A stretch of DNA of 64,000 nt from NCBI RefSeq assembly GCF_902459735.1, contig NZ_CABPRV010000010.1, forward strand, positions 124,001 through 188,000, in the 5' to 3' direction. The translations under genes and the position numbers were made by a program. Of the stretch, positions 1 through 64,000 are shown piece by piece. Origin of the DNA: Pandoraea capi. GTDB taxonomy: Bacteria > Pseudomonadota > Gammaproteobacteria > Burkholderiales > Burkholderiaceae. How positions within the stretch are numbered: position 1 is the first letter of the stretch; each line of letters opens with the position of its first letter. The notes beneath the pieces are model-generated. The model worked only from the letters and a program-made list of their open reading frames with translations. It searched no databases and was not told where the DNA came from.

Positions 1-1090
1 CCACGGCGATCAGCCATGCCAGCAGAATCAGCGGCATGTGCGTGCCGACGGCCACCTTGCCGATGGTCGTGGCGATGCCTGCCGTCACCAGCGCCTGCTT
101 CAGACCGCCACCTGCACCGATGGTGAGCAGCAGCCCGGCAATCGGCGGCAACGCGCGACGCAGCGTCTCGCCCACGCGGGCGCGCGGCAAACCACGCCCC
201 CATCCCAGCACCACGATCGCGACGACGACCGTGAGCGCCAGCGCGATGATCGGCTCGCCCAGGAAGTTGAGCGCGTCGAACACCGGGGTTTCCGGCGTGA
301 GCGCCACCTTGGCGAGCGTGCGGCCCAGCATGAGCACCACCGGCATCAGAATCACCAGCAGCGCCGCTGCGAACGGCGGCGGGGCGACGTCGTCGTCGCG
401 CTTGGTGAACAGATCGCCGAGTTGTTGCGGCGCTTCCACGTGCAGACGCGGTGCGAGCCACATGCCATACAACGGCCCGGCGAGAATCACCGCCGGGATG
501 GCGATCAGCAGACCGAGGCCCATCGTCATGCCCAGATCGGCATGCAGCGCCGACACGGCGATCAGCGGTCCCGGATGCGGCGGCACCAGCGCATGCAGCG
601 TCGTCATGCCCGCCAGCGCAGGGATCGCGACACGCAGAATCGGCGTATTCGCACGACGCGCCATCACGAAGATGATCGGCACCATCATGACGAGGCCCAC
701 TTCGAAGAAGAGCGGCAGGCCGATGATCATGGCGACGAGCGCCATCATCCACGGCAACGCCGACCCTTTGGCGAACTTGAGCAGCACGGTCACGATCCGG
801 TCTGCCGCCCCGGTGTCGGCCATCAACGCGCCTAGCATGGCCCCGAGCGCGATGATCATGCCGGCGTCGCCGAGCAGGCTCCCCGCCCCTTTGCTGAACG
901 AACTCGCCACCGCTTCGAGCGGCAAGCCTGCGCCTAGCCCTGCGATGAACGTGCCGATGAGAATCGACAGGAACGGCGAGAGCTTCAGCGCGCTAATGAA
1001 AACGATGATGGCCACGAGGCCGACGAGACAGGACAGCAGAAGGCGAGTGTCGTGCGCTGCCCAAGGCACGACGTGGTTGACTATCTCCAC
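1..1090 (-). CDS. GntP family gluconate:H+ permease, partial (3' end outside window)
   Basis: Inner-membrane symporter of the GntP family, which takes up gluconate or related sugar acids. The minus-strand frame stays open from 1090 to the window edge and encodes about 363 residues of alternating hydrophobic segments. Typical GntP stretches are visible, such as GDAGMIIALGAMLGALMADTG and the motif ALVPPHPGPL. The start is a GTG at 1088-1090 with AAGGA seven bases upstream; no in-frame ATG fits better. The C-terminal end is missing because the window begins inside the gene. Imported gluconate would become 6-phosphogluconate and feed Edd, encoded 8 kb away. Substrate is inferred from family only. 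Confidence 0.85.
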   Translation of the reverse strand, partial: MEIVNHVVPWAAHDTRLLLSCLVGLVAIIVFISALKLSPFLSILIGTFIAGLGAGLPLEAVASSFSKGAGSLLGDAGMIIALGAMLGALMADTGAADRIVTVLLKFAKGSALPWMMALVAMIIGLPLFFEVGLVMMVPIIFVMARRANTPILRVAIPALAGMTTLHALVPPHPGPLIAVSALHADLGMTMGLGLLIAIPAVILAGPLYGMWLAPRLHVEAPQQLGDLFTKRDDDVAPPPFAAALLVILMPVVLMLGRTLAKVALTPETPVFDALNFLGEPIIALALTVVVAIVVLGWGRGLPRARVGETLRRALPPIAGLLLTIGAGGGLKQALVTAGIATTIGKVAVGTHMPLILLAWLIAV

Positions 1091-1269
1091 GATGATCCTT
1101 GATGACGAGAAACGAAAACACCGGTGCGCAGCGCGCAGCCGGTGTCTGAGGGGATTGTGCTACCGGAGTCGGCCGCGTGCACGCACGGGCCGCAACGCCC
1201 CGTGATACGGGGCAGGCGGGGGGCGGCGGCGAGTTTCAATCGACGAAACATCGCGGCCGCCGGGTCGCG

Positions 1270-2769
1270 TTACTGGAACGCGACTTCGTTGAAACTGCGC
1301 AGCTTGCGACTGTGCAGCCGGTCCAGACCGTTGTCGCGCAGCAGCTCCATCGCCTTGACGCCGATCTTCAGATGCTGATCGACGCGCTCGCGATAGAAGC
1401 GGTCGGCCATGCCCGGCAACTTCAGCTCGCCATGCAGCGGCTTGTCGCTCACGCACAGCAACGTGCCGTACGGCACACGGAAACGGAACCCGTTGGCGGC
1501 AATCGTCGCACTCTCCATATCGAGCGCAATCGCGCGGCTCTGGCTCATGCGTTGCACCGGCTCGCGGTGATCGCGCAATTCCCAGTTGCGGTTATCGACG
1601 GTCACCACCGTGCCCGTACGCATCACACGCTTGAGTTCGAAGTCGTCGAGTTGCGTGACATCGGCCACGGCGCGCTCCAGCGCGACCTGCACCTCGGCCA
1701 GCGGCGGCACGGGCACCCACAGCGGCAGGTCGTCGTCGAGCACGTGGTCCTCGCGCACATACCCATGCGCGAGGCAGTAGTCTCCCAGACGCTGAGAATT
1801 GCGCAGCCCCGCGCAGTGTCCCAGCATCACCCACGCGTGCGGGCGCAGCACGGCGATGTGATCGGTGATGGTCTTCGCGTTCGACGGTCCGACGCCGATA
1901 TTCACCATCGTGATGCCCGTATTGTCGGGACGCACCAGGTGATACGCGGGCATCTGCGGCAGACGCGGCGGCGCCATGCCCTCTTCGGCTCGCGCGTCGA
2001 GGTTCTGATTCCAGTGCGTGACGTTGCCCGGCTCGACGAATGCGGTGTACTGACTGCGGTACTCGCGCAGCGCGGGATCGTCGGTGTCGCTCATCAACTC
2101 GCGACCCAGTTCGACGAATTCGTCGATATAGAACTGGTAGTTGGTGAAGAGCACGTAATTCTGGAAATTCTCGGGCGAGGTGGCCGTGTAATGACGCAGG
2201 CGATGCAGCGAGTAATCGACGCGCGGCGCCGTGAACAGCGCCAACGGCAGAATCTCGCCGGGCAGCGGATCGCGCGTGCCGTTGACGATGCTGTCGTCCA
2301 TCTTCGCCAGATCGGGCACGTCGAACACCGTGCGCATGGCGCGCAGGTGCGTCTGATCGAGATCGCCCTCGAGATACACGCCGTCCTGATAGGCGAAGTG
2401 CACCGGAATCGGTTCGTCGGAGACGCCGACTTCGAACGCCACGCCATGGTTATGGGCAAGACGCCGAAGCTGCTCGATGTAGTAGTTCTCGAACAGATCG
2501 GGGCGGGTGACGGTTGTCTGATAGCTGCCCGGGCCCGACACGAAACCGTAGGAGAGGCGCTTGTCGAGCTGGGTGATGTCTTCCGTGGTGATGCGGATGA
2601 ACGGGTAATGCGCGCTCACGCGACGCACCTGATCTTTCTGCTTGGAGAAGCGCTCGAAGGCGGCGCGAAGATACGCCGTGTTGGCGTCGTAAATCGTCTT
2701 CAGGTAGGCGACGGCTTCCACCGGATCTGCGATCGATCGGGTGGCATGGACCGGTTCTTGTTCGGACAT
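1270..2769 (-). CDS. amn: AMP nucleosidase
   Basis: Cytosolic enzyme that hydrolyses AMP to adenine and ribose 5-phosphate, adjusting the adenylate pool. The 499-residue protein has the Amn layout: an N-terminal regulatory part beginning near residue 10 (DPVEAVAYLKTIYDAN) and a C-terminal nucleoside-phosphorylase-like catalytic domain with GVGPSNAKTITDH and DMESATIAANG. Length matches the family (about 480-500). The ATG at 2767-2769 is preceded by AGAGG at good spacing; a TTG two codons upstream is possible but less likely. The gene stands alone between gntP and dodecin. Confidence 0.9.
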   Translation of the reverse strand: MSEQEPVHATRSIADPVEAVAYLKTIYDANTAYLRAAFERFSKQKDQVRRVSAHYPFIRITTEDITQLDKRLSYGFVSGPGSYQTTVTRPDLFENYYIEQLRRLAHNHGVAFEVGVSDEPIPVHFAYQDGVYLEGDLDQTHLRAMRTVFDVPDLAKMDDSIVNGTRDPLPGEILPLALFTAPRVDYSLHRLRHYTATSPENFQNYVLFTNYQFYIDEFVELGRELMSDTDDPALREYRSQYTAFVEPGNVTHWNQNLDARAEEGMAPPRLPQMPAYHLVRPDNTGITMVNIGVGPSNAKTITDHIAVLRPHAWVMLGHCAGLRNSQRLGDYCLAHGYVREDHVLDDDLPLWVPVPPLAEVQVALERAVADVTQLDDFELKRVMRTGTVVTVDNRNWELRDHREPVQRMSQSRAIALDMESATIAANGFRFRVPYGTLLCVSDKPLHGELKLPGMADRFYRERVDQHLKIGVKAMELLRDNGLDRLHSRKLRSFNEVAFQ

Positions 2770-2995
2770 GCGCAAACCTCTTCTGTCTTTTTCATGATCT
2801 GGAGTATGCGCCTATTGTGACACGACTGTACGACATCTGCGGGCTATTGAAGTCCGTCGATTCCCATTTTCCGGGGCGACGAAAACGCAGGAAAGTGCAA
2901 GAACGACGGGGAACATTGCAGAAGGACGTCGGAGGACCGAAGGCCGGGAAATCACGCAGTGCCCGGGGCGATCCCGAACAGGATTTCACACGGGC

Positions 2996-3032
2996 ATCCC
3001 GGCCGGGATGACACACGAATTCCCGGCCGGGA
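2996..3032. repeat. Two spaced CCCGGCCGGG palindromes
   Basis: A perfect 14-bp palindrome, ATCCCGGCCGGGAT (2996-3009), is followed by a second, TCCCGGCCGGGA (3021-3032), with centres 24 bp apart. They lie in the gap downstream of dodecin and upstream of amn. They could be paired operator sites for amn, DNA uptake or modification signals, or parts of a hairpin ending dodecin transcription; there is no T-run to support the last. Confidence 0.5.
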
Positions 3033-3042
3033 CAACCGACGC

Positions 3043-3252
3043 TCAGTCTTCCAGACGCATCCCGACCTTCAACGTGACTTGCCAGTGCGCGACCTTGCCG
3101 TTCTCGATATGGCCACGCGTTTCAGTGATCTCGAACCAGTTCAGATTGCGCAGGGTCTTGCTCGCGCGCTCGATGGCGCCGCTGACCGCGTCTTCGATGG
3201 ATTTCGTCGACGAGCCGGTAAGTTCGATCTGCTTGTACACGTGATTCGTCAT
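3043..3252 (-). CDS. Dodecin (flavin-storage protein)
   Basis: Small cytosolic protein of 69 residues that in this family forms a dodecameric shell binding pairs of flavins or CoA and protects them from light and side reactions. The sequence carries the dodecin signature: an N-terminal [11 protein letters not shown] strand, a helix ([17 protein letters not shown]), the flavin-stacking Trp in [10 protein letters not shown], and the last strand [13 protein letters not shown]. The ATG at 3250-3252 gives exactly the family length. Riboflavin genes are in the same window but not adjacent. Confidence 0.93.
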
Positions 3253-3298
3253 GTCAGTCTCCGGGTTAGGTAAGGAGACTTCCCATGCTAGGCGCGGA

Positions 3299-3898
3299 CT
3301 ACTGTGGCCGCAAGTCGGTGAATTCCGACAAACCGCCGTCGGTCGATTCGGCAGCGTCGAGCCGCGTCGGGGGTGCACCGTCGTTCGTGCTTGCCGCACC
3401 CACGGCATCCGCCGAATCACGACGCAGCATCGCGGGCACGACCGTGTCGAGCGGCGTGGGCACGACGTTGTTGAGATTGCGCTGCACTTTTTGCAGCAAC
3501 TGCGTGAGCTGCACGGCTTCGAAGGCGGTCAGGCCATGCAGCGCCTCGTCGCGGACGTCGTCGGAGAGCTTGCGGGCGATCTGTAGCTGTGCAACGGCCG
3601 TACGCGTGACGAACAGACGTTCGATCCGCGGATCGCGCGCATCCGCACGGCGACGCACCCAGCCCGCCTCTTCCATACGTTCCAGCGTGCGGGCGAGCGT
3701 CTGCGGCGGGGTTTCAAGGATGTCGGCGAGCACTGTCTGACTCACGCCGCGATTGACGGAGAGATAGGCCAGCAAACGACATTGGGCACGTGTCATCGGC
3801 AGCGTGCGCTGTGCAAACTGCTCGAAGCGGCGCCCGAACAGACGTTGGATGTCTGCCACGAGAAAGCCGAAACGTTGGGCGGAATCGGTCACTTTCAT
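3299..3898 (-). CDS. MarR family transcriptional regulator
   Basis: Winged-helix DNA-binding protein of 199 residues. Residues about 10-150 match the MarR fold: the dimerisation helix [21 protein letters not shown], the recognition region [30 protein letters not shown] and the wing [16 protein letters not shown]. The last 50 residues (rich in Ala, Asp and Ser) are low-complexity and lie beyond the usual domain. The ATG at 3896-3898 starts the conserved region; its ribosome-binding site is weak. No divergent target gene lies directly upstream; glk/rpiR converges on its promoter side, so autoregulation through the palindrome at 3911-3924 is the simplest idea. Confidence 0.88.
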
Positions 3899-3910
3899 AT
3901 GCCCATTATG

Positions 3911-3924
3911 CTGAACATGTTTAG
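3911..3924. promoter_or_regulatory. Candidate MarR operator
   Basis: CTGAACATGTTTAG is a 14-bp near-perfect palindrome (one mismatch) centred about 20 bp upstream of the marR-type start codon. The size and position fit a MarR dimer site giving negative autoregulation. This is inference from symmetry and position. Confidence 0.4.
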
Positions 3925-4059
3925 GGATATCAAGGCGGCGAAGATTCGGCGTCCGCAGCATCGCCGCCGTTTTCCCCAACATGACCAACGCGGCGATCCG
4001 TCCCTAAATACGGTATTCGGCGAGATCGGATACGATCCGCCGATGCACACGGCAAGGCA

Positions 4060-5931
4060 TCACGCTGCGGCGGGCGTTCCCGAATCCTGACCGCTGCCGT
4101 GACCGAGCCAGTCGAGCGCGCCCTCGCCGGCGGTTTCCGCCCCCGGCCCCGCCCGTCGAATGGCAACGCCCACAGCCAGCACGTCGATGGCAGCGAGATG
4201 CAGAATGCGCGCGATCATGGTGACGTGTGCCCCCATCGTCTCGACGTGATCGTTCGGCAACACCAGCGTCGCCTTGCGCGCGAGCGGTGAATTGCGTGCA
4301 GTCAGCGCGATGACCTTCGCACCGCGCGTGAGCGCGATGTCGACGGCGCGGTTCAGATCCGCCGAGCGGCCCGAGGCCGAAATCGCCACGACCACGTCGC
4401 CCTCACCGAGCAACCCCGCCGACGCTTGCAGCAGATAAGGGTCTCCATAGGCAATGGTCGGTTTGCCGAAGCGGAAGAACTTGTAGTGGGCGTCCTGCGC
4501 GATCACGCCCGAGTTGCCCAGCCCGTAGAACTCGATACGACGCGCGCCGTCGAGCAGCGTCACGGCCGCCTCCACGGTGCGAGCGTCGAGATGCTCGCGC
4601 ATTTGCAGAATCGACGACACGGTGTTGTCGAGCACCTTGGCGCTGAACTCTGCCGCCGTGTCGCCTACGTGCACCTGCCCGTGACGCACCGGCAGCGTGC
4701 CCGTCAGCGCGCTCGCGAGCTTGAGCTTGAAGTCCGAGAGTCCCTGACAGCCCAGCTTGCGACAGAAGCGAATGACCGTGGGCTGACTCACCCGCGCCAG
4801 ACGTGCGATCTCTGCAACCGGTTCGGCGAGCAGTGCACGCGGCTGCTTGAGGGTCAGTTCGGCCACACGTTGTTCCGCCGGACTCAGACGATCGCGCAGA
4901 CGATGCAGACGGTCGATCAGCGCGCCCGCACCAGCCGCGTGTGTGCCGAGTTGCTCGGCAAGGATCGCGGACGTACCGAGAAACGCCGGATGATCGGCCG
5001 TGATGACGTACGTCGGTATCTTCTTCAGATAGGCCTCGAAACGTCCCTTGGCTTCGAAACGCTGGCGGAACGGCGAATCCTCGAACAACTTGCCGAGCTT
5101 CGGGATCACGCCACCGCCGAGGTACACGCCACCGACCGCGCCGAGCGACACCGCGACGTTGCCCGCGAGCGTGCCGAGCATGGCGCAGAAACAGTCGACG
5201 GTCTCGCGCGCCAGTTTGTCGCCAGACTGCGCGAGCTTGACGATGGCCGGCGTCTCCAGCGAGTCGACACGTTGTCCCGCACGCTCGGCCAGCGCCTGAT
5301 AGACGAGTGCCATACCGGGGCCAGCGACGAGACGCTCGAACGAGACATGCGGAAAATGCTTCCATGCGTAGCGCAGAACATCGATCTCGCGCTCGTCCGC
5401 CGGCGCGAACGTGGCGTGACCGCCTTCGCTGCCGAGCGCGATCCAACGGTCGCCGGCAGGAATCAGGCCCGACACGCCGACACCGGTGCCCGGCCCCAGC
5501 AGCCCCAGCACACCATTCGGACGCGGCTCGCCACCGCCGACCGGATGCTTCTGCGCATCCGTCAGGTAGGGCAGCGCCATCGCCAGCGCCGTGAAATCGT
5601 TGACGACCAGCAACGTCTCGAAGCGCAGCGCGCGGCGCGTTGCTTCGATGGAGAAGTGCCAGTCGCGATTGGTCATGCGGATCTCATCGCCTTCGATCGG
5701 ATTGGCGATGGCGATGGCGGCGTGTTGTACCGGTTCGGCGTGATCGGCGTCGTCGAGATAGGCGCGGATGACCTCCGGCACACCGGCGTAGTCGTCGCAG
5801 GCGTAATCGCGGATCTCGACGAGGTCGCCCGGCGCAATCTCCAGCGCGAAGCGGGCGTTGGTGCCGCCGATATCGGCCAGCAGGCGCGGGCCGCTCAGAT
5901 GCGGCGGATTATTCCTCACTCCAGAAGACAT
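4060..5931 (-). CDS. glk: Bifunctional glucokinase / RpiR-HexR family regulator
   Basis: 623-residue fusion. Residues 15-330 are an ATP-dependent glucokinase of the E. coli Glk type: phosphate loop [12 protein letters not shown] (17-28), catalytic Asp in VVNDF (109-113), [12 protein letters not shown] (144-155) and EGGH (169-172). Residues about 335-410 are an RpiR-type helix-turn-helix ([16 protein letters not shown]), and 455-585 a SIS sugar-phosphate-binding domain ([18 protein letters not shown]). The kinase makes glucose 6-phosphate; the SIS domain probably senses a phosphorylated sugar acid, as HexR does with KDPG. The start ATG (5929-5931) overlaps the pgl stop by 23 bases, so translation is coupled. 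This fused form is known in Burkholderiales; its target sites here are inferred (see 8170-8218). Confidence 0.93.
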
Positions 5932-6586
5932 CGATCTTGACTCCTTCGCGGTGGATCAGCCGGGAGATGGCGTTGTCCTGTTCGTCTGCCTGTGCGGCTT
6001 CGAGCACGGCGCGCTTGGCGTGCCCCTGAATTTGCAGGAGTAGGCGATCGCAGGCGGCGAGCGCGGCGAGCGACCACGACACGCGTTGATACGGCGCGCG
6101 CTGCGGCTGCACGAGAACGAACTTGTCGTGGGTGGTGACGGCGTCGTGCCACTGAGGGGCGTCGGCAAACAGCGATGCCGTATGCCCGTCCTCGCCCATG
6201 CCGAGCACGCAGACCTGCGGCACGCCGTGCGTCCACGTGTCGTTGAGCGTGCGCACCTGCAAGGCGGCGGCCGTCGCGGTATCGACGAGCGGCAGCCAGC
6301 GCGCGCCCGTCGCGCCGGGCAGTAACGTCTCGCAGAGCAGACGCGCGTTGCTGTCGGCGTGGTCAGGTGGTAACCAGCGATCGTCGACCAGTGTGATGTC
6401 GACGTTGCGCCACGCGACCGGCAAGCGCGCAAGCTGCGAGAGAAACGCCCGGGGGCTCGTGCCGCCGGACACGGCGAGCAACGCGCGCGGACGAATCGTC
6501 AGCGCTTCGTCGATGCCCGCGACGACGGCGTTCGCGAGGGCGTGCGCCTGGGCGTCGCGCGTCGGAAAGGTGCGCCAATGAATCAT
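5909..6586 (-). CDS. pgl: 6-phosphogluconolactonase
   Basis: Cytosolic hydrolase of 225 residues converting 6-phosphogluconolactone to 6-phosphogluconate, between Zwf and Edd. Family motifs are present: [17 protein letters not shown], the [20 protein letters not shown] segment and [13 protein letters not shown]. The ATG at 6584-6586 begins the conserved MIHWRTF region and matches the family length. It is the middle gene of zwf-pgl-glk: 35 bp after zwf and overlapping glk by 23 bp. Confidence 0.92.
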
Positions 6587-6621
6587 GCGTGTCTGCCTCC
6601 GTTGCCTGGGGGTGGACGTTA

Positions 6622-8121
6622 TCAGTTGTCCTCTTCCACCCAACTCGTGCCGTACTGCGTGAGCAGCGCGCTCGCGGCGGGCGGCCCCCACGTCCCGGCG
6701 GCGTATCGCTTCGGTCCTTTGTGCTGACGCGACCAGTACGCCTGAATCGGCGCCACCCAGCGCCACGCCTGCTCTTGCTCGTCGCGTCGCACGAAGAGCG
6801 CGAGACGGCCGTTGATGACATCGAGCAGCAAGCGCTCGTAGGCATCCATCCGGTGTCCCTTGAAGAACTGGTCGAATGCCAGATCGAGGTGCACCGATTG
6901 CAGGTTCATGCCCTCGCCCGGCTGCTTCGCCAGGCAATAGAGACGAATCGATTCGTTCGGTTGCAGGCGAATCACGAGACGGTTCACACCGGGCTGCGCG
7001 GTCACATCGCCAAGCAGCGGATACGGCGTCGCGCGATAGTTCACGACGATCTCCGCCACACGCTCGCCGAGCCGCTTGCCGGTGCGCAGGAAGAACGGCA
7101 CGCCTGCCCAGCGCCAGTTGTCGATGTCGGCCTTGAGCGCCACGAACGTCTCCGTCTGACTGTCGGACGGCACGCCCGGCTCGTCGACGTAGGCCGGCAC
7201 CGCCGACTTGCCGATCGCGCCGCCGCCGTACTGCCCGCGCACGACATTGCGCGCGACGCTCTCGTCGTCCAGATGACGCAGCGAGCGCAGCACCCGCATC
7301 TTTTCGTCGCGCACGGCGTCGGCATCCATCGACAGCGGCGGCTCCATGGCCACGATGGCGAGCAGTTGCAGCAAGTGATTCTGCACCATGTCGCGTAGCG
7401 CGCCGGTCTGTTCGTAGAACTCGCCGCGCCCTTCGACACCGATCTCCTCGGCAATCGTGATCTGGATGCTGTCGATCAGTTCACGCCGCCACAATGGCTC
7501 GAAGATCGCGTTGCCGAAGCGCAGCGCCAGCAGGTTTTGCACCGCCTCTTTGCCGAGGTAGTGGTCGATCCGGTAGATCTGATCCTCGCGGAAGATCGCG
7601 CCGACGGCGTCGTTGATCGCCTCCGACGAGGCCAGATCGTGCCCCAGCGGCTTTTCGAGCACGATGCGGCTGTTCTCGTTGAGCTTGGCGCTGCGCAAGC
7701 CTTCACAAATGGGAATGAACAGCGACGGGCCGGTCGCGAGATAGAAGATGCGTACGCCGGGACGCTTCGACAGCCGGTCGGCCAGCACCCCGAATTCGGC
7801 TTCGCGGCCGAGATCGAGCGGCATGTAGTCGATGGTGGCGAGAAAGCGCCGCCACGCGTCTTCGTCCCAGACATCCGGTTTGATGTGCTTGCGCACGTGT
7901 TCTTCGCACCAAGCGTGATATTCCGCCGCGTCCATCGGCTTGCGCGCAATGGCGAGGATGCGGCCGGTATCGAGACCGCTAGCGAGTCCAGTGTCGCCTG
8001 CCGGCTCCGGCCCGAGCTGCCCGGTACGAAAGGCGCGGAACAACGACGGCAGCACTTTGCGCAGCGACAAATCGCCGGTAGCGCCGAACAACACAAAGGT
8101 ATAGGGTGAAGGCGTGTTCAT
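6622..8121 (-). CDS. zwf: Glucose-6-phosphate 1-dehydrogenase
   Basis: NADP-linked dehydrogenase of 499 residues oxidising glucose 6-phosphate to 6-phosphogluconolactone. It shows the nucleotide-binding [17 protein letters not shown] near the N terminus and the active-site motif RIDHYLGKE, with catalytic His and Lys. ATG at 8119-8121 leaves the family's usual short N terminus before the Rossmann strand; the ribosome-binding site is weak. First gene of the minus-strand zwf-pgl-glk operon and divergent from edd, sharing a 137-bp gap with two HexR-like sites. Confidence 0.96.
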
Positions 8122-8169
8122 GACAAGACGTCCACGTGTCACTGGGAGAGCGCAACTTTGACACTGCAT

Positions 8170-8184
8170 TGTAGTTTAACTACA
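8170..8184. promoter_or_regulatory. HexR-like operator 1 (perfect palindrome)
   Basis: TGTAGTTTAACTACA is a perfect 7+1+7 palindrome in the zwf/edd intergenic region. It agrees with the known proteobacterial HexR consensus, TGTARTTNNAYTACA-like. It lies 49 bp upstream of the zwf start and 75 bp upstream of the edd start, well placed to control both directions. The likely ligand protein is the Glk-RpiR fusion encoded at the end of the zwf operon. Confidence 0.75.
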
Positions 8185-8203
8185 CTGCAAATCAACAAAA
8201 TCT

Positions 8204-8218
8204 CGTGGTTTGACTACA
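8204..8218. promoter_or_regulatory. HexR-like operator 2 (degenerate)
   Basis: CGTGGTTTGACTACA keeps the right half-site (GACTACA) and part of the left one of the palindrome at 8170-8184, with centres 34 bp (about three helical turns) apart. A weaker second site at that spacing could allow cooperative binding between two dimers and lies nearer the edd start. Confidence 0.45.
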
Positions 8219-8258
8219 TCGAATAGTCCCATTCCCCGTCCCCCGTCCCGGAATCACC

Positions 8259-10106
8259 ATGACCCAGTCTTCGCACAATGTGTCCCTGCATCCGGTGGTA
8301 AAACGCGTGACCGAGCGCCTGATCGAGCGTAGCCGGGCGTCGCGTCAGGCGTATCTCGACGGCGTGGCGCGCGCCACCGAGGGTCAGCCCGGCCGAGAAA
8401 AGATCGGTTGCGCCAATCTGGCCCACGCGCTGGCCGCCGCGCCCGCCGACGACCGCCTCAAGATCCGCTCCGAACGCACGCCCAACATCGGCATCGTCAC
8501 CGCGTACAACGACATGCTCTCGGCGCACGCGCCCTTCGTCGAATTCCCCGATGTCATCAAATCCGCCGCACGCGCGCATGGCGCAAGTGCGCAGGTGGCC
8601 GGCGGCGTACCGGCCATGTGCGACGGCGTGACGCAAGGCTATGCGGGCATGGAGCTGTCGCTGTTCTCACGCGACGTGATCGCCATGGCATCGGTCGTCG
8701 CACTCTCGCACCAGATGTTCGATGCCGCCATGTTCCTCGGCGTGTGTGACAAGATCGTGCCCGGTCTGGTGATCGCCGCGCAGGCGTTCGGCCACCTGCC
8801 CGCCGTGTTCAGCCCCGCCGGGCCGATGCCGTCGGGATTGCCCAACGACGAGAAGTCGCGCATCCGGCAGGAATACGCGGCAGGACGCGTAACGCGCGCC
8901 GCGCTGCTCGACTCGGAGCTCGCCGCGTATCACACTGAAGGCACCTGCACGTTCTACGGCACGGCCAACAGTAATCAGATGCTCATGGAGTTCATGGGCC
9001 TGCATCTGCCCGGCTCGTCGTTCGTCAATCCGCACACGCCGCTACGGCATGCGCTGACGCAAGCCGCGACTGCCCGCGCGATCGCTCTGGCGAAGTCGGG
9101 CATCAACACATCGCAGATTCTGGATGAGCGCGCGTTCATCAACGGCGTGGTCGGGTTGCTCGCCACCGGCGGGTCGACGAACCACACGCTGCACCTCGTG
9201 GCGATGGCGCATGCGGGCGGCATTCTGCTCGACTGGCAGGACTTCGCCGAACTGTCGGACGTCACGCCGTTGCTCGCCCACGTCTACCCGAGCGGCAAGG
9301 CGGATGTGAACCAGTTCCACGCAGCGGGCGGCCTGAGCTTCCTGATTCGCGAGCTGCTCGATGCCGGTTTCCTGCACAACGATGTGACGACCGTCATGGG
9401 GCACGGGTTGCGCGCCTACACGCAGGAAGCTTTCCTGCGCGACGACGTGCTGTCCTGGCAGGAAGCACCGACGGAAAGCCTCGACGAAAACATCGTGCGC
9501 CCCGCGTCGCGACCGTTCGCACCGGAAGGCGGGCTGCGCATGCTCGCGGGCAATCTCGGCCGCGCGGTCATCAAGTCCTCCGCGGTCAAACCCGAGCATC
9601 AGACGGTGCGCGCCCCGGCACGCGTGTTCTCCGATCAGGAGTCGGCGCAGGCTGCGTTCAAGGCAGGCGAACTGACGCGCGACGTGATCGTCGTGGTTCG
9701 CTTTCAGGGGCCGCGCGCGAACGGCATGCCCGAGTTGCACAAGCTCATGCCGATGCTCGGCCTGTTGCAGGACGAAGGGCATCATGTGGCACTCGTCACG
9801 GACGGGCGGATGTCGGGGGCGTCCGGCAAAGTACCTGCTGCGATTCACCTCTCGCCCGAGGCCGAACAGGGCGGCATGCTCGCCCGCGTGCAGGATGGCG
9901 ACATCATCTCCATCGACTGCGCGACGAACACGCTTCGCTGCGAAGTCGACGACGCCACGCTCGCCGCCCGCACGCCGCAGGCCGTGCCGCAGCGGCCGTT
10001 CGATCCGTGGCGTAACCTGTTCGGTCTGTTCCGCAACAACGTCGGCGCGGCGCCGCACGGCGCGTGCGTGCTGTTCAACGACGCCGACTATCCGAAGCAG
10101 GCGTGA
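8259..10106 (+). CDS. edd: Phosphogluconate dehydratase (Entner-Doudoroff)
   Basis: 615-residue Fe-S dehydratase of the IlvD/Edd family making 2-keto-3-deoxy-6-phosphogluconate from 6-phosphogluconate. Cluster cysteines are visible in AMCDGVTQG, GVCDKIVPG and GTCTFYGTANSNQM, together with the family segment VVRFQGPRANGMPELHKLMP near residue 485. The ATG at 8259 follows CCGGAATCACC. Divergent from zwf, with HexR-like palindromes between. KDPG aldolase (eda) is not in the window; a rho-independent terminator follows at 10178. Confidence 0.96.
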   Translation: MTQSSHNVSLHPVVKRVTERLIERSRASRQAYLDGVARATEGQPGREKIGCANLAHALAAAPADDRLKIRSERTPNIGIVTAYNDMLSAHAPFVEFPDVIKSAARAHGASAQVAGGVPAMCDGVTQGYAGMELSLFSRDVIAMASVVALSHQMFDAAMFLGVCDKIVPGLVIAAQAFGHLPAVFSPAGPMPSGLPNDEKSRIRQEYAAGRVTRAALLDSELAAYHTEGTCTFYGTANSNQMLMEFMGLHLPGSSFVNPHTPLRHALTQAATARAIALAKSGINTSQILDERAFINGVVGLLATGGSTNHTLHLVAMAHAGGILLDWQDFAELSDVTPLLAHVYPSGKADVNQFHAAGGLSFLIRELLDAGFLHNDVTTVMGHGLRAYTQEAFLRDDVLSWQEAPTESLDENIVRPASRPFAPEGGLRMLAGNLGRAVIKSSAVKPEHQTVRAPARVFSDQESAQAAFKAGELTRDVIVVVRFQGPRANGMPELHKLMPMLGLLQDEGHHVALVTDGRMSGASGKVPAAIHLSPEAEQGGMLARVQDGDIISIDCATNTLRCEVDDATLAARTPQAVPQRPFDPWRNLFGLFRNNVGAAPHGACVLFNDADYPKQA

Positions 10107-10177
10107 TCGCGCGACGGCGTTGAGGGAGTTGAGGGAGATAAAGTAATAAAGGGAATAGAGACGAGACCGTAAAGACA

Positions 10178-10203
10178 GGCGTCGAAATCTTGACGCCTTT
10201 TTT
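10178..10203 (+). terminator. Rho-independent terminator of edd
   Basis: GGCGTC (10178-10183) pairs with GACGCC (10192-10197) around an eight-base loop and is followed at once by six T. It lies 70 bp after the edd stop codon, separating edd from the downstream genes. Confidence 0.8.
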
Positions 10204-10261
10204 ACCCCGGCGTCCCTAGACTGGCCTCGTTGTCACTTCAGTCGTTAAACGACACGTTGCC

Positions 10262-10741
10262 ATGCCTGCTATCGCTCAACGCGCCAGCCTTGAACCCCCC
10301 GGTGCGAATACCGCTTCCCTCCCTTCCGCCAACGCGCTCCGTGCTTACGGCGCAACGCAGACGTCGCCCGCTGCTGCACGTGCCTCGGTCACCACGGCCA
10401 GCCCCATCGCCGCTGCTACGCCAGCCAGCACCGCCGCCGCACCGTCCACCGACGCCTTCTCTGCTGCGCGGCAACGCAATCGATACAACCCGCGTGCGCG
10501 CCTCGACGCCACACTCGACATCACGCTCAGCCGTGCCGCCGTCTCCTCGCTCGCCGTCACGCTGGCGATGAGCCTGCCGCTGCCCTGGCGCGTCGAGACG
10601 ATTCGTCCGATCCGCCGCGACACGGCTGCCGTCGTGTCGATTGCCCTGCCGCGCGTCGAAGCCTCCCGTGCGATGGACGTCGTCATGCAGTCGCTGCCCG
10701 AAGCGGAATTCGGGGCGCTGCGCCTGCGTCCGTCGGCCTGA
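10262..10741 (+). CDS. Hypothetical protein, Ala-rich N terminus
   Basis: A 159-residue open frame between the edd terminator and a dapA-like gene. Residues 1-70 are low-complexity (Ala, Thr, Ser, Pro); 75-159 are more protein-like, with a hydrophobic stretch (AAVSSLAVTLAMSLPLPW) and a charged end. I recognise no domain and see no convincing ribosome-binding site. It is on the strand of its neighbours, and its 3' half has normal codon periodicity, so it may be real. A spurious frame in GC-rich DNA remains possible. Confidence 0.4.
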   Translation: MPAIAQRASLEPPGANTASLPSANALRAYGATQTSPAAARASVTTASPIAAATPASTAAAPSTDAFSAARQRNRYNPRARLDATLDITLSRAAVSSLAVTLAMSLPLPWRVETIRPIRRDTAAVVSIALPRVEASRAMDVVMQSLPEAEFGALRLRPSA

Positions 10742-10837
10742 TGCCATAGACCCGATCATCGAATCGTCCGAATCGACAGAACGAGCGGCGTCGGGCAGTG
10801 CGCCGGCGCCATTCGTCAAATACCGCATCTTCCGGTT

Positions 10838-11719
10838 ATGAACACAGCCATCTTCCAAGGCGTGTGGGTTCCCCTCGTCACGCCAATGACCGGCGCCAAT
10901 GGCGCCCAGATCGATCACAACGCCTTCGCGCGTCTGGTCGACTATTACCTCGCTGCCGGCGTGAACGGTCTGGTCGTGGCCGGCACCACCGGGGAAGGCA
11001 CCCTGCTCAATGACGACGAACGTCGCTGGCTCGCCGAGACGGCCTGCCACCTCGCTCACGGCCATGCGCCGGTGCTCGCGGGGGTGGGTGCCTCCGATAC
11101 GTCGAACGCCGCGCGTCAGATCCGCAATCTCGACGATCTGCCGCTCGCCGGTTATCTGGTGCCGCCGCCGTATTACCTGCGCCCGTCGCAGGAAGGCATT
11201 CTCTGGCATTACCGCACGCTCGCCGCCGGCACGCGCAAACCGCTGGTGCTCTACAACGTGCCGCTACGCACGGGCGTGACGCTCGGCGTGGAGACGATTC
11301 GCGAACTGGCCTCGCATGAAGCGTTCGCCGCGATCAAGGAATGCGACGCACATCCGCTCACGCACCTGCCGTCGCAAGTGACCATGCGCGTGCTGTGCGG
11401 CGACGACATGCAGATCCTGCCCGCGCTGCAAGCGGGTGCGGTCGGATGCATCTCCGCTGCGGCGCATATCCGTCCCGATCTTTATCTGAAGCTGATCCGC
11501 TATGTGCGCGAGGGGGACATGGATCACGCGACCAAGCTGTTCAACGGCATGAAGCCATTGATCCGGCGTCTGTTCTCCGAGCCGAATCCGGTCGCGATCA
11601 AAGCGGCGCTCACCTCGCTCGGCCTGTGTACGCAGACGGTGCGCCGTCCGCTCATGCCCTGCTCCCCAGCGCTGCGCAAGGATATCGACGCGCAACTCGA
11701 AGTGACGATGGCCTTCTGA
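10838..11719 (+). CDS. DapA-family aldolase (4-hydroxy-tetrahydrodipicolinate synthase-like)
   Basis: 293-residue (beta/alpha)8 class I aldolase. The pyruvate-binding GTTGEG, the YNVP-RTG segment with its Tyr and Arg, and the Schiff-base Lys in AIKECDAH are all in place, as in true DapA. It would condense pyruvate with an aldehyde; aspartate semialdehyde in lysine biosynthesis is the default. Its position near edd and an HTH protein, away from lysine genes, leaves open a role as a paralogue (N-acetylneuraminate lyase or keto-deoxy-sugar aldolase type). The second substrate cannot be read from sequence. Confidence 0.8.
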   Translation: MNTAIFQGVWVPLVTPMTGANGAQIDHNAFARLVDYYLAAGVNGLVVAGTTGEGTLLNDDERRWLAETACHLAHGHAPVLAGVGASDTSNAARQIRNLDDLPLAGYLVPPPYYLRPSQEGILWHYRTLAAGTRKPLVLYNVPLRTGVTLGVETIRELASHEAFAAIKECDAHPLTHLPSQVTMRVLCGDDMQILPALQAGAVGCISAAAHIRPDLYLKLIRYVREGDMDHATKLFNGMKPLIRRLFSEPNPVAIKAALTSLGLCTQTVRRPLMPCSPALRKDIDAQLEVTMAF

Positions 11720-11792
11720 TTCGCCACATCGACCTCATGCGCCTGCGCCCTCGCCACACGACTTCCTCCGCCCTCACGACAGGACACTCGTC

Positions 11793-12347
11793 ATGGATGA
11801 CATCGAACAGCGTCACCGCACCGTCGCCCGTCTGCTGATCAAACTCTCGGGCACCACGCTGGCACGGCTGGCGTATGCCACCGGCATTACGGGCAATACG
11901 ATCTCGCGATGGGTGCATGGCGATCCCTGTGCGCTCGGGCCGCAGGGGCGCGACAAGCTGTTTGCCGCGCTCGGCGTGCGCAGCGACGGCGTGAACGTGC
12001 GCTTCGCGCATCGCGCTACGGGGGCCGCGCAACCGGTCTTCCAGATCAACGGTCTGGTGCAGGCCGAGCGCTTCGCCACCCTCGCGGCGCTGACCTCGAC
12101 GCCGTTCGTGGCCGCACGCGAGACGTGTCAGGGACACACACTGGTGAGTGTGATCACCGACATCACCGGACAAACGACGGCGCTGCTCGTGGGCACGCGC
12201 GAAGCGCTCGACGAGTTGTATGCCGAACTCGGCATCGCCGTCTCGCCCCGGCGGCGCTCGGACCCTCACGATCATCCCGACCGTTTGGAGGCCGACCTCC
12301 GTCCGTATCCTTCGACTCGCACGACGGTGCGGCTACACTCGAACTGA
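11793..12347 (+). CDS. Helix-turn-helix protein of unknown role
   Basis: 184 residues. Positions about 10-60 look like an XRE/Cro-type helix-turn-helix: LARLAYATGITGNTISRWVHGDP followed by GRDKLFAALGV. The middle (70-150) reads like a compact alpha/beta domain (VFQINGLVQAERFATLAALTST, LVSVITDITGQTTALLVG) that I do not recognise. AGGA lies eight bases before the ATG. It sits 73 bp after the dapA-like gene, possibly in one transcript. Function not assigned. Confidence 0.6.
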   Translation: MDDIEQRHRTVARLLIKLSGTTLARLAYATGITGNTISRWVHGDPCALGPQGRDKLFAALGVRSDGVNVRFAHRATGAAQPVFQINGLVQAERFATLAALTSTPFVAARETCQGHTLVSVITDITGQTTALLVGTREALDELYAELGIAVSPRRRSDPHDHPDRLEADLRPYPSTRTTVRLHSN

Positions 12348-12496
12348 CCGTAATCTACGTAGCGCCGCCGGAATGCCCGACTTCCCCTGACGTTCCCCGG
12401 CGCAACGCATGCCGCGTAACGACATCCGGCATCCGGCATCGGCTGGATGCCGCGCGGCGATCCATCTTTGGCCCCCCGTCAACTATGGAGCGTGTC

Positions 12497-13000
12497 ATGA
12501 CGACAAACCGCATCAACAAGCGCCTGAAGGTGTATGCCAAGGACGGCTGGCAGGACACGGGATACAAGGTCGGCGCACAAGACGCCCCGAAAGTGATCCT
12601 GCGGGCCGAAGGCGAATGGTGCACGCGCACCGACGACCGCAAGTTCGGACGCCGTGATGCCAACGGCCGGACCCCAAACTCCGGCGCGACGTATCTTCAC
12701 AAGGTCTCGGGCGACAAGGCATATCCGTACCATGGCGGCGATGCCCTGATGGGGCAGTTGGTCGGACGCTTCGGCGAGAGCGGCGAACCGTTTCTCGTCG
12801 GCAATCACAAGTCGTTTCGCGTAGAGGGCATGCCGAAGGATGTATCGCTCTGGCTATGCTGCAACGACCCACTTCATAGCGCCAAGCAGGACAACGATGG
12901 CGCGCTCGACGTCACGCTGGAACTCGACGACGCGCGCGACGTCTTTGCCCCGCGCCCGCAACACTTCGACCGTCCGTCCGGCACCTGGGTCGACGACTGA
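12497..13000 (+). CDS. Putative LecA (PA-IL)-like lectin
   Basis: 167 residues, no signal peptide. The central and C-terminal parts follow the pattern of the Pseudomonas LecA galactophilic lectin: a jelly-roll start (VILRAEGEW, 34-42), GGDALMGQLVGRFG (80-93), FLVGNHKSFRV (99-109), then LWLCCND (118-124) followed by KQDNDGALDVTLEL (130-143). In LecA the equivalent ND...NN-x-G loop binds calcium and galactose; here it is one residue longer with Asp-Asn-Asp. The HPDQ sugar-contact segment of LecA is not evident. ATG at 12497 with GGAG nine bases upstream. Family assignment is by pattern, made without a search. Confidence 0.5.
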   Translation: MTTNRINKRLKVYAKDGWQDTGYKVGAQDAPKVILRAEGEWCTRTDDRKFGRRDANGRTPNSGATYLHKVSGDKAYPYHGGDALMGQLVGRFGESGEPFLVGNHKSFRVEGMPKDVSLWLCCNDPLHSAKQDNDGALDVTLELDDARDVFAPRPQHFDRPSGTWVDD

Positions 13001-13035
13001 GCGACATGCGGCACGGCACCGAGCCAACGTCCAAT

Positions 13036-13071
13036 GAAAAAAGCCAGCGGCGAACGACTCGCCGCTGGCTT
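13036..13071 (-). terminator. Terminator of mgtA
   Basis: A 13-bp perfect stem (13041-13053 with 13059-13071, loop ACGAC) carries six A on its plus-strand left side, which is a T-run on the minus strand. It lies 78 bp beyond the mgtA stop codon. The plus-strand lectin gene ends at 13000 and may use it weakly. Confidence 0.8.
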
Positions 13072-13148
13072 TGCTGCGACGGGGGGAACGATCCCGTGAG
13101 GCGCGCTGCCGCCGGATTCGCAGTTCCCCGACACCTATCGCCAGTACC

Positions 13149-15908
13149 TCATTGCCATCCGAAGCGGCGCGCGAACATGCCCTTCATCAACTGCGTGAGC
13201 ACCGCGTACGCCAGCAGGATCGCGGCGAGCATCGGGAAGTAGGCGAGCGGCAGCGCCTGCATCCGGAACGTCTCGGCGAACGGCGACATCGGCAGCATGA
13301 TGCCGATCAGCATCACCGCGCCCGTCATCAGCAGCAACGGCCACGCCGCACGGCTCTGGATGAACGGCAGACGGCGCGTGCGGATCAGGTGCACGATGAG
13401 CGTCTGCGAGAGCAGTCCTTCGACGAACCAGCCGGACTGGAACAGCGTCTGATGCGCCGCGCTGTTCGCGCCGAACAGGTGCCACATCGCGACGAACGTC
13501 AGCACGTCGAAGATCGAACTGATCGGGCCGAAGAACACCATGAAGCGCGACAGATCCGCCGGATTCCAGCGCTGCGGCTGCGTGAGTTGTTCGCTGTCGA
13601 CGTTGTCGAACGGAATGGTCGTCTGCGACAGGTCGTAGAGCAGGTTCTGCGTGAGCAACTGCAACGGCAACATCGGCAGGAATGGCAGGAAAGCGCTCGC
13701 GATCAGCACCGAGAACACGTTGCCGAAGTTCGAGCTGGCCGTCATCTTGATGTACTTGAGCATGTTCGCGAACGTGCGACGCCCTTCGATCACGCCCTGC
13801 TCCAGCACCATCAGGCTCTTTTCGAGCAGGATCAGATCGGCGGCTTCCTTGGCGATATCCACCGCCGTATCGACCGAGATACCGATGTCGGCCGCGCGCA
13901 ACGCGGGCGCGTCGTTGATGCCGTCGCCCATGAAGCCGACCACGTGACCGTTCGTGCGCAACATGCGCACCAGTCGCTCCTTGTGTGCCGGCGTGAGCTT
14001 CGCGAAGACGTTCGCGCGCTCGACCGTCTGCGCGAGTTCGGCGTCGCTCATCGATTCGATATCGTCGCCCAGCACGCAGCCGGTTACCGTCAGTCCGACT
14101 TCGCGGCAGACCTTTGCGGTCACGAGATCGTTGTCGCCGGTGAGCACCTTGACGTCGACACCCGAGGCGGCCAACGCCTTGAGGGCCGGCGCCGTCGACT
14201 CCTTGGGCGGATCGAGGAACGCGATGTAGCCCACGAGCACGAGGTCGCTCTCATCCGCGATGCCGTAGCTATCGCGCACCGGCGGCAGATGACGCGACGC
14301 CACGGCCACCACACGCAGCCCCTCGGCGTTCAGGTCCGCCGTCACGCGACGCAGACGCGCCAGCACGTCGGGCGTGAGCGGTTCGATGTTCGCGCCATGC
14401 TGCACGCGGCTGCACACCGACATCACCTCTTCCACCGCGCCCTTGCAGATCAGTTCGTGGTGATCGCCGCTCTCGCTGATTTCACTCACGACCACCGACA
14501 TGCGGCGACGCTGGAAGTCGAACGGGATTTCGTCGATCTTGCGGTAGCGGTTGACCACGTCCAGCCGTTGATGCAACTCGGCATGATCGAGCACCGCCAC
14601 GTCGAGCAGGTTCTTCAGGCCGGTCTGATAGAAGCTGTTGAGGTAGGCGTATTCGAGCACGTCCTCCGAGACGTTGCCCCACACGTCGGTGTGACGCTCC
14701 AGACAGATCTTGTCCTGCGTGAGGGTGCCGGTCTTGTCGGTGCAGAGCACGTCCATCGCGCCGAAGTTCTGGATCGCGTCGAGCCGCTTGACGATCACCT
14801 TCTTGCGCGAGAGCACCACCGCGCCCTTGGCGAGCGTGGCCGTCACGATCATCGGCAGCATTTCGGGCGTGAGGCCCACGGCCACGGACAGCGCGAAAAG
14901 CGAGGCTTCGAGCCAGTCGTGCTTCGTGAAGCCGTTGATGAGCAGCACGATCGGGGTCATGACCAGCATGAAGCGGATGAGCACCCACGACACGCGGTTC
15001 ACGCCTTGCTGGAACGAGGTGACGGTCGGCTGCTGCGCCGTCACGCGTTGCGCGAGCGAGCCGAAGAACGTGCGGGCGCCGGTCGCCACCACGACGGCGG
15101 TGGCCGAGCCGCTCACGACGTTCGTCCCCCTGAAGGCGAGGTTGTCGTATGCGAGCGGGTTGCTGCCGCCGGTCTGTGCGGCGTGCGCGAACTTCTCCAC
15201 GGGCAGGGCTTCGCCGGTGAGCGCCGATTGCGACACGAACAGGTCTTTGGCGGCCAGAATGCGCACGTCCGCCGGGATCATGTCGCCCGCGGCGAGCAGC
15301 ACAATGTCGCCCGGCACCAGTTCGGCGAGCGCGACTTCCCGGCCCATGCGGCCAATACGACCTATGTGTCGCACCTTGTCGGTATCGGCCACGCCGTCGC
15401 CCGGCGCTTCGCGGCGCAGCACCGTGGCCGTGGTACTCACCATGGCCTTGAGCTTTTCCGCCGCCTTGTTCGAGCGCGCTTCCTGCACAAATCGCAACAC
15501 CGTGGAAATGATCACCATCGACGCGATGATGATCGTTCCCTCGGTGTCGTCGGTCGCATAAGACACAGCAGCCAGTGCAGTGAGCAACAGGTTGAACGGG
15601 TTGCGATAGCAGTTGAACAGATGACGCCACCAGGGCAGCGGCTTTTCATGCGCGACTTCGTTCGGGCCGACGTGCGCGCGCACCGTGGCGGCTTCGTCGT
15701 CGGACAGCCCCTCGCGTGTCGTGCGCAGGCGCGCGAGCAGGCCCGGCCCGGTGTCGCGCGCGGCGTCGAGCAGACCTGGCGGTGCCTCGTGCCCGTGCGC
15801 GGGCGCGTCGAGGGTTTCGAGCATGTCGCGGCGACGGAAGAAGCGCAGGCCGAGGCGCGCGCCAAGCACCGCAATCAGTCGCTCGCTGAGCGTGAGAGCT
15901 TGTTGCAT
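13149..15908 (-). CDS. mgtA: Magnesium-transporting P-type ATPase
   Basis: 919-residue inner-membrane P3B ATPase importing Mg2+. Domains in order: cytosolic N terminus, first membrane pair near NPFNLLLTALAAVSY, actuator loop LTGEALPVEK, phosphorylation motif DKTGT with Asp391, nucleotide-binding region with CKGAVEEV, hinge GDGINDAPAL near 660, and the C-terminal membrane bundle. The ATG at 15906-15908 is preceded by AGGA at eight bases; an ATG three codons upstream sits too close to it. About 650 bp upstream is gene-poor and holds a 67-residue ORF plus a hairpin-rich region, suggesting leader control by Mg2+ as in enterobacterial mgtA. Confidence 0.95.
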   Translation of the reverse strand: MQQALTLSERLIAVLGARLGLRFFRRRDMLETLDAPAHGHEAPPGLLDAARDTGPGLLARLRTTREGLSDDEAATVRAHVGPNEVAHEKPLPWWRHLFNCYRNPFNLLLTALAAVSYATDDTEGTIIIASMVIISTVLRFVQEARSNKAAEKLKAMVSTTATVLRREAPGDGVADTDKVRHIGRIGRMGREVALAELVPGDIVLLAAGDMIPADVRILAAKDLFVSQSALTGEALPVEKFAHAAQTGGSNPLAYDNLAFRGTNVVSGSATAVVVATGARTFFGSLAQRVTAQQPTVTSFQQGVNRVSWVLIRFMLVMTPIVLLINGFTKHDWLEASLFALSVAVGLTPEMLPMIVTATLAKGAVVLSRKKVIVKRLDAIQNFGAMDVLCTDKTGTLTQDKICLERHTDVWGNVSEDVLEYAYLNSFYQTGLKNLLDVAVLDHAELHQRLDVVNRYRKIDEIPFDFQRRRMSVVVSEISESGDHHELICKGAVEEVMSVCSRVQHGANIEPLTPDVLARLRRVTADLNAEGLRVVAVASRHLPPVRDSYGIADESDLVLVGYIAFLDPPKESTAPALKALAASGVDVKVLTGDNDLVTAKVCREVGLTVTGCVLGDDIESMSDAELAQTVERANVFAKLTPAHKERLVRMLRTNGHVVGFMGDGINDAPALRAADIGISVDTAVDIAKEAADLILLEKSLMVLEQGVIEGRRTFANMLKYIKMTASSNFGNVFSVLIASAFLPFLPMLPLQLLTQNLLYDLSQTTIPFDNVDSEQLTQPQRWNPADLSRFMVFFGPISSIFDVLTFVAMWHLFGANSAAHQTLFQSGWFVEGLLSQTLIVHLIRTRRLPFIQSRAAWPLLLMTGAVMLIGIMLPMSPFAETFRMQALPLAYFPMLAAILLAYAVLTQLMKGMFARRFGWQ

Positions 15909-15981
15909 CGGATACATCCTGAAAATACGGATGGGGCGCCCGACAAACGCGGCGCCCCGTGAAAAACGACGAGGCGCGAAA

Positions 15982-16185
15982 TCAGTCGCGTCTGGCTTGC
16001 CCGCGGCCGCGAACGAACGACCGCAGCCACTGCCCGGCACGCGTGAGCGCCCCGGTGTGCCCGGCCGTTTCATGGGCCTCGACGGCGTCCGGGTGCGGAT
16101 CGACGTGATAGTGATGCAGGCACTGGGACGGCAGCATGAGCGCTTGCGGATTGCCCGAGCGAAGGGTCATGGAGTAACGGAACAC
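15982..16185 (-). CDS. Small ORF in the mgtA leader (67 aa)
   Basis: GTG start at 16183-16185 with a clear GGGAG seven bases upstream; the stop lies 73 bp before mgtA on the same strand. The product is unlike known proteins to me: MTLRSGNPQALMLPSQC (6-22), a His-rich centre HHYHVDPHPD (24-33), then a basic tail RSFVRGRGQARRD. No membrane segment. It could be a real small protein (the His/Asp cluster could bind a divalent metal) or a leader ORF whose translation gates mgtA expression. Both are inference; the ribosome-binding site and position are what is seen. Confidence 0.55.
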   Translation of the reverse strand: MFRYSMTLRSGNPQALMLPSQCLHHYHVDPHPDAVEAHETAGHTGALTRAGQWLRSFVRGRGQARRD

Positions 16186-16779
16186 GATGAATCTCCCGGC
16201 CACACGGCAGCGGTCCGTCACAGGCGTATCGCTCGCGTCTGTCCCCGGTTCAGGGAAACACACGAACGCACGCGCACGACGGGACAGCCCGAGCGGCAGA
16301 CGTAAAACCAATAAGGGAGCGTGCTACGAAAGACGGACGCTATCGATACGGCCCAACGAAACCCCTCGTCGCACAAACGCTGCGGCTAAAGGGGGCAGAC
16401 CATCGAAAGGAACGTCTGAGGTGCGCGCCAACCCGACAATGCGAGTTAGCGGCTGGGAAGATCCCGGGGACTAACTCGCGGTGGTGGTGTCGACTTCGGT
16501 CGACCGGCAACTACCACTAGAACTACTGTCCACGGAAGGACCTCCTGAGAGCTATGACGGCGCGATTTTACCCTCGAGTGCGTCGAAAGAAAAGTGACAA
16601 TTCAACGTGTTACAAAATGATGACAAAAGCCCTTTCCTCCGGGCGGCGGCTCGGCCAGAATCTGTCATCCAATCGTCACAAACCGCCCGCCGGCGGCCGA
16701 CGGCCCGCTGCGGCGACGGTCATCCGTCCCCCCGACAGCCGCCCGAGCGCCCGGCACGCACTCGATCCCCCCGGACTTC
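16186..16779. other. Gene-poor region with structured leader candidate between mgtA and the PAP2 gene
   Basis: No further coding region is convincing here. Near 16441-16540 two strong adjacent hairpins stand out: GCGAGTTAG (16441-16449) with CTAACTCGC (16471-16479) around an inner GGGA/TCCC stem, and GTGGTGTCGAC (16484-16494) with GTCGAC and ACCAC (to 16517). A minus-strand -10-like TAAAAT lies at 16565-16570, so a transcript toward mgtA would begin near 16558 and contain both. I could not match it to M-box, yybP-ykoY or other known riboswitch cores. On the plus strand the second loop is UUCG, so the sense strand is not settled. Confidence 0.4.
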
Positions 16780-17382
16780 ATGGATTCGCTCAACCGCGCC
16801 CTCTTCCTGGCCATCAACGCCTCCCCCAACGTCAGCGAAGGCGAACTGGCGCTCGCCGTCTTCCTCGCCAAGTATCTGATCCTGCTGCTGCCGATCGGGC
16901 TCGCCACGCTGTGGCTGGCCGGCGGACGGGATCGCGAAGGCGCGGTGCATGGGCTGCTGGGCGTGGGCCTCGTGCTACTCGTGAACGCTGTGATCGGTTT
17001 TGCGTGGTTCGAGCCGCGTCCGTTCGTCGTCGGCCTCGGCACGAACCTGCTGCCGCATGCGCCGACGAGTGCATTCCCGAGCAATCACGGCGCGATCATG
17101 TTCACGTCGGCCTTCGTGCTGATGGGCACGGTCGCACGCACGCCGCGTCTGCTTGGCAAGCTCCTTCTGATTTGTGCGCTGCCGGTGTGCTGGGCGCGCG
17201 TCTATCTCGGCGTGCACTGGCCGGTCGATATGTTCGGTGCGCTGGTCGTATCGATCGTCGTGGCGCTTATCATGCGCACCGCGAGTGCGCGCGAGACGAG
17301 CCGCATCGTCTCGGCCATTCTCGAAGGCGTCTACCGTCGACTGATGGCATGGCCGATCGCACGCGGCTGGCTGCGTCGCTGA
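16780..17382 (+). CDS. PAP2-family phosphatase (undecaprenyl-diphosphatase, BcrC-like)
   Basis: 200-residue multi-pass membrane protein of the PAP2 superfamily, probably dephosphorylating undecaprenyl pyrophosphate to recycle the peptidoglycan lipid carrier. The acid-phosphatase motifs are FEPRPFV (motif 1 Arg-Pro), FPSNHGA (motif 2 His) and RVYLGVHWPVDMFG (motif 3 Arg and His). Five or six hydrophobic spans are visible. ATG at 16780 opens the conserved MDSLNRALFLAINA start. Substrate could also be another lipid phosphate. Confidence 0.85.
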   Translation: MDSLNRALFLAINASPNVSEGELALAVFLAKYLILLLPIGLATLWLAGGRDREGAVHGLLGVGLVLLVNAVIGFAWFEPRPFVVGLGTNLLPHAPTSAFPSNHGAIMFTSAFVLMGTVARTPRLLGKLLLICALPVCWARVYLGVHWPVDMFGALVVSIVVALIMRTASARETSRIVSAILEGVYRRLMAWPIARGWLRR

Positions 17383-17506
17383 ACACGACATTCAGGACGT
17401 AAGCACGGCGGGACTGCGGGGACTGGAGAGACTGAAAAGACTTGAGGGACTTGCGGGACTGATGAACTGCGGGAAAGACGCGAGACAGAGATGCTTGGGA
17501 GAACTC

Positions 17507-17524
17507 GGGAGATCCGAATCTCCC
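17507..17524. other. Hairpin between convergent PAP2 and rnk genes
   Basis: GGGAGAT (17507-17513) pairs with ATCTCCC (17518-17524) around CCGA. It is preceded by a purine-rich stretch with repeated GGGACT-like units (17400-17480). No T-run on either strand, so any terminator role is weak. Confidence 0.3.
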
Positions 17525-17546
17525 AATGGTGCTGGGCAGATGTGAA

Positions 17547-17972
17547 TCAGCGGTGGTATTCGCCAGCGGCTTCCGGCTGGTAATCGAGGCCGAGCAGTTC
17601 CAGCTCGATCAGGTGACCGCCCGGCACTTGCCAGTGAATCGACTGGCCGATACGCAGCCCCAGCAGCGCGCTGCCAACCGGCGCCAGCACCGAAATACCG
17701 TTTTCCGTGGCCGCGAGATGTTGCGGATACACGAGCGTTACGCGATGCTCCTGCTGCGTGGCGAGATCACGATAGCGCACCACCGAATTCATCGTGGCGA
17801 CGTCGACCGGCATTTGCTCCGGTTCGACGACGCTCGCACGGGCGAGCTCTGTTTCGAGTGCCTCCACATACGGCAATGCCGTGCGCGGCGCATTCTCGAT
17901 GACCGAATAAAGACGATCGAGGTCGAGAGACGAGACAGTGATCGAAGGACGTTGCGAGTTGACGGTGGACAT
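17547..17972 (-). CDS. rnk: Rnk-like GreA/GreB C-terminal domain protein
   Basis: 141-residue cytosolic protein. Rnk binds RNA polymerase through its Gre-type C-terminal FKBP-like domain and was named for effects on nucleoside diphosphate kinase levels. Seen here: a short coiled N terminus (SLDLDRLYSVIENA, ALPYVEALETELARASVV) and the Gre C-terminal core (VALVYPQ-like segment, ENGISVLAPVGSALLGLRIGQSI, WQVPGGH). Length is close to E. coli Rnk (136). The ATG at 17970-17972 fits that length. Divergent from hemL. Confidence 0.85.
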   Translation of the reverse strand: MSTVNSQRPSITVSSLDLDRLYSVIENAPRTALPYVEALETELARASVVEPEQMPVDVATMNSVVRYRDLATQQEHRVTLVYPQHLAATENGISVLAPVGSALLGLRIGQSIHWQVPGGHLIELELLGLDYQPEAAGEYHR

Positions 17973-18121
17973 GTCGACGGGCCTTGAATTTCCTTGGGCG
18001 TTGAGTAAAGGTGCCTTCAATCTAACAGAAGCCCCGCGCGGGGAGAAGTCCCGGACCGGGGCGCCATCCGCTAGAATCGACGCATTAAAGTGAATAGGCC
18101 CCGCGCCGCAAAGCAGAAGTC

Positions 18122-19426
18122 ATGTCCGAAAACACTACGAATGCCGCGCTGTTCGAGCGCGCTCAGCAAACCATCCCCGGTGGCGTGAACTCGCCCGTAC
18201 GCGCCTTCCGCTCGGTCGGCGGCACGCCGCGCTTCATCGCCCGCGCTCAAGGCCCCTACATGTGGGATGCCGAAGGCGTGCGCTACATCGACTACATCGG
18301 CTCCTGGGGCCCGATGATCGTCGGTCACCTGCATCCGGAAGTCGTTGCCGCCGTCCAGACCGCCATGTCGCAAGGCTTCAGCTTCGGCGCGCCGACGCAG
18401 GCCGAAGTGGTGATGGCCGAAGAAATCTGCCGCCTCGTGCCGTCCATCGAGCAAGTGCGTCTGGTGTCCTCGGGGACCGAAGCGACGATGAGCGCGCTGC
18501 GTCTGGCACGCGGCTTCACGGGCCGCAACAAGATCGTCAAATTCGAAGGCTGCTATCACGGGCACGCCGACAGCCTGCTGGTCAAAGCCGGTTCCGGCCT
18601 GCTGACGTTCGCCGATTCGACGCGCAACGCCCCCTCGTCCGCCGGTGTGCCGCCGGAAGTCACGCGCGACACGCTCGTGCTCGAGTACAACAACGTCGAC
18701 CAGCTTCGTGAACTGTTCGCCGGTCAGGGCAGCGAAATTGCGGCCGTGATCGTCGAGCCGGTCGCGGGCAACATGAACCTCGTGCGCGGCTCGCGTCATT
18801 TCCTCCAGACGCTGCGCGAACTGTGCACCGCGCACGGCGCCGTGCTGATTTTCGACGAAGTGATGTGCGGCTTCCGCGTCGGTCTGGGCGGCGCGCAGGC
18901 GCTTTACGGCATCACCGCCGACCTCACGTGCCTTGGCAAGGTCATCGGCGGCGGCATGCCTGCGGCGGCCTTCGGCGGACGCCGCGACATCATGTCGCAT
19001 CTGGCGCCGCTCGGTGGCGTCTATCAGGCGGGCACGCTCTCGGGCAACCCGCTCGCCGTGGCCGCCGGTCTTGCCACGCTCAAGCTGATTCAGGCGCCGG
19101 GCTTCTATGAAGACCTGGCCAAGCGTACGTCGAAACTGGTGAGCGGGCTCGTCGATGCCGCACAAGCGGCCGGTGTGCCGTTCTCGGGCGACAGCGTCGG
19201 CGGCATGTTCGGTCTGTACTTCCGCGCCAGCGTGCCGCAGAGCTTCGCCGAAGTCACGACGTCGGACGTGGCGCGCTTCAACAAGTTTTTCCACGCCATG
19301 CTCGATCGCGGCGTCTACCTCGCTCCGAGCGCGTTCGAAGCCGGCTTCGTCTCCGCCACGCACGACGACGCGATCATCGATGCGACCATCGACGCCGCGC
19401 GCGACGCGTTTGGGACGCTCGTGTGA
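18122..19426 (+). CDS. hemL: Glutamate-1-semialdehyde 2,1-aminomutase
   Basis: 434-residue PLP enzyme of the C5 pathway, converting glutamate 1-semialdehyde to 5-aminolevulinate for haem. Class III aminotransferase features include [11 protein letters not shown] near the N terminus, [42 protein letters not shown] and the PLP-Lys segment [16 protein letters not shown]. Length and start match the family; a short AGAAG lies before the ATG. First gene of a plus-strand stretch reaching ribD. Confidence 0.97.
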
Positions 19427-19522
19427 GTGCCGTGAGGCGCTCACTACCATTTGCACTGTGGCGCTTTCCACGTATTGCGTAGTCCGCCGGATGTCCGTCC
19501 GGCCATAACAAGGGGAAACATC

Positions 19523-20137
19523 ATGCAAATGCTGCTGCCGATCAAGCTCCGTCAATCGTTCCTGCGCTGGCTCACGCTGGGGCTGCTCGCGTCGTTGCTC
19601 TCCGCTTGCGGATACAACGAGATTCAGGTCAAGGACGAAGCGGTCAAGGCGTCCTGGAGCGAGGTCGTCAACCAGTACCAGCGCCGCGCCGATCTGGTGC
19701 CGAATCTGGTGAATACCGTGAAGGGCTATGCGTCGCACGAGCAGGCAACGCTCACCGAAGTGATCAATGCCCGCGCCAAGGCGACGAGCATCACGGTCAC
19801 GCCCGAGACGCTGAACGATCCGGAAGCCTTCAAGCGCTTTCAGCAAGCGCAAGGGGAATTGTCCGGTGCACTCTCGCGTCTGATGGCCGTCTCGGAGAAC
19901 TACCCGAACCTGAAGGCCGACGGTCTTTTCCGCGACCTGCAATCGCAGCTCGAAGGCACGGAAAACCGCATCACGGTGGCGCGAAATCGCTACATTCAGT
20001 CGGTGCAGGACTACAACGTGTACGTGCGTCAGTTCCCGAACAACCTGACCGCCAAGGTGTTCGGTTACGCCACCAAGCCGAACTTCACCGTGGATAACGA
20101 GAAGGCCATTTCCACGGCGCCGGCCGTCAAGTTCTGA
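19523..20137 (+). CDS. LemA family lipoprotein
   Basis: 204 residues. The N terminus is a lipoprotein signal ending in the lipobox LLSAC. The LemA core follows: WSEVVNQYQRRADLVPNLVNTVKGYASHE and, near 140-170, LKADGLFRDLQSQLEGTENRITVARNRYIQ, then NVYVRQFPNN. AAGGGG lies six to ten bases before the ATG. LemA proteins are envelope anchors of poorly known role, usually next to TPM-domain proteins, exactly as here. Confidence 0.9.
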   Translation: MQMLLPIKLRQSFLRWLTLGLLASLLSACGYNEIQVKDEAVKASWSEVVNQYQRRADLVPNLVNTVKGYASHEQATLTEVINARAKATSITVTPETLNDPEAFKRFQQAQGELSGALSRLMAVSENYPNLKADGLFRDLQSQLEGTENRITVARNRYIQSVQDYNVYVRQFPNNLTAKVFGYATKPNFTVDNEKAISTAPAVKF

Positions 20138-20147
20138 GGATCCGGCC

Positions 20148-21035
20148 ATGATGGCGGCTACGACTCTGCCGAAGCGTTTGTTGTGGACGTTGTGGGCGCT
20201 GACGCTGGCCGCCCTGTGCTGGCTGGCGCTGCCGGCCAGCGCCGAAGCGCTGGTCGCGGTGCCCGCCCTCACGGCCCGCGTGACCGACCTGACCAACACG
20301 CTCACGCCCGAGCAGCGCAACGCGCTCGAAACCCAGCTCGCGCAGTACGAGCAGCAGCGCGGCAGCCAGATCTTCATTCTGATGCTGCCGAGCACCGCGC
20401 CCGAGACCATCGATCAGTACAGCATTCGGGTGGCCGATGCGTGGAAGGCCGGTCGCAAGGGCGTCGATGACGGCGTGATCATGCTCATCGCGAAGGACAA
20501 TCCGAACGACTTGCGCAAGATGCGTATCGAAGTCGGACGCGGCGTGCAAGGTTCGCTCACCGACGCGATCTCGGGCCGCATTCTGCGCGACGTGATGGCG
20601 CCCTACTTCCGTAGCGGCGACTTCTTCGGCGGACTGGCCGCCGGCGTGGCCGCCGTGCAGGCGGCGATGAACAACGAGGCGCTGCCCGCGCCCAACCTGC
20701 CGTCGACACGCGCGCCGCATTCCGATCTTTCCGATTTCCTGCCGTTGCTCTTCATCGTCTTCATCATCGCCATGGTGGTGATCATGGAGGGCCGCCGACG
20801 CTTTCAGGGCCCGGGACTGCCCGGCGCCAATCCCAACGATCCGCGCTCGCGCGTGCTGACCGGCCAACGCGGACGCATCGGTCCCGGCGGCTTCGGCGGC
20901 GGTATTGCGGGCGGGCTCGGCGGTGGGTGGGGACGCAACGACGGCGGCGGCTTCGGTGGCGGCGGCGGTGGGGGTGGCTTTGGCGGCGGAGGCGGCGGCG
21001 GTTTCGACGGCGGCGGCTCCTCGGGGAACTGGTGA
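20148..21035 (+). CDS. TPM-domain membrane protein (YgcG-like), Gly-rich tail
   Basis: 295 residues: signal peptide or membrane anchor (LWTLWALTLAALCWLALPASA), TPM domain about 40-180 (VTDLTNTLTPEQRNALETQL, IRVADAWKAGRKGVDDGVIMLIA, IEVGRGVQGSLTDA), one transmembrane helix (LPLLFIVFIIAMVVIM, about 202-217), then a tail rich in GGGFGG. The domain faces the periplasm. The start is the first of two adjacent ATG codons with GAGGA upstream; the stop of lemA is 10 bp away, so the genes are co-transcribed. Glycine tails like this are common in the family. Confidence 0.9.
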   Translation: MMAATTLPKRLLWTLWALTLAALCWLALPASAEALVAVPALTARVTDLTNTLTPEQRNALETQLAQYEQQRGSQIFILMLPSTAPETIDQYSIRVADAWKAGRKGVDDGVIMLIAKDNPNDLRKMRIEVGRGVQGSLTDAISGRILRDVMAPYFRSGDFFGGLAAGVAAVQAAMNNEALPAPNLPSTRAPHSDLSDFLPLLFIVFIIAMVVIMEGRRRFQGPGLPGANPNDPRSRVLTGQRGRIGPGGFGGGIAGGLGGGWGRNDGGGFGGGGGGGGFGGGGGGGFDGGGSSGNW

Positions 21036-21070
21036 CGGTAATGACGACAGCACACGAGAAGGAAATCGCG

Positions 21071-21589
21071 ATGTCACAGAAGCCTCACGATATCTCGCGC
21101 TGGCTGCGTCACGCGGGAACCTGGCGCGCGCACGCCCGCTGGCTGTTTCCCGACGACGCCCTCGATACGCTCGAAGCGTCGATCCGCGACTCCGAGCGCG
21201 AGCATCGCTGCGAGATCCGTCTGGTGATCGAAGCCGCGATGCCGCTCGCGGCCGTTTGGCACGGGCAAACCTGCCGTCAACGCGCCGTTGCGCTGTTCCA
21301 TCAGTTGGGGGTTGCACACACCGACGCGCGCACAGGCATACTGCTGTACATCAACATCGCCGATCACGACATCGAGCTGGTTGCCGACAAGGGCGTCAAT
21401 GCACTGGTGAGCAGTCACCGATGGGACGCCGTGGTCGCGCAGATGAGCGCAGGTTTCCGTGACGAACGTTATGTCCAGAGCGTGCTCGACGCGCTGAACA
21501 CCCTGCGCGGCATTGCGCGCGAATCCCTGCCGGCGCAAGCCGGCGCAGCACCGGACAATGCCTTGACCGACCGGCCGCTGATGCTCTGA
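21071..21589 (+). CDS. TPM-domain protein, second copy
   Basis: 172 residues, no obvious signal peptide. The TPM-like region covers about 15-150 (ASIRDSEREHRCEIRLVIEA, RQRAVALFHQLGVAHTDARTGILLYINIADHDIELVADKGVNA). AAGGA seven bases before the ATG at 21071 decides the start over an ATG ten codons upstream. It follows the YgcG-like gene by 35 bp. Cytoplasmic location is suggested by the absence of a signal. Family function is unknown; the trio is probably one envelope-stress or membrane-protein maintenance unit. Confidence 0.82.
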   Translation: MSQKPHDISRWLRHAGTWRAHARWLFPDDALDTLEASIRDSEREHRCEIRLVIEAAMPLAAVWHGQTCRQRAVALFHQLGVAHTDARTGILLYINIADHDIELVADKGVNALVSSHRWDAVVAQMSAGFRDERYVQSVLDALNTLRGIARESLPAQAGAAPDNALTDRPLML

Positions 21590-21603
21590 CGATCCGACGT
21601 CTC

Positions 21604-22698
21604 ATGTTTTCCGATCAGGATTTTGCATACATGCGCCGCGCGCTGGCACTGGCCGAGCGCGCGATGTTTACTACGACGCCGAACCCGCGCGTCGGCTGTG
21701 TGATCGTGCAGGACGGCCGCGTCATCGGCGAAGGGCTCACGCAGCCCGCCGGACAGGACCACGCCGAAGTGCAGGCGATGAAAGACGCACGCTCGCGCGG
21801 TGAATCGGTGCGCGGCGCGACCGCCTACGTCACGCTCGAACCGTGCAGTCACTATGGCCGCACGCCGCCGTGCGCCAAGGGCCTCATCGAAGCGGGCGTG
21901 AAACGCGTGATCGCTGCGATGGAAGATCCGAATCCGCTCGTCGCCGGACGCGGCCTCGGCATGCTGCGCGAAGCGGGCATCGAAGTGCGCTGCGGCTTGC
22001 TGGAGCAGGAGGCGCGCGAGATGAACATCGGCTTCATTGCCCGCATGACGCGCGGCACGCCGTGGGTGCGCATGAAGGTCGCCGCCAGTCTCGATGGCAA
22101 GACCGCGCTGAACAACGGCATGAGCCAGTGGCTGACCGGTCCGGCCGCGCGCGCCGATGGCCATGCATGGCGCGCACGCGCCTGCGCCATCCTCACCGGC
22201 ATCGGCACCGTACGCGAAGACGACCCGTCGCTCACGGTGCGCGAAGTGGAAACCACGCGTCAGCCGCTGCGCATCGTCGTCGACTCGCGTCTGGACATCT
22301 CCCCGACGGCCAAGGTGCTCGCCGACGGCAACGCGCTCGTGGTCTGCGCGAACGGCGATCCGGATCGCGTGTCGCGTCTGCGCGATCTTGGCGTGAGCGT
22401 GCTCGATCTGCCGAACGCGAACGGCAAGGTCGAATTGTCCGCGCTGTTGCGCACGCTGGGGGAACGTCAGTTCAACGAGATTCACGTCGAAGCCGGCTAC
22501 AAACTCAACGGCTCGATGCTGCGCGAAGGCTGTGTGGACGAACTGCTTACGTACATCGCACCGTGCATCGTCGGCGATGCACAGGGCATGTTCAATCTGC
22601 CGGCGCTCACGTCGCTCGACGACAAGCTCGCCCTCGAATTCACCGACGTTCGTATGATCGAGAGCGACCTGCGCGTGATGGCCCGCGTGAAGCGCTGA
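21604..22698 (+). CDS. ribD: Bifunctional riboflavin deaminase/reductase
   Basis: 364 residues with two domains. Residues 1-145 are a cytidine-deaminase-like zinc domain with HAEVQA and PCSHYGRTPPC; 150-360 are a DHFR-like NADPH reductase (VRMKVAASLDGKTALNNG, VDSRLDIS, EAGYKLNGSMLREGCVDELL). Together they carry out the second and third steps from GTP toward riboflavin. The ATG at 21604 follows the second TPM gene by 14 bp. In many relatives ribD is next to ribE and ribBA; here they are about 9.4 kb apart. Confidence 0.95.
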   Translation: MFSDQDFAYMRRALALAERAMFTTTPNPRVGCVIVQDGRVIGEGLTQPAGQDHAEVQAMKDARSRGESVRGATAYVTLEPCSHYGRTPPCAKGLIEAGVKRVIAAMEDPNPLVAGRGLGMLREAGIEVRCGLLEQEAREMNIGFIARMTRGTPWVRMKVAASLDGKTALNNGMSQWLTGPAARADGHAWRARACAILTGIGTVREDDPSLTVREVETTRQPLRIVVDSRLDISPTAKVLADGNALVVCANGDPDRVSRLRDLGVSVLDLPNANGKVELSALLRTLGERQFNEIHVEAGYKLNGSMLREGCVDELLTYIAPCIVGDAQGMFNLPALTSLDDKLALEFTDVRMIESDLRVMARVKR

Positions 22699-22756
22699 CG
22701 TTGGTGCGCGGCGACGCGGGACCTCACGGTTTCGTCATCGTCTGCGCCATCCAATG

Positions 22757-22800
22757 AAAACGGGGTGTGCCGCGTCGCTACGACCGGCACACCCCGTTTT
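22757..22800. terminator. Bidirectional terminator, ribD / decarboxylase
   Basis: A 16-bp stem (22757-22772 with 22785-22800), with A on one side and T on the other, separates convergent ribD and the 4-oxalocrotonate decarboxylase gene. Confidence 0.88.
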
Positions 22801-22840
22801 GTCTTGCCAGGGTAGCGAACGCCGCTACCCGATCGCGCGA

Positions 22841-23602
22841 TCAGACGTGGAAACCCACGCGCCCGAGCGACTCCATCTCGACCGACACGTACTGGCCCGG
22901 CTTGATGTACTCGGCCGGCGTCGCACCGCCCGCCATCACGATCCAGCCCGCCTGCAACGGCTCACCGGCCGCCGCCGACAACCGTGCCGCGGCCACCAGC
23001 GAACGCAGCGGATGACCGAGCAGCGCAGCGGTGGAGCCGACTTGCACAGTACGGCCATCGATCGTCATCGCCAGTCCCAGATTCGAGAAGTCGACGTGCG
23101 GGTCGTGCCAGGCACCGATCACGAAACCGCTCGACGACGCGTTATCCGCAATCACCTCCGGCAACGTGAACTTGAAGTCCTTGTAGCGCGAGTCGATGAT
23201 CTCGATGGCCGGCGCAATCGCCTCCACCGCCGCGAGCGCCTGCGGGCCCGTGACATTGCCTTCGAGCGGCTTCTTCAGGATGAACGCGATTTCCGGCTCG
23301 ACACGCGGATGCACATAGCGCTTGAAGTCGATGGCCGTGCCCTCTTCGACTTGCATGCCCGATGTCAGACGCCCCCAGATCACGTCCGAGAGTCCCATCT
23401 GGATCATCTTGGCGCGGCTGGTGAAGCCCATCTTCACGCCGACGCGCGCCTCGCCACGCTCGGCGCGGCGCGCGAGCGACGCAGCCTGAATGGCGTAGGC
23501 GTCGTCGAGCGAGAGGCGGTTGTCCGTGTCGAACTGTTCGACTTCGTGGGCGAAATGCGCTGCATCGTCGAGCAGCTTGGCGTAATCGTGGATGTGGCTC
23601 AT
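22841..23602 (-). CDS. 4-oxalocrotonate decarboxylase (2-oxo-3-hexenedioate decarboxylase)
   Basis: 253-residue member of the hydratase/decarboxylase family (DmpH/XylI type), taking 2-oxo-3-hexenedioate to 2-hydroxypenta-2,4-dienoate. Metal-site residues lie in VEPEIAFIL and in [31 protein letters not shown] is the N-terminal substrate segment. The ATG overlaps the hydratase stop by four bases. Third gene of an operon tautomerase-hydratase-decarboxylase; the decarboxylase and hydratase normally form a complex. Confidence 0.88.
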
Positions 23603-24438
23603 CGTGCAGCCTCGCTGGCAGGTTCAAAGACGGCGCGGACCGAGCCCAGGCCGTTGATGCGGGTCTCGAAGATGTCGCCCGGCGTGACCACGGCCATGGG
23701 CCCGAGCGCGCCGGACAGCACCAGATCGCCCGCCCGCAGCGGCGTGCCCACGGCCGCCATCGTGCGTGCAAGCCACACTACGGCGTTGATCGGGCTGCCG
23801 AGGCAAGCCGCGCCCGCCCCCACGGACACCGGCTCGCCTCGGCGCTCCATTACCATGCCGCACATGCGGACGTCGAATTCGGACAGCTTTTTCGGCGTGT
23901 TGCCGATCACGTAAGCCGACGACGACGCGTTATCGGCAATCGTGTCGGTGATGCGGATATTCCAGTCGGCCACACGGCTACCGACGATTTCCAGCGCCGG
24001 CAGGGCGTACTCGATGGCGTTGAGGACATCGAGCTGCCCCGGATTCTCGACATTCAGATCACGGCCGATGACGAAGGCGATCTCGGCTTCGATCTTCGGT
24101 TGCGTGAGGATCGAGGCGGGAATCGGTTCTCCGTCGCCATAGCCCATGTCGTCGAACAACATGCCGAAATCCGGCTGGTCGACGCCGAGCTGCTTCTGCA
24201 CGGCGACCGACGTCAGGCCGATCTTGCAGCCGACGATGCGGCGGCCTGCGGCCAGCCGACGCTCGGTGTTGATGCGCTGGATCGCGTAGGCGTCGTCGAT
24301 GCTCAAAGGCGCGAACGTGTCGCGCAGCGGGGCGATGAAGCGGTGCGAGCGCTCGGCTTCGAGCAGCGCGTCGGCCGCCTGCTGAAGACGTGCCTGCGTG
24401 GCGGGATCACGCGGTGCGTTGGACGTTGCGGCGCTCAT
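23599..24438 (-). CDS. 2-oxopent-4-enoate hydratase
   Basis: 279-residue paralogue of the neighbouring decarboxylase (MhpD/DmpE/XylJ type), hydrating 2-hydroxypentadienoate to 4-hydroxy-2-oxopentanoate. Shared motifs: [54 protein letters not shown]. The start overlaps the tautomerase stop (TAATG). Aldolase and acetaldehyde dehydrogenase, needed to finish the pathway, are not in the window. Confidence 0.9.
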
Positions 24439-24647
24439 TACGCGCCTGCCTTGGCCGGCGCGGCCGGCTCGTCCTTGGTGCGCTCACCCACGGCCCAGTG
24501 CGCGGCCGGCACCTGCGTCGCATAGACGCGAATCGATTCGAGCGGCGCGCCGAGGGTCTCGTGCACCGTGCGTGCCACGGCCTTCACACAGGCCTTCACG
24601 GCGGCGTCGTCACGACCTTCCACCAGATTGATATGTACGATCGGCAT
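24438..24647 (-). CDS. 4-oxalocrotonate tautomerase family protein
   Basis: 69-residue member of the tautomerase superfamily; the catalytic Pro1 directly follows Met in [13 protein letters not shown]. Residues VRVYATQVP near position 40 carry the family's conserved strand. It interconverts the enol and keto forms of 2-hydroxymuconate. First gene of the operon, divergent from a LysR gene. Slightly longer than classic 62-residue 4-OT, with an extra Ala/Lys tail. Confidence 0.88.
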
Positions 24648-24722
24648 GTTGGTGTCCCCTGAAAATGCCCAAACGAGACCTGAACAAGGGTCTCCGTGTG
24701 GCCATGATGCGCGCGCGACGAG

Positions 24723-24769
24723 ATACCGTCCAATACCGATTTCCGAGAATCCGATACCATTTCGGTATC
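24723..24769. promoter_or_regulatory. Candidate LysR operator, tautomerase/lysR gap
   Basis: GATACC-ATTTC-GGTATC (24753-24769) is a perfect inverted repeat of T-N11-A form. Further ATACCG half-sites lie at 24723-24728 and 24733-24738. The array sits between the divergent tautomerase operon (start 24647) and lysR (start 24787), the usual place for LysR activation and autorepression sites. Confidence 0.55.
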
Positions 24770-24786
24770 AAGATGGAGGACGTCTC

Positions 24787-25692
24787 ATGGATATCAGGCA
24801 AATGCGGTACTTCCTGGCCGTGGCGCAGGAAGGGCATTTCGGCCGCGCGGCCGAGCGGCTGAACATGGCGCAGCCGCCGCTCACCCGTCACATTCACGCG
24901 CTCGAAGCGCAGTTGGGCACGGCCCTGTTCATGCGCACGCCCAAGGGGGCCACGCTGACCGCCGCCGGGCAGACGCTGCTCGCCGAAGTGCCCAACATCC
25001 TGTCGCTCACTCGCCGGGCGGAGGAGCAGACGCGTCTCGCGGGCGAGGGTTACATCGGACGGCTCGACGTCGGCATCTTCAGTTCGGGCATTCTCAACGT
25101 GATTCCGCGATTGCTGGCGAGCTTTCACACCGAGCGCCCCGAAGTGAAGATCGGCCTGCATAACCTCTCCAAGACCGAGCAGATCGCCGCGTTGCGCGAG
25201 CGGCGCATCGCCATCGGCTTCAATCGCCTGATTCCTGACGAGCCGGATATCGTCGTCGACTGGATTCATCGCGAGCCGTTTCTGGTCGCGCTTTACGAGG
25301 GGCATCCGCTATGCAAACGGGCGTCGCTCACGCTCGCCGATCTCGATAACGAACGGATGATTCTGTACCCGAACGCGCCGGTGCCCGGCCTCGCGGAGGA
25401 GGTCACGGCGGCCTTTCGTTCGGAAGGCGTGACGCTGCGCGTAGAGCAGGAAGTGGAAGATGTGGTGACGTCGATTGCGCTCGTGGCGAGTCGTTTCGGC
25501 GTGTGCGTCACCACCGAATCCGCGGCCAACCTGCGTTTGCCCGGCGTGGTGTATCGCCCGTTGAAGTCACAACGGCTACGCTCGATCGAACTGAACTGCA
25601 TGTACCGGCGCGACGACGAGTCGCCGATCCTCGCCGCGTTTCTCGCGCTCATGCGCCAGGCGCGCAACCAGCGTTATGCCCTGTCGATGTAG
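24787..25692 (+). CDS. LysR family regulator of the meta-cleavage operon
   Basis: 301 residues. N-terminal helix-turn-helix (MRYFLAVAQEGHFGRAAERLNMAQPPLTRHIHALEAQLG) closest in style to the CatM/BenM/CbnR group, then a type 2 periplasmic-binding-fold inducer domain (LDVGIFSSGILNVIPRLL, ALYEGHPLCKR, VASRFGVCVTTESAANL). The ATG at 24787 with TGGAGG upstream begins the HTH. Divergent placement and the operator array indicate control of the tautomerase-hydratase-decarboxylase operon; the inducer is probably an aromatic ring-cleavage intermediate (inference). Confidence 0.92.
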   Translation: MDIRQMRYFLAVAQEGHFGRAAERLNMAQPPLTRHIHALEAQLGTALFMRTPKGATLTAAGQTLLAEVPNILSLTRRAEEQTRLAGEGYIGRLDVGIFSSGILNVIPRLLASFHTERPEVKIGLHNLSKTEQIAALRERRIAIGFNRLIPDEPDIVVDWIHREPFLVALYEGHPLCKRASLTLADLDNERMILYPNAPVPGLAEEVTAAFRSEGVTLRVEQEVEDVVTSIALVASRFGVCVTTESAANLRLPGVVYRPLKSQRLRSIELNCMYRRDDESPILAAFLALMRQARNQRYALSM

Positions 25693-26122
25693 GGAAGTGG
25701 TCTCTTACGCAAGATATCTGCGTGGATATCGGCGCATGGATGCAAACATTCAGACATTGGATTTCAATGCGGCACGGATTGTATCCAAAATGTCCTGATG
25801 CGTAATCCATTGTCATCATTCAACGTGGCCCCGATTTGTCGATTGCCTTCACACAGGCCGCAATTTCAATCTGCGTAGTACTACGGAGTATTGCTGTGAC
25901 GACTCTTATTTTTTTCTTATGACCCTTTTGAAAGCCTTTATCCATGCGGGTTTCGGGATGACTCAGGATACCTGTTTCTATTGATGAGCTTATTACGCTA
26001 CTATGGCGCATCGTTCGCGCCACCCATGGCCAGAATGATCCAATACCGACCAGGTTCAGCAGTCGATTAAGACTACCGCAACGCCGGGTAGTCAAAAAAT
26101 ACAAATCAAGGAGATGTCCACA
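25693..26122. other. Non-coding region upstream of the liv operon
   Basis: No coding region seen; base composition is lower in GC than the neighbours. It holds a perfect 12-bp palindrome CGTAGTACTACG (25874-25885), a possible -10 (TACTAT) near 26000, and an inverted repeat GACTACC/GGTAGTC (26071-26077 with 26087-26093) directly followed by AAAAAA and then the livJ ribosome-binding site. These are candidates for amino-acid-responsive control; none is matched to a known regulator. Confidence 0.45.
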
Positions 26123-27235
26123 ATGCAGTTCCGTCACAAATCCCTGTTCGTTGCCGCTGCTCTCGCCCTCCTCGGAACGGCCGCCAACGCCGAGACCGTC
26201 AAGATCGCCATCGCCGGCCCGTTCAGCGGTTCGGTTGCCCAGTACGGCGATATGGTCAAGGCCGGTGCCATGACGGCCATCGAACAGATCAACGCCGCTG
26301 GCGGTGCGAACGGCAACAAGCTCGAAGCTGTGTTCATGGATGACGCATGCGAACCGAAGCAGGCCGTCGCCGTCGCCAACAAGATCGTCAGCCAGAAGAT
26401 CAAGTATGTGATCGGTCATGTGTGCTCGGGCTCGACGATCCCGGCATCGGACATCTACGAAAACGAAGGCGTGGTGATGATTACGCCGTCGGCCACGGCC
26501 CCGCAACTGACCGAAGGCAAGAAGCGCCACTTCATCTTCCGTACGATCGGCCGCGATGACCAGCAAGGTCCGGCTGCCGCTCAGTACATCATCAACAAGG
26601 TCAAGCCGAAGAAGGTTGCCGTGCTGCACGACAAGCAGTCGTACGGTCAGGGTATCGCCACCTCGGTGAAGAAGGATCTGGACGCCGCCAAGGTGCCGGT
26701 CGTGCTGTTCGAAGGCATCAATGCCGGTGACTCGGACTACTCGGCCGTGATCACCAAGCTCAAGGCGCAAGGCGTGGACTTCGTGTACTTCGGCGGCTAT
26801 CACCCGGAAATGGGTCTGCTGCTGCGTCAGGCACGTGAACAAGGCGTGAAGGCCACGTTCATGGGACCGGAAGGCGTGGGCAACAAGGACGTGACGGCCA
26901 TCGCCGGTGCGGCCTCGGAAGGCATGCTCGTGACGCTGCCGGCCGACTTCGCTGCCGATCCGGCCAACGCCAAGCTGGTGAAGGCTTTCGCCGATGCCAA
27001 GCGTGACCCGAACGGCCCGTTCCAGATGCCGGCATACACCGGTGTGAAGCTGATCGCCGACAGCATCGCCGGCGCCAAGAGCACGGACTCGGAAAAGGTT
27101 GCCAAGTACCTCCACGCCAACACGTTCGACACGCCGATCGGCAAGGTTGCGTATGACGCAGCCGGTGATCTGAAGTCGTTCAAGTTCGTGGTCTTCACCT
27201 GGCACAAGGACGCTACCAAGACCGCCGCCAACTGA
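26123..27235 (+). CDS. livJ: Branched-chain amino-acid ABC transporter, binding protein
   Basis: 370-residue periplasmic type I substrate-binding protein. Signal peptide HKSLFVAAALALLGTAANA with cleavage after ANA; the mature protein begins ETVKIAIAGPFSGSVAQYG. The conserved disulphide region DDACEPKQAVAVANKIVSQ and CSGSTIPASDIYE fits Leu/Ile/Val binding. AAGGAG lies nine bases before the ATG at 26123 but directly abuts an ATG at 26114, so 26123 is chosen. First gene of livJHMGF; strong codon bias suggests high expression. Confidence 0.95.
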   Translation: MQFRHKSLFVAAALALLGTAANAETVKIAIAGPFSGSVAQYGDMVKAGAMTAIEQINAAGGANGNKLEAVFMDDACEPKQAVAVANKIVSQKIKYVIGHVCSGSTIPASDIYENEGVVMITPSATAPQLTEGKKRHFIFRTIGRDDQQGPAAAQYIINKVKPKKVAVLHDKQSYGQGIATSVKKDLDAAKVPVVLFEGINAGDSDYSAVITKLKAQGVDFVYFGGYHPEMGLLLRQAREQGVKATFMGPEGVGNKDVTAIAGAASEGMLVTLPADFAADPANAKLVKAFADAKRDPNGPFQMPAYTGVKLIADSIAGAKSTDSEKVAKYLHANTFDTPIGKVAYDAAGDLKSFKFVVFTWHKDATKTAAN

Positions 27236-27339
27236 TTCCCTGACGCTTTACTGGCCAGCGAATCACCCCCAGCCGCCCGCCGACCCCGGCGGGCGGCTCG
27301 CATTCGCGCTCGGCCCCCGCTAGTCGCGAGGCTTCCCGC

Positions 27340-28263
27340 ATGAACGAATTTTTCCCACAGCTTGCCCAGCAACTGGTCAATGGCCTGACGCTGGGCGCGA
27401 TCTACGCGTTGATTGCCATCGGCTACACAATGGTCTACGGCATCATCGGTATGATCAACTTTGCCCACGGCGAGATCTACATGATCGGCGCCTATGTCGG
27501 GCTCGTCACACTGACTGCAATCGGAACGGCGGCGGGCTACCCCTTGCCGCTCGTGCTGGGCGCAGCGCTGCTGGTTTCGGTGCTGATCACGGGCCTGTAC
27601 GGCTTCGCGATCGAGCGGGTGGCGTATCGCCCGCTACGCGGCGGACCTCGTCTCGGACCGCTGATCTCCGCGATCGGTATGTCCATCTTCCTGCAGAACT
27701 ACGTGCAGATCGGTCAGGGCGCGCGTGACGTTTCCGTGCCGATGCTGATCTCGGGCGCCATCGATATTCCGATGGGCGACTTCACCGTGACCATTCCCTA
27801 CGCCCGCATGTTGATCGTCGGGGTGACGGTGGCACTGATGATTCTGCTCACGCTGTTCATCGCGAACTCGCGCATGGGCCGCGCCTGCCGTGCCTGCGCC
27901 GAGGACATGCGCATGGCCAACCTGCTCGGCATCGATACGAACCGCGTGATCTCGTTCACGTTCGTACTCGGTGCCATGCTCGCGGCCGTGGGCGGCGTGC
28001 TGATCGGCCTGACCATCGGCAAGCTCAATCCGTATATCGGCTTCATCGCCGGCATCAAGGCCTTCACGGCGGCGGTGCTGGGCGGTATCGGCAGCGTTCC
28101 CGGCGCCATGCTGGGCGGCGTGCTGCTGGGGCTGGCGGAGACGCTCGCCTCGGGCTACATGCCCTCCGAGTACAAGGACATCGTGGCGTTCTGCCTGCTG
28201 GTGCTGGTGCTGCTGTTCCGCCCGACCGGCCTGCTGGGCAAGCCCGACGTCGAGAAAGTCTGA
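27340..28263 (+). CDS. livH: Branched-chain amino-acid ABC transporter, permease LivH
   Basis: 307-residue inner-membrane permease, about eight spans. Family landmarks: [41 protein letters not shown] at the N terminus, and the coupling region [20 protein letters not shown]. It pairs with LivM to form the channel, powered by LivG and LivF. Starts 104 bp after livJ and ends 8 bp before livM. Confidence 0.95.
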
Positions 28264-28271
28264 GGTCGACC

Positions 28272-29546
28272 ATGACACAACAACTCACCCTCAAGTCCGG
28301 CGCCGCCAACGGCGCACCGGCAGGAGAGACGCTCAAGGGTGCGGTCATCGCCGCAGTCATGACGATCATCCTCACGGCCCCGATCCTGGGCCTGCAACTG
28401 AAGCTCGACGGTTACAAGGTCGTGCTCGAACAACACTGGCGTCCGGTCTGGATCGCGACGGCCGTGGTGTTCGTGTTCCAGTTGATCAAGCCGTTTCTGG
28501 TGCGCACGAAGCGTGCCGTGAAGCTGCCGGCCATGCCCGCGATGGGGCGCCGTCAGCAACTGACCGCGATGTGGGTACTGCTCGCCGTCGGGCTCGTGTG
28601 GCCATTCATCGGCTCACGCGGCGCGGTGGACGTAGCGACGCTCGCCCTCATCTACTGCGTGCTCGGCCTCGGCCTGAACATCGTCGTGGGCTTCGCCGGC
28701 CTGCTCGATCTTGGCTACGTCGGCTTCTACGCAGTGGGCGGTTACACGTACGCACTGCTCAACCAGTACTTCGGTCTGACCTTCTGGGAATGCCTGCCGC
28801 TCGCCGCACTCATGTCGGCAGCCTTCGGCTTCCTGCTGGGCTTCCCGGTGCTGCGTCTGCGCGGTGACTACCTGGCCATCGTGACGTTGGGCTTCGGCGA
28901 AATCATTCGCCTGCTGCTCAACAACCTGACCAGCCTCACCGGTGGTCCGGACGGCGTGTCGGGCATTCCGAAGCCCAGCGTGTTCGGTCTCGAGATGGCG
29001 CGCTCGTCGAGCGTGGAAGGCGTGAAGACGTTCCATGAACTGATCGGGCTCGAATACAGCGGCTCGCACATGGTGATCTTCCTGTACCTGCTCGCGTTCG
29101 CCCTGGTCGGCTTCACGCTGTTCGTCACGAGCCGCCTGATCCGCATGCCGATCGGCCGTGCCTGGGAAGCGCTGCGCGAAGACGAAATCGCCTGCCGCTC
29201 ATTGGGCCTGAACCCCACGCGCATCAAGCTCTCGGCGTTCACGCTGGGCGCTTCGTTCGCAGGACTGGCCGGCGCGTTCTTCGCCGCCCGTCAGGGGCTG
29301 GTCACGCCTGAGTCGTTCACCTTCATCGAGTCGGCGCTGATTCTCGCGGTGGTCGTGCTCGGCGGCATGGGCTCGCAGATCGGCGTGATTCTCGCCGCCA
29401 TCCTGCTCACCATCCTGCCGGAAGTCGCGCGCGACTTCGCCGAGTACCGCATGCTGATCTTCGGTCTGGTGATGGTGCTGATGATGATGTGGCGTCCGCA
29501 AGGTCTGCTGCCCGCCACCCGCCCGCATGTGGAGTTGCCGCAATGA
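28272..29546 (+). CDS. livM: Branched-chain amino-acid ABC transporter, permease LivM
   Basis: 424-residue permease, longer than LivH because of an N-terminal extension with extra spans (about residues 15-110), as usual for LivM. Core motifs: [53 protein letters not shown], and the coupling loop [26 protein letters not shown]. The stop overlaps the livG ATG (ATGA), implying coupled translation. Confidence 0.95.
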
Positions 29547-30310
29547 GTGCAGAACTGTTGAAACTCTCCGGCCTGCAGATGCGCTTTGGCGGTCTGCTCG
29601 CCGTCGATGGCGTCGAGTTCGACGTCCGCAAGAACGAAGTCTTCGCGATCATCGGTCCGAACGGCGCCGGCAAGACGACCGTGTTCAACTGCGTTGGCGG
29701 CTTCTACCGTCCGACCGGCGGCTCGATCGTGCTCGACGGCGACAACATCACCGGTCTGCCGAGCCACATGGTCGCGCGTCGCGGGCTGGTGCGTACGTTC
29801 CAGAACATCCGTCTGTTCCGTCAGTTGACGGTCGTGGAAAACCTGCTGGTCGCACAGCACATGACGGTGCACAGCGGTTTCCTGCAAGGGCTGTTCTCGA
29901 CGGGGGCGTTCCGTCGCGCCGAGCGAAGTGCGCTGGAGCGCGCCAAGATGTGGCTCGACCGGCTCGGCCTCACGCCGGTCGCCAACCGCGAGGCAGGCAC
30001 GCTGTCTTACGGACATCAGCGCCGCCTGGAAATCGCGCGTTGCATGATCACCGAGCCTCGCCTGCTCATGCTCGACGAACCGGCCGCCGGTCTGAACCCG
30101 CAGGAAAAAGTCGAATTGCAGCAACTGGTCGACAAGCTGCGTCACGAGTTCGGCATTTCGGTGCTGCTCATCGAGCACGACATGAGCCTGGTGATGGGGG
30201 TCTCCGACCGCATTCTCGTGATGGAACACGGCAAGCCGATCATGACCGGCAAGCCCGACGAGGTGCGCCGCGACCCGCGCGTCATCAAGGCCTACCTCGG
30301 GGAGGAATAA
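29543..30310 (+). CDS. livG: Branched-chain amino-acid ABC transporter, ATPase LivG
   Basis: 255-residue cytosolic ABC ATPase. Walker [11 protein letters not shown]-loop FQNIRLF, signature [13 protein letters not shown], Walker [14 protein letters not shown] and the H-loop LIEHDM are intact. LivG-type C terminus ([12 protein letters not shown]...IKAYLGEE). The ATG at 29543 overlaps the livM stop; the TAA overlaps the livF ATG. Confidence 0.95.
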
Positions 30311-31011
30311 TGCTGAAGCTGGAACAGATCCACACCCACTACGGGGCCGTCGAGGCGCTTTCCGGCGTGTCGATCGAAGTGAACAAGGGCGAGATCGTCA
30401 CGCTCATCGGGAGCAACGGCGCGGGCAAGACCACGCTGATGATGACGGTGTGCGGCACGCCTCGCGCGTCGAGCGGTCGCGTCATGTTCGAGGGCAACGA
30501 CATCACCGCCCGTCCCACGCACGAAATCATGCGCATGGGGATGGCGATTTCACCGGAAGGGCGTCGTGTGTTTCCGAGCCTGACCGTCATCGAGAACCTG
30601 AAGATGGGCGGCTTTTTCGCGTCCAACGATGAAATCGATGCCGGCATGGAACACGTCTTCAAGTTGTTTCCGCGACTCGCGCAACGCGGCAAGCAGCGTG
30701 CGGGCACGATGTCCGGCGGTGAGCAGCAGATGCTGGCGATCGGGCGCGCGCTGATGAGCCGTCCGCGTCTGCTGTTGCTCGACGAGCCGACGCTCGGCCT
30801 CGCGCCGCTCGTCATCGCACAGATCTTCGACATCATTCGCGCGATCCGCGAAGAAGGCGTGACGGTGTTCCTGGTCGAGCAGAACGCTAACAAGGCACTG
30901 CATGTGGCCGATCGCGGTTACGTGCTCGAAACCGGGCGCGTCGTGCTCGCCGATTCGGCCGACAACCTGCTGGCGAACGACGACATCAAGCGCGCCTATC
31001 TGGGCGCTTAA
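30310..31011 (+). CDS. livF: Branched-chain amino-acid ABC transporter, ATPase LivF
   Basis: 233-residue partner ATPase. Walker A GSNGAGKTT, signature MSGGEQQMLAIGRAL, Walker B LLLLDEPTLGLAP, LVEQNAN in place of the H-loop His region as in LivF. GGAGG lies a few bases before the ATG at 30310. Last gene of the operon, followed by a terminator. Confidence 0.95.
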   Translation: MLKLEQIHTHYGAVEALSGVSIEVNKGEIVTLIGSNGAGKTTLMMTVCGTPRASSGRVMFEGNDITARPTHEIMRMGMAISPEGRRVFPSLTVIENLKMGGFFASNDEIDAGMEHVFKLFPRLAQRGKQRAGTMSGGEQQMLAIGRALMSRPRLLLLDEPTLGLAPLVIAQIFDIIRAIREEGVTVFLVEQNANKALHVADRGYVLETGRVVLADSADNLLANDDIKRAYLGA

Positions 31012-31036
31012 GTCGGACGCCGACGATGCAAAAAAA

Positions 31037-31067
31037 GGGGATGCGCCTTCGGGCACATCCCCTTTTT
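31037..31067. terminator. Bidirectional terminator, livF / SRPBCC gene
   Basis: GGGGATGCGCC (31037-31047), loop TTCG, then GGCACATCCCC (to 31062) and TTTTT. The left side carries seven A, so the hairpin serves both converging transcripts. Confidence 0.9.
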
Positions 31068-31106
31068 CATTGACCAACGACGTTGTGCGCGGCGTCGCGG
31101 CAATCG

Positions 31107-31613
31107 TCACTTCATCAATTCGACCAACTGATCCAGCGCCTTGCCCCAACCGTCGTGGAAACCCATCGCTTCGTGCTGGGCGCGGGTCGCTTCGTTCCCG
31201 TGAATCGCAATCGCCGTGTAGCGCGTGCCCTTGCCTTGCGCTTCCATCAGCACGGCCGCGGTGAACTGGAAACCGCCATGCTCGGCCTCCGGTGCCGGCG
31301 CCGGACGGAAACCGGGGAGCACCGCATTCGTCCACACGAGCCGCGAGTTCTCGATGACTTCCAGATAGCAACCGACGTTCGGGAACTGCTGCCCTTCCGG
31401 CGAGCGCATCACGGTATGGAAACGGCCGCCGGGGCGCAGATCGATCTCGCATTCCACCGTCTGCCACGGCGCGGGCGTGAACCACTTCTTGAGATGCTCC
31501 GGTTGCGTCCAGGCCGCCCAGACGCGCTCGCACGGCACGTCGACGTAACGCTCCAGCACCAGATCCAGCTTCGGGTCGACCGAGAAAAGCGTGGCTTGCT
31601 TTGCGAGGCTCAT
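31107..31613 (-). CDS. SRPBCC/AHSA1-domain protein
   Basis: 168 residues with the START-like AHSA1 fold: [30 protein letters not shown] at the start, [17 protein letters not shown] in the middle and [13 protein letters not shown] at the end. Such proteins bind small hydrophobic ligands; no enzymatic residue is evident. The ATG at 31611-31613 has AAGGAG eight bases upstream and starts 2 bp after the arsR-type stop, so the two genes form one transcript, a common pairing in proteobacteria. Confidence 0.9.
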
Positions 31614-31615
31614 GT

Positions 31616-31948
31616 TCACGTCTCCTTCATCTGCAATAGATAGTCATCGAGTTGATCGAGGCGGCGCGTCCACTTGTCGCGCTGCAACTGGAGCCAATCC
31701 TGCGCGCCCACGAGGGTCTGCGTCTCCAGCGCATACGTGCGCACACGCCCGGTTTTTCGCGAGACGACCAGCCCGCTCTCTTCCAGCACGCTCAGATGCT
31801 GGGAGAACGACGGCAACGCCATCGAAAACGGGCGCGCCAGCTCGCTCACGGACGCCGGGCCCAATGTCAGGCGCTCGACGACCGCACGTCGAGTGGGATC
31901 GGACAACGCCTGAAAGATTCGATCGAGAGGGATGGATTGGTTAGCCAT
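31616..31948 (-). CDS. ArsR family winged-helix regulator
   Basis: 110 residues: [62 protein letters not shown] is a full ArsR helix-turn-helix. The metal-binding ELCVCDL motif of ArsR/SmtB is absent (here PASVSELA), so it is not a typical metal sensor. It probably represses its own operon with the SRPBCC gene and senses something else. ATG at 31946-31948, divergent from ribBA. Confidence 0.92.
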
Positions 31949-32093
31949 GCGCCTGACTATAGTCGCCGCAATTACTTAGGTCAATGCCTTTGTATTGATG
32001 CTTTTCCGTTGGCCGAAGCCCCAGATCGAACGCTGGCGCGCACCGGCTTGGCGTAGAATAGAGCCTTTCCAAATTCAGCCCCGCGTTGCCGCT

Positions 32094-33215
32094 ATGCCGT
32101 TGGCCACTACAGAAGAAATCATTGCCGAGCTGAAGGCCGGCCGCATGGTAGTCCTCGTCGATGAGGAAGATCGTGAAAACGAAGGCGACCTGGTCATGGC
32201 AGCCGAATTTGCGACGCCCGAAGCCATCAACTTCATGGCGAAGTACGGGCGTGGCCTGATCTGCCTTACGCTCACGCAAGCCCGCTGCAAGCAGCTCAAT
32301 TTGCCGCTGATGACATATCGCAACGGCACGCAATACGGCACGGCCTTCACGCTGTCGATTGAAGCCGCCGAAGGCGTGACGACGGGTATCTCTGCCGCCG
32401 ATCGTGCGCATACCGTCAAGACCGCGATTTCGCGCGACGCGCGTCCGGAAGACATCGTTCAGCCGGGTCACGTGTTCCCGATCATGGCGCAGCCCGGCGG
32501 CGTGCTGGTGCGCGCCGGTCATACGGAAGCCGGCTGCGATCTGACCGCCATGGCTGGCCTTACGCCTGCTGCCGTCATCTGCGAAATCATGAACGACGAC
32601 GGCACGATGGCGCGCCTGCCGCAGTTGCTGGAGTTCGCCGAGCAACACAACATCAAGATCGGCACGATCGTCGACCTGATCCACTATCGCAGCCGCACCG
32701 AATCGATGATCGAGACGGTGGCGTCGCGCGAAATGCAGACGGCATGGGGCCCGTTCCAGGCAACGCTCTATCGCGACAAGCCGAGCGGCAATCCGCACCT
32801 CGCGCTGGTGCGCGGCACGCCGTCCCCCGATGACGAGACGCTGGTGCGTGTGCACGAGCCGCTGTCGGTCATGGATCTGCTCGAAACCGGTGTGTCCACT
32901 CACTCGTGGACCCTCGCCGGCGCGATGCAGGCGATTGCCGAAGCCGACAAGGGCGTGGTCGTGCTGCTCAACTGCGTGGAAACACCGGAGCATCTGTTCA
33001 ATCAGTTCGAGGCGCTCGACGAAACCGAGAAGGCCGCGCGCGCCAAGCGCCGCCCGGTCGACTTCCGTACACATGGCGTCGGCGCGCAGATCCTGCGCGA
33101 GCTGGGCGTCGGTAAAATGCGTGTGCTGTCGAGCCCGCGCAAGATTCCCAACATGGCAGGTTATGGCCTCGAGGTCACCGGTTTCCAACCGATGCCCGGC
33201 GCCACGGCGGCCTGA
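32094..33215 (+). CDS. ribBA: 3,4-dihydroxy-2-butanone-4-phosphate synthase with GTP cyclohydrolase II-like C-terminal domain
   Basis: 373 residues. Residues 1-200 form an intact RibB domain making the four-carbon riboflavin precursor from ribulose 5-phosphate (DEEDRENEGDL 24-34, GHTEAGCDL near 145). Residues 205-370 resemble GTP cyclohydrolase II but lack the zinc cysteines (no C-x10-CDC), so that activity is probably lost, as in the RibBX type. Then another RibA must supply the pathway. ATG at 32094; a TAGAAT -10-like element lies at about 32054. Followed by ribH and nusB. Confidence 0.93.
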   Translation: MPLATTEEIIAELKAGRMVVLVDEEDRENEGDLVMAAEFATPEAINFMAKYGRGLICLTLTQARCKQLNLPLMTYRNGTQYGTAFTLSIEAAEGVTTGISAADRAHTVKTAISRDARPEDIVQPGHVFPIMAQPGGVLVRAGHTEAGCDLTAMAGLTPAAVICEIMNDDGTMARLPQLLEFAEQHNIKIGTIVDLIHYRSRTESMIETVASREMQTAWGPFQATLYRDKPSGNPHLALVRGTPSPDDETLVRVHEPLSVMDLLETGVSTHSWTLAGAMQAIAEADKGVVVLLNCVETPEHLFNQFEALDETEKAARAKRRPVDFRTHGVGAQILRELGVGKMRVLSSPRKIPNMAGYGLEVTGFQPMPGATAA

Positions 33216-33344
33216 GCCAGACCCTTTATCGATGTTCCGCCCAACGCAGGCGGGACATCATCTTGCCGAGCATCGCCTGTCTCGGGTGTGCCGGTACAAC
33301 GTTGGCCGCACCGCCTGGACGGTACTTTTTTGAGGAAGCCCATT

Positions 33345-33860
33345 ATGGAAATCGGACAATACGAGCCGGAACTCGACGGTGTAGGTCTGCGCATCGGTAT
33401 CGTGCAGGCGCGATTCAACAATGCGGTTTGCGCCGCCCTGCGTGAAGCGGCCGTCGCCGAACTCGAACGCCTGGGCGTCGACGGCGAAGACGTATTGCTC
33501 GTGACGGTGCCCGGCGCGCTGGAAATCCCGTTGGCGCTGCAGAAGATGGCCGAATGCGGCCAGTTCGACGCGCTCATCGCACTCGGCGCGGTGATTCGCG
33601 GCGAGACGTATCACTTTGAGCTGGTGTCGAACGAAAGCGGCGCCGGTATCACGCGCATCGGCCTCGATTTCGGTATCCCCATCGCCAACGCGGTGCTGAC
33701 GACCGAAAACGACGAGCAAGCCGAAGTGCGCGCCGCCGAAAAGGGTCGCGATGCGGCCCGTGTGGCGGTGGAAATGACCAATCTGCTCGAAGCCATCGAC
33801 ATGCTCAGTGGCGAAGAGGGATCGGATGAAGACGAAGACGAAGAAGAGGAAGATCGGTAA
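33345..33860 (+). CDS. ribH: 6,7-dimethyl-8-ribityllumazine synthase
   Basis: 171 residues. It condenses the RibB product with the pyrimidine from RibD to make lumazine. Motifs: [43 protein letters not shown] with the catalytic His, and [17 protein letters not shown]. An unusual acidic tail (about 18 residues of mostly Asp/Glu) extends beyond the normal end. GAGG precedes the ATG at 33345. The stop overlaps the nusB start (TAATG). Confidence 0.96.
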
Positions 33861-34312
33861 TGAAGAGTGCACGGCGCCGCGCGCGCGAATTCGCGCTGCA
33901 AGGAGTGTATCAATGGCTGATTTCGCGCGGCCACGCGAGTGAGATCGATGCTCACCTGCGCTCCACCCCCGGCTACGACAAGGCGGATCAGGTCCTCCTG
34001 GAAGCTGTGCTGTACGGCAGCATTCGCGAGGCCGATGCCTTGTCGCAGCAACTCCAGCCCTATCTGGACCGGCCGGCAGCCCAGTTGTCGCCCATCGAAC
34101 ACGCCGCGCTGATCGCCGGTGCGTACGAACTGATTCATCTTCAGGACGTGCCGTACCGTGTGGTGATCAACGAGGCGGTCGAAGTCGTGAAGACGTTCGG
34201 CGGCCCGGACGGCCACCGTTTCGTGAACGGCGTGCTCGACAAGTTCGCTGCGGAAGTGCGCCCGGTGGAAGTCGCCGCCAACCGCAACGGCGGTCGCGGC
34301 AAGAGCGCCTGA
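33860..34312 (+). CDS. nusB: Transcription antitermination protein NusB
   Basis: 150 residues, all-helical RNA-binding protein acting with S10/NusE at boxA in rRNA transcripts. Seen: RRRAREFALQGVYQWL at the N terminus, YLDRPAAQLSPIEHAALIAGAYELI, and YRVVINEAVEVVKTFGGPDGHRFVNGVLDKFA, the hallmark C-terminal part. Coupled to ribH by a one-base overlap, a linkage conserved in many bacteria. Confidence 0.95.
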   Translation: MKSARRRAREFALQGVYQWLISRGHASEIDAHLRSTPGYDKADQVLLEAVLYGSIREADALSQQLQPYLDRPAAQLSPIEHAALIAGAYELIHLQDVPYRVVINEAVEVVKTFGGPDGHRFVNGVLDKFAAEVRPVEVAANRNGGRGKSA

Positions 34313-34352
34313 CGTCAGCCCCCGTCCGGATACAACCCTCCCCCGCCCCCCC

Positions 34353-35555
34353 ATGGACCGCACGCCCAATCTCGCTCCCGCGCTGACACTTGCGCAACGC
34401 GTCGACGATATCGCCCCCTTCCACGTGATGGAGCTGGCCAAGCAGGCCGCACTACGCGAGAAGGCCGGGCACCGGGTGATCCACATGGGGATCGGCGAGC
34501 CGGACTTTACGGCGCCCGAAGCCGTCATCGAAGCAGCCGCGAAGGCCATGCGCGACGGCCGGACGCAGTACACCGGCGCGATGGGCATTCCGGCGTTGCG
34601 TGAAGCGATCTCCGGCTACTACCGTAGTTTCTACGGTGTGGATGTCGATCCGTCGCGCATCGTCGTGACGGCCGGCGCGTCGGCCGCGCTCGTGCTGGCC
34701 TGTGCGGCGCTCGTGGGTGTCGGCGACGAAGTCCTGATGCCGGATCCCTGCTACCCGTGCAATCGTCACTTCGTCTCGACGTTCGACGGCAAGCCCGTGC
34801 TGATTCCGTCGGGACCTGCGGAGCGGTTTCAACTGACGGCCGAGCGAATCGAGTCGCACTGGGGCGCGAAGACGAAGGGCGTGCTGCTTGCCTCGCCATC
34901 GAACCCGACAGGCACGTCCATCGAGACGGATGAGTTGGCTCGTATCGTCCAGACGGTGCGCGCTCGCGGCGGCTTCACGCTCGTCGACGAGATCTATCAG
35001 GGGCTCTCCTACGACGGGAAGCCCACCACGGCACTGAGCTTCGGCGACGACGTGCTGGTCGTGAGCAGCTTTTCGAAGTACTTCAACATGACGGGCTGGC
35101 GTCTGGGCTGGCTGGTGGTGCCGCCGGCCATGGTGCCGACGTTCGAGAAGCTCGCGCAGAATCTGTTCATCTGTCCGTCTGCCGTGGCACAACATGCGGC
35201 AACGGCGTGTTTTCTCCCGGAAACCCTGGCGATCTACGAGGAACGCAAGGAAGCGTTCCGTCAGCGTCGCGACTACGTGGTGCCGGCGCTGGAGCAGCTC
35301 GGGTTCAAGGTACCGGTCATGCCGGATGGCGCGTTCTACGTGTACGCCGACTGCACGGGCGTCGCTCACCGCGATGCCGGTGACAGCGATCGCCTGACAC
35401 AATCGCTGCTGCAACAGGCAGACGTCGTGCTCGTGCCGGGTCTCGACTTCGGCTTTGCCGAGCCGCGTCAGTACATCCGCCTGTCGTACGCCACGTCGCT
35501 CGAACAATTGCACGAGGCCATGGACCGGATCGGCAAGGTGTTCGCGGCGGGCTGA
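34353..35555 (+). CDS. Class I/II PLP aminotransferase
   Basis: 400 residues, fold-type I. Features: MGIGEPDFTAPEAVIEAA, TQYTGAMGIPALREAISGYY, SPSNPTGTSIETDEL, DEIYQGLSYDG, and the PLP-lysine region VVSSFSKYFNMTGWRLGW, then the C-terminal Arg in FGFAEPRQYIRLSYA. It transfers an amino group from a standard donor to a 2-oxo acid; aspartate or an aromatic/branched acceptor cannot be told apart. 40 bp after nusB. Confidence 0.88.
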   Translation: MDRTPNLAPALTLAQRVDDIAPFHVMELAKQAALREKAGHRVIHMGIGEPDFTAPEAVIEAAAKAMRDGRTQYTGAMGIPALREAISGYYRSFYGVDVDPSRIVVTAGASAALVLACAALVGVGDEVLMPDPCYPCNRHFVSTFDGKPVLIPSGPAERFQLTAERIESHWGAKTKGVLLASPSNPTGTSIETDELARIVQTVRARGGFTLVDEIYQGLSYDGKPTTALSFGDDVLVVSSFSKYFNMTGWRLGWLVVPPAMVPTFEKLAQNLFICPSAVAQHAATACFLPETLAIYEERKEAFRQRRDYVVPALEQLGFKVPVMPDGAFYVYADCTGVAHRDAGDSDRLTQSLLQQADVVLVPGLDFGFAEPRQYIRLSYATSLEQLHEAMDRIGKVFAAG

Positions 35556-35604
35556 ATCAGCGCTGTCGACACACCGGGGGCCATACCGTCTTACCGTCGC
35601 CCAA

Positions 35605-35640
35605 ACAAAAAACCCATCGAATCGCTTCGATGGGTTTTTT
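35605..35640. terminator. Bidirectional terminator, aminotransferase / lytic transglycosylase
   Basis: AACCCATCGA (35611-35620) pairs with TCGATGGGTT (35627-35636), with A-run and T-run flanks, between the two converging genes. Confidence 0.9.
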
Positions 35641-35758
35641 GTTGGCTGTCGCGGTGCCCTTCTATATAGATAGCATCGCAGGCCGATGGATGCGCCGGCC
35701 GTGGCGCATCACGCGAGGTCGTCGACCCTTTCAGGTCGCTCGGGGGCAATCAGGCCAA

Positions 35759-36817
35759 TCAGGCCGCCGTGCTGTCGTCCGCTTCGAGCGGCTTGGTGGC
35801 CGAAGCCGCCTTGCCGTTCGACGTCGACGCTGCCGGCGCGGGCACCGATTCCGTCGAGGCATCCGACTTGCTGCCGGTCGAGACCGGCTTCGCCACCGGC
35901 TTGGCCGAGCTGACCATCACCGGCGCCTGCGGCTCGTTCGGCGAGACCTTGCGTCCCATGGACACGCCACGCAGACGATCACGCTCGGCGAGCACCTTGG
36001 CACCGTAACCGCCGTCACCGGCGCTGGTCGACCCGACATACAGACGCAGACCACCGGCGAGCGAACCGCCGCGTGCGATGCATTCCTTCAGAATCAACGC
36101 GCCGACCTTGATGTTGGCCAGCGGGTGCAGCGCTGCTTCCGGACCGCCGAAGTATTCGAGCTTGTCCTGATGCACCTTCGACATGACCTGCATGAGGCCC
36201 TGCGCACCGACGGTGCTTTCAGCGTACGGGTTGAAGCCCGACTCGATTGCCATGACGGCGAGCAACAGCAGCGGGTCGAGACCCACTTCCTTGCCGGTCG
36301 AGTAAGCCGCGCGCACGAGGTTACCCGTCACGTCACCCGCCACGCGATAGCGGCGTGCGAGATAGTCGGCCACGGCGATCTGCTCGCGCGTGTCGAGAAC
36401 CTTGGTGGCACGCGCATCGGCCGCCACACGCTGGTTCGGAATATAAGCTGCGAGAACCGCAGCCGACGGGACGTGTTGCGCAGCCTGCGCCATCATCGTC
36501 GAGTCGGACGGGGTGCCCTGTGCGAGCGTGCCGCCGTTGGCGCCCTGGCCGGCCGCATTGGCCGTACCGGTGGCTGCCTCGAGCAGCGGACCCACGCGCG
36601 ACGCCAGATCGGCGCGCCACGTCGGTCGGGCCCACAGCGCCAGCGTGCCAACCACGGCAACCAGACCGACCGCGCTGGACGTATACAGTCCAACACGACC
36701 GCCGTGCCATGCCAGGCGACGCCAATCGCGGCGAGCCACGGCTACCGTTGCCGCCCCGCGTGCGCGAAGCGCAGCGAACACGGCCAGTAGCCAGGGTGAT
36801 AAACCAGACTTCTTCAT
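35759..36817 (-). CDS. SLT-domain lytic transglycosylase
   Basis: 352 residues. A membrane anchor (TSSAVGLVAVVGTLALWA, about 43-60) precedes a soluble linker; the SLT/lysozyme-like domain lies about 150-285, with the catalytic Glu in AVMAIESGFNPYAESTVGAQGLMQVM. The C-terminal 60 residues are Ala/Ser/Lys-rich. It cuts peptidoglycan to anhydromuramyl products, in the periplasm. ATG at 36815-36817 with GGAG eight bases upstream. A 338-nt leader with four hairpins and a strong promoter lie upstream (see 36863-37019). Confidence 0.88.
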   Translation of the reverse strand: MKKSGLSPWLLAVFAALRARGAATVAVARRDWRRLAWHGGRVGLYTSSAVGLVAVVGTLALWARPTWRADLASRVGPLLEAATGTANAAGQGANGGTLAQGTPSDSTMMAQAAQHVPSAAVLAAYIPNQRVAADARATKVLDTREQIAVADYLARRYRVAGDVTGNLVRAAYSTGKEVGLDPLLLLAVMAIESGFNPYAESTVGAQGLMQVMSKVHQDKLEYFGGPEAALHPLANIKVGALILKECIARGGSLAGGLRLYVGSTSAGDGGYGAKVLAERDRLRGVSMGRKVSPNEPQAPVMVSSAKPVAKPVSTGSKSDASTESVPAPAASTSNGKAASATKPLEADDSTAA

Positions 36818-36862
36818 ACTACGTACTCCGGTTACGCCGTCACCACGGGGTGGCCCCGGGGC

Positions 36863-37019
36863 GTAAGGAAGTAAGCCGGTATGCCCGCCAGGCATCCCGT
36901 GAAGCGCTTACTTACGGCATATGGAACGAGGCGGTGCATCGTGTTTGTCATGGACGATGCCGCTACCGCCGCAGCGCGCCGACCTGTTCAGGTCTCCGGC
37001 GCTGACGAGCTATCGCTCG
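36863..37019 (-). ncRNA. Four-hairpin leader RNA candidate of the lytic transglycosylase
   Basis: Consecutive stems, plus-strand coordinates: CGAGC/GCTCG 37006-37019; CAGCGC...GACCTG/CAGGTC...GGCGCTG 36972-37004; GCGGT-GCATCGT/ACGATGC-ACCGC 36931-36969; AAGTAAGC/GCTTACTT 36869-36913 with an inner ATGCC/GGCAT. Four strong hairpins in 160 bp of non-coding DNA are more than chance would suggest. They lie in the 5' untranslated part implied by the promoter at 37162-37189. I recognise no known riboswitch. Confidence 0.5.
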
Positions 37020-37161
37020 CGCTGCTTCCTAAAACACTGGCTTCCCGACCTCGGTGAGAAAACCAGCCACTGAAAATCCACGTCGATGTTGTAGTTGTCG
37101 CTAAGCTTGAGCGGGTCGGCCTACCCGTCATCGAAGCCGCCTTTCTGGATTCAACGGGCGG

Positions 37162-37189
37162 ATTGTAGCAGTGATATATAAACCGTCAA
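37162..37189 (-). promoter_or_regulatory. Sigma-70 promoter of the lytic transglycosylase
   Basis: On the minus strand TTGACG (37184-37189) and TACAAT (37162-37167) are separated by 16 bp, with a TGC just before the -10 (extended -10 form). Transcription would begin near 37155, giving a leader of about 338 nt before the start at 36817. ATTACT-AAA-AGTAAT (37210-37224) is a perfect inverted repeat 20 bp upstream of the -35, a possible operator. Confidence 0.7.
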
Positions 37190-37386
37190 TACTATTATTA
37201 GTCGAAATGATTACTAAAAGTAATTTGTAACGGCTGTTTTGCCGTGACGTTCGGACACCTTGGCCGGTAAAATGCCCTGCCTCACCCCGCGTTTACAAGG
37301 GTGTTCTCCCAACTTTCATCGATTTCAAACGACCGTTTACTCCGGTCGTATGAATTTCGTAAAAATTTTTGGTAACGGTTTGTTTC

Positions 37387-38937
37387 ATGAAATATCTCGA
37401 TCTTCGTGACTTCACCGCGCAACTGGAGCGATCCGGCCAGCTTCGTCGCGTAGACGTGCCGGTCTCGCCGGTGCTTGAGATGACCGCGCTTGCCGATCGC
37501 GTGCTCAAGGCAGGGGGGCCAGCCCTTTGGTTCGAGCGGCCGACCGGTTACGACATGCCGGTGCTCGCCAATTTGTTTGGCACCCCTGAACGTGTCGCCT
37601 TGGGCATGGGTGTCGACGACGGGGACAACGCGCTGAGTTCGCTGCGCGATATCGGTCGCCTTCTCTCGACACTCAAGGAACCCGAGCCGCCGCGCGGCCT
37701 GAAGGACGCCGGCAAGTTGTTCGGCATGGCCAAGGCCGTGTGGGACATGGCACCCAAGGAAGTGAGCAGTCCGGTGTGTCAGGAGATCGTGTGGGAGGGC
37801 GATGAAGTCGACCTCTCGCGCCTGCCGATCCAGACCTGCTGGCCTGGCGATGCCGCACCGCTCATCACGTGGGGTCTGGTCATCACGAAGGGGCCGCACC
37901 GTAAGCGTCAAAACCTCGGGATTTACCGTCAGCAGGTGATCAGCCGCAACGAAGTCATCATGCGCTGGCTTGCTCATCGCGGCGGTGCGCTGGACTTCCG
38001 GGAGTTTGCACAGGCCAATCCGGGCAAGCCGTTCCCGATCGCTGTGGCGCTCGGCGCTGATCCGGCGACGATGCTCGGTGCCGTCACGCCCGTTCCCGAC
38101 ACGCTGTCCGAGTATCAATTTGCCGGCTTGCTGCGCGGCAGCCGTACCGAACTGGCGAAGTGCGTCACGCCGGGGCTCGAATCGCTACGCGTGCCCGCGC
38201 GCGCCGAAATCGTGCTCGAAGGTTTCATTTACCCGTCCGAACAACCGCCCGTCGTGCCCGAAGGTGCGCCGCCGGCGCCGTCGCGAGGCGCCACTGCCGG
38301 TTATCAGCACGCGCTCGAAGGCCCCTACGGCGACCACACCGGCTATTACAACGAGCAGGAGTGGTTCCCGGTCTTCAAGATCGAGCGCATCACAATGCGC
38401 CGCAACGCGATCTATCACTCGACCTATACCGGCAAACCGCCCGATGAGCCGGCCGTGCTCGGTGTCGCGCTCAACGAAGTGTTCGTGCCGCTGCTGCAAA
38501 AGCAATTTCCGGAAATCACCGACTTCTACCTGCCGCCCGAAGGTTGCAGCTACCGGATGGCCATCGTGCAGATGAAGAAGGCGTATCCGGGGCACGCCAA
38601 GCGGGTCATGTTCGGCGTGTGGAGCTTCCTGCGTCAGTTCATGTATACGAAGTTCATCGTGGTGGTGGATGAAGACGTCGATATTCGCGACTGGAAGGAA
38701 GTGATCTGGGCCATCACCACGCGGGTGGATCCGACGCGCGATACGACCCTCGTCGACCAGACCCCGATCGACTATCTCGATTTCGCCTCGCCCAAGGCGG
38801 GGCTTGGCTCGAAGATGGGGATCGACGCGACCAACAAGTGGCCGGGGGAAACTTCGCGCGAATGGGGGCGTCCGATTGAAATGACCGCCGACGTGGATGC
38901 ACGCATGGCAGCGCTATATAAGGATCTCGGTCTGTAA
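37387..38937 (+). CDS. ubiD: UbiD family 3-polyprenyl-4-hydroxybenzoate decarboxylase
   Basis: 516 residues. Uses prenylated FMN (made by UbiX) to decarboxylate 3-polyprenyl-4-hydroxybenzoate in ubiquinone synthesis. Conserved parts: [93 protein letters not shown] and [28 protein letters not shown]. The ATG at 37387 begins the conserved region; its ribosome-binding site is poor. Monocistronic, with its own terminator. Confidence 0.95.
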
Positions 38938-39291
38938 AACAGGCATCGCGATCCTCTGCCATGCCGAACGCCGGCGCCCGTCGGGTTGCCGGCGTTTTCA
39001 TGGGTGCCGCCCGCTGACGCCCCCCCCCCGAGCCTTTGATGGATGGGGTTCGCAGCGGCCGTCACGAATGCCTCGCACGGCTGGAGTAAGCTGGCAGCCT
39101 ACGGACAGGTCAGCCGTGCAGGCCGTAATCCCGCATTCGTCTCGTGATCCTTCGGGTCATTCGTCTCGTTACCTGCGGCTTCTGTCCCTGCGCGCTTTAC
39201 CGCGTCAGTTACCGCTTTCGTTGCTATTTCCGTCCTCCGCGTGGCGCTGCCTCCCCAGAGCGCGCCGCACGGCTATCGAAAGGAGCCGATC
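38938..39291. other. Intergenic region ubiD-gabD
   Basis: Contains the ubiD terminator (38967-38998). The rest shows no convincing gene or strong structure. Confidence 0.6.
38967..38998 (+). terminator. Rho-independent terminator of ubiD
   Basis: AACGCCGGC (38967-38975) pairs with GCCGGCGTT (38988-38996), continuing into T, 30 bp after the ubiD stop. Confidence 0.8.
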
Positions 39292-40809
39292 GTGTCATCA
39301 TCCCGCCCGCCTCATGCCTCCCGGCAATCCAGCGCTGCGGCCAAAGCGCATCCTGCCCTGGCCCGCCTGAAAGACCCCGAACTGCTCAAGTCCGACGCCT
39401 ACATCGATGGCGACTGGACGCCTGCCGATTCCCACGCCACCTTCGTCGTCAACGATCCGGCGACCGACGCCGAGATCGCCCACGTGGCCGACCTTGGCGC
39501 CAAGGAGACCGAACGCGCGCTGGTGGCCGCCGAAACCGCCCTGCCGGAATGGCGCAGCAAGACGGGCAAGGAACGCGCGCGCATCATGCGTCACTGGTTC
39601 GACCTCATCATGCAGGCGCAGGACGATCTCGGCGCCATCATGACCGCCGAGCAAGGCAAGCCGCTCGCCGAGGCCAAAGGGGAAGTCGCCTACGGGGCGT
39701 CGTTCATCGAGTGGTTCGCCGAGGAAGCCAAACGGATCGACGGCGACGTACTCGCCTCGCCCGAAGGCGCCAAGCGCCTGATGGTACTCAAACAGCCCAT
39801 CGGCGTCTGCGCATCGATCACGCCGTGGAACTTCCCCATCGCGATGATCACCCGCAAGATCGCACCGGCCATTGCGGCGGGCTGCACCATCGTGGTCAAA
39901 CCGGCCCGTCTCACCCCGCTCTCGGCGCTCGCGCTGGCCGAACTGGCCGACCGCGCGGGATTGCCCAAGGGCGTCTTCAACGTGGTGACGTCGAAAAACT
40001 CGTCGGATGTCGGCAACGTCCTCACGTCCAGCCCCCGCGTGCGCCATCTCTCCTTCACGGGTTCGACCCCGGTGGGAGCGAAGCTAATGGAGCAATGCGC
40101 ATCGACGATCAAGAAAGTCGCACTCGAACTGGGCGGGCTCGCGCCCTTCCTCGTTTTCGACGATGCCGACGTCGATGCGGCCGTCGAAGGCTGCATCGCC
40201 TCCAAATTCCGTAACGCCGGCCAGACGTGCGTCTGTGCGAACCGCATCTACGCACAAGACGGCATTTACGATGCTTTCGTCGAAAAGCTCACCGCCGCCG
40301 TGAGCAAACTGCGGGTGGGTAACGGCTTCGAGCCGGGTGTCGCGATCGGCCCGCTGATCGAGGACGCGGCCATCACCAAGGTCGAGCGCCATGTGGCAGA
40401 CGCCATCGCCAAGGGCGGACGCGTCACCGTCGGCGGCAAGGTCCTGCACGGCCGCTTCTTCGAGCCGACCGTGGTGGCCGACGCCAGCGCGGACATGCTC
40501 GTCGCGCAGGAGGAAACCTTCGGCCCGGTCGCCCCCGTCTTCCGGTTCAAGGACGAAGCGGACGGCATCCGCCTGGCCAATGCCTCCGACTTCGGTCTGG
40601 CCTCGTACTTCTTCGCCCGTGACGTCGGGCGCGTCTGGCGCGTGGCCGAGGGGATCGAGGCCGGTATGGTCGGCATCAACACGGGGCTGATCTCGAACGA
40701 GGTCGCGCCGTTCGGTGGCGTCAAACAGTCCGGTCTTGGACGCGAAGGGTCGAAGTACGGCATCGACGAGTACCTTGAAATGAAATATCTCTGCCTTGCC
40801 GGCCTCTGA
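39292..40809 (+). CDS. gabD: Succinate-semialdehyde dehydrogenase (GabD type)
   Basis: 505 residues, aldehyde dehydrogenase fold, oxidising succinate semialdehyde to succinate at the end of GABA breakdown. Very close in pattern to E. coli GabD: ASITPWNFPIAMITRK, FTGSTPVG, ELGG with the base Glu, and FRNAGQTCVCANR with the catalytic Cys. ELGGN of most relatives reads ELGGL here. The start is GTG at 39292 with AAGGAG six bases upstream, giving a 30-residue N-terminal extension (rich in Ser/Ala) beyond the E. coli form. No gabT nearby. Confidence 0.9.
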   Translation: MSSSRPPHASRQSSAAAKAHPALARLKDPELLKSDAYIDGDWTPADSHATFVVNDPATDAEIAHVADLGAKETERALVAAETALPEWRSKTGKERARIMRHWFDLIMQAQDDLGAIMTAEQGKPLAEAKGEVAYGASFIEWFAEEAKRIDGDVLASPEGAKRLMVLKQPIGVCASITPWNFPIAMITRKIAPAIAAGCTIVVKPARLTPLSALALAELADRAGLPKGVFNVVTSKNSSDVGNVLTSSPRVRHLSFTGSTPVGAKLMEQCASTIKKVALELGGLAPFLVFDDADVDAAVEGCIASKFRNAGQTCVCANRIYAQDGIYDAFVEKLTAAVSKLRVGNGFEPGVAIGPLIEDAAITKVERHVADAIAKGGRVTVGGKVLHGRFFEPTVVADASADMLVAQEETFGPVAPVFRFKDEADGIRLANASDFGLASYFFARDVGRVWRVAEGIEAGMVGINTGLISNEVAPFGGVKQSGLGREGSKYGIDEYLEMKYLCLAGL

Positions 40810-41214
40810 GTTTCATCTGACCCTTTAACAATCTGTAATAGTCGGATTCTCACGGCGCGAGCCGCGCCGTGACTGGCTTGCGCCCAATTCGACCTAACGT
40901 CGGCAAACGGGATGCCATTGTGAAAGTGTTACAAAGTCCCACAGACCCGCGCCGGCTCGGGTAGAATCGCGCTTTTTTTCGCGAACGGCGACTCCGACCC
41001 CATTTCGGGGGCCGCATGCTCCCCCTGCGGTGCCATCGGAACCCGGTCGTTTTTCGCGAAACCGATCAACAGAAGTCGCGTCCGTCAGCGCTACCCCCGC
41101 GCCGTCATGCTCCTTGTGACGGTGAATGGCCTGCCGGCGTGTCCGCCCTCGCGCAACGTGCCCTTCCCGACCACCGGGCGGCCGTTTGCTCCCCCCGGGC
41201 GTGGAGAAGACAGA
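40810..41214. other. Intergenic region gabD-APC permease
   Basis: Holds a 9-bp stem hairpin CACGGCGCG/CGCGCCGTG (40851-40871) after gabD, without a T-run, and a -10-like TAGAAT at 40962-40967 followed by a GC-rich leader of about 240 bp before the permease. No gene seen. Confidence 0.5.
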
Positions 41215-42831
41215 ATGGACAACAACCCATCCCTCATGCGCAACATCGGGCCGTTCGCCCTGATGTTGACCGGTCTCGGCTCGATCATCGGCTCCGGCTG
41301 GTTGTTCGGTGCCTGGAAGGCCGCCAAGATCGCCGGTCCCGCCGCACTGCTCGCGTGGCTCATCGGCGCCGTCGTGATTCTTGCCATCGCCCTGACCTAC
41401 GCCGAACTCGGCGCGATGTTCCCCGAGTCGGGCGGTATGGTCCGCTACTCGCGTTATTCACACGGCAGTCTCGTCGGCTTCATCGCCGCGTGGGCCAACT
41501 GGATCGCCATCGTCTCGGTGATTCCGATCGAAGCCGAGGCGTCGATCCAGTACATGAGCACGTGGCCGTACGACTGGGCGCATGCCCTGTTCGTGGACGG
41601 CACGCTCACCACGAGCGGTCTGACGTTGTCGGCGTTGCTCGTGATCGTCTACTTCATGCTGAACTACTGGGGCGTGAAGCTGTTCGCGCGCGCCAACACG
41701 GCGATCACGCTGTTCAAGTTCGCGATTCCGGCCCTGACCATTGCCGGTCTGATGGTCGCCGGTTTTCACCCGGGCAACTTCAACATCGCCGAGCATGGCG
41801 GCTTCGCGCCAAACGGCATGTCGGCCGTGCTGACCGCCGTCGCGACGTCGGGCATCGTGTTCGCGTTCAACGGCTTTCAAAGCCCCGTGAACCTCGCGGG
41901 TGAAGCGCGCGATCCGGGGCGCAGCATCCCGTTTGCCGTGGTCGGTTCGATCCTGCTCGCCACCGTCATCTATCTGCTGCTGCAAGTCGCATACATTGGC
42001 GCGCTCTCGCCCGAACAACTGGCGGGCGGCTGGCACATGGTGAGCTTCAGCTCGCCGTTCGCCGAACTCGCGATTGCCCTTGGCCTGAACTGGCTGGCGA
42101 TCGTGCTGTACTTCGACGCGTTCCTCAGCCCGAGCGGCACCGGCACGACCTACATGGCCACGACGAGCCGCATGATCTACGCGATGGAGCGCAACCGCAC
42201 CCTGCCGGCGATTTTCGGCCGCGTGCATCCGCTGTACGGCGTGCCCCGTCCCGCGATGTGGTTCAACCTCGCGATCTCGTTCGTCTTCATGTTCTTCTTC
42301 CGTGGCTGGGACTCGCTGGCTGCCGTGATCTCGGTGGCCACGGTGATCTCGTACCTCACCGGTCCGATCAGTGTGATGGCACTGCGCCGCTCGGCGCCGG
42401 ACATGCACCGTCCGCTGCGCCTGCCGGGCCTGTCGCTGATCGCACCCTTCGCGTTCGTGTGTGCGTCGCTGATCCTGTACTGGGCGCGTTGGCCGCTCAC
42501 CGGCCAGATCATCGTGCTGGTGATCGTGGCGTTGCCGGTCTACTTCTACTATCAGGCGAAGGACAAGTGGCAGGGTTTCGGCCGCGACCTCAAGGCCTCG
42601 TGGTGGCTCATCGGTTACCTGCCGTGCATGGCGCTATGCTCGTACATCGGCAGCAAGGAATTCGGTGGCCTCGGTCTGCTGCCGTACGGCTGGGACATGG
42701 CGATCGTTGCGCTGCTGTCGCTCGTGTTCTATCACTGGGGCGTGAAGGCCGGTTGGCGTACCCCGTATCTGTCGGAAGAACGTGAGCAGGACGCCGCCAG
42801 CATGGACGGCATGCCCGCGCTGTCTCACTGA
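41215..42831 (+). CDS. APC family amino-acid permease
   Basis: 538 residues, about 12-14 membrane spans. The N-terminal GPFALMLTGLGSIIGSGWLFGAWKAAKIAGPAALLAWLIG carries the APC glycine-rich segment of TM1, and FAFNGFQSPVNLAGEARDPGRSIP is the TM6-loop signature. Style resembles proton-coupled aspartate transporters such as YveA, but the substrate is not certain. The ATG at 41215 has GGAG eight bases upstream. Single gene, ended by the terminator at 42858. Confidence 0.85.
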   Translation: MDNNPSLMRNIGPFALMLTGLGSIIGSGWLFGAWKAAKIAGPAALLAWLIGAVVILAIALTYAELGAMFPESGGMVRYSRYSHGSLVGFIAAWANWIAIVSVIPIEAEASIQYMSTWPYDWAHALFVDGTLTTSGLTLSALLVIVYFMLNYWGVKLFARANTAITLFKFAIPALTIAGLMVAGFHPGNFNIAEHGGFAPNGMSAVLTAVATSGIVFAFNGFQSPVNLAGEARDPGRSIPFAVVGSILLATVIYLLLQVAYIGALSPEQLAGGWHMVSFSSPFAELAIALGLNWLAIVLYFDAFLSPSGTGTTYMATTSRMIYAMERNRTLPAIFGRVHPLYGVPRPAMWFNLAISFVFMFFFRGWDSLAAVISVATVISYLTGPISVMALRRSAPDMHRPLRLPGLSLIAPFAFVCASLILYWARWPLTGQIIVLVIVALPVYFYYQAKDKWQGFGRDLKASWWLIGYLPCMALCSYIGSKEFGGLGLLPYGWDMAIVALLSLVFYHWGVKAGWRTPYLSEEREQDAASMDGMPALSH

Positions 42832-42857
42832 GCCACAGCGTCGCGCGTCATCCAACG

Positions 42858-42885
42858 AAAAAGCCCGCCAATCGGCGGGCTTTTT
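42858..42885. terminator. Bidirectional terminator, APC permease / EAL-GGDEF gene
   Basis: AAGCCCGCC (42861-42869), loop AATC, GGCGGGCTT (42874-42882) with A-run and T-run flanks between the two convergent genes. Confidence 0.9.
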
Positions 42886-42910
42886 CATGGCCGGCGACCG
42901 CGCGAGCCGC

Positions 42911-44851
42911 TTACCGATGCGCCCGCCGACGCTCGATGAACAAGCTGTTGCCGAGCGCGCGCTTGGCCATCTTCTTCGCATCGGCTGCGGCGGCAGACAC
43001 TTCCACATGAGACGGGAAGCTCTCCGGCGTGACGGCGACCACACCGATCGACAGGCTCGTGATCGGATGGAAGATGACCATGCCGCGACGATCCTCCGCC
43101 TCAAACCCACCGGCCGCAATCTGATCCGGATGAAAGTACTCCGTCACTGCCTCGCCGAAACGCGTGAGCGCTTCGCGGCAGCGGGCTTCCCAGTCCGGGC
43201 TGCGGAACAGAATCAGAAAATCGTCACCGCCGATGTGCCCGAGAAAGTCGCGCTCGGGATTGCGCACGGCCATCAACACGCGGGCGACGAGTTGAATCAG
43301 GTCGTCACCACGCCGATAGCCGAATACGTCGTTGAACGGCTTGAAGTTATCGAGATCGACGTAGCACGCGTGAAACGATTGACGCTCACCGATCATGCGA
43401 TCCATGTAGTCGTCGATCGGCACGTTGCCCGGCAGCAGGGTGAGCGGATTGGCGTAACGTGCGGCGTCGAGCTGCATGTCGGTGATGTGGCGCATCAGCG
43501 CGTGTCCCTGCGCCACGCCGAAGTATCGCCCCTGGTCCGTCACGATGAAACCGGCGGCAATCTGACGACTCGCCCCTTCGGCGATCATTCGACTCAGGTC
43601 CTCGACGCGCGCCGCCTTGTCGAACGTCAGCGGGCGCGGTTCCATCACCGCCGAGCACGGTTTGCGTCCGTACAGTTCGCGCGTGAACGGACGCGCAAAC
43701 CGCCCGATCAGCGACGCCCGTCCGATCAACCCGACGGCCCGCTCGCGCTCGACCACCGGCAGCACTTCCAGCGCCGGGTCGCTCTCGAAGCGGGCCACGA
43801 CGTCCTCGCTGCGCGTGTCCGGCGACACCGGCGCCACGTACGACGCAATACGCTCGAGCGTCACGTTGCCCGCGCCCAACTGGCTCGGTTGCTGATGCAC
43901 GTACGCGCGACGCTCGTTCACCACTTCCTGCACGTTAGCGGTAATCGCGCGCTGCGGCTGCGCCTCGGGACGCGCGATGAAATAGCCTTGTCCGAGGAAG
44001 ATGCCCAGATCGCGCACGACCTGAAGCTCCTCGGCGTGCTCGATGCCTTCGGCGATCACGCGCGTGCCGCTCGTCTCGGCAATCTGGCGCATCGAGCGCA
44101 CGAACTGAAGCTTGACGGTGTCGGTGTCGATCCCATCGACGAAATGCCTGTCGATCTTGACGTAATCGGGCCGCAGTTCCGACCACAGACGTAAGCTCGC
44201 GTAGCCCTCTCCCATATCGTCGAGCGCCACTTCGAAGCCCAGCGCGCGATACGCCGTGAGCGACGCGCGCGTACTCGCCAGATCCAGTGTCGGGGCGTGC
44301 TCCGTGAGTTCGAGCACCACGCGCTCGGGCGGCAGCCGGAACGACTGGAGCATGGCGAACGTCTCGTCCAGACCGAGCGATTCGCTCACCCCACCGCCAG
44401 GCAATGCGCGTGTCACGGGGCCGATATTCAAGAACAGACGTTCGGGCAGATCCTGCTCGACGAACCCCCGCAGCACCGTGCGACGACAGGCGAGTTCGAG
44501 CGGTCCGAGCAAGCCGTGACGACGTGCCGCGGCAAACAACGCCATCGGCGAATGGATCGAGGTGCCGGCAGGCCCGCGCACCAGTCCTTCGTAACCGGCG
44601 ACTTCCGACGTCCGGAAGTCGAGAATCGGCTGGAAGACGCAGGTCAGGCCGATGCCTTCGCAAAGCTCGGCAAGCAACGACACTTCGTCAGGTTCGACGA
44701 AAGGAGCCGTCGGTGCAGAAGAAGCGACAGGAGATGGGGATAGGGAAGTCGAGCCGGCGGGTGCCGACTGTGCATCGTGCGCCGCCAGGGCGGTGCCAAA
44801 GCGGTCCTGCGGACGTATCCCGGCAACTGCGGCAGGCGGGAGAGGGTTCAA
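42911..44851 (-). CDS. EAL-CBS-GGDEF cyclic-di-GMP protein
   Basis: About 646 residues. Order: low-complexity N terminus, EAL domain about 60-305 (EGLVR 88-92, LFLNI, ELTEHAP, LDDMGEGYASL, KIDRHFV, IAEGIEHAEEL, GQGYFIARP), CBS-type pair about 325-450, GGDEF about 475-620. The phosphodiesterase residues are complete, with EGL for EAL. The cyclase motif is GGDDF (541-545), not GGDEF/GGEEF, so synthesis is doubtful; the I-site Arg is also missing. No membrane segment. Start: TTG at 44851 with GGAG six bases upstream; a longer form from 44893 lacks a ribosome-binding site. Confidence 0.88.
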   Translation of the reverse strand: MNPLPPAAVAGIRPQDRFGTALAAHDAQSAPAGSTSLSPSPVASSAPTAPFVEPDEVSLLAELCEGIGLTCVFQPILDFRTSEVAGYEGLVRGPAGTSIHSPMALFAAARRHGLLGPLELACRRTVLRGFVEQDLPERLFLNIGPVTRALPGGGVSESLGLDETFAMLQSFRLPPERVVLELTEHAPTLDLASTRASLTAYRALGFEVALDDMGEGYASLRLWSELRPDYVKIDRHFVDGIDTDTVKLQFVRSMRQIAETSGTRVIAEGIEHAEELQVVRDLGIFLGQGYFIARPEAQPQRAITANVQEVVNERRAYVHQQPSQLGAGNVTLERIASYVAPVSPDTRSEDVVARFESDPALEVLPVVERERAVGLIGRASLIGRFARPFTRELYGRKPCSAVMEPRPLTFDKAARVEDLSRMIAEGASRQIAAGFIVTDQGRYFGVAQGHALMRHITDMQLDAARYANPLTLLPGNVPIDDYMDRMIGERQSFHACYVDLDNFKPFNDVFGYRRGDDLIQLVARVLMAVRNPERDFLGHIGGDDFLILFRSPDWEARCREALTRFGEAVTEYFHPDQIAAGGFEAEDRRGMVIFHPITSLSIGVVAVTPESFPSHVEVSAAAADAKKMAKRALGNSLFIERRRAHR

Positions 44852-45210
44852 CTGAGACTCCGTAAGTCGGTGCGGTGCGCCGGCATCATGCAAACAGCGT
44901 TACGTTGTGCGGGCATCTGACGGGCACACGCGCACGCACCGCAGGCATTCCACCCCGATGAAGTCTCACCCGTTCCCCGTGCTTCGCGTGCGGTCGCTGC
45001 TCTTTGGCCCATGTCCGCGTCTTGTGACGGTGCCCGTGGGCACCCTCTTTTACTTGCCGTTCAGGCTATCGCCGTTATTTGACAAAACGGTGACAGCATC
45101 GGAATTGCCACAAATACCTGGACGATGCCTCGCCCATTAAGGGCATTGCCGCAGCCGTCTGAAGCGATGGCTTTGCGCGTGCCAGGAAGGCAACGCAGCG
45201 AAGATCCCCG
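44852..45210. other. Non-coding region upstream of the EAL-GGDEF gene
   Basis: No reliable gene. A plus-strand TTGACA at 45079-45084 lacks a good -10 at proper spacing. Contents otherwise undistinguished. Confidence 0.5.
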
Positions 45211-46170
45211 TCAAGTGGCGCTTCTGGACTCCGCCGACGTCCGGATCGTCATGGCGGCGACCCCGGCAACGACACACCCGAGCCCCAGCCAGGCTGACGT
45301 AGATAGTGACTCCCCAAGGAACACGACGCTTATCGCGACGCCGATGGGAACACGCAGATAGGCTTGCGCGGTAGTACCGACCGACCCGAGTGTCTGTACG
45401 AGTCGAAAGTAAATCACGAACGCGATCGCGGTCGAAAAGAGGGCGAGTGCTGCAAGCGCCATCAGTGATTGCCCCGAAGGATGGAGTGTCCAGGGACGGT
45501 CAACCAGCAGACTGGCTGGGACAAGCAGGGTCGCACCGACAATCAGCGAACCCGCAGCAGGAACGGCTGGCGAGAGCCCTGCGAAGGACCGTCCGTAGAT
45601 CGCCGCCGCCGCATAGCAAACCGTCGCTGTAACGATCGCCAGTTGTGGAACCAGTTGCTGCCCGAGTCCTCCGAATGCGCTGACACCAACGACCAGGCAT
45701 ATCCCGGCAAGCCCCGAGACGACGCCGAACGACTTGCGCACTGTCATGGGTTCATGGCGAGTGATAAGCCATGTTCCGAGAAATGCCATGACCGGCGAGG
45801 CCGAGTTCAGGATCGTCGCCAAACCCGCGTCCACCGAACGCTCGGCCCATGCGATGAGCGTAAAAGGAACGACGCTGTTCAACAACGCCTGCACGAAGAA
45901 ACGACGCCATACAGCGGGATCGCGCGGCATTGAAATACGCTGAACTCTCATCCAGAGCAGCAAGACCGATCCGGCAATTAACGTTCTCGCCGCGATGAGC
46001 GTTAGCGGGGGAATCGTAGCGACGCCGATTTTGATGAATGTGTAAGATGCGCCCCACAGTGTCGAGAGCGTCAGGAGCAACGTCAGATCAAGAAAGGCGT
46101 TGGGTTCGCTCGTCGCGGTTGTGCGTGTTTGCGCCAATTCGTTCTCGCCATGAAGGGGGTCGGGATCCAC
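45211..46170 (-). CDS. DMT/EamA family transporter
   Basis: 319 residues, ten predicted spans in two EamA repeats (TLSTLWGASYTFIKIGVATIPPLTLIAART near the start; second repeat from about 165). A metabolite exporter of unknown substrate. Start uncertain: GTG at 46168-46170 gives a hydrophilic 25-residue lead; a TTG 11 codons later has GGCGAG upstream and may be the true start. GC content and codon use look slightly lower than its neighbours, so a more recent arrival is possible. Single gene. Confidence 0.8.
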   Translation of the reverse strand: MDPDPLHGENELAQTRTTATSEPNAFLDLTLLLTLSTLWGASYTFIKIGVATIPPLTLIAARTLIAGSVLLLWMRVQRISMPRDPAVWRRFFVQALLNSVVPFTLIAWAERSVDAGLATILNSASPVMAFLGTWLITRHEPMTVRKSFGVVSGLAGICLVVGVSAFGGLGQQLVPQLAIVTATVCYAAAAIYGRSFAGLSPAVPAAGSLIVGATLLVPASLLVDRPWTLHPSGQSLMALAALALFSTAIAFVIYFRLVQTLGSVGTTAQAYLRVPIGVAISVVFLGESLSTSAWLGLGCVVAGVAAMTIRTSAESRSAT

Positions 46171-46343
46171 GCGGCTTGTGAGGCGCCGGATGAGGTGGAT
46201 TATGCGAGCGCCCTCGGCGCTAACGCTTCAGCCTGGCGTGAAATGTGGATCGCCGCTACGCCGAATGGCGGCTTCGGGTTGTGAATTCAACCGGTGGATG
46301 CAACACACTGTGCATCCACGAATCGACCGCTTTGACGGGGCCC

Positions 46344-46374
46344 AAAAAAACGGCAACGCCGTAAAGCGTTGCCG
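46344..46374 (-). terminator. Terminator of metQ
   Basis: CGGCAACGC (46351-46359) pairs with GCGTTGCCG (46366-46374); seven A at 46344-46350 give the T-run on the minus strand, 73 bp after the metQ stop. Confidence 0.88.
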
Positions 46375-46447
46375 TTACCGCAGAGCTCGCCGTCGGACGG
46401 TGAACCGTCCCCCGGCGTCCTCAAATGCGTTTGCGCACGATGACCGA

Positions 46448-47260
46448 TTACCAGGCCGTCACGACCGAGCCACCGAACTTCTGCTCGATGAATGCCTTCA
46501 CTTCCGGCGAGTGGTAAGCCTTGATCAGCTTGGCCACCCACGGCTTGTTCTTGTCGGCCGAGCGAATCACGAGCACGTTGGCGTACGGGCCATTGGCGTC
46601 TTCGATGGCGATCGAATCCTTCTTCGGGTTCAGACCGGCTTCCATCGCGAAGTTGGTGTTGATGACGGCCACGGCGACGTCGTCGAGCGAGCGCGGCAGT
46701 TGGGCGGCGTCCAGTTCCACGAACTTCAGCTTCTTCGGGTTTTCGGCCACGTCGATCGGCGTTGCCTTCAGGCCAGCGTCAGCGCGCAGCTTGATAAGAC
46801 CCTGCTTTTGCAGCAACAGCAGCGCACGGCCGCCGTTGGTCGGGTCGTTCGGCAGCGACACCTTGTCGCCCGTCTTCAGATCGGCCAGCGACTTGATCTT
46901 CTTCGAATAGATGCCCATCGGGAAGATCACGGTCTTGGCGATCGATTCGAGCTTGTAGCCGCGATCCTTCACCTGCGCGTCGAGGTACGGCTGGTGCTGG
47001 TAGCTGTTCACGTCCAGATCGCCCGACGACAAGGCCGCGTTCGGCTGCACGTAATCGCTGAACTCGATGACCTTGATGTTCAGGCCGTCCTTGGCCGCGA
47101 CCTTCTTCACTTCGTCGAAGATCTGGGCGTGCGGGCCGCCCGTGACACCGACCTTCAGATTGACCGCGTCAGCCGCCGTAGCGGTAGCCGCGAATTGCGT
47201 AGCGAAAACCGTAGCGGCACCAACTCCTGCCAGCAGCTTGAAAAGCGTACGACGTTGCAT
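46448..47260 (-). CDS. metQ: Methionine ABC transporter, binding protein MetQ
   Basis: 270-residue NlpA-family periplasmic protein binding D/L-methionine. Signal sequence LFKLLAGVGAATVFATQFAATATA, with no lipobox cysteine, so a soluble rather than lipidated form. Core motifs: KVGVTGGPHAQIFDEVK, VIEFSDYVQPNAALSSGDLDVNSYQHQPYLD, SLPNDPTNGGRALLLLQ, INTNFAMEAGL. Third gene of metNIQ. Confidence 0.93.
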   Translation of the reverse strand: MQRRTLFKLLAGVGAATVFATQFAATATAADAVNLKVGVTGGPHAQIFDEVKKVAAKDGLNIKVIEFSDYVQPNAALSSGDLDVNSYQHQPYLDAQVKDRGYKLESIAKTVIFPMGIYSKKIKSLADLKTGDKVSLPNDPTNGGRALLLLQKQGLIKLRADAGLKATPIDVAENPKKLKFVELDAAQLPRSLDDVAVAVINTNFAMEAGLNPKKDSIAIEDANGPYANVLVIRSADKNKPWVAKLIKAYHSPEVKAFIEQKFGGSVVTAW

Positions 47261-47328
47261 GGAAAACCTCGCGTGTGTGAATGAAGTGCCGGACTCGTCG
47301 GTCCGGCGACATTGTTATGTGGGACGTA

Positions 47329-47982
47329 TTACTTGTGGCTCAGCCGACGCACCAGCCAGTCGCCGAACGTCTGCACCAGTTGCACGAAAACGATCAGGAT
47401 CAGCACGACGGTGATCATGACTTCCGGCAGGAAGCGCTGATACCCGTAGCGAATCCCGAGATCGCCCAGACCGCCGCCGCCGATGGCGCCCGCCATGGCC
47501 GAATAACCGACCAGGCTCACGAACGTGATCGTCAGACCGGCCACGATGCCGGGCAGCGCCTCGGGCAGCAGCACCTTCATGACGATCTGACCGGTCGTCG
47601 CGCCCATCGACTGGGCGGCCTCGATCAGGCCGCGATCGACTTCACGCAGGGCCGTTTCCACCAGACGCGCCACAAACGGGGCCGCCGCAATCGTGAGCGG
47701 CACCACCGCTGCCATCGTGCCGATGGACGACCCGACGATCAGTCGCGTGAACGGAATCACGGCCACCAGCAAGATGATGAACGGCGTGGAGCGCACGGCG
47801 TTGACGAGGATCCCGACGATGCGATTGGTCGGCAGGTTCTGCAACACGCCGTTACGGTCCGTCAGATACAGCAGCACGCCCAGCGGCACGCCCACGACAG
47901 CACCGATCAGACCCGAGATCCCGACCATGATGAGCGTCTCCCAGAACGACGAGACGAACAGATCGAACATTTCACTCCACAT
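47329..47982 (-). CDS. metI: Methionine ABC transporter, permease MetI
   Basis: 217 residues, five membrane spans with the binding-protein-dependent permease EAA region ([25 protein letters not shown]). Forms the channel with MetN. The ATG overlaps the 3' end of metN by 11 bp, giving translational coupling. Confidence 0.94.
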
Positions 47983-49006
47983 GGCTCAGCTCCTCGACAA
48001 CCACGCCTTCACTGGCGAGGAACGCCATGGCTTCGGCCACACGGGCCGGTGTGCCGCCCGCCATCACGGCAAGCGATCCGAATGCCTGCCCCTGGATCTC
48101 GTCGATCTGGCCATGCAGGATGTTGAAATCGAGTTCGTAGCGGCGAATCGCCTCGGACAGCAGCGGCTGGTCGACGCCCGCGCCCGAAAACGCCAGGCGG
48201 TACAGGTGATCGTGACCGTTACCGATACGCGACGCCACGCGCTCGCGCACACCCGCGGGCAATTCCTGCGCAATCACGTCGCCGATCAGCGCACGGGTCA
48301 CGTCGTGACGCGGACGCAGGAATACGTCGATCACGGCCCCTTGCTCCACCACGCGGCCGGCATCGAGCACAGCGACGCGGTCGCAGACCTGCTTGATGAC
48401 TTCCATCTGGTGCGTGATCAGCACGACCGTCAGGCCCAGTTCGCGGTTAATCCGCTTGAGCAGGTCGAGAATCGAGCGGGTCGTCTCCGGATCGAGCGCC
48501 GACGTGGCTTCGTCCGAGAGCAGCACTTGCGGCTCGCTGGCGAGCGCGCGGGCGATGCCCACACGCTGCTTCTGGCCGCCGGAGATCTGCGACGGATAGC
48601 GGTCCTTCTGCGCCGTCAGGCCCACGAGTTCGAGCAACGGCAGCACTTTGCCGCGAATCTCGGCGGCCGACATGCCCGCGAGTTCGAGCGGCAGCGCCAC
48701 GTTCTGATAGACGGTGCGTGAGCTGAGCAGGTTGAAGTGCTGGAAGATCATGCCGATGCGTCGACGCGCCTGACGCAGGTCGTCCGCCGACAACGACGTC
48801 AGATCCTGACCGTCGACCCGCACCGTGCCGTCGCTCGGACGGTTCAGCAGGTTGATGACACGCACGAGCGTGCTCTTGCCGGCGCCGCTTCGGCCGATGA
48901 TGCCGAAGACTTCGCCACGCTGGATCGACAGGCTGATATTGGAAAGCGCGTCGATCGGCCCCTTGGGTCCAGCGAAACGCTGGGTAATGTTCTGGAGTTC
49001 GATCAT
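47972..49006 (-). CDS. metN: Methionine ABC transporter, ATPase MetN
   Basis: 344 residues, the exact usual MetN length. Walker [11 protein letters not shown]-loop FQHFNLL, signature [15 protein letters not shown], Walker [14 protein letters not shown]-loop LITHQMEV; residues about 260-340 form the ACT-like NIL regulatory domain that binds methionine for trans-inhibition. ATG at 49004-49006. Promoter candidate at 49081-49109. Confidence 0.95.
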
Positions 49007-49080
49007 GCAAAAAAATAGCAGCCCCACTGCAAAACCGCCCGCAGTGCCGCCGCCAAGACTCTATTTAGCGCAAAGGCGAC

Positions 49081-49109
49081 ATTCTAGCCCAAGCGCCTAA
49101 ATAGTTGAA
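49081..49109 (-). promoter_or_regulatory. Promoter candidate of metNIQ
   Basis: On the minus strand TTCAAC (49104-49109) and TAGAAT (49081-49086) are 17 bp apart in an AT-rich patch. Start of transcription would be near 49074, 68 bp before metN. No SAM riboswitch or obvious MetJ/MetR-type box was seen. Confidence 0.5.
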
Positions 49110-49178
49110 AATAATAAAATTTGATCTCTTTATATGGATTTTAGGAGGTAAGGAATCGATGACCGCCAACGGGCGAAG

Positions 49179-49601
49179 TCAGGCCTGCCGACCGGTCGCA
49201 AATTCGTCCAGTACCTCGATGACCCGGTCGAACTCCAGCGATTTGTCGAAAAAGTACTGCACACCCAGTTGCTGGCAGCGTTTGCGGTACGTCGCCAGGG
49301 CGTAATTCGTCAAGACGATGGCCATGAGCTTTTCCAGCATTCCCGTGTCGTGCAGATACGACAGGACGTCCATGCCCGAGCCGCGCCGGAGCTGGATGTC
49401 GACGATGACCGCGTCGAAAGAATCGTTTTCCAGGGTGCGAACCGCGTCATCGGCCGTCTCCGCCACACCTGTGACCTCGAGCATCCCGGTCGATCCGAGT
49501 GCTTCGGACAGGCTCTCGCGAATCACCGCCGAATCTTCGATCAGCAGCACCTTCAGGGGCAAGCGGGACCCCGTAAGCGTTGCCGCGTTCCCGGTTGACA
49601 T
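49179..49601 (-). CDS. Receiver-only response regulator
   Basis: 140 residues, a single CheY-like receiver: KVLLIEDSAVIRESL, phosphoryl-Asp68 in AVIVDIQLRRGSG, Thr in VLTNYA and Lys in FFDKS. No output domain follows. It lies 13 bp after the NarL-type regulator gene. It may act as a phosphate sink, or as an input to the nearby CHASE3 kinase. Confidence 0.9.
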   Translation of the reverse strand: MSTGNAATLTGSRLPLKVLLIEDSAVIRESLSEALGSTGMLEVTGVAETADDAVRTLENDSFDAVIVDIQLRRGSGMDVLSYLHDTGMLEKLMAIVLTNYALATYRKRCQQLGVQYFFDKSLEFDRVIEVLDEFATGRQA

Positions 49602-49614
49602 GACAGCCTCTCTA

Positions 49615-50256
49615 TCAACTTATCAAACCGTTCTTGAGCGCATACAGCGTCAGGTCGGCATTGGTTTTCAAATGCATCTTTTCCAGCACCCGCGCGCGAT
49701 AGGTACTGACGGTCTTCACCGACAAATGCAACTCGTCGGCGATTTCAGTGGGCGTACGCCCCTGAGCGAGCTTGCAGAACACCTGAAACTCGCGCTCCGA
49801 GAGCTGCTCGTGCATCGGTTCGTCGACCGGCTTGTCAAGCTTCTGCGCCAGCAGGTCCGCCGTGACTTCGCTGACATAACGGTGACCGCGTGCGACCGTG
49901 CGAATCGCCCGGATGATTTCCTCGGGCGCCGCGTCCTTCATCAGATAGCCATCGGCCCCGGCGCGCAGCAGATTCACCGCGTATTGCGCTTCCGGATAGG
50001 TCGACAAGAACAGGACACCCTGCTCGGGTCTCAACTGCTTGATCACGCGCAGGGTGTCGATGCCGTTCTTGTCAGGCATGGCGATATCCAGCAGCACGAC
50101 ATCGAATTCGGTTTCTCGCACGGCACGAATCACCTCGTCCCCGCTCGCGGCCTCGCCCAGCACCTCCATATCCGACTCGTCGGCGATGAATTGCTTGAAG
50201 CCGGTACGAACAATGGCGTGATCGTCGGCAATCAGGATTTTTATTGTCAGTGACAT
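49615..50256 (-). CDS. NarL/LuxR family response regulator
   Basis: 213 residues. Receiver 1-120 (ILIADDHAIVRTGFKQFI, Asp57 in LLDIAMPDKNG, LSTYPEAQYAV) and a LuxR-type helix-turn-helix about 148-205 (LSEREFQVFCKLAQGRTPTEIADELHLSVKTVSTYRARVLEKM). Its probable partner is the HisKA_3 sensor kinase at 51797, the class that normally works with NarL-type regulators; they are on opposite strands with three small stress genes between. ATG at 50254-50256. Confidence 0.93.
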   Translation of the reverse strand: MSLTIKILIADDHAIVRTGFKQFIADESDMEVLGEAASGDEVIRAVRETEFDVVLLDIAMPDKNGIDTLRVIKQLRPEQGVLFLSTYPEAQYAVNLLRAGADGYLMKDAAPEEIIRAIRTVARGHRYVSEVTADLLAQKLDKPVDEPMHEQLSEREFQVFCKLAQGRTPTEIADELHLSVKTVSTYRARVLEKMHLKTNADLTLYALKNGLIS

Positions 50257-50328
50257 CTAAGCTCCAGAGACTGTCCCCGTCGGCCTCCTGGCCGCGCTCG
50301 AACGATTTCGGTACGCGTGCCATGGCCG

Positions 50329-50937
50329 TCACTCCCGGTCGAGCAGATCCCGCATATCGTCGGCATGCTCTTCCTCGACAGAGAGGATTTCTTCGAGCAT
50401 GCGACGCGTCGTGGTATCCCGGTCGCCCAAATAATGAATCATCTCGCGGTAACTCTCAATCGCAATACGTTCTGCCACGAGATTTTCGCGAATCATATCC
50501 CGCAGGCTGGTACAGGTAACGTACTCGGCGTGGCTGCGCGACGACAGGCTGTCGGGGGAAAAATCGGGCTCGCCGCCCAGTTGCACGATACGCGTCGCAA
50601 TGCGATCCGCGTGATCCTGCTCCTGGGCCGCGTGCTCGGCGAATTCGGCCGCTACCGGCTCGGCATGAATGCCGGTGGCCATGAAATGGTGACGCTTGTA
50701 ACGCAGCACGCAGACCAGTTCTGTCGCGAGCGCGTCGTTGAGCATGTGCACGACCGCGTCGCGATCGGCGCGGTAGTCCTCCGTGACAGCACCGTCATCG
50801 AGGTGCTCACGGGCACGCTCGCGCATGGCGCGAACGTCGATTTCGAATTCATCACCCGCGTGCTGGCTGTGACCATTACCGGTCATCGCGTGCTTGGTGC
50901 GCTTGGCGTGCTGTTTGGCTTGCTTGGCGGTATGCAT
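50329..50937 (-). CDS. Ferritin-like (bacterioferritin-type) protein
   Basis: 202 residues: a basic, His-rich N-terminal tail (about 1-30), then a four-helix di-iron bundle. Ligand motifs: ALATELVCVLRYKRHHF, AEHAAQEQDHADRIA (ExxH), NLVAERIAIESY, and LSVEEEHADDM (ExxH). It should oxidise and store iron or detoxify peroxide, in the cytosol. The N-terminal extension is unusual and may bind DNA or metal (inference). ATG at 50935-50937. Confidence 0.85.
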   Translation of the reverse strand: MHTAKQAKQHAKRTKHAMTGNGHSQHAGDEFEIDVRAMRERAREHLDDGAVTEDYRADRDAVVHMLNDALATELVCVLRYKRHHFMATGIHAEPVAAEFAEHAAQEQDHADRIATRIVQLGGEPDFSPDSLSSRSHAEYVTCTSLRDMIRENLVAERIAIESYREMIHYLGDRDTTTRRMLEEILSVEEEHADDMRDLLDRE

Positions 50938-51073
50938 TGGCGAATCCTCCTGTAGCGGTTTGTGCGTCGGACGGGGTTACGAAGGGAACCATGGGAACCA
51001 TAGGAACCGTGGGGACGCGCGCGCCGGATGCGGCGAAGGGCGGCTATTGCCGCCCCGCGTTCCCTGACGGTGA

Positions 51074-51235
51074 CTATCGTCGGACCACCCCGAAGAGCAG
51101 CGTGACCAGAAAGATCACCAGGAAGATGAAGAACAGGATCTTCGCGATTTCGGCGGCACCCGCAGCGATTCCCGTAAAGCCGAAAACTGCGGCGATCAAC
51201 GCGATCACGAAAAAAACGACGGCATAGTGAAGCAT
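51074..51235 (-). CDS. UPF0391/DUF1328 small membrane protein, copy 1
   Basis: 53 residues, exactly the length of E. coli YtjA, with two membrane helices: [20 protein letters not shown] and, after [34 protein letters not shown] precedes the ATG at 51233-51235. The family has no known function but is often stress-induced. The second copy lies 25 bp upstream. Confidence 0.9.
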
Positions 51236-51259
51236 CGCAACCTCCTTGAATGGTGATGG

Positions 51260-51436
51260 CTAGTCGACGATCTTCTTGGCGACGGTCAATCCAAGCAGCA
51301 GGAAGATCACGAACAGGACCAGGAACAGAACGAACAGAATCTTCGCGATCCCGGCCGCACCCGCAGCGATCCCGGTGAAGCCCAACAGACCGGCGACGAT
51401 GGAGATCAGTGCGAACAACAAAGCCCACTTCAACAT
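51260..51436 (-). CDS. UPF0391/DUF1328 small membrane protein, copy 2
   Basis: 58 residues, same two-helix plan ([46 protein letters not shown]) plus a short VAKKIVD tail. ATG at 51434-51436 with AGGAG upstream. A tandem duplicate of the adjacent gene; the two are probably one transcript. Confidence 0.88.
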
Positions 51437-51796
51437 GGCGTTCTCCTTGTTTATTGCTTCATTTCCCGGAGACTTTTCCGGCTCCCCGTGGCTGGCACGT
51501 CTCGCATCCGGGGGGATCGACGATCCTGATCGCCCACATATGAAGCGCGTGAAGCACAGGGCGCTGAATGAATAGTAGAAAAACGCCGCTGGCGGGACTG
51601 CCCGCGCGGCGCTGGTTTTTACGTAGGAATTGGCTGACAATTGCCCGAAAGGTGCAGTTTTCGCCGTATTATCGAAGCACCCGACGTCGCCTTATGCTCT
51701 TGCACGTCGCAGGATATCGGGCGGCAAGGCCATCGCCGCATTTCGACATACGCCCGCCAATCCCCTATCAACGCCACTCAAGGCCCCCATCTCCCA
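51437..51796. other. Non-coding region upstream of the CHASE3 kinase
   Basis: No gene seen. It holds the hairpin at 51581-51620 and, on the plus strand, a -10-like TATTAT near 51668 about 130 bp before the kinase start. Confidence 0.5.
51581..51620. terminator. Orphan bidirectional terminator-like hairpin
   Basis: CGCCGC (51584-51589) and GCGGG (51592-51596) pair with CCCGC (51601-51605) and GCGGCG (51606-51611), flanked by A5 and T5. No coding gene on either strand ends here, so it may end a small RNA or shield the divergent genes from each other. Confidence 0.6.
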
Positions 51797-53335
51797 ATGC
51801 CCCGATTTACGTCCTGGTTGCGTCGCAGAAGCTGGATCATCGCCATGATCGCCGCGATCGTCATCACGGTCGGCAGCCTGATCGGGCTGGAATCGGCGCA
51901 CCGCCGTCTCGCGTCCACTTACGAAAGCGCGCTGCAAAACATGATGGCCGCCAACGAGCTCAACGAGATCATTGCGCGCACATCGACCGTGGTGGCGAGT
52001 CAGCGCGGCTATCTGCTCACGAACAATCCGGTGTATCTCGATCCGTATCTCTCGGCCGTGCGACGCATTCGCGACCTCTCGGCACTCATCATCCAGCACT
52101 ATCAGGATGTTGGCGACGATCAGGCCACACGCGAATTCGCGCGGGTCATGAAAGTCTTCTCCGAGCGCATTACGGCAATGGATACGGCGCGTGCCGCCGT
52201 CACGCAGGGCGAGATGTCGCTTGACGAAGCGCTCTCCCCCTCGAGACTGGGCATCGGGACGATGGAGCCCGTGCAGACCGGCATCACCGATCTGTACAAC
52301 CGCGAACTGGCGCGGGCGCGCACGGCGCAGGACGACGGCCGCTTCGATCAGGCCATTTCGGCCGTGAGTGCCGGGGCCCTCTCGGTGCTGACGATTCTGC
52401 TGTTCGTACTGTTGTTCCGCTCACTCGGCAAGCAGATGCGACAGGAGCAACTGGCGCGCGATCAACTGCACGAGCAGCAGGCGCATCTCGACCGCCTCGT
52501 GCGCGAGCGCACCGAACAGCTCGACGAGCTGGCCACTCACTTGCAGAACGTCAGTGAAGATGAAAAGACGCGCCTCTCGCGCGAATTGCACGATGAGCTG
52601 GGCGCTATTCTCACTGCGTGCAAGATGGACGTCACGTGGGTGCATCACAAGGTGCGCAGCGTCGATCCGGTCATTGCGGAAAAGCTCGCACGTGCGCAGC
52701 GCAATCTCGACTCCGGCATTCAGATAAAGCGTCGCATCATCGAGAACCTGCGCCCGACCGTGCTTATCAACTTCGGACTCGTCACGGCCCTGCGCTCGCT
52801 CTCCGAGGAGACGGCCGATCAGCAGCACTGGCAACTCGATCTCGATCTGCCGGAAGAAGACTTCGCGTTACCCGAGTCGACGGCCATCGTGCTGTTCCGC
52901 GTGGCGCAGGAGGCGCTCACGAATGCAGGCAAGTACGCGCGTGCCACGCAGGTACGCGTGGCGCTGGCGTGCGACGACCAGCGCGTAAGACTCGAAGTCA
53001 TCGACAACGGAATCGGCCTCACTTCGGATCAGTTCAACAAGCCCAAAACGCACGGCCTGTTCGGCATGCGTCAGCGCGTATCCGCCAAGGGCGGGCGCAT
53101 CGACATCCATTCGCTGCCGCAGCGGCTCGGTACCGAAATTCAGGTGGTGCTGCCGCTGTGCAATCCGGCAGACGCCCTCGAAATCGCCACAGAAGTGACG
53201 GAAAGCACCGAGTTCACCGAACGTCCTGTCACCCAGGCACCGTCGGCGACCGCCGCCTCCGCCGACGACAAGACCGGCGAGCCGTCCTCCGGCACGCCGG
53301 CGCAGCCTCCACACCCGCCAGTCGGAATGCACTGA
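51797..53335 (+). CDS. CHASE3-domain sensor histidine kinase (HisKA_3)
   Basis: 512 residues. TM1 13-33, periplasmic CHASE3-type helical sensor about 35-185 (TSTVVASQRGYLLTNNPVYLDPY), TM2 about 192-210, coiled linker, HisKA_3 with phospho-His265 (SRELHDELGAILTACKMDV), and a HATPase_c domain with N-box EALTNAGKYA (372-381), DNGIGL and GLFGMRQR. The last 60 residues are low-complexity. It should phosphorylate the NarL-type regulator at 49615 and perhaps the receiver at 49179. ATG at 51797. Confidence 0.92.
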   Translation: MPRFTSWLRRRSWIIAMIAAIVITVGSLIGLESAHRRLASTYESALQNMMAANELNEIIARTSTVVASQRGYLLTNNPVYLDPYLSAVRRIRDLSALIIQHYQDVGDDQATREFARVMKVFSERITAMDTARAAVTQGEMSLDEALSPSRLGIGTMEPVQTGITDLYNRELARARTAQDDGRFDQAISAVSAGALSVLTILLFVLLFRSLGKQMRQEQLARDQLHEQQAHLDRLVRERTEQLDELATHLQNVSEDEKTRLSRELHDELGAILTACKMDVTWVHHKVRSVDPVIAEKLARAQRNLDSGIQIKRRIIENLRPTVLINFGLVTALRSLSEETADQQHWQLDLDLPEEDFALPESTAIVLFRVAQEALTNAGKYARATQVRVALACDDQRVRLEVIDNGIGLTSDQFNKPKTHGLFGMRQRVSAKGGRIDIHSLPQRLGTEIQVVLPLCNPADALEIATEVTESTEFTERPVTQAPSATAASADDKTGEPSSGTPAQPPHPPVGMH

Positions 53336-53476
53336 CAGCCCAACCCGACTCCGCCTACACCGCGACGAAAGCGCGGCTGACAGCGCGAACCCTTCGCACT
53401 CCCTACCATGGAATCACCTGCCAACGCCCTGCGGGGCGCGGTATGTGAATCCAACCCACCATGATAAGGAGTTGCT

Positions 53477-53683
53477 ATGAACTCGGATCTGATCAAGGGC
53501 AAGTGGAACCAGCTCAAGGGCGAAGCAAAGAAGCAGTGGGGCAATCTCACCGATGACGATCTGCTCAAGATCGAAGGCAATCGCGACAAGTTCGTCGGCG
53601 TGATTCAGGAACGTTACGGCAAGGCCAAGGCCGATGCCGAGCGCGAAGTCGACACGTGGAACAACCAGCACAAGCTCTGGTAA
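53477..53683 (+). CDS. CsbD family general-stress protein
   Basis: 68 residues, typical of CsbD/YjbJ: MNSDLIKGKWNQLKGEAKKQWGNLTDDDL, then KIEGNRDKFVGVIQERYGKAKADAEREVDTW. AAGGAG precedes the ATG at 53477. Very hydrophilic, cytosolic; function unknown but strongly induced by stress in other bacteria. Supports a stress role for this cluster. Confidence 0.93.
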   Translation: MNSDLIKGKWNQLKGEAKKQWGNLTDDDLLKIEGNRDKFVGVIQERYGKAKADAEREVDTWNNQHKLW

Positions 53684-53815
53684 TCCGGCGTCGCGGCGTC
53701 CATAGCGCCCTCGGGCCGCTCACGCAGGCCGAGCTCGCCGGGAGGTGAGCCACGGTCCTCCCCTCGCGCTTCCCATGCGCCTCGAACGACAACATCTCTC
53801 CAAGGAGAAATCAAA

Positions 53816-53953
53816 ATGAAACGATTGATCGCCATCGCTCTGCTTTCGGGCTTCGCACTGGGCCTCGCCGGCTGCAACACCATCCACGGCGCAGGTAAGG
53901 ACGTCGAGAAGGGAGGCGAAGCCATTCAGGGCGCCGCCGACCGTAACAAGTAA
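53816..53953 (+). CDS. Entericidin A/B family lipoprotein
   Basis: 45 residues. Signal MKRLIAIALLSGFALGLAG ends in the lipobox LAGC (Cys20), followed by the short mature NTIHGAGKDVEKGGEAIQGA. AAGGAG lies nine bases before the ATG. Entericidins are small envelope lipoproteins under stationary-phase and osmotic control, the B form linked to cell lysis. 62 residues or fewer is normal. Confidence 0.92.
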   Translation: MKRLIAIALLSGFALGLAGCNTIHGAGKDVEKGGEAIQGAADRNK

Positions 53954-54097
53954 CGATTGCCGCGCTACGCCGCCCCCTGGCGTGGCGCATCCCCCGGTTG
54001 CCCCCCAGCGACACACCGGATCCCTCGGATCCACGACACGCGGCGCTCGACGTCGCGCCTCATGCTCGCCAAATCCCCAGCCAAGGAGGACTCTGAG

Positions 54098-54682
54098 ATG
54101 TCACATCGAATCGCCATGAATGTCCTGACCTGCGCCTGCATCGCGGCAGCAGGCATGCTGAGCACCACGGCAGCCAGCGCGGCCGATGCCGCCGCCAAGG
54201 ACCGGTACGACGCCGCGCAGAAATCCGCCGAAGCGGACTACAAGGCCGCCGCCGCGCGTTGCGACGACATGAAGGACAACGCGAAGAAGATCTGTGTCGA
54301 AGATGCGAAGGGCAAGGAGAAGATCGCCAAGGCCAACGCAGAAGCCGACTATAAGCAAACGCCCACGGCGCGCTACGATGCCGCCGTCGCCAAGGCAGAC
54401 GCGGACTACAGCGTCGCCAAGCTGCGTTGCGACGACAAGAAGGGCAACGACAAGGACGTCTGCGTGAAGGACGCCGACGCCGCCAAGACCAAGGCCTATG
54501 GCGACGCCAAGGTCATGCGCACGAGCCGTGAATCGTCGAAGGACACCATGGCCGCACGCCAGGATGCCAACGCCGATGCCAACAAGGCCCAGTACAAGGC
54601 CGCCATGGAACGCTGCGACAGCCTGACGGGCAACAGCAAGGACAGTTGCGTCGCCGAAGCCAAGACGCGCTATCACCAGTAA
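54098..54682 (+). CDS. Periplasmic protein with three Cys-x10-Cys repeats
   Basis: 194 residues, signal peptide ending in ASA-ADA near 28-31. The mature part is helical and rich in Ala, Lys and Asp with three repeats of a RCDxxxxNxKxxC unit: Cys55/Cys66, Cys111/Cys122, Cys173/Cys184, each with ten residues between. Preceding each is an ADY- or QYK-type helix. The pairs suggest disulphides across helical hairpins. AAGGAGG precedes the ATG at 54098. I do not recognise the family function; similar proteins seem to occur near stress genes in Burkholderiales. Confidence 0.85.
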   Translation: MSHRIAMNVLTCACIAAAGMLSTTAASAADAAAKDRYDAAQKSAEADYKAAAARCDDMKDNAKKICVEDAKGKEKIAKANAEADYKQTPTARYDAAVAKADADYSVAKLRCDDKKGNDKDVCVKDADAAKTKAYGDAKVMRTSRESSKDTMAARQDANADANKAQYKAAMERCDSLTGNSKDSCVAEAKTRYHQ

Positions 54683-55183
54683 GCAGGGCCGTCGCCGAAA
54701 TTCCCCAAATTTTCGCGGACGGTCACCCAGGTTTGGCAGGGAGGAGACGGCGTCCCACGCGAATATCGCTGGACGCCGGCAACGGGCGAATGCTGCGCAA
54801 GTGGCATTCGCCCGCTGTTTTTGTGCGACACGCGCCAGCGCCATGTAAATGAATGTAACAAGTGTCGCGCAACGACCCGCTCTGCGCGGTCGGTGCGCGG
54901 CGGGGCGATGTCAACCGAAACCAGCGCAAAGCGTTGATTCTGCATAGAATAAGGGCCTGATACACACGTTTGGCGGCCGCTTTTCTACGCCCGAACGTTC
55001 CCCATACCCCTCCCGTTCGCATACTTTGCAACAATTGCGACAGGACCGCGTTTCGGAACTTCAGTAAAGTAAAGCCAAGGAATCTGACGAATCAGGGTGC
55101 CGGCGGGCACCGGGCGCGTCGAGCGGCATGGTGCCGTTCGGGCGCTGTCATCAGTACGCTGCCAAGTCCGCAGGAGAAATGTC
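54683..55183. other. Non-coding region after the Cys-repeat protein
   Basis: 501 bp. Contains the terminator at 54783-54822 and a -10-like TAGAAT around 54945. No gene seen. Confidence 0.55.
54783..54822 (+). terminator. Strong rho-independent terminator
   Basis: An 11-bp stem, CGGGCGAATGC (54783-54793) with GCATTCGCCCG (54804-54814), followed after CT by GTTTTT. It ends the transcript of the Cys-repeat gene about 100 bp after its stop. Confidence 0.85.
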
Positions 55184-55492
55184 ATGAAAACCAAGTTTGC
55201 CGCCCTTGCCATCGTCGGGGTCGCGCTCGCCGCGGGTGCGATCGGAACGGCGCAGGCTCACGTCTCGGTCGGGATCGGCATCGGTGTACCGCTGATCGCG
55301 CCGGCCCCGGTCTATGCGCCGGCCCCGGTGTATGTCGCGCCGCCCCCGCCGGTCTACGTCGCCCCGCCGCCGCCCGTCTACGTGGCGCCTGCGCCGGCCT
55401 ATTACGGCCCGCCACCGGTGTATTACGGTCGTCCGTACGGCGGCTATTACGGGCGTGGCTACTGGCGTCATGGCCGCTGGTACGGCTATTGA
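55184..55492 (+). CDS. Secreted Pro/Tyr-rich protein
   Basis: 102 residues. Signal peptide FAALAIVGVALAAGAIGTAQA, then a short hydrophobic stretch (VSVGIGIGVPLIAP) and a repeat array built from PVYVAPPPP units (about residues 42-70), ending in a Gly/Tyr/Arg-rich tail (YGRPYGGYYGRGYW). AGGAG precedes the ATG at 55184. Similar proteins are surface or periplasmic and of unknown role. Followed by a bidirectional terminator. Confidence 0.8.
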   Translation: MKTKFAALAIVGVALAAGAIGTAQAHVSVGIGIGVPLIAPAPVYAPAPVYVAPPPPVYVAPPPPVYVAPAPAYYGPPPVYYGRPYGGYYGRGYWRHGRWYGY

Positions 55493-55528
55493 TCGACGGC
55501 TGCCTCCGGTACATCCGGCATCGAATGA

Positions 55529-55566
55529 AAAACGCGCCGCCGACGGCAATGTCGGCGGCGCGTTTT
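55529..55566. terminator. Bidirectional terminator
   Basis: A perfect 16-bp stem (55529-55544 with 55551-55566, loop GGCAAT), A-run left and T-run right, between the secreted protein gene and the convergent MCP-like gene. Confidence 0.92.
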
Positions 55567-55593
55567 GTTGATGACGCCAGCGCGTGTGAAGTG

Positions 55594-57006
55594 TCAGCGC
55601 GCCACGCGATAGGCGATCCGGAAACCGCCCCAGTGCCGCCCGTTCACGTAAATCGGCGCAGACGCATCCTTCATCACGACAAACTCTCCGCCGCCCATGT
55701 CGCGACGATACGTTTGCAGCAACAGCGGTTTGGTATTGCGTCCGGCTGCCGCCCCGGTGCGATCGTTGAACAGCCGTCGGTTACGGCAATGCGCGGCGTT
55801 CCATACCGGATCGTTCGTCGGCGCCTGCGAAAACTTGCGGTTATGCGTGGGCAGATAGCCATTCTCGTCGACGGCCGCACAGAAGGTGATGCGCTCGTTC
55901 ATGCCGAGTAGCGGCTCCTGAATCGCGGGCAGTGTCTCGTCGGTAAAGCGCGTGAAGCGCGCCATCAACTGTTGCGGGTTGGATCCGGGAATCGGCTCGT
56001 AGCGCCGGTCGAACAGTTCCTGCTCGCTGATCTTCCCCTTGGCCAGCGCCGCCTCGAAACTTTCCCCGACCTGCCGGGCCGCGCGACGCACCGCGCGAAT
56101 GAACGGTGTGTCTTCGGTTTCGACGTCCGCTTCGGCAATCAGGCCAATCAGGTGCTCGGAGACTGACAGCAGACCGTTGATACGCTCGCGCGCGCTTTCG
56201 ACGTGATCGGCCGAATGCGTCACGCCATCGGCCATCTCATCGACGTGCGCCGCGAGCGTGTTGCATTCGTTTTCGATGGCTTCGCTCGCCTGCGCAATCT
56301 GTCCCGCCTGACGGTCGAACGTATCGAGCGCGCTGCCCGCCGTCTCGATCACGCTGGCGATGGCGCGCGTGCCTTCGCGGGCATCGTTGGCGCGCGCGAC
56401 GTTGGCATTGCTCTCGCGCATGAGACGTTCGGTGCGCTCGCCAAGCGCAGCGAGCGTGTGCTCGATCTGCTGCGTGGCCTCGGCGGTCTTGCTCGCGAGT
56501 AGCTTTACCTCCGTTGCAACGACGGCGAAGCTGCGTCCCGCCACACCGGCGCGCGCCGCTTCAATGGCCGCGTTCAGGGCAAGCAGGTTCGTCTGCCGGG
56601 CGATGACGGAAATGCCTTCGGCCACTTTGCCGACGTGATCGAGCGCTTCGCGCAGCCCGGATATCTCGTCCGCCATACCGGAAACGCCTTCGACCAGCCC
56701 GTGGATCGACGCAAGCGATGCGTCTGCCGTGCTGCGCGACGCCGAAATTTCGGCGCTCGCGCGGTCGGCGACATCACGCGCCTCACGTGCGGCGCTGGCA
56801 ATGCGCTGATTGCCTTCGCTGGTATCGGTCGCGGCGCGGCGAAGCTCCTGGAACACCTCGGCCTGTCGCTTGATCCGGACGGCGATTTCATCGACATTAC
56901 CGGCGATATCGCACAACTCCACCCCGAGGGTGCCCGCGTTGGCGGCCACCTCGCTCATGATGTTGACGGTCTGCGCGGCTCCCCTTGAGCGCGTGAATAG
57001 CCCCAT
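55594..57006 (-). CDS. Soluble MCP-like protein with C-terminal sensor region
   Basis: 470 residues with no membrane helix or signal. The chemoreceptor signalling hairpin comes first (about 40-290), with the conserved tip [23 protein letters not shown] (132-154). The residue after ARAG is Val155 instead of Glu, and GRG reads GRS. The C-terminal part (about 310-470) looks like a PAS/cache-type sensor: [63 protein letters not shown]. It would signal to CheA/CheW from the cytosol. No che genes are in the window. ATG at 57004-57006. Confidence 0.85.
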
Positions 57007-57342
57007 CGTCAGTCTCCTCGCATCTCTGATCTGCTTGTTATGACGAGGGCGGGACGGTCGCCGGAACTGCCGAAAAACGTAAAACGCCGGGTAGACGTCT
57101 GCGCCACACGTTCGGGTCTCTGTTGACCCTGTGTCGAAAAGTATAACGGGAGAAAAAACGGCCGACTTGAGGGTTTCTTCGCGTGGTTTTCACCCACTCA
57201 GGCCGTGTTTTCCCTGCACTTTCGACGCTTTTGATGTTATGCGGCCACACTCTCACGCACGGCTTACGCGGGACTTACGCGGAAGATAGGCGGGACATGC
57301 TAGGCGGGACATGCGCGAGACATACGCCGACCTCGGACCGCA
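57007..57342. other. Intergenic region MCP-like / lysR, with tandem 14-bp repeat
   Basis: No gene seen. TAGGCGGGACATGC occurs twice in direct tandem (57287-57300, 57301-57314), within a longer run of GGGAC-type units downstream of the convergent-side lysR 3' end. The MCP-like gene's promoter region lies at 57007-57200 without a clear -35. Confidence 0.5.
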
Positions 57343-58275
57343 TCAGGAAGCGCCATCGTCGCTATTGCCGCGATCAGCCCCCGCCACCGCACGGCGCAAG
57401 GCCTCGCCCACGGCGATGACCAGATCCCCGGCATCGCGGCGGCGCAGCAGGGCGACTTCGCTGCCGGCATCGGCGTCTTCCAGCGCCACGCGGCAGACGT
57501 CCGATCCGGCCAGCGCGGCCAGGCTCTCAGGCACGACGGCAACCCCGAAGCCGGCCGCGACCAGATGAACGAGCGTCGCCTTGCGCGAGGTAGCCACGGC
57601 CGCCGTGGGGAAGAATCCATGCTGCTGGCACAGCTGCGCCACGCGGTAGCTCAGCCCGCCGCGCTCGCGATGCGGCAGCGAGACGAACGGCGCCGAAGCG
57701 AGCGCCGCCACACTCACCGACGCTCTCGACGCCAGCGCATGCCCCTTCGGCACGAGCAATAGCAGACGCTCTCGCGCCATCGTCTCGCAAACGAGCGTCG
57801 GCGCGGGGCGCAGTACCGGCAATCGCACGAGTCCGACGTCGATCCGTCCCGCTTCGATCTCGTCTTGCTGCTGCTCTGACGACAACGTCGAGATATCGAC
57901 GTTCACCCCGGGATGCGCGCGCAGATGCGCGTATAGGGCCGCCGGCAGCGCCCCGGCAAACGGCACCGAGCTGGAATGCGCGAGTCGCACCGTACCCTGC
58001 TCGCCGCGCGCCACGCTGCGGGTGAGCGCCACGGAGCTTTCGAGTTCGGTAAGCACGCGTCGCGCTTCGCCCACGAATGTGCGACCGGCGGGGGTGAGCG
58101 TCACCCCCTTGGAGGAGCGTTCGAGCAGCACCGCCTGCAATTCCCGCTCCAGCTCGGAGATCTGCCGGCTCAAGGCGGATTGCGCGACGAAAAGACGCTC
58201 CGCCGCCGCGCTGAACCCACCCGCGTCGACCACTTCGAGGAAATACCGCAACTGCCGCAGCGACACCATGACCAT
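57343..58275 (-). CDS. LysR family regulator, divergent from tauE-like gene
   Basis: 310 residues. HTH: LRQLRYFLEVVDAGGFSAAAERLFVAQSALSRQISELEREL; inducer domain VRLAHSSSVPFAGALPAALYAHL, GVNVDISTLSSEQQQDEIEAGRIDVGLVRLPV, FGVAVVPESLAAL. ATG at 58275, or two codons later at 58269; neither has a strong ribosome-binding site. Likely controls the divergent sulfite-exporter-like gene and itself. Confidence 0.9.
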   Translation of the reverse strand: MVMVSLRQLRYFLEVVDAGGFSAAAERLFVAQSALSRQISELERELQAVLLERSSKGVTLTPAGRTFVGEARRVLTELESSVALTRSVARGEQGTVRLAHSSSVPFAGALPAALYAHLRAHPGVNVDISTLSSEQQQDEIEAGRIDVGLVRLPVLRPAPTLVCETMARERLLLLVPKGHALASRASVSVAALASAPFVSLPHRERGGLSYRVAQLCQQHGFFPTAAVATSRKATLVHLVAAGFGVAVVPESLAALAGSDVCRVALEDADAGSEVALLRRRDAGDLVIAVGEALRRAVAGADRGNSDDGAS

Positions 58276-58295
58276 GCCGTTTCGAGATCGAATAT

Positions 58296-58315
58296 CGCCA
58301 CATTCTATATTGGCG
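58296..58315. promoter_or_regulatory. Candidate LysR operator (lysR/tauE gap)
   Basis: CGCCA (58296-58300) and TGGCG (58311-58315) form an inverted repeat around CATTCTATAT, which includes a -10-like TATAT. Position between divergent lysR (start 58275) and the TSUP gene (start 58421) fits a LysR site. Confidence 0.4.
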
Positions 58316-58420
58316 CGACACCCTCACGCGGCCCTAAGCTGACGGAAAACCCGCGTGCCCTCGGTCTACGCGGCCCGCAGCTTCTCGTCCTGACCTCCGT
58401 CGAAACGTCCCTCCGCCGCC

Positions 58421-59212
58421 ATGCTTTCAACGCTGTCCACCGCCCTGCCCGACACCCTCGCTACGCTGACGGCCGCCCTTCCGACGCCGGGCCACTGGCT
58501 GCTGATGAGCGCCGCCCTGGTCGTCGCGTATGTGATCTTCGGCGTCGCGGGCTTCGGCACGGCGCTCGTCGCCAGCCCGATCCTCGCTTACGCGATGCCC
58601 GTGGCGCAGATCGTGCCGATGCTCGCGCTGCTCGACTTCGGCGCGGCGTCGGGCAACGTGGTGCGCAACGCGCGCGCAGCGGATACGGACGAACTCAAAC
58701 GTCTGGTGCCCGCGCTCGTGCTGGGCAGCCTGATCGGCGGCGCATTGCTGCTGCACCTGCGCCCCGACGTTCTGCTGCGGGCGCTCGCATGGTTCGTTTG
58801 CGCCTACGCGGTCTTTGCGCTGATCGGGCCACGCGCGACATCGCGTCTGTCGCAGGCGTGGGCGGTGCCGTTCGGCGCGCTCGGCGGCATGTTCGGGGCG
58901 ATGTTCGGCAGCGGAGGGTTCGTCTTCGCGATCTATCTGACGAGCCGGTTGGAGCGCGTCGAAGCCATGCGCGTGACGCAGGCGACGCTCATCGGTCTGA
59001 GCACCCTCGTGCGCGCCACCTTGTTCCTGTTCGCGGGGGTCTATGCCGACGTGTCGATGCTCGTCACCGCGGTCTCGCTCATTCCCGCAATGATGGTCGG
59101 CATGTGGGTCGGCAAGCACATCACGCTGCGCCTCTCGCGGCAGCAGTTCGTGAGGGCGGTAAATGTCGTAGTACTGGCTGCGGGCATCGCTTTGCTGATC
59201 CGCAGTCACTGA
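58421..59212 (+). CDS. TauE/SafE (TSUP) family membrane transporter
   Basis: 263 residues, about eight spans; the TSUP glycine-rich start GVAGFGTALVASPILAYAMP and the repeat GGMFGAMFGSGGFVFAIYL are clear. Members export sulfite or organosulfur anions. ATG at 58421. Control by the divergent LysR gene is likely; the substrate is unknown. Confidence 0.88.
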   Translation: MLSTLSTALPDTLATLTAALPTPGHWLLMSAALVVAYVIFGVAGFGTALVASPILAYAMPVAQIVPMLALLDFGAASGNVVRNARAADTDELKRLVPALVLGSLIGGALLLHLRPDVLLRALAWFVCAYAVFALIGPRATSRLSQAWAVPFGALGGMFGAMFGSGGFVFAIYLTSRLERVEAMRVTQATLIGLSTLVRATLFLFAGVYADVSMLVTAVSLIPAMMVGMWVGKHITLRLSRQQFVRAVNVVVLAAGIALLIRSH

Positions 59213-59317
59213 CCGTTCTCGCTGTGGGTTCGCGCTGTGGGTTTCTCGCGGTTCGATCAGCGAGGGTCGGGTATGCTGACGGCCGTTCTCACCTGATCGT
59301 CTCGCGACGCCTCCGTC

Positions 59318-60265
59318 ATGTCCCTGCCTGCCCTGCTGGTTTTCGGCGAAGCCCTTACCGATCTGATTCGCCAGCCGGACGCCGAGGGTCGCCAAGGCCA
59401 GCAAAATCGCCAATGGGTGAGTCGCGCGGGCGGTGCGTGCTGGAACGTCGCACGCGTGAGCGCTGCGATGGGCGTAGCAACGGGTTACGGCGGGGCGATC
59501 AGCACCCACGCCCCGTTCGGTACCGAATTGCTCGCCCTGTCCCGTGACGCCGGACTGGACGAGCGCTACTGGCAAGCCGTCGATGCGCCACCGCTCGTGG
59601 CTGTCGTGCATCGTCACGATCCCCCCGCGTACTTCTTTCTCGGCGAAGGCGCCGCCGATCTGGCATTTGATCCCGGCGCATTGCCCGACGGCTGGCAAGA
59701 CGCCGCCCATGTCGCCCACTTCGGCTGCATCAGCCTCGTGCGCGAACCGCTGGCGGGCACGCTGCTCGACCTCGCGACGCAATTGCACGCGCGCGGCGTC
59801 GCCATTAGCTTCGATCCGAATCTTCGCAATCTGATGGGGCCGGACTATTTCGCGACGTTCGCACGCATGGCGAAACTCGCCACGTGGCTCAAGTTGTCCG
59901 TGGAGGATCTGCGCGGCCTGTATCCCGCGCGGACCGACGTCGATGCACTGGCAGACGTGCGTCGCCTCGCGCCGCAGGTTGACATCCTGCTGACGGACGG
60001 CGAGCGCGGCATGCGACTCTTGCTGGCCGACGGCACGACCCTCGTCCAACTCGCCTATCCCGTGGATGTGGCCGATACCGTCGGCGCGGGCGACGCCGCC
60101 ATCGGCGGGTGGCTCGCCAGTCGGTCACGCGCACCCGAGGCCCCCGTGACCGACCATTTGCGGCGCGCTGCGGCGGCCGCCGCCCTCGCCTGCACCCGTA
60201 CCGGCGCGCATGCGCCGGACTGGGATGCGGTCGAGCAACTCATCGCCTCACGACGTCCCCTCTGA
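59318..60265 (+). CDS. PfkB family carbohydrate kinase (fructokinase-like)
   Basis: 315 residues, ribokinase fold. N-terminal FGEALTDLI and GGACWNVARVSAAMG (substrate GG motif), and C-terminal DTVGAGDAAIGGW with the catalytic Asp and anion hole. It phosphorylates a sugar, most likely fructose by family, but the partner is unknown since no transporter or hydrolase is adjacent. ATG at 59318. Confidence 0.88.
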   Translation: MSLPALLVFGEALTDLIRQPDAEGRQGQQNRQWVSRAGGACWNVARVSAAMGVATGYGGAISTHAPFGTELLALSRDAGLDERYWQAVDAPPLVAVVHRHDPPAYFFLGEGAADLAFDPGALPDGWQDAAHVAHFGCISLVREPLAGTLLDLATQLHARGVAISFDPNLRNLMGPDYFATFARMAKLATWLKLSVEDLRGLYPARTDVDALADVRRLAPQVDILLTDGERGMRLLLADGTTLVQLAYPVDVADTVGAGDAAIGGWLASRSRAPEAPVTDHLRRAAAAAALACTRTGAHAPDWDAVEQLIASRRPL

Positions 60266-60301
60266 GCGCCTTTCGTCACCCGCGCCAATCATCCGAATAA
60301 T

Positions 60302-60333
60302 GGCTATGATGAGAGCCAATCATCACCATAGCC
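60302..60333. promoter_or_regulatory. Inverted repeat upstream of second lysR
   Basis: GGCTAT (60302-60307) and ATAGCC (60328-60333), with partly symmetrical GATGA/TCATC inside, lie 15 bp before the LysR start codon. Candidate autoregulatory site. Confidence 0.4.
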
Positions 60334-60348
60334 GATAAATTCGACGAT

Positions 60349-61257
60349 ATGACGCCGGACCAATTGCTGACATTCGCGACGGTGGCCGAACTGGGCAACA
60401 TCAGCCACGCGGCGCAGGCATTGCACCTGTCGCAGCCCGCGGTCTCCGGACAGTTGCGGCTCTTGCAGGAGTCTTTCGGCGAGCCGCTCTACCGGCGTGA
60501 CGGACGCGGTATCCGCCTGACGGCCGTCGGCGAGCAGGTCGCGGTGTACGCCAACAAGCTGCGTCAGGACTACCGTCAGGCGATCGCACTGCGCGACAGC
60601 CTGCGCGGACTCGAGACCGGCGCGCTGCACATCGGCGCCAGCACCACGCCCGCGAGCTACCTGTTGCCGTACGTCATCGCGGAATTCCACCAGCGCTACC
60701 CGGCCGTGGCGCTGCACATCATCGACGGCAACACCAGCGAGATCGTCGCGCAGCTCGACCGGCTCGACGTGGCCTTCATCGAAGGCGCGGTGCCGCCGGG
60801 GTTGTCACCGGAGATTGCGGTGCGTCCGTGGCGTGACGACGAGATCGTCGCGATTGCACGCGCCGACCATCCGCTCGCGCAAACGCCCGAGGGAGCCTCG
60901 TTGCAGGCCATCGCCGCCTATCCGCTCATCATGCGCGAGCCTGGGTCCGGCGTGCGGGCGCTGGTCGCGCGCGCGTTCTCGGTCTCCGGGCTGGAGCCAC
61001 GCGTGGCGCTCGAACTGGCGGGGGTGGAAAGTATCAAGGAAGCGGTGCGCGCAGGGATGGGCGTGGGTTTCGTCTCGGCAATGTCGATGCGCCATGAAGA
61101 CGCCGCGCTCGCCACCGTGCGCATCGATCCGCCGCATGGCCTGAAGCGCCTGCTGACGGCGCTCGTGCCGCATGCCGATGCCTTATCGCGCCCCACCGAG
61201 CGCTTTCTCGCGCAATGCTTCGCAGGGGATGCCACCGATCCGGCCGCCTTGCGGTGA
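60349..61257 (+). CDS. LysR family regulator
   Basis: 302 residues. HTH (DQLLTFATVAELGNISHAAQALHLSQPAVSGQLRLLQESFG) and inducer domain (LHIGASTTPASYLLPYVIAEFHQRYPAVALHIIDGNTSEIVAQL, VAFIEGAVPPGL, AGMGVGFVSAMSM). The style recalls CysB-like/YeiE sulfur or cation regulators, not certain. Same strand as the kinase, 83 bp after it; no divergent target. Confidence 0.9.
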   Translation: MTPDQLLTFATVAELGNISHAAQALHLSQPAVSGQLRLLQESFGEPLYRRDGRGIRLTAVGEQVAVYANKLRQDYRQAIALRDSLRGLETGALHIGASTTPASYLLPYVIAEFHQRYPAVALHIIDGNTSEIVAQLDRLDVAFIEGAVPPGLSPEIAVRPWRDDEIVAIARADHPLAQTPEGASLQAIAAYPLIMREPGSGVRALVARAFSVSGLEPRVALELAGVESIKEAVRAGMGVGFVSAMSMRHEDAALATVRIDPPHGLKRLLTALVPHADALSRPTERFLAQCFAGDATDPAALR

Positions 61258-61363
61258 CACGTGACGAAGACCCCATCGTACGCCGCACGGCACTCGTCGC
61301 ACCGCGAACCGGACCGGCGCGCCGAACCGGCCTCCTCCGGTCCTGCTTCAAATCGCTTTCAAG

Positions 61364-62470
61364 TCATTTGAAATCCCACGCCATCTGCTCGGCCACCGAC
61401 GTCGACTCGGATGAGCGCACGCATACGTCCAGGTAATCGGTGACCGACGGCGGTGGCGGCGTGCCTTCGGACAGGAGACGACGGTTGTCGAACACGTAGT
61501 CGAGCGCCGCGAACGCGCCGTAGCGTCGCAGCGCCTTGGCCATCAGACGGCTGTTGCCGTGTCCGAGCTGACGCGCCAGTGCGGGCGTCAGACGGTCGAT
61601 CTCGGTGTCTGCGATATGACGGAAGCGCTCGCCCAGCGGCGCCACGCCACGCGCCTTCGCCAGCGCCGCCTCGATCTCGCGGATGGTGCGCGCACTGCCC
61701 TCGCCCGCCGACACGTGATACAGGTCGTGACGCAGACGCGGCAGGAACGCCAGATCGATCAGCGCATCGGCGCAGTAGTCCACAGGCACCACGTCCAGCC
61801 GATCGTCCAGTCCACAGGTAAAGGCGCCGAGCAACTGCACCATCCGAAACATCCAGAAGATGCTGCCCGACGGTTCGCATCCGAGACGCGTGTGCCCGAC
61901 CACGATGGACGGCCGCGCGATCACCAGCGGCAGGCCCGGCCACTCCTTGCGCAAGCGCCGTTCGGCTTCCGCCTTGGATGCCGTGTACGCAACCACCTGA
62001 TGATCGGCAAGCGCCAGTTCGTGCGATTCCTTCACCAGCCCCGAGAGCGAATCGCCGCAAGCCATGGCCGTGCCGACGTGTACGAAGCGCTCCAGCACCG
62101 GTGACGCGGCCACCGCACGCGCGAGCGCCAGCGTGCCGCTCACGTTCACCGTGTTGAGCTGCGGATGCGCGGAGAAGCTGGCAATCGCACCGGCGTGGAT
62201 CACGTGCGTGACGCTGCGCATGCGCGGGTCGTCGTCGAACGTCATCGGCTGCGCAAGGTCGCCGCACACGATATTCGCTTCGGTCAGCGTGAGCCGGTGG
62301 ACGGGCGCGACGCGAAAACGGTCCATGGCGGCGCGCACGCGGGCAAGACCATCGCTGCTGGTGCGCGCACGCACGAGCAGCAACAACGACGGACCGAAGC
62401 CGTCCTTGAGGAGTTGGGCGACAACGGCGCCGCCCACAAAACCGGTACTGCCGGTGACGAGAATTCGCAT
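61364..62470 (-). CDS. NAD(P)-dependent epimerase / thioester-reductase-like SDR
   Basis: 368 residues. Rossmann start ILVTGSTGFVGGAVVAQLL (3-21), catalytic Tyr162-x3-Lys166 in YTASK, and VIARPSIVVGHTRLG as in NAD_binding_4 reductases that act on fatty acyl or peptidyl thioesters. Single-domain, with no adenylation domain attached, so more likely an acyl or sterol/sugar-type reductase than a megasynthase part. ATG at 62468-62470; upstream of mipA on the same strand. Confidence 0.82.
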   Translation of the reverse strand: MRILVTGSTGFVGGAVVAQLLKDGFGPSLLLLVRARTSSDGLARVRAAMDRFRVAPVHRLTLTEANIVCGDLAQPMTFDDDPRMRSVTHVIHAGAIASFSAHPQLNTVNVSGTLALARAVAASPVLERFVHVGTAMACGDSLSGLVKESHELALADHQVVAYTASKAEAERRLRKEWPGLPLVIARPSIVVGHTRLGCEPSGSIFWMFRMVQLLGAFTCGLDDRLDVVPVDYCADALIDLAFLPRLRHDLYHVSAGEGSARTIREIEAALAKARGVAPLGERFRHIADTEIDRLTPALARQLGHGNSRLMAKALRRYGAFAALDYVFDNRRLLSEGTPPPPSVTDYLDVCVRSSESTSVAEQMAWDFK

Positions 62471-62511
62471 GGCTTGGGCCTCGCAACACTAGGGGAAACG
62501 AAACCGCGACG

Positions 62512-63429
62512 TCAGAACGTGTAGTCGAGCGTGGCGGCGACCTGATAGTTGGTCTTCTTGAAAACGATGGGACTCTTCGACGCGTTGCCGGTGTAGCGCA
62601 TCACACCGCCCGCGACCGTGGTACTCCAGTGCTTGGTGAACTTGTGTGTCCAGTTGGCGGTGAGGCTCACGCCGTACAGACCGCCGCCCGGCGCGTATTG
62701 CCGGTAGCCGGAGCTCAGGCTCTGATTGGCCGTCACACCGAAATAGGTCTGTGCATACTTGCCGCTGGCGAAGTGCGCGGCCGCACCGACGCCGACCGAA
62801 TCCGCCGCCGACTGATAGACCACGCTGTCCACCGCGAAGCGATAGACGTTGCCGCGATCGCGGTTGGTGAGTGGAACGTCAGTCGCCACACTCACGACCG
62901 CCAGATCGCCGATGGCGTAACCGGCCTGCAGCGTGGTGAAGAGCGAGCCTTTGATATCGCCCATGCCGCGCAGCTTGTCGGAACCGGCATCGAGCCCCTT
63001 GGGGTGGTCCTTGCGACCGCCGTCGTACGACAGCGCCGCGGACACGAAGAAACCGGCCGGTAGCGACAGGCGATAGCCGATGCCGCTCAGTCCGACGAAC
63101 ACGCCGAAAGGCGTTTGCAGCGCGAGATTCAGCGCAGGCGTGGCGTGGTATTCGTCGCTGCCCATGTAGCGCGGCGAATACCCGACGCCGCCGCCGATGG
63201 TGAACTCATAGCCGCTGTCGGCTGCATTGGTCGGCAGGCTCTGATCCTGCTGAATGCCGCTATAGCGTGCCGGCTCGACGGCATACGCCTGCGAAGCAAT
63301 GCCGGCGAACAGCAGTCCCGCCGCACCGGCCGCTGCAAGTCGATGCAGATGGCGATGGCGTTGCTCGCGTTGCGCCGTGCGAAGGTGGCACGCTGAGTTG
63401 CGGGCTGAGTTGCTGTGGCGGCTTTTCAT
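62512..63429 (-). CDS. MipA/OmpV family outer-membrane protein
   Basis: 305 residues. Long basic N terminus then a signal sequence (LAAAGAAGLLFAGIASQAYA); the mature part is a beta-barrel: FTIGGGVGYSPRYMGSDEYHATPALNL, FVGLSGIGYRLSLPAGFFVSAAL, and the terminal aromatic TLDYTF. The family includes MltA-interacting proteins and antibiotic- or heat-stress-linked porins. ATG at 63427-63429 with AGGAG close by. Divergent from an OmpR-type regulator, a common genomic pairing. Confidence 0.88.
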   Translation of the reverse strand: MKSRHSNSARNSACHLRTAQREQRHRHLHRLAAAGAAGLLFAGIASQAYAVEPARYSGIQQDQSLPTNAADSGYEFTIGGGVGYSPRYMGSDEYHATPALNLALQTPFGVFVGLSGIGYRLSLPAGFFVSAALSYDGGRKDHPKGLDAGSDKLRGMGDIKGSLFTTLQAGYAIGDLAVVSVATDVPLTNRDRGNVYRFAVDSVVYQSAADSVGVGAAAHFASGKYAQTYFGVTANQSLSSGYRQYAPGGGLYGVSLTANWTHKFTKHWSTTVAGGVMRYTGNASKSPIVFKKTNYQVAATLDYTF

Positions 63430-63576
63430 GGCACTCCTACAAGATCCGATAAGTGTTTGAATTTCGATTGCGGGGGTTGGCATTGCGATCGACGGATGCA
63501 GACGGATGGATCGCAAGGTGATCGCATAGTAGGAAAGAAGCCGCCGCGTGGCTGTTATCCGATTTAGGAGAGTTGT

Positions 63577-63598
63577 GAACAAATGTTTTCATTTGTTC
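63577..63598. promoter_or_regulatory. Perfect 9-bp inverted repeat, mipA/response-regulator gap
   Basis: GAACAAATG (63577-63585) and CATTTGTTC (63590-63598) around TTTT. Midway between the divergent genes, it could bind the regulator at 63706 or form a hairpin. OmpR-type proteins more often bind direct repeats, so another factor is possible. Confidence 0.45.
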
Positions 63599-63705
63599 GC
63601 AGGTTTGAAACGTCCGCCCGGCGGGGCTTTCGGGCAGTAAAATGCGCTTCACCGGAGTGCCGCCGATGGCGTGCGGCACCGCACAACAGGAAAGGAATAC
63701 CGGCC

Positions 63706-64000
63706 ATGTACCGAGTCTTGCTGGTCGAGGACGATGCGCGTCTGGCCGCACTCGTCACCGAATATCTGCACGCCTACCGCTTCGAAGTGGCGGTCGTGGG
63801 CGATGGCTCGCGTGCCCTGGAGCGTTTTCGCGCGTTTTCGCCTGACATCGTGGTTCTGGATCTGATGTTGCCCGGCATGGACGGCATGGAGATCTGCCGC
63901 CAGTTGCGCGCGGTCAGCGCCACGCCGATTCTCATCCTCACGGCGCGCGAGGACACCTACGATCAGGTCGCCGGCCTGGAGGTCGGCGCGGACGATTACG
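63706..64000 (+). CDS. OmpR-type response regulator, partial (cut by right edge)
   Basis: About 98 residues of the receiver domain: YRVLLVEDDARLAALVTEYL, phospho-Asp in IVVLDLMLPGMDGMEICRQLR, Thr in ILTARED, and LEVGADDY where the Lys region follows. The winged-helix output and probably a partner kinase lie outside the window. Likely controls mipA across the divergent gap. GGAAAGGA upstream of the ATG. Confidence 0.9.
   Translation, partial: MYRVLLVEDDARLAALVTEYLHAYRFEVAVVGDGSRALERFRAFSPDIVVLDLMLPGMDGMEICRQLRAVSATPILILTAREDTYDQVAGLEVGADDY

Follow-up and report, generated by a model that had tools for sequence, protein, structure and literature searches.

Which protein reads the perfect palindrome between the divergent zwf and edd genes of Pandoraea capi, and to what signal does that protein respond? 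The question arises in a 64,000-nucleotide stretch of this genome (the window), where glucokinase and a transcriptional regulator are joined in a single polypeptide. From sequence comparisons we propose, with a probability of roughly 0.85, that the fused glucokinase-repressor binds TGTAGTTTAACTACA and shuts edd1 as well as its own zwf-pgl-fusion genes, and that a separate, unfused HexR-like paralogue (HexR2) runs the edd2 set. The fused protein has the following parts:

4060..5931, minus strand: glucokinase/RpiR-type regulator fusion, 623 aa; open reading frame, PRK14101 933.8 bits, cut-off 920
4954..5883, minus strand: glucokinase domain, residues 17-326 (Pfam Glucokinase)
4705..4914, minus strand: HTH_6, the RpiR-type DNA-binding domain, residues 340-409 (Pfam)
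4174..4551, minus strand: SIS domain, residues 461-586 (Pfam)
4063..4149, minus strand: C-terminal tail, from residue 595; motif LDWLGHG, zero Lys or Arg; RccR has K270 and R277 there

The open reading frame and the Pfam domains confirm the earlier note's description of one chain holding glucokinase, an RpiR-type HTH and a SIS domain; with HTH_6 and SIS both present, the protein belongs to the RpiR family. It is a member of the already known NCBI family PRK14101, its whole-protein score lying above the curated cut-off. It also passes the glucokinase model TIGR00749 (305.7 bits, cut-off 225.45) and falls below the cut-off of the HexR model PRK11302 (216.8 bits, cut-off 296). Residues D112, E169, H172 and E199 of the glucokinase domain are identical in all 114 rows of a fusion set that, like the 104-row set used below, holds some species twice (for example L063 and L177, whose contigs are equally long). 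We take these four residues to be catalytic from the roles of their counterparts in E. coli glucokinase, and the fused kinase is putatively active. The residues of the HTH are likewise conserved, across 26 fusions. A class-level search with the regulator half (E 1e-45) matched 9 of 185 genomes, and the sole fused match was the window's own genome.

The genes and sites around the gap are arranged as follows:

5909..6583, minus strand: pgl, 6-phosphogluconolactonase; start codon chosen in the analysis, 23-nt overlap with the fusion start
6622..8121, minus strand: zwf, glucose-6-phosphate dehydrogenase; likely start 8121, chosen in the analysis, not 8169
8259..10106, plus strand: edd1, phosphogluconate dehydratase, divergent
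8168..8195, minus strand: zwf-direction promoter-like site TTGATT-16-TACAAT; conservation also seen
8158..8186, plus strand: edd-direction promoter-like site TTGACA-17-TACACT; conservation also seen
8170..8184, no strand: putative operator TGTAGTTTAACTACA; shares bases with the second hexamer of each promoter-like site
8204..8218, no strand: degenerate auxiliary copy, 34 bp away from TGTAGTTTAACTACA; its GTAGT half is conserved

The palindrome is, as had been claimed, perfect; it is odd-length, a single central base being flanked by 7-bp arms. A palindrome search allowing up to 3 mismatches returned 4 matches, two of which are the two strands of TGTAGTTTAACTACA itself, against a shuffle mean of 0.09; on these shuffles and the co-occurrence with the fusion described below, we rejected a chance palindrome. 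The degenerate neighbouring copy was also found, and its GTAGT half is kept, 33-34 bp from the operator, in all 24 distinct contexts from Pandoraea, which come from 36 loci that carry the main site in exact form. Among the named loci scanned for promoters (L222, with its short upstream sequence, was excluded), the exact site, TTGACA, and either TACAAT or TACACT were each present in 79 of 79. A mechanically listed zwf start at 8169 touches the palindrome; 8121 is the likelier start because 8169 precedes the transcription start that would be expected from the promoter-like site.

The suggestion that the site agrees with the HexR consensus did not hold up. Pseudomonas HexR, which represses zwf and edd, recognizes TTGT-N7-8-ACAA (PMC5489143, excerpt), whereas the window site reads TTGT-N9-ACAC. 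It matches instead the 15-bp palindrome TGTAGT-N3-ACTACA bound by RccR of Pseudomonas, as given in the same excerpt.

In a hand tally of 299 genomes of the family, which are related and do not represent 299 independent events, 165 carry both the fusion and the exact 15-mer, 3 the fusion only, 2 the site only and 129 neither. All three fusion-only genomes have a one-mismatch copy; in G228, a site-only genome, the fusion is interrupted by contig ends, and G060, which lacks the regulator half, has the exact site. In a 60-genome sample the exact 15-mer was found in 23 genomes, one copy each; all 23 belong to the 24 genomes whose fusion is full-length, and the 36 that lack such a fusion had no copy. 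A reversed-pattern control gave no match in any of these 60 genomes and matched one genome of the 299. In G036 the fusion is not next to zwf; here the site separates the fusion from a cluster of sugar-transporter-like genes, and the best match found upstream of zwf has at least 4 mismatches. Because of the co-occurrence and of this site beside a fusion apart from zwf, TGTAGTTTAACTACA is very probably the operator of the fusion in Pandoraea and Burkholderia-like relatives, and the earlier proposal that the fusion binds the palindrome and controls its own operon gains strong support.

The genomes with the site are confined to 10 of 25 genera in one family, and this would suit a palindrome that serves some unrelated regulator common to glucose genes, its link to the fusion being shared ancestry alone. 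The arrangement in G036 argues against such a reading, as do the absence of the site from all three g10 genomes (G185, G271 and G227) that yielded no intact fusion and its drift where the glucokinase half alone remains (0, 1, 2 and 3 mismatches in four small genomes). The motif is, moreover, of the type bound by an RpiR-family protein, RccR (PMC5489143, excerpt), and we consider an unrelated reader extremely unlikely. For fusions in the order's other families, the stretches read mostly lacked a motif of this kind. In G017 both the fusion-nearest site and the zwf site carry one mismatch, and an exact copy lies upstream of a transporter-like gene. Near matches occur genome-wide at 543 places, many with 2 or 3 mismatches; the only one-mismatch copy among the matches listed, G000:C9:241972, falls inside an open reading frame, presumably that of an elongation-factor-G-like protein. 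Further target genes may exist among the copies with 2 or 3 mismatches, where open reading frames were inspected around those on C7 and C13.

The earlier note had itself named a separate HexR gene as an observation that would refute it, and a separate HexR-like gene is present. HexR2 faces edd2-eda-gntT-gntK and scores 291.1 bits against PRK11302, just under the cut-off and above the fusion. Its putative operator sites, located at edd2, share the arms TGTAG...CTAC with the window palindrome and have a different core. This core tracks HexR2: the pattern, which has 4 places away from hexR2 and was counted in the very genomes that had served to define it, was found in exactly those 22 of the 60 genomes that have HexR2. 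Its better HexR score, its shared arms and its intact KDPG contacts (see below) make HexR2 a candidate reader of the zwf/edd palindrome, in which case the regulator half of the fusion would have no present role. However, the six sample genomes that have the fusion and lack HexR2 still carry the site (exact in G048, G036, G037, G053 and G016, one mismatch in G046), and the four with HexR2 and no fusion (G002, G026, G038 and G045) have no exact copy; G053 and G038 are 83% and 70% complete, and absences there weigh less. Given also the separate core of HexR2's own sites and the conserved HTH of the fusions, we rejected HexR2 as the reader on genome distribution and on its own pattern, and regard this explanation as very unlikely.

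To what the fusion responds is less certain. RccR has nine contacts to KDPG, and R152, K270 and R277 are each required for its KDPG binding (PMC10810197, excerpt). Five of the nine are retained in the window protein: the counterpart of R152 and the SIS serines S474, S518, S520 and S523, which match phosphate contacts of RccR. The counterparts of H148, H164, K270 and R277 are gone, two of these four being essential. The two histidines are replaced by Y483 and Y499; of 104 family fusion rows, all have Tyr at the H148 place and 103 have it at the H164 place. Row L251 was left out of the residue comparison. The K270 and R277 places of the fusion were located by counting from residue 259 and not from a printed alignment, and one residue to either side was allowed. 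None of the 104 family fusion rows has an Arg at or next to the R277 place, as against 22 of 22 unfused HexR2 rows. At or next to the K270 place, 54 of the 104 have a Lys, the window protein not among them. HexR2 keeps the KDPG contacts, with tail Lys and Arg in all 22 rows. Fusions are not alone in having lost the KDPG signature: an unfused g24 regulator (3 rows) lacks it too.

Because four of the nine RccR contacts are missing from the window protein, KDPG sensing by the fusion, as assumed in the earlier note, is doubtful, and the releasing signal may be another one. The fusion could nonetheless be a KDPG-induced repressor of the classical HexR kind, in which the fused kinase only fixes the ratio of enzyme to repressor. 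The genes of the operon lead to KDPG, and its relatives RccR and HexR both respond to KDPG (excerpts of PMC5489143 and PMC10810197). R152 and the serines that match phosphate contacts are retained, the histidines are missing from E. coli HexR as well and survive in three f173 fusions, and in about half of the fusion rows a Lys is found near the K270 place. The name that the NCBI model and a recent paper (PMC12568896, excerpt) give the protein, a regulator of the glucokinase-HexR type, would likewise imply control by KDPG. Against this stand the need of RccR for each of R152, K270 and R277, the uniform loss of Arg near the R277 place, the nearly invariant tyrosines, and the tail Lys and Arg that E. 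coli HexR and HexR2 keep; we would put this reading at somewhat short of even odds. Alternatively, the repressor gave up KDPG when it became joined to glucokinase and takes its input from glucose 6-phosphate, which the kinase itself produces, through an altered SIS pocket, or from the substrate state of the kinase, such that an active enzyme would sense for its own transcription switch and the unfused paralogue would still answer to KDPG and govern the lower part of the pathway. We hold this second reading only tentatively, and rate it lower because so many fusions carry a Lys close to the K270 place.

Under our proposal, whichever ligand applies, the regulator half, probably a dimer or tetramer when bound, would occupy TGTAGTTTAACTACA between zwf and edd1 and could close both divergent promoter-like sites by occluding their second hexamers, with the auxiliary half-site perhaps assisting a second protein pair. 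Its targets would be edd1 on one side and zwf-pgl-fusion on the other, meaning that the fusion would control itself, and the unfused KDPG-type regulator, acting through its different operator core, would control edd2-eda-gntT-gntK. The releasing signal would be some phosphosugar or the state of the kinase half; that it is KDPG is not assured. Catalysis and sensing may influence each other within one chain. The analysis yields a likely operator for the fusion, a paralogue with an operator of its own, and a changed ligand site of the fusion; together they predict that these bacteria control glucose and gluconate use separately, and they make direct signalling from enzyme to promoter inside one chain testable. 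The earlier note stands in part: the fusion and the palindrome are confirmed, its operator role is strongly supported, the HexR consensus is not upheld, a separate HexR-like gene exists, and KDPG sensing is weakened.

Among known systems, the closest is PRK14101/NF010701, the bifunctional transcriptional regulator/glucokinase, whose domain order is identical to that of the window protein. A protein of this type is named for Paraburkholderia xenovorans LB400 (PMC12568896, excerpt), and the papers searched gave no account of its operator, its effector or a split between paralogues. RccR is likewise of the RpiR family, and the window site is one mismatch away from its aceE site, TGTAGTAAAACTACA; among solved structures, the regulator half is matched best by 8ju9 and 8k3b, the latter being RccR with KDPG (PMC10810197, excerpt). 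RccR differs in being unfused, in controlling aceE, aceA and others, and in having all nine KDPG contacts. In trees whose root is unresolved and whose long branches were flagged, the fusions cluster among themselves, RccR and E. coli HexR lying outside their group; the first tree held 24 family fusions and 6 of 80 named fusions, without L251, and the second 14 reference and 17 order-level rows, including one g24 row and leaving out the broken L286. HexR (E. coli YebK; Pseudomonas HexR) is also an RpiR-family protein, the fusion being 37% identical to E. coli HexR, but the window protein is fused, lies under the HexR model cut-off, has another operator and ends in a tail without Lys or Arg. ROK repressors such as Mlc and NagC join a sugar-kinase fold to a DNA-binding domain, whereas the fusion has conserved kinase residues plus a SIS domain. 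The mammalian glucokinase regulatory protein is a separate chain that is not known to bind DNA and works with a glucokinase of a different type. It contains SIS domains, is modulated by fructose phosphates and acts on glucokinase (PMC4109836, excerpt), and its likeness to the fusion is one of analogy only.

The glucokinase–RpiR-type regulator fusion, the zwf/edd1 gap upstream of zwf and a second Entner-Doudoroff locus elsewhere in the same genome are arranged as follows.

6622-8121, minus strand: zwf
5909-6583, minus strand: pgl
4060-5931, minus strand: fusion (NCBI family PRK14101)
8259-10106, divergent from zwf-pgl-fusion: edd1
L031:6443-12439 (G000:C7): HexR2 (a stand-alone HexR-like paralogue), edd2, eda, gntT and gntK, forming the second Entner-Doudoroff locus

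The end of pgl and the start of the fusion share 23 nt, so translation of the two may be coupled. The fusion protein itself is already known, since its PRK14101 score (933.8 bits) exceeds the cut-off of 920. The fusions of P. commovens and others are 97% identical to it, which marks the genome as Pandoraea-like. In its kinase half the protein matches the E. coli structures 1q18/1sz2 of glucokinase at 244.6 bits, with D112, E169, H172 and E199 identical in 114/114 fusion rows. Our search of openly accessible literature returned no paper with the 15-mer discussed below, glk-hexR or Glk-RpiR; papers examined in further searches merely named the fusion. A DHDPS-family gene above the dapA cut-off lies 0.7 kb past edd1 (10838-11719, plus strand).

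The proposed genome-wide search for the palindrome in the zwf/edd1 gap, TGTAGTTTAACTACA (8170-8184), found a single copy with 0 mismatches in the window's genome. Among 60 genomes of the same family, the exact site occurs once per genome in 23, all within the 24 that encode a full-length fusion, while the site of the 24th (G046) is 1 mismatch off; it is absent from the 36 fusion-less genomes, and a reversed-pattern control matched 0/60. By hand tally of two tables, 165 of 299 genomes had fusion and site, 3 the fusion only, 2 the site only and 129 neither, and the control matched one. All three fusion-only genomes (G046, G168, G090) have one-mismatch copies; of the site-only genomes, G228 has its fusion interrupted by contig ends and G060 retains just the glucokinase half and the HTH start. 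Binding of this palindrome by the fusion, as the earlier note held, is thus probably right: the parts it described were correct, but the genome also holds a stand-alone HexR-like gene, HexR2, a finding that the note had named as a refutation.

Several individual genomes bear on this pairing. In G036 the fusion lies away from zwf and adjoins a sugar-transporter-like gene cluster, with the exact site between them, and the closest match upstream of zwf has 4 mismatches. In G017 the exact site is 5' of a transporter-like gene, and one-mismatch copies precede both the fusion and zwf; a porin-like ORF next to the transporter-like gene and the fusion is flanked by two operator copies (L083:5519-6993). 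Four genomes of 1.1-1.2 Mb retain glucokinase and have 0, 1, 2 and 3 site mismatches; a search at E 1e-20 found no stand-alone regulator in them. Three genomes of genus g10 without an intact fusion (in two of them it is broken or split, and the third gave no glucokinase match) have no exact site. In genus g8 (L256, L257, L086, L087; 1.1-1.2 Mb), the fusion is reduced to glucokinase and zwf-pgl-glk is retained.

In the window the operator overlaps two promoter-like sequences, predicted from consensus matches as opposed to mapped starts: TTGACA-17-TACACT, which points to edd, and TTGATT-16-TACAAT, which points to zwf. The named loci are the best 80 of 230 found, hence non-independent; all 79 with sufficient upstream sequence carry the exact site, with TTGACA (79/79) and TACAAT (64) or TACACT (15) in the divergent direction, and TACAAT (78) and TTGATT (60) towards zwf. 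At the nine loci inspected from Paraburkholderia, Burkholderia and Trinickia, a solute-binding-protein-like ORF replaces edd as the divergent gene; the one tested matched PF01547. The degenerate second copy reported near the palindrome (8204-8218) is real, and an auxiliary half-site is conserved and switches side of the main operator between groups, because GTAGT lies 34 bp away on the edd side in 24/24 distinct Pandoraea contexts and ACTAC on the zwf side in the other contexts (33 bp in 71/82, 34 bp in 4/82; same-genus locus L084 is counted among the 82).

HexR2 is 46% identical to the fusion's regulator half and scores 291.1 bits against the NCBI HexR model (cut-off 296). Its gene is divergent from edd2-eda-gntT-gntK, where edd2 is 63% identical to edd1 and eda is the genome's sole PF01081 (KDPG-aldolase family) match. 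Two regulators, each with its own operator core, coexist in one genome, because the hexR2/edd2 gap holds TGTAGAATTTCTACT and TGTACAAAAACTACA, and the pattern TGTAGWWWWTCTACW, derived from gaps of this type and then counted in the 60 family genomes, matches all 22 that encode HexR2 and none of the 38 that lack it; four listed occurrences lie away from hexR2 gaps, within HexR2-holding genomes. G016, among six fusion genomes scored HexR2-less, has a more distant relative (36%). A HexR2-type site, TGTAGTTTTTCTACT, also lies between SDR-like and LysR-like ORFs (L261:2613-2627; G000:C13:177112).

Families f179, f187, f193 and f197 carry zwf-pgl-glk and an unfused HexR2-type gene in series, facing edd-eda, a possible starting layout for the fusion. 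An order-level search matched 17/250 genomes at E 1e-150, including some unfused rows from these families and two family genomes. In genus g24 (L093, L094, L095) an unfused regulator lies tail to tail with glk, with palindrome TGTAGTAATACTACA at zwf.

The earlier note was too quick to take KDPG as the fusion's signal. PMC10810197 gives nine KDPG contacts in the Pseudomonas regulator RccR (structure 8K3B) and reports that alanine at R152, K270 or R277 abolishes KDPG binding; counterparts of H148, H164, K270 and R277 are absent from the window's fusion. All 104 fusion rows of the family retain S139, S183 and R152, and 103 retain S185; H148 is Tyr in all and H164 in 103, and the S188 place holds Ala (85), Ser (18, including the window) or Leu (1). 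With the K270 and R277 places located by counting from residue 259, Lys occupies the former in 3/104 rows (within one residue in 54) and no row has Arg within one residue of the latter; the window's fusion has neither. HexR2 rows (n=22) have H148 in 22, H164 in 21 and both tail residues in 22. In a wider set, 12/12 unfused HexR2-type rows have the two histidines and, to within one position, the two tail residues; 0/16 fused rows have the tail pair, though three f173 fusions have both histidines, one fused row has the Lys and another the Arg. The unfused g24 regulator has also lost the KDPG residue set, and E. coli HexR lacks both histidines and has the tail residues. The fused regulators share a recurring C-terminal tail (4063-4149 in the window). 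In the family rows inspected it reads LDWL[SG]HG or a near variant, and fusions from several further families have an ISHL- or SHG-like form.

Trees, with root unresolved and long branches flagged, place the fusion in its own group apart from both RccR and E. coli HexR (support 100/98 in the first; 16 fused rows on one side of an 87/82 branch in the second). HexR regulons are given for 11 taxa in the table and 13 in the text of PMC5343134, which may include Burkholderiales. PMC5489143 gives the HexR consensus as TTGT-N7-8-ACAA and that of RccR as TGTAGT/ACTACA within 15 bp. It lists TGTAGTTTTACTACT and TGTAGTAAAACTACA as the aceE sites, and in it KDPG is reported to reduce RccR affinity for the 15-bp sites. 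The agreement with the HexR consensus claimed in the earlier note was therefore imprecise: the window's site fits the 15-bp RccR pattern instead.
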